From positions 1 to 48,366 of the forward strand of contig JACDSH010000058.1 in assembly GCA_013450215.1 (NCBI GenBank): a stretch of DNA of 48,366 nt. The letters run 5' to 3'. Position numbers and translations under genes: made by a program. Source of the DNA: Nitrosospira sp. (GTDB taxonomy: Bacteria; Pseudomonadota; Gammaproteobacteria; Burkholderiales; Nitrosomonadaceae). Of this stretch, positions 1 to 48,366 are shown piece after piece. The notes under the pieces were generated by a model. The model searched no databases. It worked only from the letters and a program-made list of their open reading frames with translations, and was not told the origin of the DNA. The first letter of the stretch is position 1; the number at the start of each line of letters is the position of its first letter.

Positions 1-70
1 AGCACCACAAACATCAGGTGCAATATTACCTTTGCATTTCCCCTGTCCTGCTATGCTTGACAAATCACCC

Positions 71-490
71 TTACTCGCCTGCATGCGCAGTAAGAAATAA
101 TGATTTCTCGAGCGAAGAAAAGAAATCTTGATAATGTTTCGGATCTTCGATCGGACTTACGTTGAATTGGGCATTTGCCCGCACCAGCATACGATCATTT
201 CCTTTCGACCTAACTGAAACCGTTATTCTAATTATGTTTCGATCTTGTTTCGTTGCGCTTACGCTCCCAAGCATCAAATCTGCACGGTCGATTACAAAAC
301 CAAGGTCTTGAAGAGTTGAAATTGCTGCCCTTAGTACCTTTTCTTTATCACCTGTTTCGAATGTGCGTGACTGATAGCTACGCTTCTGAAGCTGAGTCTC
401 ATCGCCCATATCAAGCACGCGCTGGTTGGTTGTGGCACACCCACTCAACAGCGAAACACATACCAAAATGACTGGAAGCAGAAGTTTCAT
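71..490 (-). CDS. small outer-membrane-type lipoprotein, paralogue of its upstream neighbour
   Basis: The 139-residue protein starts with a short lipoprotein signal peptide ending in the lipobox LLSGC (Cys about residue 18), so it should be lipidated and exported. The mature part has no enzyme motif I recognise. A segment near residues 55-80 (TLQDLGFVIDRADLMLGSVSATK) closely resembles the neighbouring lipoprotein (VLQDLGFNLENSETKLGVITASK), and both end with a YQDFF...KS.FL pattern, so the two are tandem duplicates. The ATG overlaps the neighbour's stop as ATGA, indicating translational coupling in one operon. The Asp after CATT does not follow the Cys directly, so outer-membrane sorting is more likely than inner-membrane retention. 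The function is unknown. Confidence 0.8.
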   Translation of the reverse strand: MKLLLPVILVCVSLLSGCATTNQRVLDMGDETQLQKRSYQSRTFETGDKEKVLRAAISTLQDLGFVIDRADLMLGSVSATKQDRNIIRITVSVRSKGNDRMLVRANAQFNVSPIEDPKHYQDFFSSLEKSLFLTAHAGE

Positions 491-1020
491 ATTTTTTGAG
501 CCTCAAGAAAGATGGATTTTGAAACCTTCTCAAAGAAATCTTGGTAGAGCTGGGGGTCGCTGAGGGTTTCACCGAAAACGCTATTGTCAGTGCGCCGCAC
601 GAGGCGCTGAAAAGTGGCCCGCACAAAATATTTATCAGTCATTGCGTTACCATTGCTGTCGATAACTGGTCGGATAACAAGAGCTACGCGGATAGTTTGA
701 TCTCTACTTGTGGGCATTACAGCACCGGTTAGGACAGCGAAAACGATTGCTGCTGCAATCTCACCCCCTTGGATGGCATCTCGTTCTTTGCTTGCTGTAA
801 TGACACCGAGCTTGGTTTCTGAATTCTCAAGATTGAACCCGAGATCCTGAAGCACGTTTGCACCTGCGGTAATCAAGTCGGCTTCAGTGATTCCGTCATA
901 GCGTCGCGTTTCTAGTTGCCGTTGTTGTAGAAGCTGTGGCGTGGCAACAAAAATGTCTGGCGGTATGGCCACGCAGCCAGTGAGGAGGAGTGTGATCAGT
1001 AATGTTGATAGGCTCTTCAC
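487..1020 (-). CDS. lipoprotein, paralogue of the downstream lipoprotein
   Basis: This is a lipoprotein with signal sequence and lipobox LLLTGC. The frame is open to a GTG at 1053, but a second GTG at 1020 gives a more typical short n-region (VKSLSTLLITLL) and lies just after the stop of the upstream gene, so I prefer it. The body carries the same core as the next gene downstream (VLQDLGFNLENSE..LGVITASKERDA). It also has an extra hydrophobic insert, AAAIVFAVLTGAVMP, and a stretch with alternating polarity (TIRVALVIRPV). It lies in the middle of a three-gene leftward operon. I cannot assign a function. It may belong to an uncharacterised envelope lipoprotein family. Confidence 0.78.
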   Translation of the reverse strand: MKSLSTLLITLLLTGCVAIPPDIFVATPQLLQQRQLETRRYDGITEADLITAGANVLQDLGFNLENSETKLGVITASKERDAIQGGEIAAAIVFAVLTGAVMPTSRDQTIRVALVIRPVIDSNGNAMTDKYFVRATFQRLVRRTDNSVFGETLSDPQLYQDFFEKVSKSIFLEAQKI

Positions 1021-1021
1021 C

Positions 1022-1432
1022 TTAGAACCTTGTTGTGTGATACGCGAATTCACGTACCTTTTTATCCTGGTCGTACTTTATGATGATGGTTAGCGTTCTT
1101 TGTGATGTTGATGATGCGCCAGAAGAGCCTGACGTTAAGAATCGTATGCCTGCATCGCTTTGTGAAAAAACCTGATCAGTAGCGATTTTGTCATAAATCC
1201 ATACTTCCCGTCCTTGTTCATCTGTTGAGACAATATTAGGAGAACCTAATGCTGCTGCAACTTCCGCGCCAGACATGCCCTTTTTGATTTCTTTTTGGAC
1301 TGTTCCAACAGTAACTTTATCGCCACTGTCATCCTGAACATCTTTCCTTTGATAACTTGCCGACGCACATCCGGCGAGTAGAGAAACCATCAGAAGCGCT
1401 AAGAACAAAGAGTTCCTTGATTTTGTAGGCAT
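1022..1432 (-). CDS. BamE/SmpA-like small lipoprotein
   Basis: I chose the ATG at 1432 because it follows a good Shine-Dalgarno sequence (GGGAGAATAAAC) and starts a canonical lipoprotein signal (MPTKSRNSLFLALLMVSLLAGC). The frame extends further upstream to 1474 without a better start. After the lipid Cys comes a stretch, V.KEIKKGMSGAEVAAALGSPNIVSTDEQGREVWIYDK, that matches the BamE/SmpA/OmlA-type pattern: G.s..eV...lG.P....d..g...W.Y. That fold occurs in the outer-membrane protein assembly factor BamE and in many unrelated small lipoproteins. The gene is first in a three-lipoprotein operon, so an envelope role is likely, but equivalence to BamE itself is not supported. Confidence 0.72.
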   Translation of the reverse strand: MPTKSRNSLFLALLMVSLLAGCASASYQRKDVQDDSGDKVTVGTVQKEIKKGMSGAEVAAALGSPNIVSTDEQGREVWIYDKIATDQVFSQSDAGIRFLTSGSSGASSTSQRTLTIIIKYDQDKKVREFAYHTTRF

Positions 1433-1611
1433 GTTTATTCTCCCTATGTATAGAAAACCAGACCCATACTCCAAGTTTTATTCTAGACTAGAAGGCCTAG
1501 CAATGTATGATAAGTACACATAGAATCTACTGCCCATGCGGGTGAGTAAGGCCAGAACTATTGTGCTTATTAGGTTTTCTGGCCTTGTGTGGACTTCTTT
1601 GGACTATCTGT

Positions 1612-1686
1612 TGGTGGGCGGTACTGGGATCGAACCAGTGGCTTCCACCGTGTGAAGGTGGCACTCTACCGCTGAGTTAACCGCCC
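1612..1686 (-). tRNA. tRNA-Val (anticodon CAC)
   Basis: The reverse strand folds into a full cloverleaf: acceptor stem GGGCGGT/ACCGCCC, D arm with AGCGGTAGAGT, anticodon stem CCACC/GGTGG around loop TTCACAC (anticodon CAC), and T arm with GGTTCGATCC. The 3' CCA is encoded. It reads GUG codons. It lies divergently upstream of gltX. Confidence 0.96.
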
Positions 1687-1827
1687 AAACGAGGCGCAAT
1701 TAGAGCATGGACCCTCACCCCTGGTCAACGCACCGGGAATCTGAAAGACTTCGATGTAACTATATTACAGGCCTGGATCGCGTAAAATGACGGGCTCCTC
1801 CAACCCTTCATAATTGGCATTCTCATC

Positions 1828-3219
1828 ATGATTCGTACTCGCTTTGCTCCCAGCCCTACCGGTTACCTTCATATTGGTGGGGCGCGTACTGCTCTTTTCT
1901 CATGGGCCTACGCACGCAGGCACGGCGGTAAATTTATCCTGCGGATCGAAGATACCGACCTTGAGCGCTCTACAGCTCAGTCCACCCAAGCAATCCTTGA
2001 TGGCATGGCTTGGCTCGGGTTGGATTACGATGAGGGCCCCTTCTACCAGATGCACCGACTGGCACGCTATCATGAACTGGCGGAACAGTTACTACGAACA
2101 GGCAACGCTTACCACTGCTATGCCAGCAAGGAAGAGCTGGATGTGATGCGTGAACAGCAGCGTGCGGCTGGACTAAAGCCTAGGTATGACGGGCGCTGGA
2201 GAGACTCTAAGAAGACTCCACCAAGCGGGGTAAAGCCAGTCGTGCGAATAAAGAACCCCTCAGATGGGCACGTGGTATTTGAGGATCTAGTCAAGGGACG
2301 CATCGTAGTCTCGAATAATGAGCTGGATGATCTGGTGCTACTGCGTGCTGACGGAGTGCCGACCTATAACTTTGGAGTAGTAATCGACGATCTCGATATG
2401 AATATCAGCCACATAATCCGAGGAGATGATCATGTTAACAACACCCCCAGGCAGATCAATATACTCAAGGCCTTAGGGGGCGCCCTTCCACAGTATGCGC
2501 ATGTACCGATGATACTCGGCTCAGATGGTGAGCGTTTATCCAAGAGACATGGTGCAGTGTCGGTGATGCAGTACCTAGAGGATGGCTATCTTCCAGAAGC
2601 TCTATTGAATTATCTAGCACGGCTCGGATGGTCACATGGTGATGAGGAGATCTTTAGCAGTGAGCAAATGATCGAGTGGTTTGATCTTGCTTCCATCAAC
2701 TGTGCCCCCGCAAAATTCAATCCGGAGAAGTTAAGCTGGTTAAATCAGCAATATCTCAAAACGGCAGATAATACTCGTCTAGCGGAACTAGTGACACCAT
2801 TCCTTGAGACAGATGGGTGTAATACTGCGACAGGACCAGATCTTTTAAATGTGGTGGGTCTTCTCAAGGAACGGGTCAATACATTGGCAGAGTTGGCCGA
2901 TGCAGCCGTCTACTTCTTTCGCCCGTTGGAGCCCTCTAATGAACTCAAGGTATTGTACTTCAGCAGCGAGGTAAGGCCTGCGATGGTCGATCTAATGGGT
3001 CAACTTACGTCGGCCGAGTGGGACCGTCAGATCATCCATGATTCAATCAAGGCTGCTGCCACCAAGCACGGGCTAAAAATGCCCAAGGTCGCGATGCCAC
3101 TACGGGTGATGGTGACAGGTGAGGCTCAAACCCCATCGATCGATGCGGTGCTGGAACTGCTCGGCAAAGAAGAAACTCTAAAACGTATGAACAACCGCCT
3201 GACTGATTTCCCTGACTAA
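1828..3219 (+). CDS. gltX: glutamyl-tRNA synthetase
   Basis: Class I aminoacyl-tRNA synthetase that charges tRNA-Glu with glutamate in the cytoplasm. The 463-residue length is normal for a bacterial GluRS. The N-terminal catalytic Rossmann fold begins with RFAPSPTGYLHIGGARTAL, carrying the HIGH signature as HIGG. The second ATP-binding motif appears as ERLSKRHGA near residue 236, as usual for GltX. The C-terminal third is the alpha-helical anticodon-binding domain. The insertion that carries zinc-binding cysteines in E. coli has only one Cys here (HCYASKEEL), so zinc binding is doubtful. There is no strong Shine-Dalgarno sequence before the ATG. The gene stands alone, divergent from tRNA-Val and convergent with msrB. 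Confidence 0.97.
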   Translation: MIRTRFAPSPTGYLHIGGARTALFSWAYARRHGGKFILRIEDTDLERSTAQSTQAILDGMAWLGLDYDEGPFYQMHRLARYHELAEQLLRTGNAYHCYASKEELDVMREQQRAAGLKPRYDGRWRDSKKTPPSGVKPVVRIKNPSDGHVVFEDLVKGRIVVSNNELDDLVLLRADGVPTYNFGVVIDDLDMNISHIIRGDDHVNNTPRQINILKALGGALPQYAHVPMILGSDGERLSKRHGAVSVMQYLEDGYLPEALLNYLARLGWSHGDEEIFSSEQMIEWFDLASINCAPAKFNPEKLSWLNQQYLKTADNTRLAELVTPFLETDGCNTATGPDLLNVVGLLKERVNTLAELADAAVYFFRPLEPSNELKVLYFSSEVRPAMVDLMGQLTSAEWDRQIIHDSIKAAATKHGLKMPKVAMPLRVMVTGEAQTPSIDAVLELLGKEETLKRMNNRLTDFPD

Positions 3220-3240
3220 TGGAATTGTCGGAGCTTGCAA

Positions 3241-3897
3241 TTAGGGCTTAGATTTGATCGGACTCGAGGCAACACCCGGCTTAATCAGACCTGCTTTTAC
3301 AAAGGGGGCAAGATAAGTTCCATAACCCTGTTCAGCCATCTCCTCCAAAGGCACAAAGCTCAAAGATGCTGAATTGATGCAGTAACGTAACCGAGTGGGC
3401 CCTGGGCCATCATTAAATACATGCCCCAGATGTGAATCCGCATGCCTTGATCTTACTTCTGTGCGGACCATTCCATACTCGCGGTCCTGCTTCTCCACAA
3501 TCTCTGCACCCACTAATGGCTGCGTGAAGCTCGGCCAACCACTACCAGAATCAAATTTGTCCAGCGAACTGAAAAGCGGCTCACCCGACACCACATCCAC
3601 ATAAAGTCCTGGCCTGCGATTGTTCCAATAGGCGTTACGAAAGGGCGGCTCGGTACTGCATTGCTGAGTAACCGCAAACTGCTCGGGGGATAATTTCTTC
3701 TTCAGCTCTGCCGTATCCGGCTTCTTGAAATTCTTCATGATGGTGATCTGTTGAGTGGGCGCAGGACTGTACTGTGGCACATGACCAGAGCTATGAACAG
3801 ATGTACTTATCCCGGAAATCATCCATGTAGCAATGGCAATTCCAATGATACTGATTGGTTTGATATATCTCATCAGATGCATCTGGCAAAAGTCCAC
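3241..3897 (-). CDS. msrB: peptide-methionine (R)-S-oxide reductase, membrane-anchored
   Basis: It reduces the R form of methionine sulfoxide in oxidised proteins. The catalytic domain (about residues 60-205) has the MsrB landmarks: [28 protein letters not shown] and RYCINSASL, whose Cys is the catalytic nucleophile. A Cys in [11 protein letters not shown] is a candidate resolving residue. The paired CxxC zinc sites of many MsrBs are missing. Unlike cytosolic forms it starts with a basic-hydrophobic segment ([21 protein letters not shown]) and a linker, so it is probably exported or tethered in the periplasm. The start is unclear: GTG at 3897, ATG at 3882 or ATG at 3873, none with a clear ribosome binding site. 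The last gives the most typical signal-anchor. Confidence 0.93.
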
Positions 3898-4034
3898 AGT
3901 CTAAAAAATCAGATTATTAATAAGGATAACTCATTCCTAGGTTAAGCCTGTCTTTAATTAAAGATCCATAAACTCATTCTACCAGTCTGATTTTACACTG
4001 GCATAAAAGCAATGTTGCTTCAGACTGACTAGCC

Positions 4035-4256
4035 TCAATTCTGATAAGCGTACATCCAACACAGAAATAACTCCACATCTACGGCCACAAGATCAGCTGG
4101 CATAGCGTCATCTTTCCCAACTGGCTCGAGCAGTTGCGGATGACTTACGGGGGCCACTGTAGGGTTCCATCCCGCCCACATGATCTCCTCGCCATACTGG
4201 TCCACCATCGCGTTGGATGGAGCCTCGTATTCTTTCACTTCCATCTGAATACCCAT
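4035..4256 (-). CDS. small hypothetical protein
   Basis: This 73-residue frame has a plausible ribosome site (AAAGGTGAC just before the ATG) and a protein-like, acidic composition with MVDQYGEEIMWAGWNPTVAP near the middle. A second ATG, four codons in, is also possible. It stands alone between msrB and ynfA. I see no domain or export signal, and I cannot name the family. The lack of a competing frame and the start context favour a real gene. Confidence 0.45.
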   Translation of the reverse strand: MGIQMEVKEYEAPSNAMVDQYGEEIMWAGWNPTVAPVSHPQLLEPVGKDDAMPADLVAVDVELFLCWMYAYQN

Positions 4257-4429
4257 GTCACCTTTATTTACTTGAGTCGTACCAAGACAGAATCTCTATC
4301 TTGTGATTATGATATCAGCCGTTTAAACGAATAGTTTAGTAACGGCTTACTAATCTGGCTCAGAGTTCATTACGCTCTGGTTTCCATGTTATGGTATAGC
4401 CGCATATATATTCAATCCCGGGGATAGGC

Positions 4430-4762
4430 TTGGACGCCATTAAAACCTTCTTTCTATTTGGCATCACCGCAATTGCTGAGATTGTGGGCTGTTACCTCCC
4501 CTACCTTTGGCTCAGGCAGGGTAAGAGCATCTGGCTATTGATTCCAGCAGCCCTTTCATTAGCACTCTTTGCATGGCTGCTGTCTCTCCATCCGACTGCG
4601 GCAGGCCGTGTTTATGCGGCATATGGTGGCGTATATGTGGGTGTCGCAATTCTGTGGCTATGGTCGGTCGACGGGATTCGACCTACTACATGGGACGTAG
4701 TCGGATCATTGGTGGCGCTACTTGGCATGGCAATTATTATACTTGCTCCCAGAGGCGCTTAA
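4430..4762 (+). CDS. ynfA: YnfA family (UPF0060) small membrane protein
   Basis: The 110-residue, very hydrophobic protein has four predicted membrane helices. It matches the YnfA/UPF0060 pattern: an early acidic residue in a membrane segment ([19 protein letters not shown]), [19 protein letters not shown] in the middle, and [20 protein letters not shown] at the end. The family resembles small multidrug resistance transporters in size and topology, and some members have been linked to drug efflux, but the substrate is not settled. The start is TTG, preceded by GGGGATAGGC. The last 26 bases overlap the 3' end of the convergent TPR gene. Confidence 0.9.
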
Positions 4763-6455
4763 CCATCACTTCGGGTTCACCCTTATCCTTCCGTGCCCGC
4801 ATATTATGTCGTTTATGTAATCGTTGAGGCTGATGTTTATGTAGTTGGTTAATTTCCGGAAGGTCAGGATCAGACTTGCGCATCAGGGCACTGGCATACT
4901 TATCGGCCATGGCAGCATTCAATGTCCGCAGAGTCAGATAGACTTCCCGCACCTTGTCGTGTTGATTCTGAAAGAAATAGGCGACACCCAGGTTATTCCA
5001 GGCTTCAGAATTTGTCGGATTGATCCGAACCACCTCATGATACGCATCAATCGCCTGATCGTATTGCCCCGAGTCAATATAGACAATTCCCAAGTTATGC
5101 CAGGCATCGGCATACTCTGGCTGAATAAGAAAAACCTCTCGATAGGCTTTAATTGCTTGATCATACTGCTTTGATTTACTCAACGCGATACCCAAGTTAT
5201 ATCGAGCATCAATATCCTTCGGCGCAATACGCAATGCCTCCTGATAGGCCTGAATTGATTGTTCATACTGCTCAACCTTACTGTGAGCAATACCCAAGTT
5301 ATACCAGCCATTACTGCTCTCTGGGCGAACTAGAAGCATCTCTTCGTAGGCCAAAATCGCCTGCTGATGCTGCTTCAGCCCATCGTACACCAGACCTAAG
5401 TTATACCAAGAATCGGCATAACTCGGCCGGATGCGTAGGGATTCACTGTATGCCTGAATCGACTGTTCATATTGCCTCAATGCATCATGCGCCAGACCTA
5501 AGTTATGCCAGGCATCGGCATACTCCGGCCGGATCCGTAACGACTCACGGTAGCTCTGAATCGCTTGCTCGTATTGTTTCAACTTGACGTGAGCAATTCC
5601 CAAGTTATACCAAGCATCGGCATACCCAGGCTGAATACGTAGCGCTTCGCGTAACGCATAGACAGCCTGCTCATACTGTTTAAAGCCATTGTGAGAAATG
5701 CCTAGATTATTCCAAGAACTGGCGTCCTCTTGATCAATACGTAATGCCTCGCGGTAGGCCTGGATTGCCGACTCATGCTGGTTCAGATTGTTATACGCAA
5801 GACCCAAGTTATGCCAGGCCCTGGGATCCTCTGAATCAATACGCAACAATTCACGGCAGGCCTGTATCGCTTGGTCAAACTGGCCGGAATCGAGATAGAC
5901 CAAGCCCAATTCATGCCAAGCCTCAACATACTCAGGGTCAATTCGCAGCACCTCTCGGTAGGCTTGAACTGCTTGATCATGCTGCTTGAGATTGCTATGA
6001 GAGAGTCCTAGGTTGTACCAAACACTAGCGTTCTCAGACTGGATCCGTAGCGCTTCACGAAAGGCTGGAACTGCTCGACCATACTGCTTGAGCTTGACGT
6101 GGGCTACCCCGAGGTTATACCAAGCGCTGACATTTCCTGGCTGGATACGAAGAACCTCCTGGTAAGCCTCAGCTGCTTGCTCGTATTGCTTAAGATGACT
6201 GTAAGCCACTCCCAGAATGAGACGGGAAATAGGACTTCTCGGATCGCTCTCAACCCATTCTTGTGATAATTGAAGTAGCCCCTGAAAGTCTTTCTTTTGC
6301 AGTAAAGCCGGAGCGAGGATTGACCAGTCCTGTCCATTTTTTTTTATTGTTACCGATACAGCCTGCGTTGGTTCTGCGATTGCAGCCTGAATACCCATGA
6401 CTGCAGGTGAGAGTATTAATAGAACAAAAAAAACAGATGCAAAACGCATACTCAT
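4737..6455 (-). CDS. exported tetratricopeptide repeat protein with about 13 TPR units
   Basis: The 572-residue protein opens with a signal peptide ([29 protein letters not shown]). It continues as an almost uninterrupted array of 34-residue TPR units from about residue 80 to 520, each of the form AWYNLG.a...l.QYeqAi.aYrEaLRI.P. I count 13 units by their Q-Y/H/F-x-x-A/S turns. TPR arrays are protein-binding superhelices. Without an attached catalytic domain this is probably a periplasmic or envelope scaffold. The C-terminus is short and basic ([21 protein letters not shown]). The DNA is visibly repetitive with a 102-base period. The 3' end overlaps the convergent ynfA by 26 bases. The partner is unknown. 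Confidence 0.9.
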
Positions 6456-6844
6456 GCCGCTCTCCGATGGCCGTGGATAAAGTGATTACTTCAGCTGCAC
6501 TACTAAGCTGCTGGACTCTGAGTTGACCAGAGAATACCCCAGACGCGGTTTATCAGTCGAGCCATTTCAAAGGATAGAGTTATATTTTATGCTAAAAAAT
6601 AACTTACTTCTGAGCTCTTATGTGCTCTTCTATCGGAAGCGTTACCTATCAGCAGCGGAGATGGTTACCTGTTAATTAAAGATTGAGTAACTTAATCGAT
6701 GATGAGGTTATGCGTGCACGTCCCAGCAGTGTGGATTAAAATACCCCCTTCTTTTATGCCATTTCTTTAATCTGGATAATGCGCCGCTTAGAAGCTCTCA
6801 TGCATGGCTTCAGAGAGTAGTTAATAACCAACAAAATCTTAAAA
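6456..6844. other. intergenic region, no gene seen
   Basis: This is the divergent gap between the leftward TPR gene and the rightward Sel1-repeat gene. It must carry both promoters, but I found no convincing paired -35/-10 hexamers, no hairpin with a T tract and no small frame with a good ribosome site. Confidence 0.6.
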
Positions 6845-7438
6845 ATGAGAAATACACAATTAATTACTGTCGCTGGGTATGTGCTGACACTACTAGCGCT
6901 TCCAGTTGTAGCTGGAGATTTTGAGGATGGGCAGAAGTTTTTTGCCAATAAAGATTACGTTAGGGCGGTGGAATCTTTAACAAAGTCTGCCGAACAGGGG
7001 AACATAAAGGCGCAACTACAGCTTGGTATCAGAAACTTTATTGGCCTATCTATGCCTCAGAATTACCAGCAAGCGGCATTTTGGTATCACAAGGCGTCAG
7101 AGCAAGGGTCTTCGAGTGCACAGCTCCAACTTGGAGGCATGTACGATGATGGAATAGGTATTGAGCAGGATTACCAACAGGCCTTGACTTGGTATCTCAA
7201 AGCGGCCGAGCAGGGGAATTCGGTCGCACAGATTAAACTAGGAAATATGTACACCAATGGAAACGGGGTCATACAGGATTATATCGAGGCAGATAAGTGG
7301 TTTATTATTGCTGATGCTAGCGGTCATTCTGGCGGTAACAAGAACCGCAAGCTTGTGGAAAAACACATGACACCGGAACAAGTTAACGAGGCAAAAAAAC
7401 GTGCTGGCGATTGGACAGCTGAGCGCAAACTCCCCTAG
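6845..7438 (+). CDS. exported Sel1-repeat protein
   Basis: The 197-residue protein has an N-terminal signal peptide (MRNTQLITVAGYVLTLLALPVVAG) and then three to four Sel1-like repeats of about 36 residues (KAAEQGN..AQ..LG.MY..G.GV.QDY.qA..WY). Sel1 repeats are TPR relatives that mediate protein-protein contacts. The last repeat is followed by ADKWFIIADASGHSGG and a terminal helix with MTPEQVNEAKKRAGDW, an ending I recognise as common in short bacterial Sel1 proteins. It is likely periplasmic. The rhodanese gene follows closely, so the two may be co-transcribed. No specific partner can be named. Confidence 0.87.
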   Translation: MRNTQLITVAGYVLTLLALPVVAGDFEDGQKFFANKDYVRAVESLTKSAEQGNIKAQLQLGIRNFIGLSMPQNYQQAAFWYHKASEQGSSSAQLQLGGMYDDGIGIEQDYQQALTWYLKAAEQGNSVAQIKLGNMYTNGNGVIQDYIEADKWFIIADASGHSGGNKNRKLVEKHMTPEQVNEAKKRAGDWTAERKLP

Positions 7439-7468
7439 TCTGCAGTGCTTCATCTCCCGAGGATATCA

Positions 7469-7876
7469 ATGCCGCCAACAATGAAAAATAGTTCGACCGC
7501 ACCTCGCAATCTTCTTTTAGCCATTTTGCTGTTCTTTGGTGTTACCTGCTATGCAGAAATGCCGACCATCGGAACAATCAGTTCGACCGAGCTCTCTCAC
7601 AGATTACGCCAATCTGGATCGCCCCTCATCTTGGATGTGCGTACGCCCAGTGAATACTCGTCTGGCCACATTCAAGGCGCGGTAAATATATCCCACGATC
7701 AACTCGAGCAGCGGATTGATGAAATACCGGGGGATCAATCCCGTGAGATAGTCGTTTACTGCCAGAGCGGAAGGCGTGCGGGTATCGCAGAAAAAATACT
7801 CGTCGAGAAGGGTTATACGAATATCAAGAGTCTAACCGGTCACTGGCATAACTGGAGCACCCAATCTAATCATTAG
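7469..7876 (+). CDS. periplasmic rhodanese-like domain protein
   Basis: A single rhodanese (sulfurtransferase) domain follows a signal peptide (LLLAILLFFGVTCYAE). I chose the ATG at 7469 because it is preceded by a fitting GAGGA; the frame extends upstream to 7445. The domain shows LILDVRTPSEYSSGHIQGAVNI (CH2A-type motif) and the active-site loop VVYCQSGRRAGIA with the persulfide-forming Cys. It ends with GHWHNW. The family moves sulfane sulfur to acceptors such as thiols or cyanide. The export signal suggests it works in the periplasm. It lies about 30 bases after the Sel1-repeat gene in the same direction. The physiological acceptor is unknown. Confidence 0.88.
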   Translation: MPPTMKNSSTAPRNLLLAILLFFGVTCYAEMPTIGTISSTELSHRLRQSGSPLILDVRTPSEYSSGHIQGAVNISHDQLEQRIDEIPGDQSREIVVYCQSGRRAGIAEKILVEKGYTNIKSLTGHWHNWSTQSNH

Positions 7877-7915
7877 CGCGCATGTTTTCCTGCTGGGGGC
7901 CTACACGCTCAACGA

Positions 7916-8479
7916 CTAGACGCGCTTCTTAAATTCGTTAGTACGAGTATCGATCTCGATTCGATCACCAATTTCAACGAAGGCAGCAACCTGCACCTCG
8001 AAGGCATTACCTTTAAGGCGTGCAGCCTTCATAATCTTGCCAGAGGTATCTCCTCGGACAGCCGGCTCGGTATACTCCACCTCACGCACGACACTATTTG
8101 GCAACTCTACCGAGATTGCTTTTCCATCGTAGAATGTCACTTGGCAAACATCTTCCATTCCATCGATGAGATAATTCATCACATCAGACATATTATCCGC
8201 TTCGATTTCAAACTGGTTGTACTCGTTATCCATAAAAACATATAGCGGGTCAGAGAAGTAACTATAGGTACAGTCCTTTCGGTCAAGCACAACCATTTCA
8301 AACTTTTCGTCGGCCTTGTAAACCGATTCTGCAGTGGTTCCTGAGAGAAGATTTCTCAGCTTCATCTTGACCACAGATGCATTACGGCCAGACTTCGTAA
8401 ATTCAGCCTTTTGTACTACCATCGGATCATTACCAACCATCACGACGTTACCTGCTCGGAGCTCCATTGCAGTTTTCAT
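7916..8479 (-). CDS. efp: translation elongation factor P, Arg32 type
   Basis: EF-P enters the ribosomal E site and speeds peptide bond formation at polyproline stretches. The 187-residue protein has the three expected beta-barrel domains, starting [19 protein letters not shown] and ending with EFKKRV. The modification loop reads [15 protein letters not shown], placing Arg at residue 32 where E. coli-type EF-P has a lysine. Arg32 EF-Ps are activated by rhamnosylation by EarP, and the upstream gene in the same direction is earP, which supports this. A purine-rich leader with a small hairpin (CCCCTTTAAGGAGTGAGGGG) lies between the two genes. Confidence 0.97.
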
Positions 8480-8578
8480 GTTTTTCCTGAGAGTTTAATC
8501 TGTAATTATTTAGTTAAGAATTCCCCTCACTCCTTAAAGGGGTCAGTACTGGCAATGCGGAATTTTAAAAACCACGAA

Positions 8579-9784
8579 TTATATCTGATTCCGACTAAAT
8601 CGAACCAGATTGGATACCAAATCTCCCAAACAGTTTAACTGCCTAGCCCACTTTTCACCGTGCCTTGTCATGTATTCTTGATGAACTGTAAAGGCCGTCC
8701 AGTCACCATTACTAGACTGGCCACTGTCATTCCAATTAAGCCACAGAGCACGCACCGCGCCCGCAATGTCGGGTTCTGTTCCTGCTGTATAAAGATCAAG
8801 AAAAGCATCCATCTTGACTCGATGTGCATCATCCGCTTGCGGATAAATCTGCCAGACAAAGGGCCTTTCAGCCCATTGTGCACGAATAAACGAGTCCTCT
8901 CCTCGCACAAAATTGATATCGCAAGACCACAGCAGCTTATCGTACTCATTCTGCTTCAGAAAGGGGATCAACCGGACCGTCAACTGACCTGATTGTAAGA
9001 TCTCTCCGACTTTGGTTGATTCAATGTCAAAGAAACCCGCAACCACCTCAACAGTTCGTTCTTGTGGCACTGGCAGTAATACGGATATCGGCACGGTTGA
9101 GGCAGCCCATTCCTCGAGTAAATCACGTAGCGGAGCTAGGCCGTAGCAAAACAAAGAGATACGTAACTCACCCAACTTACGCTCGGGCATTCCCAGTCGC
9201 TGCCAGAACTCTGACTGAGCGACATCATCGAAAGCAATCCGGGTTTGCAGTAAATCCCTCTCACAGAGAAGTCCGCCGGTACCAGATACAAAACCCGGGA
9301 AGAAGAAATACTTTACTAGCGGCAAGTGCGGGTGAGGTGACGGCAGGAGATGACATCCAGTCACCCAACTCTCAGCGCTGAGATACTCCAGATTAATCCA
9401 CACTGACTGCCTGGGCAGCAATGCCATTGCAGCGGTATAGGAGTCTGGCAACTCACAGGCAAACGCCTCGATTACAACGTCAGCAGGTTCGGTTGTAGAA
9501 AATGGTTGCTGCCAGAGGCGTATTTCTACCCCACTCAGCCACTGCTGAGCCAAAACCGGATCAACCTCCTGTGCGATACGGGCTAGGCTAGGAAGATCAT
9601 CTACCCAAAGCCTGACATCGCAATCATGCTCAATCACCAGTTGACGCGCGAGTCTCCAGCAGACACCGATATCTCCAAAGTTATCAACGACAGTACAGAA
9701 AATATCCCAACGCTGCTTCGTGATGAAATCAGCATCGCCGATATTTGATGACAAGAATTCATCCTGTATGCGAGTACCACTCAC
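8579..9784 (-). CDS. earP: EF-P arginine rhamnosyltransferase EarP
   Basis: It transfers rhamnose from dTDP-rhamnose to Arg32 of EF-P. The 401-residue sequence has the N-terminal EarP signature, WDIFCTVVDNFGDIGVCWRLARQL. It also has the later acidic segment WSCDINFVRGEDSFIRAQWA, matching the nucleotide-sugar-binding end of this GT-B family. The start is a GTG at 9784 with GAGG at a suitable distance. This leaves about 20 extra residues before the core, so a later start is possible. It lies directly upstream of efp, about 100 bases away, in the same direction. The dTDP-rhamnose synthesis genes are not in this window. Confidence 0.95.
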   Translation of the reverse strand: MSGTRIQDEFLSSNIGDADFITKQRWDIFCTVVDNFGDIGVCWRLARQLVIEHDCDVRLWVDDLPSLARIAQEVDPVLAQQWLSGVEIRLWQQPFSTTEPADVVIEAFACELPDSYTAAMALLPRQSVWINLEYLSAESWVTGCHLLPSPHPHLPLVKYFFFPGFVSGTGGLLCERDLLQTRIAFDDVAQSEFWQRLGMPERKLGELRISLFCYGLAPLRDLLEEWAASTVPISVLLPVPQERTVEVVAGFFDIESTKVGEILQSGQLTVRLIPFLKQNEYDKLLWSCDINFVRGEDSFIRAQWAERPFVWQIYPQADDAHRVKMDAFLDLYTAGTEPDIAGAVRALWLNWNDSGQSSNGDWTAFTVHQEYMTRHGEKWARQLNCLGDLVSNLVRFSRNQI

Positions 9785-9811
9785 CTGAATTTACCTCGAT
9801 CTGGCTAGTCC

Positions 9812-10984
9812 TCAGGCCTCATACGGTTCGGGGTTTTCTTTCGATTTTGGTTTTATCTTGGCTTGTGAGGGGGCTATTTTCTTCTTGATCACTTTTCCGG
9901 GAATTTTTGGTGTTTTACAGACTACATCAGCATTCTGCGCTCGGTTTCGTAGGGCATGATCCATCAGCACCAAAGCGAGCATCGCCTCAGCGATAGGAGT
10001 CGCACGAATGCCGACACATGGATCGTGTCTTCCATGAGTCTCCACAATCACCGGTCTACCGATCTTGTCGATTGAACGCCGTTCTAGACGGATGCTCGAA
10101 GTAGGCTTGATGGCAAGGTTTACGGTGATACTCTGTCCGGTAGAAATCCCACCCAGAATTCCTCCGGCATTGTTGCTGAGAAATCCCTCTGGAGTGATTT
10201 CATCAGAGTGTTCAGTCCCTCTCTGCGCGACGCTCGCAAACCCAGCACCAATTTCCACGCCCTTTACTGCATTGATACTCATCATGGCATAAGCGATCTC
10301 AGCATCAAGTCGATCAAAGACGGGCTCACCCCAACCTACCGGCACACCCTCCGCTACCACGCTAATCTTTGCACCGACTGAGTCACCCGATTTTCGCAAC
10401 TTATCCATGAAATCTTCAAGGCTCGGCACAAGGCTGGCATCAGCAGCAAAAAAAGGGTTCTGATTAACCATCTTCCACTGCTTGAAAGGAATCACCACCG
10501 GTCCCAATTGGGCCAGGTAACCTCGGATCACCACGCCGTATTTTTCACCTAGCCATTTCTTGGCAATGGCTGCCGCGGCCACTCGTACTGCAGTTTCACG
10601 GGCAGAGGAACGTCCTCCCCCACGGTGGTCACGTAGACCGTACTTCTGCCAATAACTATAGTCCGCATGCCCAGGCCGGAAGGTATCCATAATCTTGCTA
10701 TAGTCCTTGCTCCGCTGATCTTCATTACGAATCAATAACGCGATCGGCGTTCCCGTGGTCTTTCCCTCGAATACACCCGAGAGGATTTCCACCGTATCTG
10801 ATTCGCGTCGCTGAGTTACGTGACGAGAGGTACCGGGTTTTCGCCGGTCCAGCTCCTGCTGAATATCCACAACTGACAGGTCCATCCCGGGTGGACATCC
10901 ATCGACCACGCAACCAATCGCAGGGCCATGAGATTCACCGAAGGAGGTAACACAAAAAAGCTTGCCGAAGGTATTTCCTGACAT
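9812..10984 (-). CDS. aroC: chorismate synthase
   Basis: It catalyses the last common step of aromatic amino acid synthesis, 5-enolpyruvylshikimate-3-phosphate to chorismate, using reduced FMN. The family signatures are clear: [19 protein letters not shown] near the start, the [15 protein letters not shown] segment near residue 105, [11 protein letters not shown] near 122 and [21 protein letters not shown] near 335. The usual protein has about 360 residues. This one continues for roughly 30 more with a Lys/Pro-rich tail ([17 protein letters not shown]...), which is probably disordered. It lies leftward between the aminopeptidase gene and earP with short gaps, so a shared transcript is possible. 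Confidence 0.97.
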
Positions 10985-11002
10985 ACTATTTTTCTCACAA
11001 AA

Positions 11003-12478
11003 TCAATGGATCAAGTTTAACATATCCGTTCCCCAAGACACGCCAAAGCCAGTGACGTCGGTTCCAACTGCTCCTAAGCCACCCTTATTGCTGCTGGCGG
11101 AGAGATCCATGTGTAGCCACGGCACATCACCGGTAAACCGACTTAGGAAGCGCGTGGCCAGGATATGGTCTGCCTCACCATCGAGCGTGCATTGCTTGAT
11201 ATCAGCAATTTTGCTTTCCAGCTCTGTTTCATAATCAGCATCCATCGGAAAGGCCCATATACGCTCACCGCTCGATTTACCTGCTGCTAGGGCCTTCAAT
11301 GTGAGATCATTAGAGTTGCTAAAGATGCCGCTATACCTTGATCCCAGAGCCACATGCATACTGCCGGTCAGGGTAGCGAAATCCATCATCACATCTGGCT
11401 TCTCTCTTGCCGCCAGGGTCAATGTGTCGGCTAGCACCATGCGCCCCTCTGCATCGGTATGCATGATCTCAATCGTAGTTCCATTCAGAGCTGTAACGAC
11501 ATCATTCTGCTTATAGGCACGCGGGCTAATATGGTTCTGCGCAATCGCGAGCCAGCAGTCAATGTTTATAGGTAAGTTAGCACGAGTGGCGGCCAAGAGG
11601 ATGCCGAGAGCTACTGCCGAACCGTTCATATCTTCATGCATCCCGTGCATGTATCGTGCCGGCTTTAGATTATGTCCCCCGGTATCGAAGCAGATACCCT
11701 TACCCACTAATGCTATGGTCTTCTTTGCACCCTTTACGCGCCGCTGCAAGTGTACGATGGCCGCATCCTCTGGGTCACTGCCCTGAGCTACTGCAACGAA
11801 AGCTCCTGCACCTATTTTGCGCAACCCCTTGAGATCAAACTCTCGCCGCTTCCAACCCTCACTGGCTGCGAGCTTCTTGATACGGTCACGATAGGCTCTC
11901 GGCGTCAGCTCATTCGCTGGCAGCACCGTCAACTCGCGGGCCAATAGATTTCCCTCCGCCTTAGAACGCAGCAATACAAAACCGTCATCCACCTTGTATC
12001 CATTCAGCACGATTCTAGCGAGTGAACTCTTGTTCGTTTTTTTCTTGCCAGTCTTCCGCAGCGGTAGTAGTGATCCGTTGACCCATGCGGCATAAACTGC
12101 CAATTCCGCAAAGGTACGCCTCTGATTAGAATCGCCGTAAACCGCAAGACAGATCTCTGATGGCCCCTCCTCTAAAAGCAGCTGCACCGCCTTACGAACA
12201 CATGTCTGTTGGTCGTATTGAGACTTTTCCATATCCGGCATGACCCAGGCACACAATGCGCCACTCTTGAGATTGGCACTCACCGGCGATTCGCTTATTT
12301 CATCCAGCTTCATCTTGCGCCGTAATAACAAGGCCTCCAACGCATCCCTACCTGGGAAATCAGGTTTATGTGGAAGCCCATCCGATACCTTATTTAATTT
12401 TGGAAGTATTACCAAGATATGTGTTGCTTGGGTGGATTGATTCAGGGGTGATGCATTTTGTGTCAGTGTCGCAAGCAT
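11003..12478 (-). CDS. M17 family leucyl aminopeptidase-like protein
   Basis: The C-terminal half is the two-metal peptidase M17 domain. [24 protein letters not shown] and [16 protein letters not shown] supply the Lys, Asp, Glu and Arg residues that bind metals and catalyse in PepA. The 491-residue length fits. The N-terminal half is divergent from E. coli PepA, as is usual. Some positions differ from the classical motifs (NLKP for SLKP, HTDAEGR for NTDAEGR), so it may be a sub-family with different specificity rather than true PepA. It should remove N-terminal residues from peptides in the cytoplasm. It is divergent from thyA across about 110 bases. Confidence 0.88.
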
Positions 12479-12587
12479 TGGCGTCTGTCCCGTAAAATAT
12501 CAGTTATCATTATATACGCCATGCTCAAATTTACTTGGGGCCACTTTCCCCAAAGACATACTACCGACCTCTAACATCCGACCTCCC

Positions 12588-13382
12588 ATGCGCCAATACC
12601 TCGAACTGATGCAACATGTACGTGATCATGGGCACAAGAAGTCCGACCGAACCGGGACCGGTACACTTTCCGTATTTGGTTATCAGATGCGGTTCGATCT
12701 GTCGGAAGGGTTCCCCCTAGTGACGACCAAGAAGTGCCATCTAAAATCCATTATTCACGAACTGCTGTGGTTCCTTCAAGGGAACACCAATACCAAGTAC
12801 CTCAAGGATAATGGGGTCTCTATCTGGGATGAATGGGCCAATTCGAACGGCGATCTCGGCCCGATCTATGGCCACCAGTGGCGCTCATGGCCGGGTACGG
12901 ATGGACAACACATTGATCAGATCAGTCAGGTCATTGAACAGATCAGGAATACACCAGACTCCAGACGTATGATAGTTTCAGCCTGGAATGTAAGCGAACT
13001 AAATAAGATGAGGCTACCACCCTGTCATGCTTTCTTTCAGTTCTATGTCGCTGATGGCAAGCTCTCCTGCCAACTCTATCAACGCAGTGCTGATATCTTT
13101 CTGGGCGTGCCATTCAATATTGCCTCCTACGCATTGTTGACACTGATGATGGCTCAAGTCTGCGAACTACAACCTGGTGATTTTGTCCACACCCTGGGTG
13201 ATGCTCATCTCTATCTTAACCATTTAGATCAGGTTCAAGAGCAATTAATCCGAGAGCCTAGGAGGTTGCCAACGATGCAGCTAAATTCAGCAATCAAGAG
13301 TATCTTCGATTTTGCCTATACAGACTTCACGCTGCAAGGCTACGACCCTCATCCATCGATCAAGGCACCGGTCGCGGTATGA
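12588..13382 (+). CDS. thyA: thymidylate synthase
   Basis: It makes dTMP from dUMP with methylenetetrahydrofolate as methyl donor and reductant. The 264-residue length equals the E. coli enzyme. Visible landmarks are [19 protein letters not shown], the active-site [13 protein letters not shown] with the nucleophilic Cys, and [20 protein letters not shown] with HLYLNHLDQ for dUMP and folate binding. Its stop overlaps the start of the dihydrofolate reductase gene (ATGA), so the two are coupled; this pairing recycles the dihydrofolate that thymidylate synthase produces. Confidence 0.98.
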
Positions 13383-13888
13383 CCCCACCGCATTTTTCCA
13401 TTCTGGTGGCGATGGCAAAGAATCGTGTCATTGGCAGGAAAAATGCATTGCCGTGGCAACTCCCTCCAGACCTGAAGAGATTCAAACAACTCACCATGGG
13501 TCATCATATCGTCATGGGACGCAAGACCTATGAATCCATCGGCAGACCCTTACCCGGGCGAACTAGCGTCATCATCACCCGTCAACCTGATTATCAAGTG
13601 CCGGGCGCTATTGTGGTTGCTTCATTAGATCAAGCGCTAAAAGTTTGCAGTGCGGGTGAGGAGGTAGATCAGGAGATCTTTGTCATCGGCGGCGCACAGA
13701 TCTATCGACAGTCCCTAGGACTGTGCCAGCGTATCTATATCACCGAAATTCAGCAGGAGTTCGATGGAGATACATTATTCCCAGAACTTAATCAGCAGGA
13801 GTGGCGCGAAATCTCCCGTGAAAAGCACAGACTGAACGACGGCGATGGACTTGAATACCATTTCGTGGTGCTCGACCGCAGAGACTGA
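13379..13888 (+). CDS. folA: dihydrofolate reductase
   Basis: It reduces dihydrofolate to tetrahydrofolate with NADPH. The 169-residue protein has the normal pattern: [54 protein letters not shown] at the N-terminus, carrying the substrate-binding Asp and the Met20-type loop, and [13 protein letters not shown] for the NADPH phosphate region. The ATG overlaps thyA's stop by four bases. A strong bidirectional terminator follows. Confidence 0.98.
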
Positions 13889-13925
13889 TTAAGGCCTTCT
13901 GGCTTGATCAGCAGAAGAAAGACCC

Positions 13926-13960
13926 AAAAAAATGGCGGAGCATAATGCTCCGCCATTTTT
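13926..13960. terminator. bidirectional intrinsic terminator
   Basis: A perfect 15-base-pair stem, AAAAATGGCGGAGCA with its exact complement, surrounds a TAA loop. The A and T runs at the ends give a U tract in both directions. It sits between the convergent folA and decarboxylase genes and can end transcripts from both. Confidence 0.95.
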
Positions 13961-13975
13961 ATCTAAAAGCACTAT

Positions 13976-15151
13976 CTAAATCACGACTACATCAGGTAAT
14001 GGAAAGCCATTGAAGTTACTGGCATAGGCCGTCGTATAGGCTCCAGCATTGGGAATATAGATGAAATCCCCCTCCTGAACATCTTCTGACAGCATCTCGT
14101 CACGCATCAGAATATCCACCGAATCGCAAGTCGGTCCGGCAACGCACCAGGAAATACGATGCCCTGTTCGGTCGGTAATAATCTCATACCGCAGACCCTC
14201 GGTGACCTCAATCACTCCACCAAACATTCCGGCATCCCAATACATCCATCGCTTACCGTTACGAGTGGCTGTTCCTACCACACGGCAAACAAAGTAAGCC
14301 GCATCCGATACTAGATAACGACCCGGTTCAGCCATGACATGGATATCGGCCGGCAAATCGGCAATGGCTGCATTAATGCCCTCCCCAATCACTTCAATTG
14401 ATGGAATAGGCTTTACATGACGAACCGGGTAGCCACCACCGATATTGAGCAGTCGCGGAATCAGCCCGGCATGGCGCATATCGGCAAAGACTCTTTTTGA
14501 GCGTTTGATCCCCTCCTGCCAGTTCTGCGGATTCCGGCACTGCGATCCCACATGAAACGTGACTCCGGCCAGGTCTGCCTTGAGCTTAACGGCTTCAAGG
14601 ATGATCTCTTTAGTCTCGGCTGCATGTGTTCCAAATTTACCTGCCAATGGCCAGTCACTCCCTATATTGGGAGTATCTATGCGCAGATACATCTTCGCAT
14701 CAGACTTAACACTAACAATCTTGCGTAACTCTTCTACACTGTCCAGCACGTACCACTCAACACCCTTAGCAGCGGCATACTCAAGATATGCCCGTGACTT
14801 CATCGGATTACTGTAGTAGATCTCCGCAGGCGCAACACCCAGGGTAAGCAGAAGATCCAGCTCTGCAATGGAAGCGATTTCAAAGCCGACACCCTCTTCA
14901 ATCAACGTTTTTAGCACACGTGGATCAGGATTGGCCTTTACTGCGTAATGCGGATGCACTCGCGGCATGGCAGCTTTGAAGCGACGGACTTTGGTACGAA
15001 CAATACTGCTGTCAACTAGCAAGAATGGCTTGCTGTAGCCCTTTTGCAGGGCCTCCTGGACATACTTAAAATCCAGGCTGACTTCGGGATGGGTATCGAG
15101 CATGACTTCAGCTTCTACTTTTTTACGTAGAGCGGCGATACTGGTTTGCAT
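13976..15151 (-). CDS. PLP-dependent ornithine decarboxylase (eukaryotic-like, alanine racemase fold)
   Basis: It probably makes putrescine from ornithine, the first step of polyamine synthesis; activity on lysine is also possible. The 391-residue protein shows the fold type III layout: YAVKANPDPRVL with the PLP-binding Lys, VGSQCRNPQNW, the glycine loop LNIGGGYPV, AEPGRYLVSDAAY, and the active-site AGPTCDSVDIL whose Cys is conserved in this ornithine decarboxylase group. The C-terminus is GAYTTAYASNFNGF. GGGAG lies six bases before the ATG. Upstream are a consensus-like promoter and a possible 21-codon leader peptide, suggesting post-transcriptional control. The gene is convergent with folA and shares its terminator. 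Confidence 0.92.
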   Translation of the reverse strand: MQTSIAALRKKVEAEVMLDTHPEVSLDFKYVQEALQKGYSKPFLLVDSSIVRTKVRRFKAAMPRVHPHYAVKANPDPRVLKTLIEEGVGFEIASIAELDLLLTLGVAPAEIYYSNPMKSRAYLEYAAAKGVEWYVLDSVEELRKIVSVKSDAKMYLRIDTPNIGSDWPLAGKFGTHAAETKEIILEAVKLKADLAGVTFHVGSQCRNPQNWQEGIKRSKRVFADMRHAGLIPRLLNIGGGYPVRHVKPIPSIEVIGEGINAAIADLPADIHVMAEPGRYLVSDAAYFVCRVVGTATRNGKRWMYWDAGMFGGVIEVTEGLRYEIITDRTGHRISWCVAGPTCDSVDILMRDEMLSEDVQEGDFIYIPNAGAYTTAYASNFNGFPLPDVVVI

Positions 15152-15174
15152 GAGATTCTCCCTCTAAGGAGGCG

Positions 15175-15240
15175 CTACGTTTCAGGAATATGGATATTGA
15201 CCAGCTCAATCGAGGCGAAGTAGTTTGCTTTGCTTTTCAT
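15175..15240 (-). CDS. possible leader peptide upstream of ornithine decarboxylase
   Basis: A 21-codon frame starts with ATG (MKSKANYFASIELVN...), reads to PET and ends in TAG, 23 bases before the decarboxylase ATG. It has a strong ribosome binding site (CAGGGGG, about six bases before the ATG) and lies downstream of a good promoter, so it should be in the mRNA leader. The bases after its stop contain CTCC, which can pair with the GGAG of the decarboxylase ribosome site, leaving a six-base loop. A ribosome ending or pausing here could open or close that site. That the frame is translated is inference; it is too short for coding statistics. Confidence 0.5.
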   Translation of the reverse strand: MKSKANYFASIELVNIHIPET

Positions 15241-15285
15241 GATGACCCCCTGTGCAGTATTGATAGAGTAGTGTAAAAAAAGCGA

Positions 15286-15313
15286 ATTATAGTCTTCATT
15301 CTAGTGGAATCAA
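15286..15313 (-). promoter_or_regulatory. sigma-70 promoter of the ornithine decarboxylase leader
   Basis: On the reverse strand TTGATT (15308-15313) and a perfect TATAAT (15286-15291) are separated by 16 bases. Transcription should start near 15279, giving a leader of about 130 bases with the short peptide frame before the decarboxylase. Confidence 0.7.
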
Positions 15314-15495
15314 GTATTTTTTTAGGGTTATGAAATGGCACTGTATCCCACTCGCAATACCACAAAAAAAGACATTTGATATTATGGGATTAGGATCTGT
15401 TCGAGGTGAGGGTATTGGAGTCTCTAAACAGTGTGCCGGAACAGTCTTCGGTTTTCGGAAAATACACAACAGTCGGACAAAGAGAGCTGAGCCTG

Positions 15496-16062
15496 TCAAA
15501 TCTTTGGAAGGGTCACGCCATGCTGACCCTGGTATTTTCCACCACGATCTTTATAAGAGGTCTCACATACTTCGTCAGACTCGAAAAAGATCACCTGGGC
15601 CACACCCTCATTCGCATAAATTTTAGCGGGGAGCGGAGTCGTGTTAGAGAATTCCAGTGTCACGAATCCCTCCCACTCCGGTTCGAATGGAGTGACATTG
15701 ACGATAATACCGCACCTGGCATAAGTAGACTTACCCAGACAGATGGTCAGAACATTACGAGGGATGCGAAAGTATTCAATGGTCCGTGCTAGTGCAAAGG
15801 AATTAGGCGGGATGATGCAGACATCGTTCTTTACATCTACGAATGAGTTAGCATCAAAATTCTTGGGGTCGACGATGGTCGAGTTGATATTAGTAAACAG
15901 CTTGAACTCGTCTGAGCAGCGGATATCGTACCCATAGCTCGATGTCCCATAGGAGACAATCTTGTGACCGTTAGCCTCCTTAACCTGATTCGGCTCAAAG
16001 GGTTCTATCATGCCGTGATCCATCGCCATGCGCCGGATCCACTTGTCAGATTTTATCGTCAT
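15496..16062 (-). CDS. dcd: dCTP deaminase
   Basis: It deaminates dCTP to dUTP, feeding dTMP synthesis through dUTPase and thymidylate synthase, whose gene is nearby. The 188-residue length is standard. Family signatures seen are [61 protein letters not shown] (with the catalytic Glu in TLEF) and [10 protein letters not shown] near the C-terminus. The lack of a dUTPase-type fusion argues for the mono-functional enzyme. It is in the same direction as apbC upstream, with about 90 bases between, so the two may share a transcript. Confidence 0.97.
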
Positions 16063-16151
16063 CTCTTAAAGGGCAATAAAGTTGAAGTATAAATAGATGT
16101 GATATGACCCATCCCTGCAGACTCTCTAATTGTGCTTACTCATCGGCCTGA

Positions 16152-17240
16152 TCAATTATCCTCAATCACGATCTTGGCGAATAATTCTGAGTAATCCTGA
16201 GACAATTCGTCAACCTTTACCGCGATACGGCGGGCGATACTGCGATAAATCTCTGCCACCTGTCCGTCTGGGTCCGCCACCACGGTGGGCCTGCCGGCAT
16301 CTGTTTGCTCTCGGATCCTGATATCGAGCGGCAACGACCCTAGTAATTCTGTACTGTAATCCTTGCACATCTTATCACCACCGCCCGCACCAAAAATATG
16401 CTCCTCATGGCCGCAATTGGAGCAGATATGAGTACTCATATTCTCAACGATACCGATGATCGGAATACCCACTTTTTCGAACATCTTAAGACCCTTGCGC
16501 GCATCTAGCAGTGCAATGTCTTGGGGTGTAGTGACAATGACAGCACCCGTAACCGGCACCTTCTGCGCCAGTGTCAGCTGAATATCGCCGGTCCCTGGAG
16601 GCATATCGATGATGAGATAGTCAACATTATCCCAACGGGTCTCGTTGAGTAACTGTTGCAATGCCTGAGTCACCATCGGCCCGCGCCACACCATGGGTGA
16701 ATCGGTATCGACCAGGAGCCCGATTGACATCGCCTGGACGCCATGCGCCATCATCGGCTCCAAATTCTTGCCATCAAGCGATTCAGGACGGCCTGTAATG
16801 CCAAGCATCTGCGGTTGCGAGGGCCCATAGATGTCAGCATCTAGGATACCAACAGAGGCCCCCTCCGCGGCGAGCGCCAAGGCCAGATTCACCGCAGTGG
16901 CAGACTTTCCAACACCCCCCTTGCCGGAGGCCACTGCGATAATATTCTTAACTCCCGGAATAAGCTTCACCCCACGTTGCACGCTGTGAGAGACAATCTT
17001 ACTAGAGACGTCTACATTCACAGACCCAATGCCAGGGATGGCTGCAAGCTTATCGGTCACCTGTTTTCGGATGCTCTGGATTACACTCTTAGCCGGATAA
17101 CCCAACACAATATCGAGCGCAACATTGCAGCCATCTATCCTGATATTTCGTGCCTCCTTACTCGTTACATAATCCTTACCGGTGCTAAGATCGGTGATCT
17201 CACTGAGTACGGACTGCACCTGCTGCTCCGAAATAACCAC
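16152..17240 (-). CDS. apbC: iron-sulfur cluster carrier ATPase ApbC/Mrp
   Basis: A P-loop NTPase of the Mrp/NBP35 family that carries iron-sulfur clusters to target proteins. The 362 residues begin with a DUF59/MIP18-like domain (LSEITDLSTGKDYV..., to about residue 80). The ATPase domain follows: the deviant Walker A IAVASGKGGVGKSATAVNLALALA near residue 105, DADIYGPSQPQMLG as switch region, and YLIIDMPPGTGD as Walker B. ENMSTHICSNCGHEEHIFG gives the CxxC that binds the cluster between two subunits. It lies divergent from metG, an arrangement I know from many proteobacteria. Confidence 0.95.
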   Translation of the reverse strand: MVISEQQVQSVLSEITDLSTGKDYVTSKEARNIRIDGCNVALDIVLGYPAKSVIQSIRKQVTDKLAAIPGIGSVNVDVSSKIVSHSVQRGVKLIPGVKNIIAVASGKGGVGKSATAVNLALALAAEGASVGILDADIYGPSQPQMLGITGRPESLDGKNLEPMMAHGVQAMSIGLLVDTDSPMVWRGPMVTQALQQLLNETRWDNVDYLIIDMPPGTGDIQLTLAQKVPVTGAVIVTTPQDIALLDARKGLKMFEKVGIPIIGIVENMSTHICSNCGHEEHIFGAGGGDKMCKDYSTELLGSLPLDIRIREQTDAGRPTVVADPDGQVAEIYRSIARRIAVKVDELSQDYSELFAKIVIEDN

Positions 17241-17364
17241 GCTGTAACTCCCTTATACTGAAACGCAAATAACCGGCCTTTAAACGTCCCGAATATTAAC
17301 AAATATCGGGTTGGGTTATACAGTTTGTTACAATCTGTGTTTAATGAATTCTTACAGACATTTG

Positions 17365-19455
17365 ATGAGTAAGCGAAAGATTCTGGTCACCTCCGCCCTG
17401 CCCTATGCCAATGGCAGCATTCACCTCGGCCACCTGGTGGAATACATTCAGACCGACATCTGGGTCCGCTTCCAGAAAATGCAAGGACATGAGGTGCATT
17501 ATGTATGTGCGGACGATACTCACGGAACACCTATCATGCTACGTGCCGGGATAGAGGGCATCACCCCCGAAGCCCTAATTACACGAGTGCATGGTGAGCA
17601 TCTGCGCGACTTTACCTGCTTTCATATCGAATTCGATAACTATTACAGCACCCATTCCCCTGAGACTCGGCATTATGCTGAGGGTATCTACGGAAGACTG
17701 AAGGCCGCTGGACTGATTATGTCACGTGCTGTCGAACAGTTCTATGATCCGGTCAAACAAATGTTCCTGCCTGACCGCTTTATCAAGGGTGAGTGTCCCA
17801 AATGCGGCGCTAAAGACCAGTATGGCGATAACTGCGAGTCCTGTGGTGCGGCTTATGCCCCCACCGATCTAAAAAATCCATATTCTGCAGTAACGGGTGC
17901 CGTTCCTGTCAGAAAGGCCTCGGATCACTTCTTCTTCAAGCTATCGGATGACCGCTGCGTAAACTTTCTGCGTAGATGGACCACCTCTGGCACACTTCAG
18001 AATGAGGCATCCAACAAGATGCGAGAGTGGCTCGGAGAGACGGGCGAGAATAAGCTCTCTGATTGGGATATTTCACGGGATGAACCGTACTTCGGTTTTG
18101 AAATTCCAGGTGAGCCAGGGAAGTATTTCTATGTATGGCTTGATGCGCCGGTTGGTTATATGGGCAGCTTTAAGAAACTGTGCGGCGATAAGGGTATCGA
18201 TTTTGATGAATTCTGGAAGAAAGATTCAACTGCCGAGCTATACCACTTCATTGGCAAGGATATCCTCTACTTCCATGCATTGTTCTGGCCGGCAATGCTG
18301 GAAAATGCGGGGTACCGCACACCGAGCAAAATCTTCGCGCACGGCTTCCTGACTGTAAATGGCGAGAAGATGAGCAAATCTCGCGGCACCTTCATCACCG
18401 CCGAGAGTTACTTGCAGCAGGGACTTAATCCAGAATGGCTACGCTACTACTATGCTGCCAAACTTAATGCCACCATGGAAGATATCGATCTGAATCTGGA
18501 GGACTTTGCTACACGGGTAAACTCTGACTTGATTGGAAAGTACATCAACATTGCCAGTCGTTGCGCGGGATTTCTCACGAAACACTTCGACGGGCGTCTC
18601 CTACCCCTTTCTGGCCAGTCCTCTTCGGTTGCAGAGATTAACCTTGAAAAAAATCTGGTTGCCGCTAGTGAGACTATCGCGATTTACTATACTGAGCGAG
18701 ATTATGGCAAGGCTGTGCGCGAGATCACTCGACTAATGGATATCGCCAATCAATATGTCGATGAGAATAAACCCTGGGAACTCGCCAAAGATGCGACACA
18801 AAAAGACCGGTTGCAAGTCGTCTGTAGCGCTGCCATCCGCGCATTTGTGATGCTCACCATTTACTTAAAGCCGGTTCTTCCAAATCTGGCTCGGCGCGTT
18901 GAAACCGATCTTCTAGGTCTTGAGCAGTCACTAGATTGGGCCGCGATTTCTAAATGTCGACTTGATCGAATTCTGCCTTATAAGCATCTCATGTCCCGTA
19001 TCGATCCCCATCAAACAGCTGCACTGATTGAAGCTGGCAAGGTAAGTCTCACTCCTACTATCAATCAACCGCATTCGCCGCAGCAGCATGCTCAACACCA
19101 GGAGAATATCATCGAAACCATCACCCCTCCCGTTACCATCAGTATCGATGAATTTACTAAAATTGATTTACGCGTCGCGAGGATCATCAACGCCGAACTG
19201 GTGGAGGGCGCAGACAAGTTGCTTAAACTTACGCTGGACATTGGCACCGAACAACGCACCGTCTTTGCGGGAATAAAGTCCGCTTATGATCCGGAAAAAT
19301 TGAAAGGAAGGCTGACCGTGATGGTGGTCAATCTTACACCACGCAAGATGAAGTTTGGTCTATCGGAGGGAATGGTTCTGGCAGCCGGTGATGGCAGCGG
19401 GCTGTATCTCTTAAGCCCTGACGAAGGCGCACAACCCGGGATGCGAATCAAGTAG
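17365..19455 (+). CDS. metG: methionyl-tRNA synthetase
   Basis: It charges initiator and elongator tRNA-Met. The start I prefer, ATG at 17365, gives [35 protein letters not shown], the usual N-terminus; the frame also has ATG at 17344 and TTG at 17311. Motifs are HLGH (HIGH), the zinc knuckle [18 protein letters not shown], and [11 protein letters not shown] (KMSKS). After the helical anticodon-binding domain comes a polar linker rich in His and Gln. A C-terminal Trbp111/EMAPII-like tRNA-binding domain follows ([22 protein letters not shown] to the end), which usually mediates dimerisation. It faces apbC divergently and converges on the heme A synthase gene. Confidence 0.97.
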
Positions 19456-19480
19456 CAATCAATGCGGTGGCAACGGTGGG

Positions 19481-20491
19481 CTAGCGCAGTCTGTGACTGA
19501 CCCACAAAGCAGCAGTAAATAACAATACCGCACCACCCTGATGCGCAGCCGCTAAGTGCAGGGGGACAACCAGCAATAACGTGGCAATGCCTAAGCTAAT
19601 CTGCACCGCCAACATGATGATCAGTAGATTGCAAGCCAACCGGGTTGACGGTGGAAGTGGTAACTTCCTCGATCTGAACCAAAACAGCGGGACCAGAAAT
19701 GCCAGCATCCAAGCAATCATGCGGTGATTAAACTGGACTGTTGCCATATTATCGAAGAAGTTCCGATACCACGGCTCCAGTACGAATATATCCGTCGGAA
19801 TGAATTGTCCATTCATCAGCGGAAAAGTATTATAAGCAAGACCCGCCCGGATTCCAGCAACAAAGCCCCCGGATAAAATCATAACAAAAATCAGCGTGGT
19901 CAGTCCCCGCGAAAAACGGCGTAAACTCTGCAATCGCTCGTCTCCGTGTAATGATCCCTTAGGGAAGAGTAGCCCCAGAGCTACCCAGAGCATCGCAGCA
20001 TAGATGATGAAGGCCAATCCAAGATGGGCTGTCAGGCGGTACTGACTGACATGGGGGTTGTCTACCAGGCCGCTCTTCACCATGTACCAGCCCATTGCCC
20101 CCTGCAAACCACCCAACAGAAATATTCCTGCTAGCTTCAGGCCCAATCGCAGATCAATCCCCTTGCGAGCCACAAAGTATACAAAGGGAATGAAGAATGC
20201 TAATCCAATGCCTCGACCTAGCAAGCGATGAAAGTACTCCCACCAGAAAATTCCCTTGAACTCATCTAAGCTCATTCCCTGATTAACTTTTTTATACTGA
20301 GGGGTCTGATGATACTTTTCGAAAACCACCTCCCAGTCGCTTTGACTGAGGGGTGGTAGGGTGCCGATGATGGGCTGCCACTCGACGATGGATAGTCCGG
20401 AGTTGGTCAGGCGTGTGACGCCTCCAACTACCACCATGGCAAATACCAGAACACAACAGGCCAATAACCAGACGGCAATCGATCTTTGCAT
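19481..20491 (-). CDS. heme A synthase (COX15/CtaA family)
   Basis: It oxidises the C8 methyl group of heme O to the formyl group of heme A, needed for aa3-type cytochrome oxidases. The 336-residue membrane protein has about eight hydrophobic helices and the heme-ligand histidines in typical settings: [70 protein letters not shown] and [21 protein letters not shown] plus EYFHRLLGR are hallmarks of the longer COX15 subtype. No cytochrome oxidase subunit gene is in the window, so the gene is apart from its usual cluster. It converges on metG with about 25 bases between stops. Confidence 0.94.
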
Positions 20492-20535
20492 GACGGGATA
20501 TCTTCGAAAAATAAAGTTGAGACAGATTTTAAGCG

Positions 20536-20979
20536 TTACTTCACACGCATGAGACGCTGCTTGTCACGCACCCATTCTTTTTGCTTCTCGGATTCACGTT
20601 TATCGTGCTGCTTCTTACCCTTGGCAAGACCAATTTCAAGTTTGATCTTACCACTCTTGTAGTGCATATCCAGAGGAACCAGCGTGTATCCTGCACGGTC
20701 CACTCGACCGATGAGATTTTCGATCTCGCCAGCGTGTAGTAGCAACTTGCGAGTCCGTACTGGATCCGGATCGATGTGCGTGGATGCTGTTGGAAGAGCG
20801 CTGATATGGCATCCGATGAGGAATAATTCTCCATTACGGACAATGACATACGCCTCTTTAATCTGCACTCGTCCAGCACGGATCGCCTTGACCTCCCAGC
20901 CCTCGAGGATCAGGCCCGTCTCGTACCTTTCCTCGATGAAATAATCGTGAAAGGCTTTCTTATTCTGAACGATGCTCAT
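20536..20979 (-). CDS. smpB: SsrA-binding protein SmpB
   Basis: SmpB binds tmRNA and brings it to stalled ribosomes in trans-translation. The start is the ATG at 20979, preceded by GAAG and giving [36 protein letters not shown]; the frame runs upstream to a TTG at 20997. The OB-fold core is clear, with [11 protein letters not shown] and the C-terminal [20 protein letters not shown] tail that enters the decoding channel. The 147-residue length is slightly short but complete. It is divergent from ratA. tmRNA itself is not in this window. Confidence 0.97.
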
Positions 20980-21152
20980 GTACTTCGATCTAGACAATGA
21001 GCTCTAAGTTCCCCCGGTTTGGCTGTGGTCAGGATTCCCGCCGATTTCAAAGTGAACTGATGTAGGAGACGAAAGCTGGTGAATTTCACGTGAGTTTCGT
21101 GTATTTTAACAGCTTTTCCATACCACCTCATTGGATCAAGGTGCTTTATCTC

Positions 21153-21590
21153 ATGGCTGAAATTGAGAAATCGGTTCTGGTAAGTCACTCTGCAAGCAGG
21201 ATGTTCGCACTGGTAGATGCGGTTGAGGACTATCCTAAATTCCTGCCTTGGTGCGGAGGTTCATCCGTTAATCGGCAGGATGATCGCGTTACTCATGCTA
21301 CCGTCATGATCGATTATCATCACATCAAACACAGCTTCACCACCGAGAATACCCGGAAGGTGGCGGAATTGATTGAGATGAAACTCCTGGACGGACCATT
21401 TGAACATCTGGATGGCCAGTGGCGATTCGTCTCATTGTCTGAGGATGCCTGCAAGGTGGAATTCCGTCTGCACTATACCTTCTCACATAAAATACTGGAG
21501 AAACTGGTAGGACCAGTATTCTTCATCATCGCGAATAGCTTCGTAGACGCTTTCGTCCAACGCGCGGAGCAGGTTTACGGAGAGACATGA
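21153..21590 (+). CDS. ratA: RatA-type START/COQ10-like protein, copy 1
   Basis: A SRPBCC (START-like) protein of the RatA family. E. coli RatA was described as inhibiting 70S ribosome assembly, and eukaryotic COQ10 homologues bind ubiquinone, so the true role here is open. The start at 21153 (AAGGTG upstream) gives MAEIEKSVLVSHSASRMFALVDAVEDYPKFLPWC, the standard N-terminus. The frame is also open upstream to 21090. Other landmarks are HSFTTEN, GPFEHLDGQWRF and KVEFRLHYTFSHKILEKLVGPVF. Its stop overlaps the rnfH start (ATGA). A close paralogue is encoded at 29793-30227. Confidence 0.93.
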   Translation: MAEIEKSVLVSHSASRMFALVDAVEDYPKFLPWCGGSSVNRQDDRVTHATVMIDYHHIKHSFTTENTRKVAELIEMKLLDGPFEHLDGQWRFVSLSEDACKVEFRLHYTFSHKILEKLVGPVFFIIANSFVDAFVQRAEQVYGET

Positions 21591-21910
21591 ACGAACCGAT
21601 CATGATCGAGGTGATCTATGCCCTACCGCATGAGCAAGCTCTGCATCAGTTGACCGTACCCATCGGCACAACGGCCGGACAGGTGGTAGAACTTTTAAGA
21701 ATCAAGGAGATACTATCCGGGGTCGATCTGTCTCACAATAAGATAGGCATATTCGGAAAACTGGTCAGGCCTGAGACGGTCCTTCGCAATCGAGACCGTG
21801 TGGAGATCTACCGGCCATTAACAATTGACCCAAAAGAAGCGCGCAGAAGACGTGCTCAAGATGCAAAAACACCTAAAAGTAAATCCACAGAAGCAGCACA
21901 ACATCAGTAA
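21587..21910 (+). CDS. rnfH: RnfH family ubiquitin-fold protein
   Basis: A 107-residue beta-grasp protein of the RnfH/UPF0125 family. It shows IEVIYALPHEQALHQLTVPIGTTAGQVVELLRI and IGIFGKLVRPETVLRNRDRVEIYRPLTIDPKEARRRRA, the usual C-terminal signature, followed by a polar tail. Members often sit beside ratA, as here, with a four-base overlap that suggests coupled translation. Some are encoded with Rnf electron transport genes, but none are present here. The molecular role is unclear. Confidence 0.95.
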   Translation: MNEPIMIEVIYALPHEQALHQLTVPIGTTAGQVVELLRIKEILSGVDLSHNKIGIFGKLVRPETVLRNRDRVEIYRPLTIDPKEARRRRAQDAKTPKSKSTEAAQHQ

Positions 21911-21984
21911 ACGATAATAATCGATTGCACTTCGTCGTCCTCCCCTCTCGAGATAGGCCGCCTATTTATGCTCAGTCGGGCCGT

Positions 21985-22014
21985 TTGCCTGGAACCCATA
22001 GGTTTAGCTATAAT
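21985..22014 (+). promoter_or_regulatory. sigma-70 promoter of guaBA
   Basis: TTGCCT (21985-21990) and TATAAT (22009-22014) are 18 bases apart, followed about 24 bases later by the guaB ATG. The leader is very short and contains the AAGGA ribosome site. Confidence 0.7.
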
Positions 22015-22037
22015 AATGCTTTGTAAAGGACATTATT

Positions 22038-23498
22038 ATGAGATTGGTTCAGAAGGCACTTACCTTTGATGATGTTTTGCTGCTTCCTGCCCACTCCGTA
22101 GTTTTACCCCGCGATGTAAAGCTTGCTACAAAACTGACCCGCAGCATCTCTCTCAATATCCCACTGGTATCAGCAGCTATGGACACGGTTACCGAGTCGC
22201 GGCTTGCAATTGTCCTCGCTCAGGAGGGTGGGATCGGCATCATCCACAAGAATATGCCGACAGAATCTCAGGCGGCCCATGTCACCAAGGTCAAACGGTT
22301 CGAAAGCGGAGTGGTGAAGGACCCTATCACCATCCCCCCAAGCATGACAGTGCGGGAAGTGCTCAATCTCACACGCCATCACAAGATCTCAGGTCTGCCG
22401 GTAGTGGAAGGGTCTAAGGTCGTCGGTATCGTCACCAACCGGGATCTGCGGTTCGAGACCAATCTGGACCAGCCTATCAGAGATATCATGACGCCGAAAG
22501 ACCGACTGGTGACCGTGAAGGAGGGGACTAGCCGTGAAGAGGCCATGGCACTGCTTCACCAACACCGATTGGAAAGAGTGTTGGTAGTGAATTCTAGTTT
22601 CGAATTATGTGGTCTGATCACCGTAAAGGACATCATCAAGACATCTGAACACCCCAATGCCTGTAAGGACGATCTTGGACGTCTACGTGTGGGTGCCGCC
22701 ATCGGTGTTGGCGAGGGCAGCGATGAACGAGCCGAAGCATTGGCCGAAGCGGGTGTAGATGTGCTCGTTGTAGATACTGCACACGGCCACTCACAAAGTG
22801 TCCTTGAGCGGGTCCAATGGGTCAAGAAACGGTTCCCACATATTCAGGTGATTGGTGGCAATATTGCCACGGCAGTGGCTGCGAAAGCACTAGTGGACCA
22901 TGGAGCCGATGGAGTGAAGGTCGGTATCGGCCCTGGATCAATTTGTACTACACGCATCGTTGCCGGAGTTGGAGTACCTCAGATCACTGCAATTCAGAAT
23001 GTCGCCGCCGCATTAAGCGGAACGGGCGTACCAATGATTGCCGATGGCGGCATCCGCTACTCAGGTGACATTGCCAAGGCAATTGCTGCCGGGGCCAACT
23101 CGGTCATGCTGGGGGGGTTATTCGCTGGCACTGAAGAATCCCCCGGAGATATTGAGTTATTCCAAGGTAGGTCCTATAAAACCTATCGCGGCATGGGCTC
23201 ACTTTCTGCCATGCAACAAGGCTCCAGCGACCGCTATTTCCAGCAGGCAGAGCGGGACGCTGAAAAACTGGTGCCAGAGGGTGTAGAGGGTCGCGTTCCC
23301 TTCAAGGGTAGTGTGATCGCAGTCATCCACCAGCTCATCGGTGGTGTTCGCTCCGGCATGGGTTATCTCGGCTGCGGCACAATCGATGAAATGCACAATA
23401 AGGCTGAGTTTGTTGAAATTACCTCTGCCGGGATCCGCGAATCCCACGTGCACAACGTGCAGATCACCAAGGAAGCTCCGAACTATCACGTGGAGTAG
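22038..23498 (+). CDS. guaB: inosine-5'-monophosphate dehydrogenase
   Basis: It oxidises IMP to XMP with NAD, the committed step to guanine nucleotides. The 486-residue enzyme has the TIM barrel beginning [18 protein letters not shown], two CBS domains inserted at about residues 95-210 ([24 protein letters not shown], then [30 protein letters not shown]), and the catalytic loop [20 protein letters not shown] with the active Cys. The flap carries [11 protein letters not shown] ribosome site (AAGGA) precedes the ATG. guaA follows eight bases after the stop in the same direction, giving the classical guaBA operon. Confidence 0.98.
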
Positions 23499-23505
23499 GA
23501 GGGAT

Positions 23506-25068
23506 ATGCATCAAAAAATCCTTATCCTTGATTTTGGCTCCCAGTACACACAGCTGATCGCCCGCCGCATCCGCGAAACCAACGTCTATTGCGAGCTTCA
23601 TTCCTACGACGTAACTGATCAGTTCATACGAGAATTCTCCCCCCAAGGAATCATCCTCTCTGGTGGTCCCGCCTCAGTTACCGAGGAAGAGACACCACGA
23701 GCCCCTCAAATCGTGTTCGAGTTAGGAGTTCCAGTACTCGGCATCTGCTACGGCATGCAGACCATGGCCGCACAGCTGGGGGGTACTGTTGAAACCTCTA
23801 AAGTACGGGAATTCGGCTATGCCGAGATACAGTCACAAGGAGATTCCGCTCTACTGGAAGGCATTCATGACCGTTCCAACTCGCAGGAACAAAGATTTCT
23901 GGATGTATGGATGAGCCATGGCGATAAAGTAGCTGTAATGCCTCAAGGATTCAGTGTCATGGCAAATAACTCCGCCACTCCTATCGCTGCTATGGCAGAT
24001 GAAGTACGCAGATTCTATGGTGTTCAGTTCCACCCAGAGGTCACCCATACCCTGCAAGGAAAAGCCATTATCGAGCGTTTTGTCCATGATATTTGCGGAA
24101 TCGGTTTTGACTGGAACATGCCTGATTATATCGATGAAGCAATCGGAAAGATCCGTTCCCAAGTGGGCAAGGACGAAGTAATTCTAGGGCTATCAGGTGG
24201 GGTGGATTCATCGGTAGCGGCGGTTCTGATCCAACGTGCCATCGGCAAGCAACTGACCTGCGTATTCGTGGACAATGGGCTGCTGAGACTGAACGAGGCA
24301 GAACAGGTTATTGACACCTTCTCCAAGAATCTAGGGCTAAAGGTGATCCATATCGATGCCAGTGTAGAATTTCTCAAACATCTACAGGGTGTCACTGACC
24401 CGGAACAGAAACGTCGTATCATCGGGCGTGAGTTTGTCGAAGTCTTTCAACGCGAATCCGCCAAGATCCCAAATGCCAAGTGGTTAGCACAGGGAACAAT
24501 TTACCCGGATGTAATTGAATCAGCCGGTGGCAAGACTAAAAAAGCACACACCATAAAATCGCACCACAATGTCGGCGGCCTGCCCGACACGCTCCATTTA
24601 AAATTGCTCGAACCATTACGTGAATTATTCAAGGATGAAGTGCGCGAGCTAGGGATTGCGTTAGGATTACCGCATGATATGGTCTTCCGACACCCATTCC
24701 CTGGTCCAGGGCTTGGGGTGCGTATTCTTGGTGAAGTTAAATACGAATATGCCGAGCTATTACGACGTGCTGATTCAATCTTTATCGAGGAGCTTCATGC
24801 CGCGGGCTGGTATGAAAAGACATCACAAGCATTCAGCGTATTCCTACCCGTAAAATCGGTAGGAGTGATGGGTGATGGCCGCACCTATGAGTATGTGGTC
24901 GCATTAAGGGCGGTCCAAACACAAGACTTCATGACTGCGCATTGGGCAGAGTTACCCTATTCCTTGCTAGGAAAAGTTTCTAACCGAATCATCAATGAAG
25001 TAAGCGGCATCAACCGAGTAGTCTACGATATCTCTGGAAAACCGCCTGCAACGATCGAGTGGGAATGA
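23506..25068 (+). CDS. guaA: GMP synthase (glutamine-hydrolysing)
   Basis: It aminates XMP to GMP using ammonia from glutamine. The ATG at 23506 has a strong AGGAGGG site; the frame remains open upstream inside guaB. The class I glutamine amidotransferase domain shows [12 protein letters not shown] with the nucleophile Cys and FHPEVTHT with the catalytic His. The ATP pyrophosphatase domain has the P-loop [16 protein letters not shown] near residue 230. The C-terminal dimerisation domain ends with the family signature [10 protein letters not shown]. Length 520, as expected. Second gene of guaBA. Confidence 0.98.
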
Positions 25069-25151
25069 ACTTTGTCATTGAAATAGCAACTCATCACTTC
25101 CCCATTAAGGCGAATGACTTTCTAAATACTGAAGGCTAGATAGAGTCTCAA

Positions 25152-25922
25152 ATGGAACCCGACCCCTCTAAGAATTCGCACAAATTCAATCCACGCTCTA
25201 TAAAAGATTTTTTCAAAAATAAAGATCTGATTGTTGTTGTTTATCTAGTGATCGTTCTTGTTGCAGCTAGTAATTTTCTGCAAGAGAAATCGATATCAGA
25301 TCATGAATACCAGATATCAACTGGGTCTGTACCACGACCGGCGAAGGAACTATTAAAGTATTCGCTCTCTGGAATTTCGATTGGCGACGATATCTCATCT
25401 CTGTCGATACTTGGGAGACCTCCATCTATAAAAGAAAATATCGGTGACTATACCTCGGAGAAATATTCATTAATAGAGGGGGGGAGACTGCACTTAATTT
25501 ACTCCCGTAACGATAAAAAGATTCTCTATATCGCGACTGAATGGGAAGGTTTAAAGACTAGCGTACCAAGAGAATTTAAAGGATTCGTCTCCGGAAAGGC
25601 AACCCTTAAAGACCTCAATCATAAGACCGGAAGTTATGGGTACGCCTATCCTGAGATGCCACCATTGCCTGACTCTGATGATGGCTCAATGGTTACACTT
25701 AACTCATATGCTCTCGAGGATTCAAATAATCAAGTGGTCACATTTGTAATGAGAGTAGCACCTTTAAGAGCTCGGTATTTGAAACAGAATAACATCATTA
25801 CTGGGATGGATGATGAGTTCAAGTTGGCCTCGGTCATCTTGGCGGATTCATCATACCTCGCTCAGATATGGGGACAGAATAAAACTCAGGATACAAACTA
25901 TAAACCGATAAGGCTACATTGA
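25152..25922 (+). CDS. unrecognised single-pass membrane protein
   Basis: The 256-residue protein has a polar N-terminus of about 25 residues, one strong membrane helix (LIVVVYLVIVLVAASNF) and a soluble remainder that should lie in the periplasm. Within it, SLSGISIGDDISSLSILGRPPSI resembles the G-x-s...v...LG.P pattern found in BamE-like and related small envelope domains, but the rest does not match a family I know. It has no cysteines. Its codons are more AT-rich than those of guaA, 80 bases upstream, suggesting an accessory origin. It may be cotranscribed with the next reading frame. The function is unknown. Confidence 0.65.
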   Translation: MEPDPSKNSHKFNPRSIKDFFKNKDLIVVVYLVIVLVAASNFLQEKSISDHEYQISTGSVPRPAKELLKYSLSGISIGDDISSLSILGRPPSIKENIGDYTSEKYSLIEGGRLHLIYSRNDKKILYIATEWEGLKTSVPREFKGFVSGKATLKDLNHKTGSYGYAYPEMPPLPDSDDGSMVTLNSYALEDSNNQVVTFVMRVAPLRARYLKQNNIITGMDDEFKLASVILADSSYLAQIWGQNKTQDTNYKPIRLH

Positions 25923-25983
25923 TATTTAATCTTGATAAAGAATAACTTAGAACGTTAATTCTGTTAAGAATTAGCACGGCAAA

Positions 25984-26393
25984 TTGAAAATTTTGTTGGG
26001 ATTTTTAGTAATCATTATTGGGTGGCCATCTGCATCTTATGCATTCTCAGAACAGATGCGAAATGGGAGATCACATCAGAGACTGAGATGCCTGATATGT
26101 TGCTTCATCTCTCTGCACATAAAGAGACGATTTGTATAAATAATAAGAATCAATCAAGGTCTCCGATTGCTACGGATAAGTTATGTGAATTTCGTAACTA
26201 CAGGATCATCGATAATAACGCTTCCTGGGCGATGGAGTGCCGGGGTGATTTAAAGATGACAGGGTCAGGCAATATTGAATTTGAATCCGATAAATACAAA
26301 GGGTCGACAGTGATCAAGATGGAAATGAAAGACTCAAAACCAATAAAAATAGACCATATTTATACTGGCAAGAGGATTGGTGACTGTAAATAA
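25984..26393 (+). pseudogene. DUF3617-like exported protein, probably frameshifted
   Basis: The long frame (from 26022) encodes KWEITSETEMPDM..., then CEFRNYRIIDNNASWAMECRG and a C-terminal ..GDCK. This pattern fits small exported DUF3617-type proteins, which begin their mature part with something like G-W-E-I-T. However, the hydrophobic start in this frame is poor. In the next frame, from TTG at 25984, a good signal peptide is encoded: MKILLGFLVIIIGWPSASYA. The two parts are out of register by one base, near 26045-26060, as if one base had been lost. It may be a real mutation or a sequence error. If the frame is intact from 26022 instead, the product lacks export. Confidence 0.5.
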
Positions 26394-26491
26394 TTAGGGC
26401 GTGATAACTGCTGTGTAAATTAACACTTAGACAGAACAGTCCTTACCCTTTATGCAGGGTAACCCCCGTTTTATGGAATTGCAGGGGAAGG

Positions 26492-27097
26492 CTAGTTCCC
26501 AGTATTTTCGACATCAATCATACGCTCGGTCGAGAAGCCTAATGCCCGCCCCTTGTCCTTTAAGGAAGTCGTTATGCTCGCGTCTAGCGTTGGCGTGCGT
26601 GCCAATATCCAGAAATACTCTCGGCTCGGCCCACCCACTACAACCCAGCTGTAATCGGGTGCAAGATCAATCACCCAGTAGTCACCCCATACGAACGGGA
26701 GAAATGACAGCCATGCCGGGGCAAAACGCACCCGCAATTGACCTGGATTCTGCGGGTTAGGTACTACGGCAACGCCCCGGGCTGAGATTACACCTTCTGC
26801 AGTACGGCAAGCATTCAAAACACTAACAGTTTGATCGGGCTGCAGCGTGTAAGTAGCCGAAACATCACCGAGACAACGCCTCTCAAACCACATGGGTAGG
26901 CGGGAGATTTCGTACCACTTCCCGGCATAGCTCTCTAAGTTGAGCGTCGGAACTGTGGGTAGCGCCGTTGACTGTGCAAGGACTGGTGTTACTGAACCTG
27001 CCACCCAACTAGTGCAGAGTATGAGGCTGATCGCTAGATACTTACGGAAGATGCGTTGACGATAATGCCGGGCTGTCATGCCGATTTTTAGCTTCAT
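26492..27097 (-). CDS. blc: bacterial lipocalin (Blc-like)
   Basis: Lipocalins bind small hydrophobic molecules; bacterial Blc binds lysophospholipids and fatty acids at the envelope. After a basic N-terminus and a hydrophobic signal (LAISLILCTSWVAGSVTPVLAQ) comes LNLESYAGKWYEISRLPMWFERRCLGDVSATYTLQPDQTVSVLNAC, the lipocalin G-x-W signature. Later come GDYWVIDLAPDYSWVVVGGPSREYFWILARTP (second and third structurally conserved regions). There is no lipobox, so it is periplasmic rather than lipidated. Three ATGs are possible (27121, 27097, 27079), none with a clear ribosome site. It is downstream of the LOV gene in the same direction, about 175 bases away. Confidence 0.9.
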   Translation of the reverse strand: MKLKIGMTARHYRQRIFRKYLAISLILCTSWVAGSVTPVLAQSTALPTVPTLNLESYAGKWYEISRLPMWFERRCLGDVSATYTLQPDQTVSVLNACRTAEGVISARGVAVVPNPQNPGQLRVRFAPAWLSFLPFVWGDYWVIDLAPDYSWVVVGGPSREYFWILARTPTLDASITTSLKDKGRALGFSTERMIDVENTGN

Positions 27098-27271
27098 AAT
27101 GGGATGATAGCAAGGCTCCATTGACGGAACTGGGTCGGTTAAAATCAGAACGGAAATTAAATAGCCAAAACAAACGCCAAGACGTTGCTAAGACATAAGT
27201 AAGTTATGCACACCCGTCAAACCTGTAAACTCAGCAGCCCATCAGAAGGCTTTAGAACAAGAAATTAGCAG

Positions 27272-27727
27272 CTATTTATTTTCCAATTTATTTAGTCGAC
27301 TAGTTAGCAACTTTATTTCCTCTGCTGCGCGGATTTGAGTAGTAATATCGAACTGCACACCCAAATAATAGAGCAGGTTCCCATGTGGATCAAACAAGGG
27401 AGTCATCTCCAAATGGTTATAAAATAACTCCCCACTCTTCTTATAATTCCTCAAGGTTACTCCAATTTCCTGTTTATTTTTAATCGCCTCCCGTAACTTC
27501 CCAACCTCCGGTTGGTCGCGATCGGTACCTTGTAAGAAACGGCAATTTCTACCCACAGTCTCTTCATTCGAGTAACCGGTCACGGTTTCAAATGCCTTAT
27601 TTGCGTAGACAAGAGGCATATCCTCAACATCGGGGTCAGACAAGGTGACGCCATTGACGCAAGAGTCCAATACTTTTGTTAGGATTTGAGGAATCAGTCC
27701 ACTGTCTTTTTCAGGTATAAACATCAC
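27272..27727 (-). CDS. short LOV-domain blue-light receptor
   Basis: A 151-residue protein made of one LOV (light-oxygen-voltage) PAS domain with short helical ends. The photoactive motif GRNCRFLQG holds Cys62, which forms the light-induced flavin adduct. The expected flavin contacts are present: N61, R63, Q66, R70, N94 (LRNYKKSG), N104 (FYNHL) and the switch glutamine Q125 (LGVQFDIT). There is no kinase, GGDEF or HTH output domain. A C-terminal helix (RAAEEIKLLTSRLNKLE) could form a dimeric coiled coil. It resembles the stand-alone LOV proteins of Pseudomonas putida. It lies between the SRPBCC and lipocalin genes, all leftward. The output partner is unknown. Confidence 0.93.
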   Translation of the reverse strand: MMFIPEKDSGLIPQILTKVLDSCVNGVTLSDPDVEDMPLVYANKAFETVTGYSNEETVGRNCRFLQGTDRDQPEVGKLREAIKNKQEIGVTLRNYKKSGELFYNHLEMTPLFDPHGNLLYYLGVQFDITTQIRAAEEIKLLTSRLNKLENK

Positions 27728-27789
27728 TTCCCTCCAAGAATAAAATTTATAAAAATATTAAAATACTATTGTAAAACAAGAAATCAGTA

Positions 27790-28281
27790 TCATTTTGATA
27801 CTGACCCTACCTCTTCTTCGACTAGCTTTTTGATATTACTCACTGTTTTCTCTGTGCCATCTTGTATGGCCATACGAACTAACTTCTCGAAGGGCTTCAT
27901 ATACATTTCTAGCTTGAGCAATTCAAAGGTAAATGTAATTCGACTCGAATTCTCTTGGGTGGCGGGCTCTAATGCATAGTCGCACCGAAAGGGGCTAGTG
28001 GTACCTTCAAAGCAGATACGCCTCCCCTCAGTGAAGGCTGTCACTTGAAATGTAGATTCTGACCGATTTCCTTGGTCCACCCGAACCTGTTTACATAACG
28101 TACCGATCTTGACTGGAGCGCTACTCAACATCTTTAAATCTTTAACCTCCGGTGACCATCTTGGATAATTCTTGAAGAAATTAGCACCCACAAAATTAAA
28201 AACTATATCGCATTTGCAATTTATGACTGTATTAGCCTTACCAGTAACTTGGACATCCTTAAGTAAGCCGAACATAAGCAC
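27790..28281 (-). CDS. SRPBCC (START-like) ligand-binding protein
   Basis: The 163-residue protein reads like a polyketide cyclase/START fold: an N-terminal strand (VTGKANTVINCKCDIVFNFVG), then NYPRWSPEVKDLKMLSSAPVKIGTLCKQVR, paired strands with STFQVTAFTEGRRICFEGTTSPF, and a long C-terminal helix (KPFEKLVRMAIQDGTEKTVSNIKKLVEEE). The fold encloses a hydrophobic cavity for lipids or aromatic ligands. No ligand can be assigned. The gene starts 19 bases after the FAD oxidoreductase stop, so the two are almost certainly co-transcribed, and the LOV gene follows after 62 bases. Confidence 0.82.
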   Translation of the reverse strand: MLMFGLLKDVQVTGKANTVINCKCDIVFNFVGANFFKNYPRWSPEVKDLKMLSSAPVKIGTLCKQVRVDQGNRSESTFQVTAFTEGRRICFEGTTSPFRCDYALEPATQENSSRITFTFELLKLEMYMKPFEKLVRMAIQDGTEKTVSNIKKLVEEEVGSVSK

Positions 28282-28300
28282 CTCCCCCAGGTAAATCTAT

Positions 28301-29458
28301 TTAGATCAGATAGGTATCTGTTCCAGTGAGCAATAAATCATACTGTATTTCTACCACTTCCTTAATCGCCAGTGCAGGCATACCGGTAACGACATTCCCC
28401 TCTACGCCTAACCAACCAACCGCATCTGAGGGTCCAAGATTAACAACATATCCCAGGTCGCGATGCAGATAAGGCTCAAGAACTTTTATTCGGCCAGAGT
28501 GGCGCAAGATATTACGCGCACATAACTTCCCTTTCCTAACAGCAGACTGAGCTGACATAACATTTGAACCAAATTTATTGTAACTTGAACAATCTCCCGC
28601 AGCAAAGATATTTTCAAGCGGAAATTCATTCGCCAATACCTGCCCGAAGGTATTGGTGAGGAAGATATTTTCCGGTTTTTTACCCAAGAACATGAATGAC
28701 ATTGCCGATGGCAAATCAAATCGGCCCCTACCACCCCTCTCTTCTAGAAAAATTCTCCCATCCACCTGTCCGTGGTAGAAGGTATTGGGATGAAAGTCGA
28801 TACCCTGATCACTCATACGTGATTGGGTATAACTAGAGAATCCCTCGGGAAATTGTTTGAGTACTCGGTCTCCACCATCGATCAATCTTAGCTTGTTCTT
28901 AAGTTTCTTTCGACGTAAAAAAAGTGCAATTTCAAATAGGAATTGAACTCCTGTGGCCCCCCCCCCGATTATAGAGATAGGCTGATCCTGAGCAGAACTT
29001 GCATCTAGACGGCTACTTAATAAGTCTGCTCCACTCAGAGTTATGAAGTCTTGAAGAGTCACGACATCCGGTGTCACATCCATCTTCTTACTGGCAGCAC
29101 CAGATGCAATCAGAAGGTAATCGAACTCAATGATCTGGTCATCTAGCCTGATAGACTTATCATTTTGCCATTGATACAGGGTATTCTCTTTTAGGGTGAA
29201 CTCGGTACAGACATGACGGCAACCGAACCGTTCCTCAAGAATGCCGAAGGGTATCAGTACATCTTCCAGAGGATAGCGGAAGGTCTCATGTAGATGCGTA
29301 ATCTTGACGTGCTGAGATCGTGGATCAATTAGGGTAATGACCGCCTCAGGCATATACCGCAGAATAGAGGTCATGGCAGCGATCCCGGCGTATCCGCCCC
29401 CTAAGATCGCAATCTTGAGTTGCCTATTTTCAGGTATATAAAAAGGGAGGAAAGCCAT
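28301..29458 (-). CDS. FAD-dependent NAD(P)H oxidoreductase, NDH-2-like
   Basis: A two-dinucleotide-binding flavoprotein of the pyridine nucleotide-disulfide fold. It has the FAD site KIAILGGGYAGIAAM near residue 15, the second Rossmann site ISIIGGGATGVQFLFEIALFL near 165, and the FAD-closing motif ENIFAAGDCSSYN near 295. The redox CxxxxC pair of disulfide reductases is absent, so it resembles type 2 NADH dehydrogenases and ferredoxin- or quinone-type reductases. No membrane helix is evident in its 385 residues. It leads the SRPBCC, LOV, lipocalin run. The second Rossmann glycines are encoded by a run of ten G, a slippage-prone tract. The acceptor is unknown; quinone is a fair guess. Confidence 0.86.
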   Translation of the reverse strand: MAFLPFYIPENRQLKIAILGGGYAGIAAMTSILRYMPEAVITLIDPRSQHVKITHLHETFRYPLEDVLIPFGILEERFGCRHVCTEFTLKENTLYQWQNDKSIRLDDQIIEFDYLLIASGAASKKMDVTPDVVTLQDFITLSGADLLSSRLDASSAQDQPISIIGGGATGVQFLFEIALFLRRKKLKNKLRLIDGGDRVLKQFPEGFSSYTQSRMSDQGIDFHPNTFYHGQVDGRIFLEERGGRGRFDLPSAMSFMFLGKKPENIFLTNTFGQVLANEFPLENIFAAGDCSSYNKFGSNVMSAQSAVRKGKLCARNILRHSGRIKVLEPYLHRDLGYVVNLGPSDAVGWLGVEGNVVTGMPALAIKEVVEIQYDLLLTGTDTYLI

Positions 29459-29792
29459 GACCCCTCATTAAATTTATCAATCGCTTCTACAGTACCATAT
29501 ATGAGCCTATCATATTACTATCTGATAAAAGCCACATAATTTTTATAGCCTTCTTTCTGGCTAGTCAAGTTCCATGGACTCTCTATACTCAATACTCCCC
29601 TCTTGCATAATGCCCACAGATTAAGGCGAATGGAACTAGAGCGCCGCCCTATACTCAGGCTAAGTGTTGACCGACAAATAAAATTTTTTTAACGGAACTT
29701 TTTTACAAAAATAGATAGTTGCAAATTATAAAAATTAAGTTCATCGTAATGGGATTTTTGATCTTTATTATCGTTCAAAGGTGATTTATTCG
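29459..29792. other. divergent intergenic control region
   Basis: This AT-rich gap separates the leftward flavoprotein-LOV run from the rightward second ratA-like gene and must hold both promoters. I see several AT-rich -10-like hexamers but no pair I would defend. The stretch from 29690 to 29790 is especially A/T-rich and ends with AAAGGTGA, the ribosome site of the right-hand gene. Confidence 0.55.
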
Positions 29793-30227
29793 ATGCCAAT
29801 AATTGAAAAATCAGTCCAGATAAATCATTCAGCAAGCCAGATGTTCGCTTTGATAGATGGGGTGGAGAATTACCCAAAGTTCCTACCATGGTGCGCTGGA
29901 TCTTCCGTGATAGCGTGTGATGAGCATATCAATCATGCGACGATTGTTATCAGCTACCTCCATCTCAAGCATAGCTTTACCACTGAGAATATTCGGGACG
30001 TTCCAAAATCAATCAAGATGAGATTACTTAGCGGCCCATTTAAACATCTCGACGGCAAATGGAGCTTCACCCCCCTTACAGACAAAAGCTGCAAGGTTGA
30101 ATTCTTTCTGCATTATACATTTTCAAATATGCTACTAGATAAGCTGGTCGGCCCGCTATTCTTCAGCATCGTTAATAACTTCGTCGGAGCATTTACCAAG
30201 CGTGCAAAAGAAGTTTATGGAGATTGA
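29793..30227 (+). CDS. RatA-like START/COQ10-family protein, copy 2
   Basis: This 144-residue protein aligns without gaps along nearly its whole length to the RatA encoded at 21153-21590, at more than half identical positions: IEKSV...HSAS.MFAL.D.VE.YPKFLPWC, HSFTTEN, GPF.HLDG.W.F, KVEF.LHYTFS, KLVGP.FF. The start at 29793 follows AAAGGTGA at good spacing. It has no rnfH partner and is more AT-rich than copy 1. It is transcribed away from the flavoprotein-LOV run. The family can bind quinones or lipids, so a role with the neighbouring flavoprotein is possible. Whether it has RatA activity cannot be told from sequence. Confidence 0.88.
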   Translation: MPIIEKSVQINHSASQMFALIDGVENYPKFLPWCAGSSVIACDEHINHATIVISYLHLKHSFTTENIRDVPKSIKMRLLSGPFKHLDGKWSFTPLTDKSCKVEFFLHYTFSNMLLDKLVGPLFFSIVNNFVGAFTKRAKEVYGD

Positions 30228-30436
30228 CTCGATCTCTACTAGAAACTAGAGATAATAAGCCAGCACCATAAAAATACATGAGGAATCTCTCTAACCGACG
30301 CTTTTTTTGAGTTTCCGAAAATCAGAAAATGACGACAGGAAAATATTTCTAAAATTTCTAGTGGGGATTTTTTTAGGAATCTTCTGAGTCGATATGAAAC
30401 TGATCTGGCTCGCAATCAGGCCAGAAATGACTGTGG

Positions 30437-30661
30437 CTAGGATTCTAAATGCAGGCGCCGATGCTCATCACTGCAGAAGAATTTTCCTTCAGAGCTGACA
30501 CACTCACTTTTAGGCAGATGAATACCGCAATGGAGGCAGCAGACCATATCTTCCTCTTCACCGGGTGACTCCTCATCACCCTTCTTCACACCGCGCAGGT
30601 GACGCCTTATTCCCCAGAAGATCAACACGCCGACGAGGATGAAGAATATTAGTTTACCCAA
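30437..30661 (-). CDS. PP0621 family small membrane protein with cysteine motif
   Basis: The 74-residue protein has one N-terminal membrane helix (LIFFILVGVLIFWGI), a basic-acidic linker, and a C-terminal metal-binding-like motif: MVCCLHCGIHLPKSECVSSEGKFFCSDEHRRLH. The CxxC plus C...C/H spacing suggests a small zinc knuckle. The arrangement matches the PP0621 family. The start is TTG with GGAG upstream. It is two features downstream of ispB and tRNA-Pro, an arrangement I remember from betaproteobacteria. The function is unknown. Confidence 0.8.
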   Translation of the reverse strand: MGKLIFFILVGVLIFWGIRRHLRGVKKGDEESPGEEEDMVCCLHCGIHLPKSECVSSEGKFFCSDEHRRLHLES

Positions 30662-30794
30662 TGAATTGACTCCATTACTGCAATTAGTGATCGGGGTGAG
30701 AGGAACCGATCCTCATCAACAAAATTTATCATCTCTGCAGAATCCAGATAAGCTTTACTAAGATACCACTTCGAGCCGTGCGTAATCTCAGGAG

Positions 30795-30916
<122 letters not shown>

Positions 30917-31031
30917 AAAAAGATAACTGATACTACAGTGAATCAGAGGTTACTGATTTTGCAAATTGCCTGCTCTCACTCAGGTTAAGTCGGCTTTAAA
31001 ATACTCTCAAATGTAAATGTATTGGGTCGGC

Positions 31032-32000
31032 CTAATGATTTCGCGTGACCGCAAAAACAGCTAATTGTAACAAACACTCTTTGTATTCAGAATTTGGAAG
31101 GGACGCAATTGTCGCCGATGCAATATTGGACTCATCTTGTGCCCGCTGCCTTGCGTAATCTAGCGCACCGGTCTGTTGAATGACCTCTAGTACTGGCTGA
31201 AACCCCCCATCTCCACTCTTCTCAATGGCTCTTCGGATGATAGCCGCCTGCTCACTTGAACCATTCTTTATCGCATAAATTAATGGCAATGTGGGCTTAC
31301 CTTCGGCCAAATCATCTCCCAGATTCTTGCCGGTATCTTGATAATCACCAGAATAATCCAGTATATCGTCTGTCAATTGAAAGGCCGTACCCAGATGTAT
31401 GCCATATGCAGCCATCGCCTCTTCCTCTGCTGGAGAAGAGCCGCCAAGAATTGCTCCCAAGCGCGTGGCAGCCTCAAACAGCTTGGCGGTTTTATAACGA
31501 ATCACACGCAGATAGTTTTCCTCATCAACATCAGGGTCTCGGCAATTGAGCAGCTGAAGGACTTCGCCCTCGGCTATCGTATTGGTTGCGTCAGCAAGCA
31601 CCTGCATGACTCGCATATTATCGACCTCAACCATCATCTGAAATGCACGTGAGTAAAGAAAGTCGCCCACCAGCACACTGGCTGCATTCCCGAATAGGGC
31701 ATTAGCAGTCGCCTTACTCCTCCTCAATTCAGATGCATCAACCACATCATCATGCAACAGAGTTGCGGTATGAATAAACTCGATAACCGCCGCGAGATCG
31801 TGGTGACGCTTACCAGAGTAACCAAAAGCGCCTGCAGATAGAAGCACCAACGAAGGACGTAGCCGTTTTCCGCCACTATTGATGATGTATTCGCTTACCT
31901 GACGAATGAGCGCCACATGCGAATGAAGCTTCTCGCGAATAACTTCATCCACTGCGCCCATGTCTTGGGCAATTAGACTTCTGATATTTTCAATCGACAC
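31032..32000 (-). CDS. ispB: octaprenyl diphosphate synthase
   Basis: It builds the long isoprenoid side chain of ubiquinone from farnesyl diphosphate and isopentenyl diphosphate. The 322-residue, mostly helical protein has the two aspartate-rich motifs of trans-prenyltransferases: LLHDDVVDASELRR (first, about residue 85) and FQLTDDILDYSGD (second, about residue 213). It also has GGKRLRPSLVLLSAGAFG early on. Length and motif context match IspB rather than the shorter IspA. The chain length of the product is inferred. It stands upstream of tRNA-Pro in the same direction. Confidence 0.95.
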   Translation of the reverse strand: MSIENIRSLIAQDMGAVDEVIREKLHSHVALIRQVSEYIINSGGKRLRPSLVLLSAGAFGYSGKRHHDLAAVIEFIHTATLLHDDVVDASELRRSKATANALFGNAASVLVGDFLYSRAFQMMVEVDNMRVMQVLADATNTIAEGEVLQLLNCRDPDVDEENYLRVIRYKTAKLFEAATRLGAILGGSSPAEEEAMAAYGIHLGTAFQLTDDILDYSGDYQDTGKNLGDDLAEGKPTLPLIYAIKNGSSEQAAIIRRAIEKSGDGGFQPVLEVIQQTGALDYARQRAQDESNIASATIASLPNSEYKECLLQLAVFAVTRNH

Positions 32001-32223
32001 GGAGATACCTGTGGAAATACAGCCATGTTAGGAACGTCCTCACCGGCGTGTCAAGCACAGCAGTAGAAACAAACATATATATTCCGCCAGAAGTGTCCAG
32101 CAATGCAGCCTAGACGGTTAAATAACAAGTTGATCTAAAATGATAAAAGCTACATTTATGGGTGTCACGGACTTGAACCTGAATGTTTTGAGAAACTGGG
32201 ATTTTTTCCCAGAGCTTCTCATC

Positions 32224-32466
32224 ATGTATTCGAGCAAATTGGTGTTCGCACAACTCATGGAGCATTTACCTCTCCACACATTTCATCGCTGTGTACTGCG
32301 TTACCCTTCCAAATACCCAACCAAGACGTTTTCGCATCTCGATCAATTTCTCTGCTTAGCTTTCGCGCAACTGACTTATGAGAGAGCTTGCGCGACATCG
32401 AAACCTGTCTGCGCGCTCACTAAGCCAAGCTGCAAACGGATACACCACAAGACAATAACCAGATGA
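32224..32466 (+). pseudogene. decayed N-terminal fragment of an IS4-type transposase
   Basis: The frame from 32224 reads MYSSKLVFAQLMEHLPLHTFHRC, continues through TFSHLDQFLCLAFAQLTY, and matches the N-terminal DUF4372 region of IS4-family transposases. After AQLTY the match continues in another frame as ESLRDIETCLRAH, then a stop, then AKL, so the copy carries a frameshift and internal stops. The catalytic DDE core is missing altogether. A hairpin (CTGGGATTTTTTCCCAG, inside 32190-32220) sits just upstream. No terminal inverted repeats or target duplication were found. The remainder of the 32001-32589 gap shows nothing else. Confidence 0.72.
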
Positions 32467-32589
32467 ATCTATTCAATTAAATTGCCGAACGACAATGGAT
32501 TCCCTTTTAAAAAAAATTAAGCAGAAGACTTTAGAGATCTGGATTCAGGTTTAAAGCGCTTTGATTGAAGACACTAGACCAGAGAAAAC

Positions 32590-33381
32590 TTACTCTGACC
32601 AAAGAGACTCTGACTTAGTTAACTCGACTATATCCGCAATCTTTGGATTCAATTTAGACAAGAAATTAAGCCCCGTCTTTTCCTCGACCTCCCGGATGGT
32701 GACAATGTATCTTGGCATATCCGAACTTTTAAGTTTCGTGTTTGGCATAATGAAGGCAATGGCCTCAATTGCTACCGGGTCATAAATGATTTTATACAAA
32801 TGTGTTGGAACAGCGACTTTGTTTGCACCTATGCTATCAGGAGGTGCCTTGGCATATATCGGTCCGGTATAGATATAAATCTCTCCTCGGTTAGTTGCCC
32901 AGAGTCTGACCCTCTCTTCTAAATCTTTCCAAATGCCTTGATTCATGCCTATTCCTGTCTGCGGGACTATGTTCGACAAGAAAAAGCTCTCCAACATGGC
33001 CTGCGGATCCCACTTCATGTCTCCGGCAGGGGCCATATGCCCTCGATCGTAACCACTCCCTTTATAGTCCAAGATTTCCGCACGTTCGCCCTTAATAAGT
33101 TCAGGGTCTGGTTGGAAGTTATTCGCACGCTCAATAGAACCTCTCGCCTTATCGCTAGTTAAGTGCTCAGCAACCCAGATGGGGGTCTTCCGAACTGGGT
33201 CATGAGCAAGAAGATACCCCTTCCTACATAACAGAGTTCCGCCCTGTCCTGGGAGTCCATACTTAGCATAGCCTTTACAATCATTAAGAGAGTAGTACTC
33301 AGCATAACTATCTGGAATAGCGATAAGGGTAATCAGTGCAATGAAGAATTTTGGGAGCTGACTAGTAAGCAAGATTGGCAC
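32590..33381 (-). CDS. exported DNA/RNA non-specific endonuclease (NucA/NUC1 family)
   Basis: A 263-residue protein with a signal peptide (FFIALITLIAIPDSYAE) and the beta-beta-alpha-metal nuclease fold. The key motif GYDRGHMAPAGDM contains the catalytic His, and NIVPQTGIGMNQGIWKDLEERVR carries the metal-binding Asn. An exported enzyme of this type should degrade extracellular or periplasmic DNA and RNA for nutrition or defence. Two N-terminal cysteines (SLNDCKGYAKYG and TLLCRKGYLLAHD) probably form a disulfide. No inhibitor gene is seen next to it, which fits export in an unfolded state. It stands alone. Confidence 0.92.
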   Translation of the reverse strand: MPILLTSQLPKFFIALITLIAIPDSYAEYYSLNDCKGYAKYGLPGQGGTLLCRKGYLLAHDPVRKTPIWVAEHLTSDKARGSIERANNFQPDPELIKGERAEILDYKGSGYDRGHMAPAGDMKWDPQAMLESFFLSNIVPQTGIGMNQGIWKDLEERVRLWATNRGEIYIYTGPIYAKAPPDSIGANKVAVPTHLYKIIYDPVAIEAIAFIMPNTKLKSSDMPRYIVTIREVEEKTGLNFLSKLNPKIADIVELTKSESLWSE

Positions 33382-33610
33382 TCCTTAAGCCGTAGTTCAT
33401 TAGTTATTGTGGAATCTAATGGGTGATCGCCGCCAACTTAATGACAATACTGTCAGCGCTGAATCATCCAGCAATAGGTTAACTCAAAAATGAGAAATTG
33501 AAACCACACTCATTCCTTGATCTCTTCAGAACCAAAGTGAGACTTGCATGAGCTCTATTAGAAATAAGATCTCTGCGAAAAGATCTCTCGACTGAAAGTG
33601 GGCTTGCTCT

Positions 33611-34243
33611 TTATTTTTTGAAGCGGTGTTTGAGGTATTCAATTACAGGTGGCATTATCGATAAAATAATGATTGCCAGGATGATGAGATTGAAGTTTGT
33701 TTGTACAAAGGGAAGCTGTCCAAAGTAGAACCCAGCATAGACAAATGATCCAACCCAGATCACAGCACCGATTATGTTATATAAAAAAAAGGTGCGATAA
33801 GGCATCGCCCCAACACCTGCAACAAATGGGGCGAAGGTTCGAATGATGGGAATGAATCGGGCGATGACGATCGTTTTAGCGCCATACTTGAGGTAGAAGG
33901 CATGCGTCTTATCGAGATAGTCGCGCTTGAAGAAGCGGGACTCTTGTGAGGAAAATACTTTAGGTCCTATTTTCTTCCCTATCCAGTAGTTCAGAGAATC
34001 TCCCAAAATACCTGCAATACTTAACCCAAGAAATAAAAGATGGGGGCTTAGTTGCGAATCTGGTAGAGATGCGAGGGAGCCTGCGGCGAATAGCAAGGAG
34101 TCCCCAGGCAAAAGGGGGAGCACCACAAGCCCGGTCTCACAAAACACAATCAGGAAGACAATCCCATATACCCATAAACCATATTCCGAGGCGAGTTGTT
34201 GAAGGTGCCTATCAATATGGAGAATAAAATCAATGAGAAACAT
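33611..34243 (-). CDS. DedA family membrane protein
   Basis: A 210-residue polytopic inner-membrane protein of the DedA/SNARE-associated family, now linked to lipid carrier flipping such as undecaprenyl phosphate recycling. It shows [22 protein letters not shown] with a membrane-embedded Glu. The helix-loop [29 protein letters not shown] holds the essential arginines, and [20 protein letters not shown] follows. The C-terminus is basic (YLKHRFKK). It has no clear operon partner and lies between the secreted nuclease and a glycosyltransferase relic. Confidence 0.92.
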
Positions 34244-34425
34244 AAGTGTGTGGGGAAATCTTTAAGAGAAGATACGTATTCTTACGTAGTCCAGAAGGAA
34301 TGAGGAAGGGACTTCAGCGGCAGAGCATCACTGTCGAGTGAGATGAACATCCCAGAAACAGCATTTACCCCTACACCGCTAAAGAGAGATTAATTTCCAG
34401 AGACCCAGTCTTTCCCTACTTCGTG

Positions 34426-34740
34426 TCAAGCGGCAGAAACTCTCCCCACAAGTTTCTTGGCGGTGATGGCATAGTTGCCAATCTTCATCAATACATCCCG
34501 GGCCAGTCTCTCTGATGGATAACTCAGATCCGCATTCATCACCACGATTACCTCAACCTGTGAAACCACAACACCGGCCCAGATGGATGCAGTCAGGTCA
34601 GGCTTCTCGCGTCGCTCAATCAGGCGAACAGGGGAACGTCTTTCCCAAGCACCGACCTTGTCAGGGGTGCCATCCTTGGAGCCATCATCAACAATGACGA
34701 CCTAAAAACTATCCTTCGGTAGATCGAGTGCAAGTGTCTA
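34426..34740 (-). pseudogene. decayed family 2 glycosyltransferase fragment (dolichol-phosphate mannosyltransferase-like)
   Basis: Reading leftward, one frame gives LALDLPKDSF, a TAG stop, then VVIVDDGSKDGTPDKVGAWE and VEVIVVMNADLSYPSERL. These are the donor-binding DDGS and the DADLSHP-like motif of GT2 enzymes, with the last mutated to NADLSYP. The stop probably replaced a Gln codon, and another stop lies ten codons earlier. The fragment has no start and ends with TGA at 34426, far short of a full enzyme. So it is a relic. The remaining intergenic bases on both sides (34244-34425, 34741-35014) show nothing firm. Confidence 0.75.
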
Positions 34741-35014
34741 AGCATACACACCTTTAATTAGGAACTGTCAAATATAATGTAGGAACCGTGAGAATTATAT
34801 CGATCTATCACTTAAGATATTTTCACTCTGGGATCGGGACAAATTGTTCCTATTCCGGCCTCAGTGCGAGGCTTAATTTCACTTTTCTCGAACCGTAATA
34901 GATCAGATTTAACTGATCGCACTTCATATCATAGACTGGTAAAATTATGCCGTTATGACTAGCAACTGGAAAAATTTTGTATAAAAGGTTTATGAGCCCC
35001 GTGAAGAGGCCTTC

Positions 35015-36052
35015 GTGATCTCGACAGATCCCTCACCAGGTCGGGTACTCGTCACCGGGGCAACCGGATTCATTGCAATGAACTGCGTCCTGCAGTTATT
35101 GCAGAGGGGCTATCAAGTCCGCGGCACACTCCGAGAATTATCACGGGCATCAGCACTACGATCCACCTTGGCTCAGCATGTAGATGCTAATGACCGTCTG
35201 GAATTGGTCCGGGCTGATTTGCTGAGTGACGATGGCTGGGAGTCGGCTGTCAGTGGATGTGATTATGTTCTCCATATCGCCTCCCCAGTCCCGCTCAAGC
35301 TACCTAAGAATGAGGATGAGCTGATCATACCGGCTCGGGATGGAACGATGCGCGTACTCCGTGCAACGGCAGCTGCTGGTGTGAAGAGGGTCGTACTCAC
35401 CTCATCTATCGATGCAGCGATACAAGGTCATGCGGTTCAGAAAAAGCAGTTCACAGAGGACGATTGGTCCAATCTGGATGTAAAACTCACCGCCTATCAG
35501 AAGAGTAAGACACTGGCCGAGCTTGCAGCTTGGCACTTTGTTAATCAACCAGATAACGTAAACCTTGAAATGGCAGTCATCAATCCTGGATTTGTGTTTG
35601 GTCCGGTGATGGATTCTGAGTTCCGCTCCTCCTCCGAGCCGATCCGGAAATTGATGCTCCGTGAAGTTCCCGGGCTGGGACGGATTATGTTCCCACTCGC
35701 CGATGTGAGGGATGTCGCATCAGCCCATCTGAAGGCGATGGTCCATCCTGATGCGGCGGGAAAGAGATTCTTCTGTGTCGGGTCGATCTGCTCACTTGAA
35801 GAGATCGCATTAATCCTTGATAACCACTTCTCTGGTCGTGGGTATCGGGTTCCGACCCGCGTCCTACCGGACTTCCTATTTCGTGTGGTCGGATTATTTG
35901 ATAGCTCAGTCCGTCTGGTCATACCCGATCTGAATAAGCCTCAGGATATCTCGACCGAGCGCATCAGAACGGTCTTGGGGTGGGAACCACGATCACAGCA
36001 AGAGGCCATCATCAGTATGGCAGAGAGCATGATTAAGCACGGATTGATATAA
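35015..36052 (+). CDS. extended short-chain dehydrogenase (dihydroflavonol reductase-like)
   Basis: A 345-residue NAD(P)-dependent extended SDR. It has the nucleotide site VLVTGATGFIAMNCVLQLLQRGYQVRGTLR at the N-terminus, HIASPVP after the fourth strand, VLTSSIDA, and the catalytic pair in YQKSKTLAE (YxxxK). NPGFVFGPV follows, as in dihydroflavonol and cinnamoyl-type reductases. The substrate is likely a ketone or aldehyde but cannot be named. The start is a GTG with AGAGG at good distance. It stands alone. The O-methyltransferase 300 bases downstream faces it, so a shared pathway is only a guess. Confidence 0.87.
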   Translation: MISTDPSPGRVLVTGATGFIAMNCVLQLLQRGYQVRGTLRELSRASALRSTLAQHVDANDRLELVRADLLSDDGWESAVSGCDYVLHIASPVPLKLPKNEDELIIPARDGTMRVLRATAAAGVKRVVLTSSIDAAIQGHAVQKKQFTEDDWSNLDVKLTAYQKSKTLAELAAWHFVNQPDNVNLEMAVINPGFVFGPVMDSEFRSSSEPIRKLMLREVPGLGRIMFPLADVRDVASAHLKAMVHPDAAGKRFFCVGSICSLEEIALILDNHFSGRGYRVPTRVLPDFLFRVVGLFDSSVRLVIPDLNKPQDISTERIRTVLGWEPRSQQEAIISMAESMIKHGLI

Positions 36053-36092
36053 AGACCTTCTCGGCCACAAATGGACTTGGCAAAATAAACTA

Positions 36093-36283
36093 CTATTCAA
36101 AAAACTTGGAGGCGATTGCTGCGAGATATGAGTCTATTACTAGCAATCTTTCCGAAAGTTTTAATGAGGCCGAAGCCCCAGTCAGTTTTTTCTTAATATC
36201 CTTGATTAAGCTTGCCCATTCTTCCTAAGAGAACAAGACTTAGTTCTCCCGCTGATAGCAGATTACCTAGATCTATAGATTAT
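36093..36283 (-). pseudogene. possible decayed coding fragment
   Basis: In the 307-base gap between two convergent genes (36053-36359), leftward frames read SIDLGNLLSAGELSLVLLG and then, one frame over, EEWASLIKDIKKKLTGASASLKL, ending ...AAIASKFFE and a stop at 36093. Both halves look protein-like and join near 36230. This could be the C-terminus of a lost gene with a frameshift. I do not recognise it, and chance is possible. Nothing else is evident in the gap. Confidence 0.3.
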
Positions 36284-36359
36284 TGAGATAGCCCAGTGTA
36301 TTTGGTTTCTATGAGGTGGAAGTCTTAGGGTGATAGAGGCGCATATGCCATCTACGGTT

Positions 36360-37382
36360 TTATTTATAGGCGATCGCTGCACTACATGGACCGACTAGAT
36401 GTACGACCTCATACCTCTTAAATCCAGCCTCTGTGCACCACTCCCAAAAATCAGCACCGGTAAAATCAAATGCGTCACCAAACTCGATGAGCATATGAAG
36501 GGACATCATGAGTCCAAAAGCGTTAGTACGTCGATCATCATCGATAATATTCTCTATCACGATAAATACACCATTCTCAGAAAGGGCCTCATAGGCTGAA
36601 CGTATAAGGTGCTTCTTTTTTTCTAGATTCCAGTCGTGAAGAATATTTCCCATCGTAATAATGTCTGCCCTCGGTAGGGGTTCCTTAAGAAAATCTCCCG
36701 ATACAATATTGATTCGGTCAGATAGTCCTGCCTTTGCAATCCATTTTCTTGCGATTGGCTCAACAATGGGCAAGTCGAAGCTCGTGCACTCCAAATGCTT
36801 ATGCTGCTCTGCCACAATGCTTGATAGTAATCCGGTGGCACCGCCTACGTCACAAAGTGTTTTGTAACCTGAAAAATCAAACTTTTGTGCAAATGCTTCG
36901 AAATTTCCAAAAGAGATTCCTCTCATTGCACCCATGAACTGCTCGAGTCTTGATATGTCTTCATAGAGGACTTCGAACATAGACTTCTGGCTGTGTTTGA
37001 TTTCGTTCTGGGGCTTTCCTGTTTTAAGTGCGATCCCCAGGTCATTCCAGAACCGGTATAAACGGTCGTTAGCCATTTCAAGGATGCCGCCGATATAAGA
37101 GGGTTTATTCTTATCAAGAAAATGAGCAGTCTCATCGGTATTAGAATAAAGCGCTGTAGGGCCATTCCCATCACGATTGAGAAAACCGAGTGCGACCAAG
37201 GTATCAAAAAAATCCCAGATCCCCCGAGGATGCAGATCGAGCATCTTACCAAGAGACTCTCCTGTCATAGACTGACTCCCGAGCTTGGTGAAGAGTTCTA
37301 ATTCGACCGCTGTGAGAAGGACCTTTGACTGCCAAAAGCCAAAACCGGTTTGGAAAATTCGTGATGAGTCTAGACTAGCCAT
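36360..37382 (-). CDS. SAM-dependent O-methyltransferase (family 2)
   Basis: A 340-residue methyltransferase with the two-domain plan of plant and bacterial O-methyltransferases. An N-terminal winged-helix dimerisation part (WQSKVLLTAVELELFTKLG...LDLHPRGIWDFFDTLVALGFLNRDG, to about residue 90) precedes the SAM domain. That domain has LCDVGGATGLLSSIVAEQH as motif I, DFLKEPLPRADIITMGNILHDWN with the likely catalytic His in LHDW, and VFIVIENIIDD. The family methylates hydroxyl groups of small molecules, from carotenoid precursors to polyketides. No biosynthetic cluster accompanies it. It is preceded by a long leader with a tRNA terminator. Confidence 0.88.
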   Translation of the reverse strand: MASLDSSRIFQTGFGFWQSKVLLTAVELELFTKLGSQSMTGESLGKMLDLHPRGIWDFFDTLVALGFLNRDGNGPTALYSNTDETAHFLDKNKPSYIGGILEMANDRLYRFWNDLGIALKTGKPQNEIKHSQKSMFEVLYEDISRLEQFMGAMRGISFGNFEAFAQKFDFSGYKTLCDVGGATGLLSSIVAEQHKHLECTSFDLPIVEPIARKWIAKAGLSDRINIVSGDFLKEPLPRADIITMGNILHDWNLEKKKHLIRSAYEALSENGVFIVIENIIDDDRRTNAFGLMMSLHMLIEFGDAFDFTGADFWEWCTEAGFKRYEVVHLVGPCSAAIAYK

Positions 37383-37562
37383 GATGCTCCCTTTGTTAAA
37401 ATAGCCGTAGATGTTAGTTGAAGTGCAATTGCCTTTTGGCTTTTCAGATTTACTCTGGAGTATGAGTCTGTACCAACTGAGGACCTGGGAAATATGATTG
37501 TTCTTGGTTCTATCGGCCCATGAATATGGGATGGATGGGACTCTGCGCGAACTAGCGCTAGC

Positions 37563-37597
37563 AAAAAAAAGAGGGGTTAAGCTTTCACCTAACCCCT
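37563..37597 (-). terminator. intrinsic terminator after the tRNA-Ser/tRNA-Arg unit
   Basis: Leftward, AGGGGTTA and TAACCCCT pair around a ten-base loop, followed by C and eight T. It lies nine bases past the CCA end of tRNA-Arg, which places it at the end of a tRNA transcript. Confidence 0.9.
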
Positions 37598-37605
37598 TTA
37601 TTTAA

Positions 37606-37682
37606 TGGTGCGCCCGGCAGGATTCGAACCCACGACCCCTTGGTTCGTAGCCAAGTACTCTATCCAACTGAGCTACGGGCGC
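37606..37682 (-). tRNA. tRNA-Arg (anticodon ACG)
   Basis: Cloverleaf on the reverse strand: acceptor GCGCCCG/CGGGCGC, D arm AGCTCAGTTGGATAGAG, anticodon arm CTTGG-CTACGAA-CCAAG with anticodon ACG (A34 probably edited to inosine), T arm GTGGGTTCGAATCC, and encoded CCA. It reads CGU, CGC and CGA. It follows tRNA-Ser by about 60 bases. Confidence 0.97.
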
Positions 37683-37739
37683 TAAAAATTTCCGATCAAA
37701 TTTCTCGCCGGATCAGTTACCGACAAAATCATATCAGAC

Positions 37740-37832
37740 TGGCGGAGAGAGAGGGATTCGAACCCTCGATAAGCCTTTTGAGCCTATACTCCCTTAGCAG
37801 GGGAGCGCCTTCGACCACTCGGCCATCTCTCC
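37740..37832 (-). tRNA. tRNA-Ser (anticodon GCT)
   Basis: A class II tRNA on the reverse strand: acceptor GGAGAGA/TCTCTCC, anticodon arm CTCCC-CTGCTAA-GGGAG with anticodon GCT, a long variable arm (TATAGGCTCAAAAGGCTTA), T arm GAGGGTTCGAATCCCTC, discriminator G, CCA encoded. It reads AGC and AGU. Confidence 0.97.
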
Positions 37833-37905
37833 GAAATTTACGGCGGGGCGGTCGGCTACACCCAAAGGGCTCACCATAAGCAACGTCATCGCTCGCTGCA
37901 ATACC

Positions 37906-37927
37906 CCTCTTCTCACCACAGAAGAGG
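37906..37927 (-). terminator. hairpin downstream of lysC
   Basis: CCTCTTCT and AGAAGAGG pair perfectly around six bases, about 60 bases after the lysC stop and before tRNA-Ser. There is no clear U tract, so termination is uncertain. It could also be a processing site between lysC and the tRNAs. Confidence 0.4.
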
Positions 37928-37987
37928 CGCTAGGATAGCGGTTAACACCTCTCCGGTCAAACCTCTCTGCCTCTCAATAATAGAATT

Positions 37988-39217
37988 TCAGGGGGCCTGG
38001 TGAAGGTCAAAGACTTTATGTAGTACCCGAACTGCGAGTTCCATGTATTTCTCGTCCACCACCACCGAGATCTTTATCTCGGATGTAGAGATCATCTGGA
38101 TATTGATCCCCTCTTCAGCCAAAGTTCGGAACATCTTACTCGCAATACCGACATGCGATCGCATCCCAACCCCGACTATTGATACCTTAGCAATCCTGTC
38201 ACCACCGATCACATCCTGGGCCCCGATATGTGGCTGAACCTGACTCTTAAGGATATCTATTGTTTTTAAAAAATCATTGCGTGGAACGGTGAATGAGAAG
38301 TCTGTTAGCCCGTCATGACCCACGTTCTGAATTATCATATCCACATCGATATTGGCATCGGCTACCGGGCCGAGTATCTGATAAGCAATACCCGGGCGGT
38401 CTGGCACGCCCAGAACGGTGATCTTGGCCTCGTCTCGGTTAAATGCTATGCTTGAAATGATGGCTTGTTCCATATCTTTATCTCCCTCAAAAGTGATCAG
38501 CGTGCCCTCGCCCCCCTCTTCAAAACTGGACAGCACCCTTAGCCGGACCTTGTACTTGCCGGCGAACTCGACTGATCTGATTTGCAACACCTTGGACCCG
38601 AGGCTTGCCATCTCTAGCATTTCCTCGAAGGTGATTGTCTTTAATCTCCGAGCCTCGGGCACGATGCGTGGGTCGGTGGTATAAACACCATCCACATCGG
38701 TATAGATCTGACACTCATCAGCCGATAAAGCCGCAGCCAAGGCCACGGCAGTTGTATCCGATCCACCACGTCCCAATGTCGTAATGCTTCCGGATTCATC
38801 CACTCCCTGAAACCCAGCAACCACGACGATGTAACCATCATCCAGATCGGCTCGAATCCGGTCCTCATCAATCTTCAGTATTCGGGCCTTGTTATGGGCG
38901 CTATCGGTCAGTATCCGGACCTGTGAACCGGTATAACTTCTAGCCTTAATACCCAGTTCCATGAGAGACATAGACAGAAGTGCCACCGAGATCTGTTCGC
39001 CAGTCGAGACCATGACATCCAGTTCGCGTGGATCTGGATTAGCCTGTATCTCCTTGGCCAGAGAAATCAATCGGTTGGTCTCCCCACTCATGGCGGATAC
39101 CACTACGACTAACCGGTGATCCTTAGACTGGAATTTCGCGATACGGCGAGCGACATTCTTAATGCGTTCAGGACTTCCTACCGAGGTACCGCCATACTTT
39201 TGAATGATTAGTGCCAC
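37988..39217 (-). CDS. lysC: aspartate kinase
   Basis: It phosphorylates aspartate, opening the route to lysine, threonine, methionine and diaminopimelate. The 409-residue protein starts with the kinase signature [23 protein letters not shown]. It has [43 protein letters not shown] and a C-terminal pair of ACT domains ([33 protein letters not shown] and [44 protein letters not shown]), so feedback inhibition by lysine and/or threonine is expected. The length is typical of the class with both subunits encoded by one gene. tRNA-Ser lies downstream in the same direction. Confidence 0.97.
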
Positions 39218-39559
39218 GTTTATTAGTATTACCCATCAAGGATGATTAGAAGGTACAAATCTTACTGATTCACACATACATCACTCACTCTCTACAACAT
39301 GCGAGATTATAATTAATTTCCAACAGTTAGAATAAAATCCCCTACTTACTTGCATTGAGTAAAAAATAAACTACACTTAAATTAATGTGGGCACGAGGAA
39401 CTTTAATCTTGAAATTTCAATCGAATGAGGGTCTTATTAAGGATTAAATCTCAATCTCTTTCATGACTTTTTTAATGCCTTCATATTTCTGTGACAATCG
39501 GCAGGTATATATTAGCGTTCATCATATTCCCAGTGGTCTAACACCAGAGGATAAACATT
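39218..39559. other. divergent intergenic region, AT-rich
   Basis: This is the gap between lysC and the HTH gene. Leftward, TATAAT near 39311 is a possible lysC -10 element without a good -35. Just before the HTH gene lies the ribosome site AGAGGATAAACATT. No RNA gene, repeat or small frame stands out. Confidence 0.5.
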
Positions 39560-39844
39560 ATGACGATCTTTAAAGAAATATCTAGTCCACGTGTGATCCG
39601 GCAGAAGCTAGGTCTTAATCAAAATGATTTCTGGAGCAAGGTCGGGGTTACCCAGAGCGGCGGATCCCGATATGAAAGCGGGCGTCGCATGCCACGACCG
39701 GTGAGAGAGCTTGTCAGACTGGTACACATTGAGCAGATCGATTTGACTAAAGTCAGAAAGGAATATCTGATAGTAGCCGAACTGCTAAAAGCTCAGAACC
39801 CAGACCTGTACACAAAATTAAAAAAATCCGCTAAGTTGAGGTAG
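39560..39844 (+). CDS. small helix-turn-helix (XRE-like) protein
   Basis: The 94-residue protein has an N-terminal helix-turn-helix, VIRQKLGLNQNDFWSKVGVTQSGGSRYESGRRMPRPV, where the second helix carries a basic, Gly/Ser-rich recognition segment. The C-terminal half (IEQIDLTKVRKEYLIVAELLKAQNPDLYTKLKKSAK) is helical and charged. It probably binds DNA as a dimer. AGAGGA lies about eight bases before the ATG. It stands alone between lysC and the radical SAM gene with no partner gene, so it is not an obvious toxin-antitoxin unit. The target is unknown. Confidence 0.82.
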   Translation: MTIFKEISSPRVIRQKLGLNQNDFWSKVGVTQSGGSRYESGRRMPRPVRELVRLVHIEQIDLTKVRKEYLIVAELLKAQNPDLYTKLKKSAKLR

Positions 39845-39921
39845 CTTGGCACAACACCCATCGCTTCCACGACGCATACTATTGCACCTCCACTACAAGC
39901 GAATCACATAATCTGTGATGG

Positions 39922-40809
39922 CTACGGGCTGAGCTTTACCTCGAGCCCCATTGCCTGAATCTCAGCACCGAACGATTCCATCCATCCCTGACTCACCTGT
40001 GTGAGGCGTAGCGATTCAGGTTGCATCGATGGTCTGGCAAGTCCGTAGACCATCACCCCCTTCAGTGGCACAGCATCTCTCAGTAATTCCGCAACAAATT
40101 TCAAGTAAGCAGCTATTTCAGACTTGCTTGGCGGCATGTCATCGAGCTGGAACATACAGGTCTGTAGCCAGGTTGGACACAAAGACGAGGCCAACTGCAA
40201 GTTAGTGCGCGTTCGGTTCAGACTCATACGAGTATTATTAATGAGTGCTCTCCCCGACCGTGTGACACTATCCAACTTGAACCAGACCTCACCATTAATC
40301 TCAGACATCCGTCTCAGTCCGGCCTGAACATAATCCCGGTCGATCAGGCTGCCATTGGTGATCAGTACTAATTTAATTTCTTTTGGTAACTCAAGACTGC
40401 CCCTTATCCTCCCAATCAGTTCAATAACCTGTTCAAACGCTTTAGCACTGGTGGGTTCACCATTACCCGACAGAGCGATATCAGTGATGCGCCTTAACTC
40501 AGATGGGACCTGAATCTGCATGAAGTCGCCATACAAAATCTCCTGCAGGAAGGTTCGTAACTCTACATCAAGCCTAGCCAGATCAATAACCGGCGCAGCG
40601 CCGCGCTTGAGTTCCGGCACCTGGCAATAAATACAACGCCAGTTACACGCATTATTAGGGTTGAGATTGACACCCACCGACACACCGCCCGATCGTCGAG
40701 ACACGACCGGATAGATGTACTTCATGCCGACGCTATCTCGGCTGTGGTCGCTGATATTCAATAGTTTCGATATGCGTTGCAATGTTACAATCCCGTAAAT
40801 GTTAATCAC
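39922..40809 (-). CDS. radical SAM protein of unknown substrate
   Basis: It binds a 4Fe-4S cluster through CNWRCIYC (CX3CX2C) and should cleave S-adenosylmethionine to start radical chemistry. The segments VVSRRSGGVSVGVNLNPNNACNWRCIYCQVPELKRG and ALSGNGEPTSAKAFEQVIELI (the GGE-like SAM motif as GNGEP) are characteristic. The frame opens with GTG at 40809, overlapping the start of the divergent queD by 11 bases. A later start such as TTG at 40782 would remove this overlap, and neither has a strong ribosome site. Placement next to queD hints at a modified-base or pterin role, but it is not a typical queE, so the substrate is open. Confidence 0.82.
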   Translation of the reverse strand: MINIYGIVTLQRISKLLNISDHSRDSVGMKYIYPVVSRRSGGVSVGVNLNPNNACNWRCIYCQVPELKRGAAPVIDLARLDVELRTFLQEILYGDFMQIQVPSELRRITDIALSGNGEPTSAKAFEQVIELIGRIRGSLELPKEIKLVLITNGSLIDRDYVQAGLRRMSEINGEVWFKLDSVTRSGRALINNTRMSLNRTRTNLQLASSLCPTWLQTCMFQLDDMPPSKSEIAAYLKFVAELLRDAVPLKGVMVYGLARPSMQPESLRLTQVSQGWMESFGAEIQAMGLEVKLSP

Positions 40810-41251
40810 ACGCAGGCTGGAATTCGACGCCGGCCACCGAATACCCTCCCATAATAGTCAGTGCCGACACATGCATGGCCATCGCTACGCCATTGAGATC
40901 ACTCTGTCCGGCGATATTATCGCTGACGAAGGCGTTGCCGAGCAAGGCATGGTGATGGATTATGCAGAAGTAAAACGTATCGCCAAATTAGTGCTGGTCG
41001 ATGAGTGGGACCATGCCTTCCTGGCATACTCAGGAGATCTCCCTGTATTACAGTTCCTACAGTCCCTCGAAGGACACAAGACCGTAGTTCTGGATGTGCC
41101 TCCTACCGCTGAGAATCTCGCCCTCACCGCGTTTCAGTTACTCGATACCGCCTATCAAGACCATTATGGTAACCACCTACGACTAGAACAGGTTCGGCTA
41201 TTTGAAACACCAAACTGCTGGGCTGATGCAGTACGAAAGGACAAGATTTAA
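40799..41251 (+). CDS. queD: 6-carboxytetrahydropterin synthase family protein
   Basis: A 150-residue T-fold enzyme that makes 6-carboxytetrahydropterin on the way to queuosine. Landmarks are LEFDAGHRIPSHNSQCRHMHGHRYAIEITLSGD, containing the zinc histidines and the active Cys in SQCRHMHGH, and VLVDEWDHAFLAY plus PPTAENLALTAF (Glu-containing substrate end). The ATG at 40799 lies inside the divergent radical SAM reading frame. Other queuosine genes are not in the window, and a biopterin-type reaction cannot be excluded. Confidence 0.9.
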   Translation: MLITRRLEFDAGHRIPSHNSQCRHMHGHRYAIEITLSGDIIADEGVAEQGMVMDYAEVKRIAKLVLVDEWDHAFLAYSGDLPVLQFLQSLEGHKTVVLDVPPTAENLALTAFQLLDTAYQDHYGNHLRLEQVRLFETPNCWADAVRKDKI

Positions 41252-41329
41252 CCCCCTACTCAACTGCCTGCACTGACTTCATTCTTGCTATCCCGATTAG
41301 CGCAAACATTATAAAGAGAAGAATAACCG

Positions 41330-41794
41330 ATGCTGAACCAACCCTTCCCAGACTTCAAATTGCCCTCCACCAACGGACAGACATTCCGTTTATCCGAAGC
41401 AACCTCCGGCAAGTCTTTGGTAATTTATTTTTACCCTAAGGACAACACACCCGGGTGTACTACCGAGGGTCAAGACTTTAGAGATGCATATCCTGATTTC
41501 ATCAAGACTGGGTGCGAGGTTGTCGGAGTGTCACGAGACAACATCAAGTCTCACGAGGGTTTCAAGTCAAAGATGGACTTTCCATTTCATCTGATCAGTG
41601 ACGCTACTGAGACCGCCTGCAAACTATTCGGTGTCATAAAAATGAAGAATATGTATGGAAAGCAGGTACGCGGCATTGAACGTAGTACCTTTGTATTTGA
41701 TCGGAATGGACTGCTACAAAGGGAATGGCGTGGGGTCAAGATTCCAGGACATGTGCAGGAGGTATTAGAATTTGTAAAAGGATTGCCCGCATAA
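41330..41794 (+). CDS. bcp: thioredoxin-dependent peroxiredoxin Bcp/PrxQ
   Basis: It reduces hydrogen peroxide and organic peroxides using thioredoxin. The 154 residues show the PrxQ pattern: KDNTPGCTTEGQDFRDAYPDF with the peroxidatic Cys (PGCT), SRDNIKSHEGFKSKMDFPFHLISDATETACKLFGV, and GIERSTFVFDRNG. The second Cys five residues on, which resolves the sulfenic acid in some PrxQ proteins, is absent, so this is of the one-Cys or alternative-resolving subtype. AGAGAAG precedes the ATG. It stands alone, converging on dnaB with about 165 bases of unremarkable sequence between. Confidence 0.95.
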   Translation: MLNQPFPDFKLPSTNGQTFRLSEATSGKSLVIYFYPKDNTPGCTTEGQDFRDAYPDFIKTGCEVVGVSRDNIKSHEGFKSKMDFPFHLISDATETACKLFGVIKMKNMYGKQVRGIERSTFVFDRNGLLQREWRGVKIPGHVQEVLEFVKGLPA

Positions 41795-41959
41795 TCCCCA
41801 GAGAGCCCACTTCCTCTCACACTCTGTTCTCTCGTTTATCTACCCAGTACCCCGCAAACAGATCCGCATCCTGACCAAAGACGGTCTAGGTAATCTATGC
41901 GGTGAGTTGATTTAATGGCTCGAACCGGGCCGACAGTACCATTGTAAACACGCACTTAC

Positions 41960-43366
41960 TCAATACTCAGATTTATATTGACTGGACCTTGCACAACTCT
42001 CGAACCGAGTGTATTCGCCTAGGAAGGTGAGATTGACCTTACCGATCGGCCCATTACGCTGCTTACCAATAATAATCTCCGCAATCCCCTTATCCTGCGT
42101 TTCAAGATTGTAGACCTCGTCACGGTAGATGAAGAGGATTAGGTCAGCATCCTGTTCAATTGCACCGGACTCTCGTAGATCCGACATCACCGGCCGCTTG
42201 TGCGGGTTAGGACGCTGCTCTAGGCTACGGTTTAACTGAGATAGCGCGACCACCGGGACCTGCAACTCCTTTGCTAAGGCCTTTAGGGAGCGGGAGATTT
42301 CCGAAATTTCAGTAGCTCGGTTCTCGCCCTGACTGCTTGATGACATCAGTTGCAAGTAATCCACCACAATCAGTCCGAGCCCACCATGGTGACGGTGAAG
42401 CCTCCTCGCACGTGCCCTGAGCTCAAGAGAGTTCAGGGCCGCACTCTCATCGATAAATATAGGGGCCTCGTTCAACTTACCCAGTGCATGTGTGAGCTTT
42501 GACCAGTCCTCATCCTGCAAGCGGCCGGTTCGAACCTTATGCTGATCGAGCCTTCCAATTGACCCCAACAGCCGCATCGCTAACTGCGTTCCACCCATTT
42601 CCATGCTGAATATCGCCACCGGTTTCAGAAGTTCCAGCGCAACATGCTCAGCAATGTTAAGCGCAAATGCAGTCTTCCCCATGGATGGCCGTCCTGCGAC
42701 GATGACCAAGTCCCCCGGTTGAAAGCCTGAGGTCTTCTGGTCGAGATCGTGGAACCCACTCGCAATACCGGTCACATCGTTTGGATTGTCCTGGTTATAG
42801 AGCAACTCGATCCGCTCAACCACCTGCTTCAGGAGGGGTTGAATGTCTGTAAATCCTTGCTTTCCGCGAGCACCCGCCTCGGCAATCTCGAAGACCTTGG
42901 CCTCGGCCTCATCCAGCAAGGTCCCCGCAGACCGACCTGCAGGGCTATAGGCTGAATCCGAGATCTCAGACCCGATCCGCGCGAGTTTACGCATAACCGA
43001 TCTCTCCCGAACAATCTCCGCATACCGTCGAATATTCGCAGCTGATGGGGTGTTCTGGGCCATTGCACCGACATAGGCTAGTCCGCCCACACCCTGCAGA
43101 TCAGCAGTCAATTCTAATGACTCGGCAACGGTCACCACATCTGCCGGCTTATTATGCTCAATCAGCTTACATATATGGCGGTAGATGAGGCGGTGATCCT
43201 GACGGTAAAAGTCATCCTCAATGACCACATCTGCAACCTTGTCCCATGCATGATTATCCAGCATCAGTCCGCCCAACACCGATTGCTCGGCCTCTACCGA
43301 GTGAGGTGGCGTCTTATAGGACTCGATCGATTGATCATTACTGATGTTGGAGAGGATCTGTGCCAT
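41960..43366 (-). CDS. dnaB: replicative DNA helicase
   Basis: The hexameric helicase that unwinds DNA at the replication fork. The 468 residues begin with the N-terminal collar domain (KTPPHSVEAEQSVLGGLMLDN). The RecA-like motor has Walker A in IVAGRPSMGKTAFALNIAEHVAL, Walker B and the DnaB motifs in GLIVVDYLQLMSS and ALSQLNRSLEQRP. It also has SDLRESGAIEQDADLILFIYRDEVY near the C-terminus. No intein interrupts it. It lies downstream of rplI, separated by an intrinsic terminator, so it probably has its own promoter. Confidence 0.98.
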   Translation of the reverse strand: MAQILSNISNDQSIESYKTPPHSVEAEQSVLGGLMLDNHAWDKVADVVIEDDFYRQDHRLIYRHICKLIEHNKPADVVTVAESLELTADLQGVGGLAYVGAMAQNTPSAANIRRYAEIVRERSVMRKLARIGSEISDSAYSPAGRSAGTLLDEAEAKVFEIAEAGARGKQGFTDIQPLLKQVVERIELLYNQDNPNDVTGIASGFHDLDQKTSGFQPGDLVIVAGRPSMGKTAFALNIAEHVALELLKPVAIFSMEMGGTQLAMRLLGSIGRLDQHKVRTGRLQDEDWSKLTHALGKLNEAPIFIDESAALNSLELRARARRLHRHHGGLGLIVVDYLQLMSSSSQGENRATEISEISRSLKALAKELQVPVVALSQLNRSLEQRPNPHKRPVMSDLRESGAIEQDADLILFIYRDEVYNLETQDKGIAEIIIGKQRNGPIGKVNLTFLGEYTRFESCARSSQYKSEY

Positions 43367-43432
43367 AGAATATGCTTAGAAAGACAGGTCGCGGGGTAAG
43401 ATGATTCTACCATCAGCAGTATCGTAAAAAAT

Positions 43433-43460
43433 TAAAAAAGGGGCTGTCTCCAGCCCCTTC
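43433..43460 (-). terminator. intrinsic terminator of the ribosomal protein operon
   Basis: Leftward, a GC-rich stem based on GGGGCTG/CAGCCCC with a four-base loop is followed by a run of T interrupted by AA. It lies about 30 bases after the rplI stop and before dnaB. Confidence 0.9.
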
Positions 43461-43484
43461 TCATTGACCCACTGAAAAACTTTC

Positions 43485-43940
43485 TTAGGAGGTAGTCTCG
43501 CCGAGTACCGATATAGTGATATGTGCCAGTACGTCACTATGCAAAGCGACAACAAGTGGGTAGTCCCCCACCTGCTTTAGTGGTCCCTGAGGCATACGTA
43601 TCATTGACTTATCAACCTCAAGACCTTGCAACTTGAGGGCATCTACAATGTCTACGTTAGTCACAGAACCGAATAGCTTGCCATCGATCCCAGACTTCTG
43701 GCTGATCTGTACCATCAGACCATTGAGTTTAGCTGCATGAGCTTGGGCGGCGGCTAGAATCTCCGCCTGGACCTTCTCGAGCTCTGCACGCTTTGCTTGG
43801 AACTCAGCCACGGCAGCCTCAGTCACCCGCTTTGCTTTTCCCTGAGGAATCAGGAAATTGCGTGCATAACCATTCTTCACCTTGACCACATCGCCCATCA
43901 GTCCAAGATTAACGACCTTTTCCATCAATATGATTTGCAT
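43485..43940 (-). CDS. rplI: 50S ribosomal protein L9
   Basis: The 151-residue ribosomal protein L9 has the N-terminal domain [40 protein letters not shown] with the L9 signature. A long central helix follows ([26 protein letters not shown]), then the C-terminal domain with [23 protein letters not shown]. It binds 23S rRNA near the L1 stalk. It is the last gene of rpsF-priB-rpsR-rplI, 11 bases after rpsR, and is followed by a terminator. Confidence 0.98.
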
Positions 43941-43951
43941 GCCATCACTCC

Positions 43952-44233
43952 TCAGTGCAGGTCAGTATAGGGAAGCAGAGCGAGGAAACGAGCCCGCTCG
44001 ATAGCTACACCCAACTGACGCTGGTAGTGGGAACGGGTGCCGGTAATACGTGCCGGGATGATCCTTGCATTCTCATTAATGAATTCCTTCAGTATCTCGA
44101 CATCCTTGTAGTCCACAGTCTTGATACCCTCTGCTGTGAAACGACAGAACTTCTTGCGCTTAAATAGGGGTTTTACCTTCTTGTCCTTATCCTTGTCTTT
44201 ACTATCTTTACGTCTTGAGATGAATCGTGCCAT
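43952..44233 (-). CDS. rpsR: 30S ribosomal protein S18
   Basis: The 93-residue S18 shows the conserved [63 protein letters not shown]. It contacts 16S rRNA and S6, whose gene starts the operon. The N-terminus has a longer Lys/Asp-rich extension ([22 protein letters not shown]) than E. coli S18. Confidence 0.98.
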
Positions 44234-44253
44234 GATTTTTTCCTATTTACCGA

Positions 44254-44550
44254 TTAAATGATATCTAATTTATTCACATGCAGTACAAGGTACATACTCA
44301 TGCGACTTTTTTTCGCTAAAAACCCAGCCAGCCTGACCGAAGTACCGATCTTCATACCTGAAACAGTTATCGCCATCTGCGACATTGCCATCGCGGAGAC
44401 TTCACATTCCACCTGACGGGGCAGATCTGACTCGACCTGGCGGGAGGTGTGGCTGATTATGAAATCGGTCACTGCTAACCCTGCTGGTGTGTATCTTAAT
44501 TTTCCGATTTCAGTGATTCTGCCGCAAATGACCGTCTGGTTGCAATCCAA
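44254..44550 (-). CDS. priB: primosomal replication protein N
   Basis: PriB is a single-strand-binding OB-fold protein that helps PriA restart replication. The 98-residue sequence shows NQTVICGRITEIGKLRYTPAGLAVTDFIISHTSRQVE and GTSVRLAGFLAKKSRMSMYLVLHVNKLDII, matching PriB/SSB architecture. Its position between rpsF and rpsR is the classical one. The start is TTG at 44550, without a strong ribosome site, 14 bases after the rpsF stop, so expression may depend on rpsF translation. PriB in this locus is typical of beta- and gammaproteobacteria. Confidence 0.95.
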   Translation of the reverse strand: MDCNQTVICGRITEIGKLRYTPAGLAVTDFIISHTSRQVESDLPRQVECEVSAMAMSQMAITVSGMKIGTSVRLAGFLAKKSRMSMYLVLHVNKLDII

Positions 44551-44564
44551 TGAACTGTTCCGAA

Positions 44565-44945
44565 TTAGGACCCAGCGATTCTCGTTTCTCTTGCATCCTC
44601 TTCTGCCTGAGAGAGTGCAACAGGCCGGTCTGAACGCATCATTGGCGAGAGCTCCGTCACCGGCCCATCCATCCTGATGGTCAGATGGCGCAAAATTGCG
44701 TCATTAAATTTGAAGGCATGATCCAGTTCGTCCAGCGTCTCCTGATCGCACTCGATATTCATCAATACGTAGTGAGCCTTGTGAACCTTCTGGATCAGAT
44801 AAGTAAGCTGGCGACGTCCCCAGTCTTCTAGTCTGTGGACCTGACCATTCTTAGTGGTCACCATGCTGCGGTAGCGTTCAATCATCGCGGGAACTTGCTC
44901 GCTCTGATCAGGGTGAACCATGAAAACGATTTCGTAGTGTCGCAT
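44565..44945 (-). CDS. rpsF: 30S ribosomal protein S6
   Basis: The 126-residue S6 shows [56 protein letters not shown] and [19 protein letters not shown]. It pairs with S18 on the 30S platform. It is the first gene of the operon, with a consensus-like promoter about 105 bases upstream. The C-terminal extension is acidic. In many bacteria the S6:S18 complex represses this operon through its leader; no matching structure was identified here. Confidence 0.98.
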
Positions 44946-45052
44946 GAGTTTTCCTTAAGGGTAAAGCCTCCCGTGATGCGGACACGGTGAGGCAAGGTTG
45001 TTCGGTATTGATCATGCCAAAAGGCACAATACGTCCGAGTTAGGACGGCGCT

Positions 45053-45081
45053 ATTCTACTGAATTAACGAAAAAATATCAA
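45053..45081 (-). promoter_or_regulatory. sigma-70 promoter of rpsF operon
   Basis: Leftward TTGATA (45076-45081) and TAGAAT (45053-45058) are separated by 17 bases, followed by a GC-rich start region (AGCGCCG). Transcription should start near 45045, leaving a leader of about 100 bases before rpsF. Confidence 0.78.
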
Positions 45082-45121
45082 ATCTAGTTCGGTTCAAATA
45101 TATCCCCATTCAAGAGGTCTG

Positions 45122-45865
45122 TCATTCAGAGACTCCCCTCTGTCGTCGAGTTTCGAATAGACAGATACCCGCACTGACTGAAACATTAAGACTCTCGATG
45201 CTCCCCATCATGGGAATCGAGACCATCTGATCACAGGTCTCACGGGTGAGTCTTCTCATGCCCTCCCCCTCAGCCCCCATCACCCAAGCGATCGGACCCT
45301 CTAGCTTTACTGAACCGAGCTTGCTATCTGCATCGGCCGCAGTCCCAATGATCCAAACTCCGCGATCCTTCAATTCTCGTAAGGTACGCGCAAGATTGGT
45401 CACAGCGATATAGGGAACATTGTCGGCAGCACCGCTCGCCACTTTATGGACCGTCGCATTGAGTCCCACAGCACGGTCCTTGGGTGCAACCACCGCGTGT
45501 GCACCGAATGCATCTGCCACCCTGAGACAGGCCCCAAGATTATGCGGATCCTGAACACCATCCAGTACCAGTATCAGAGCAGGCTCGGAGAGGGTATCAA
45601 GAACATCCTCGATATCAATATAACTACGATTGGCATCGATATTTGCAGCCACTCCCTGGTGTCGAGCACCCCCTGCCATGCTATCGAGTCTAGCGCCATC
45701 GCACATGATCAGCCGGAGACCCTGAGACTCTGCCATCTTCGTCAGATCGCGCGCGCGCTGATCGCGACGAGCGGAATCGAGGAAGACCTCCTTCACACTA
45801 TCTGGATTCTGACGCAGTCGGCTGATGACTGCATGGAAGCCGAATATTAAACGGATACTGGACAT
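45122..45865 (-). CDS. rlmB: 23S rRNA (guanosine-2251) 2'-O-methyltransferase
   Basis: A SpoU-type (trefoil knot) methyltransferase that modifies G2251 of 23S rRNA. The 247 residues comprise an N-terminal substrate-binding domain ([24 protein letters not shown]) and the knot domain. The knot domain has [26 protein letters not shown] (motif 1), [25 protein letters not shown] (motif 2) and [15 protein letters not shown] (motif 3). It lies 130 bases after rnr in the same direction, the usual rnr-rlmB pairing. Confidence 0.97.
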
Positions 45866-45994
45866 TTATGGATACCTTCTAGATACCGACCATAGCATCC
45901 ATCTCTATGCCCGGCTCCGAAAGTGCTCCGATTGAGATATTGAATTTTAGTGACGATCTTGCGGGTAGGGTTGCATCTAGAAATCAATTCGACT

Positions 45995-48169
45995 TTACTC
46001 ACCATTTCCGGCCAATACAAAGTCGATCTTACTGGTCTCAAGATCAACACGTACGATCTTAATCCGCAAACGGTCGCCCAGGCGGTAACGCTTGCCGCTA
46101 CGCTCTCCCATCAGCATATGCTTGGCCGAATCAAAATGAAAATAATCGCTAGGAAGTTCGGAGATGTGTACTAACCCCTCTACATAGATGCCATCCAACG
46201 CGACGAATAGACCAAAACCGGTGACACTGCTGATGACACCGTCGAAACACTCTCCGATCCGGTCCATCATGTAGAAGCACTTGAGCCAAGACTCCACATC
46301 TCGACTGGCCTCGTCTGCACGTCTCTCAGTCTGTGAGCAGTGCATCCCGAGTTGCCGCCAATCTCCCGGCGAGTAGATGTCCCCACTCAAGACCGACTTG
46401 ATCGCTCGGTGGACCAACAAGTCTGGATACCGACGGATGGGTGAGGTGAAATGCGTATAAGACTCATAGGCGAGCCCGAAGTGACCAACATTGTTAGGGC
46501 TATAAACGGCCTGGCGTAAGGACCTGAGCATGACTGTCTGTAGCAGTTGTGCGTCCGGTCGGTCCTTGATCTCGGTTAGTGTTTTTGCATAGTCCTTTGC
46601 ATGTGGCTCATCTCCGCCACTCAACTGCAGACCGAACTCCTTGAGGAAGCTGCGAAGCGAAATTAGCTTCTCTGGTGTGGGGCCCTCATGGATACGGTAC
46701 AGGGTCGACTGCTTATGCTTTTGTAAGAAGTCGGATGCGCATACATTCGCAGCCAGCATACACTCCTCGATCAGTCGGTGTGCATCATTACGCTTCACCG
46801 GCAGGATCCTCTCGATCTTACCCTGATCATTAAAGATCATCTGGGTCTCGATAGTCTCAAAATCGATAGCACCACGCCTCTCACGAGCCTTCAGTAGTAA
46901 CTGAAATAGCGTGTAGATCAACTGAATATGTGGCAGCAGCTGCGTATGTCGGTTGGCATCCTCACACAGAGGATTCTCCAGCATCGCCGCCACCTGAGTG
47001 TATGTGAACCTCGCGTGCGAATAAATGACTGCCGGATAGAATTGGTAGTCGAGGAAATCACCACTGGAATCAAGATGCATCTCACATACCATGCATAGAC
47101 GGTTCACTTGCGGGTTGAGGGAGCATAGCCCGTTAGACAAGACCTCCGGTAACATGGGGATCACGCGCCTAGGGAAGTAGACCGAGTTACCACGATTGAA
47201 TGCCTCACGATCAAGGGCATCGGTAGGTCGTACATAATGACTGACATCTGCGATCGCGACATATAACTTATAACCGTCACCATCGCGCTCGCAGTAGACC
47301 GCATCATCAAAGTCACGTGCGGTCTCTCCATCAATCGTCACCAATGGCAGATGACGAAGATCCTTCCTCCCGGCAAGATCACTCTGCAACACCTTATCCG
47401 AAAACTTGGTAGAGGCCTTGTCCACCTCGGGCGGGAATTCGTAGGGAAGGTCGTACTTACGAAGTGCGATCTCAATCTCCATCCCTGGCGCTGAGTAATC
47501 GCCCAGAATCTCGATAATACGTCCGATCGGTTGAGCATTCTTGCTGGGCTGCTGGATAATCTCCAGCATCACCACCTGTCCTGATTTAGCTCCCATGGAT
47601 TCCTCCTTGGGGACCAAGATATCTTGGCTGATGCGCCTGTTCTCAGCCTCTACGAAGAGAATCCCGTGATCCGAGTGTAGTCTCCCGACCAACTTTGTAA
47701 CGCCGCGCTCCAGCACTTCAACAATAGTGCCTTCCCGGCGACCACGTCGATCCAGACCGGTCTCGCGCAGCATCGCTCGGTCCCCGTGAAGTACCTTGTT
47801 CATCTCCTTGGGGCCCAAGAATAGATCAGGACTGCCATCATCTGGAATTAGGAAGCCAAATCCATCGGCATGGCCCTGAACCTTACCCATGATCAGGTCG
47901 AGCTTCTCGACCACGCAGATATCACCCTTGCGGTTACGCATGATTTGCCCCTCCCTCACCATTGCGGCAAGGCGGCGGCTGAATATTTCGTGTTCCTCTG
48001 GGGTAATTGAGAGAAGTTTATGCAGCGCCTCCTCTACAACTGGGACGCCCTGCTCTTTCAGGATCTGGAGCATGAACTCCCTGCTCGGAAGGGGATGTCC
48101 ATACCGCTCTTTTTCACGCTGAAGGTGAGGGTCTAGACTGCGTAGCTGAGGCTGTTTCTTAATTGACAA
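45995..48169 (-). CDS. rnr: ribonuclease R
   Basis: A 3'-5' exoribonuclease that degrades structured RNA and takes part in mRNA and rRNA quality control. Its 724 residues contain an N-terminal winged-helix (SREFMLQILKEQGVPVVEEALHKLL), two cold-shock domains (IVEKLDLIMGKVQGHADGFGFLIPDDGSPDLFLGPKEM), and the RNB catalytic domain. The latter has the Mg-binding acidic cluster ITIDGETARDFDDAVYCE and RIHEGPTPEKL. A C-terminal S1 domain (DGVISSVTGFGLFVALDGIYVEGLVHISEL) ends the protein directly. The Lys-rich tail of E. coli RNase R is missing. The start is TTG at 48169, within the promoter of the divergent tRNA-Leu. Confidence 0.97.
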   Translation of the reverse strand: MSIKKQPQLRSLDPHLQREKERYGHPLPSREFMLQILKEQGVPVVEEALHKLLSITPEEHEIFSRRLAAMVREGQIMRNRKGDICVVEKLDLIMGKVQGHADGFGFLIPDDGSPDLFLGPKEMNKVLHGDRAMLRETGLDRRGRREGTIVEVLERGVTKLVGRLHSDHGILFVEAENRRISQDILVPKEESMGAKSGQVVMLEIIQQPSKNAQPIGRIIEILGDYSAPGMEIEIALRKYDLPYEFPPEVDKASTKFSDKVLQSDLAGRKDLRHLPLVTIDGETARDFDDAVYCERDGDGYKLYVAIADVSHYVRPTDALDREAFNRGNSVYFPRRVIPMLPEVLSNGLCSLNPQVNRLCMVCEMHLDSSGDFLDYQFYPAVIYSHARFTYTQVAAMLENPLCEDANRHTQLLPHIQLIYTLFQLLLKARERRGAIDFETIETQMIFNDQGKIERILPVKRNDAHRLIEECMLAANVCASDFLQKHKQSTLYRIHEGPTPEKLISLRSFLKEFGLQLSGGDEPHAKDYAKTLTEIKDRPDAQLLQTVMLRSLRQAVYSPNNVGHFGLAYESYTHFTSPIRRYPDLLVHRAIKSVLSGDIYSPGDWRQLGMHCSQTERRADEASRDVESWLKCFYMMDRIGECFDGVISSVTGFGLFVALDGIYVEGLVHISELPSDYFHFDSAKHMLMGERSGKRYRLGDRLRIKIVRVDLETSKIDFVLAGNGE

Positions 48170-48190
48170 AACAATGGTTTCCTATAGAAT
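48163..48190 (+). promoter_or_regulatory. strong sigma-70 promoter of tRNA-Leu
   Basis: A perfect TTGACA (48163-48168) and TAGAAT (48185-48190) are 16 bases apart, followed by TGCGCCCC, a GC-rich discriminator typical of stringently controlled tRNA promoters. The -35 box overlaps the TTG start of the divergent rnr gene. Confidence 0.82.
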
Positions 48191-48231
48191 TGCGCCCCTA
48201 CTCTGAACCCTGAATTGGGGTGTCAAGCATT

Positions 48232-48318
48232 GCCCAGATGGCGGAATTGGTAGACGCACTAGGTTCAGGTCCTAGCGGTGGCAACACTGTGGAGGTTCGA
48301 GTCCTCTTCTGGGCACCA
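48232..48318 (+). tRNA. tRNA-Leu (anticodon CAG)
   Basis: A class II tRNA: acceptor GCCCAGA/TCTGGGC, D arm TGGCGGAATTGGTAGACGCA, anticodon arm CTAGG-TTCAGGT-CCTAG with anticodon CAG, variable arm CGGTGGCAACACTG, T arm GAGGTTCGAGTCCTC, and CCA encoded. It reads CUG codons. Confidence 0.97.
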
Positions 48319-48366
48319 TAAAAAACTCTAAAACCCATGCACTTGGTTGATCGAGTACCGGTACAG

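Follow-up and report, generated by a model that had tools for sequence, protein, structure and literature searches.

The window analysed here is a stretch of 48,366 nucleotides from the small genome of a Nitrosomonadaceae bacterium (1.6 Mb, 99.8% complete), which also carries amoA (ammonia monooxygenase). The five open reading frames that a sequence-only reading had joined into one light/redox module are all present in it, with family matches by Pfam and NCBIfam, and they are arranged as that reading described, i.e., as one leftward run of four genes with a fifth diverging from it. In the direction of transcription, the run on the reverse strand begins with an NDH-2-like FAD oxidoreductase of 385 amino acids (28301..29458; Pyr_redox_2), continues after 19 bases with an SRPBCC helix-grip protein of 161-163 amino acids (27790..28281; Polyketide_cyc2) and after another 62 bases with a short LOV protein of 151 amino acids (27272..27727), which stands alone, matching PAS/LOV families only and having no fused output domain. 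It ends with a Blc-type lipocalin (26492..27121; Lipocalin_2), separated from the LOV gene by 150 bases if counted to its longest ORF start, and by about 175-200 if counted to inner starts. The divergent gene, on the forward strand, is RatA-like (29781..30227; RatA-type Polyketide_cyc), and the intergenic region between it and the run measures 322 bases to a GTG start or 334 to an ATG start. Comparison with a sister genome reveals purifying selection throughout the run, with dN/dS of 0.07 for LOV, 0.10 for FAD, 0.14 for SRPBCC and 0.22 for the lipocalin. A promoter scan returned about as many sites as are found in shuffled sequences. A hairpin with a T-rich tail (27781-27807) sits at the stop of the SRPBCC gene, ahead of LOV; its interpretation as a conserved attenuator was abandoned, since it is absent from the relatives checked.

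The sequence-only reading had offered to give way should no related genome conserve this neighbourhood, and the neighbourhood is decisively conserved. Among 101 Nitrosomonadaceae genomes with a completeness of 90% or more, SRPBCC is present in 90, LOV in 79 and FAD in 99, and the SRPBCC gene lies directly upstream of LOV, on the same strand, in 81 of 82 LOV loci, the lone exception sitting at a contig start. The gap between the two ranges from 39 to 219 bases (median 72), and in 59 of the 81 loci the FAD gene precedes the pair at a distance of 24-101 bases. A second scan, of one genome per species over some 85,000 species, gave 279 SRPBCC loci, of which 80 named ones were kept; LOV follows SRPBCC directly in every one of these 80 and FAD lies ahead in 70. 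Nearly all named relatives of the cassette belong to the Nitrosomonadaceae, the ammonia-oxidising betaproteobacteria. Both the SRPBCC-LOV and the FAD-SRPBCC-LOV arrangements are far beyond chance, and the core of the module is two genes (LOV and its SRPBCC partner), usually three, with FAD as the third member in most Nitrosomonadaceae, and not five. Some ammonia oxidisers have no LOV, and in one genome (G378, L229:837-1200) the LOV gene is broken whilst the FAD-SRPBCC ahead of it is intact, so loss of LOV need not entail loss of the genes next to it.

What recurs in relatives from the proposed five-gene module is thus flavoprotein-SRPBCC-LOV, whereas the RatA-like gene drops out and the lipocalin is only loosely tied to the rest. 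The former lies beside the cassette at no other Nitrosomonadaceae locus fetched, and is judged to be outside the module. It is the second of two ratA-like copies in the window, about 60% identical, the other one (21090-21590) adjoining smpB; its match to the RatA model (E 2e-38) reaches 131.6 bits against a cut-off of 258, and the smpB-side copy likewise remains below cut-off. The lipocalin adjoins the cassette in the lineage of the window, sister genome included, and Blc-type lipocalins lie near six SRPBCC-LOV loci that have no FAD (L048, L073, L076, L089, L097 and L123). In four cases the distance is about 210 bases or less, with two of these lipocalins on the opposite strand, and in the remaining two it is 1.1 kb and 2.1 kb. 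No lipocalin was found in 20 background loci (L153-L172). To this limited extent its proposed membership is borne out, and as an occasional neighbour it is probably accessory.

The flavoprotein is near-universal in the family, and 20 of the 99 genomes that encode it have no LOV, so its link to the pair is weaker than the bond between SRPBCC and LOV. In addition, gluQ is the usual upstream neighbour of FAD-SRPBCC-LOV, and among 10 sampled loci that lack the pair FAD adjoins gluQ in 8, so that its linkage may be partly positional. Taken to its end, this would mean that an ancestral insertion placed SRPBCC-LOV behind gluQ-FAD and that FAD has no functional tie to it, an explanation that the occurrence of gluQ-FAD without the pair favors, as does the location of the FAD gene elsewhere in Nitrosospira genomes, apart from the pair. 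FAD-SRPBCC-LOV is, however, kept together in the lineage of the window, despite gluQ not adjoining the cassette there, and it is also intact without gluQ in a locus from another family (L118), and we consider position by itself a very improbable explanation. As to the protein, NDH-2 structures are its best matches, with a near full-length profile match and two dinucleotide-binding regions, and its structure model is of moderate quality (pLDDT 72). In common with NDH-2 and FSP1/AIFM2 it has the AQ of the quinone motif, and also a C-terminal GxVxSLGxxDAVG-like region; the full AQxAxQ of NDH-2, however, is AQxxxR here (AQSAVR in the window), the last Q being replaced by R in 14 of 14 aligned sequences. 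We call it NDH-2-like only, and its enzymatic activity is a prediction from sequence.

The SRPBCC-LOV pair also extends beyond the Nitrosomonadaceae, to four other families, one of them in another class, and to a MAG labelled Methylotetracoccus (L118, with FAD; L185, in tandem; L186, L188, L189, L227 and L228). In a genome of the same phylum and another class (G937), LOV comes after SRPBCC twice. SRPBCC matches are rare overall, being present in 6 of 300 genomes sampled from the order, all inside the Nitrosomonadaceae, and in 9 of 369 sampled from the class. Where a close SRPBCC relative exists outside the family, LOV usually comes after it, and SRPBCC without a nearby LOV was seen in L187 and L190-L193. 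In a class-wide search for LOV, every intact LOV above 200 bits sits behind SRPBCC, and for 26 other LOV loci, which score below 190 bits, the fetched flanks (mostly 1.5 kb) contain no SRPBCC. A functional partnership is the best explanation for a pair that persists through such changes of neighbourhood and host. The SRPBCC of L118 branches outside the Nitrosomonadaceae groups in the tree; Methylotetracoccus is the label of the MAG that holds this locus, and a binning error could be behind it. The tandem locus, SRPBCC-LOV-SRPBCC-LOV (L185:6013-8580), comes from a genome that also has a PF02461 (AMO/pMMO) gene. A strict tie of the pair to AMO/pMMO was rejected, since among the seven non-family genomes with an SRPBCC match PF02461 is found in one only (G647). 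A search of plasmids returned distant Rhodococcus SRPBCC proteins only.

The best NCBIfam match of the LOV protein is the N-terminus of YtvA, under the whole-protein cut-off of that model, and among solved structures short LOV proteins and the LOV domain of YtvA are closest to it. The adduct cysteine C62 and the FMN-contact residues R63, Q66, N94, N104 and Q125 are invariant in the alignment, and the cysteine is present in 114 of 114 loci. The same genome encodes another stand-alone PAS protein, of 155 amino acids, in which this cysteine is missing (GKTPRILQG; L002, contig C17). Given that the flavins of LOV proteins are redox-active and that ammonia oxidisers are often found in dark habitats, the LOV protein might be a flavin redox or oxygen sensor that informs SRPBCC and the flavoprotein, with light playing only an incidental part, and both the adjoining flavoprotein gene and the many members from dark habitats (groundwater, soil and wastewater, according to record titles) are in line with this. 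Against it, a pure redox sensor would have no need of the adduct cysteine that all loci retain, and the other stand-alone PAS of the genome does without it; we hold the redox-sensor explanation to be unlikely, albeit deserving of some weight.

The SRPBCC protein matches Polyketide_cyc2 above cut-off, and its structure model has the helix-grip fold (pLDDT 93.5, pTM 0.87). Foldseek relates this model to PYL receptors, Bet v 1-type carriers and an aromatase/cyclase, with E-values down to 5e-9, and a sequence search of the PDB gave no relative, its best E-value being 0.46. A second SRPBCC paralog, without LOV, adjoins an O-methyltransferase at all 10 loci that were sampled, and SRPBCC thus also has roles apart from LOV; in L153-L162 this paralog and a BchU/CrtF-like O-methyltransferase form a pair conserved in Nitrosomonas and Nitrosospira. 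Several Nitrosospira have the order SDR-SRPBCC-LOV-methyltransferase or SRPBCC-LOV-methyltransferase, and in the SRPBCC tree the methyltransferase-linked paralogs group with the Nitrosospira methyltransferase loci (98/91 support), the LOV-linked forms being among the outer branches. The window has its own BchU/CrtF-like O-methyltransferase (36360-37382), which was rejected as an ortholog of the SRPBCC-linked one, with about 25% identity versus 60-67% among members. These associations invite the explanation that SRPBCC handles a methylated, quinone-like or polyketide-like compound, either as an enzyme or as a carrier, and that LOV does no more than tune its activity by light. The flavoprotein would work in the same small-molecule pathway, as would the O-methyltransferase and SDR at other loci. 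The constant methyltransferase neighbour of the paralogs, the Nitrosospira gene order starting with SDR and the aromatase/cyclase among the helix-grip relatives all favor this explanation. Its substrate, however, is purely hypothetical, and near the cassette of the window there is no ortholog of the SRPBCC-linked methyltransferase, which leaves it distinctly unlikely.

We find it rather probable that the two-gene core is a blue-light module, in which SRPBCC would be the trans-acting partner of the short LOV protein, with a link, in ammonia oxidisers, to a flavoprotein that reacts with quinone. The LOV protein would bind FMN and form the cysteine adduct under blue light and, having no output domain, would signal in trans via the SRPBCC protein encoded directly upstream. 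The latter probably holds a lipid or a quinone-like molecule as its hydrophobic ligand, and lit LOV would change its ligand or binding state. With the pair encoded behind the NDH-2-like flavoprotein in most Nitrosomonadaceae, the likely output there would be to control how electrons flow from NAD(P)H to quinone (or along a related path), or else how ligand is supplied to the flavoprotein, whose role as a target in ammonia oxidisers is plausible. Such output would protect or adjust cells under blue light. Blue light inhibits ammonia oxidation and its oxidisers (PMC9797979; PMC9239080), and this gives a plausible selective reason for the module. More tentatively, and with somewhat less than even confidence, a general two-component light switch can be envisaged, where a PYL/START-like ligand-binder serves as dedicated output partner of short LOV proteins in at least two proteobacterial classes and where, in ammonia-oxidising bacteria, its connection to a quinone-reactive flavoprotein lets blue light retune electron flow.

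How short LOV proteins without an output domain signal is largely an open question. A partner kept next to the LOV gene across several families would provide a directly testable second answer to it, and the ammonia oxidisers, blue-light-inhibited organisms that shape nitrogen cycling in lit waters, gain a candidate dedicated light sensor. In the open-access literature we found no study of LOV in Nitrosomonadaceae and no SRPBCC-LOV pair, and this work points to an undescribed light-response module in ammonia oxidisers. PYL receptors, Bet v 1/PR-10, START and COQ10/RatA proteins have the fold in common with SRPBCC, including the long C-terminal helix, and a dedicated pairing of these helix-grip families with LOV is not described in the literature searched. 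Among the genes that blue light controls in the LitR/PplR light-induced set of Pseudomonas are those of an FAD-dependent oxidoreductase and an SDR (PMC9758184), which resembles the oxidoreductase at the cassette and the SDR beside some Nitrosospira SRPBCC-LOV pairs. Nevertheless, that system differs in its partner logic and in that no LitR, photolyase or ufaM adjoins the cassette, where the adjacent genes scanned gave no match to the MerR family (LitR). The short LOV proteins of Pseudomonas (PpSB1-LOV, PpSB2-LOV and PmSB-LOV) likewise stand alone, with about 150 amino acids, no output domain and an adjacent partner gene, and LitR-type regulators were reported as the first partner class of short LOV proteins (PMC9758184). 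PmSB-LOV of Pseudomonas mendocina acts light-dependently through the LitR-class partner PmlR2 encoded by its neighbour (PMC9758184), a precedent for an adjacently encoded partner that we count in favor of the SRPBCC partnership. The partner of PmSB-LOV, however, is a DNA-binding regulator, whereas the constant neighbour here is an SRPBCC helix-grip protein.
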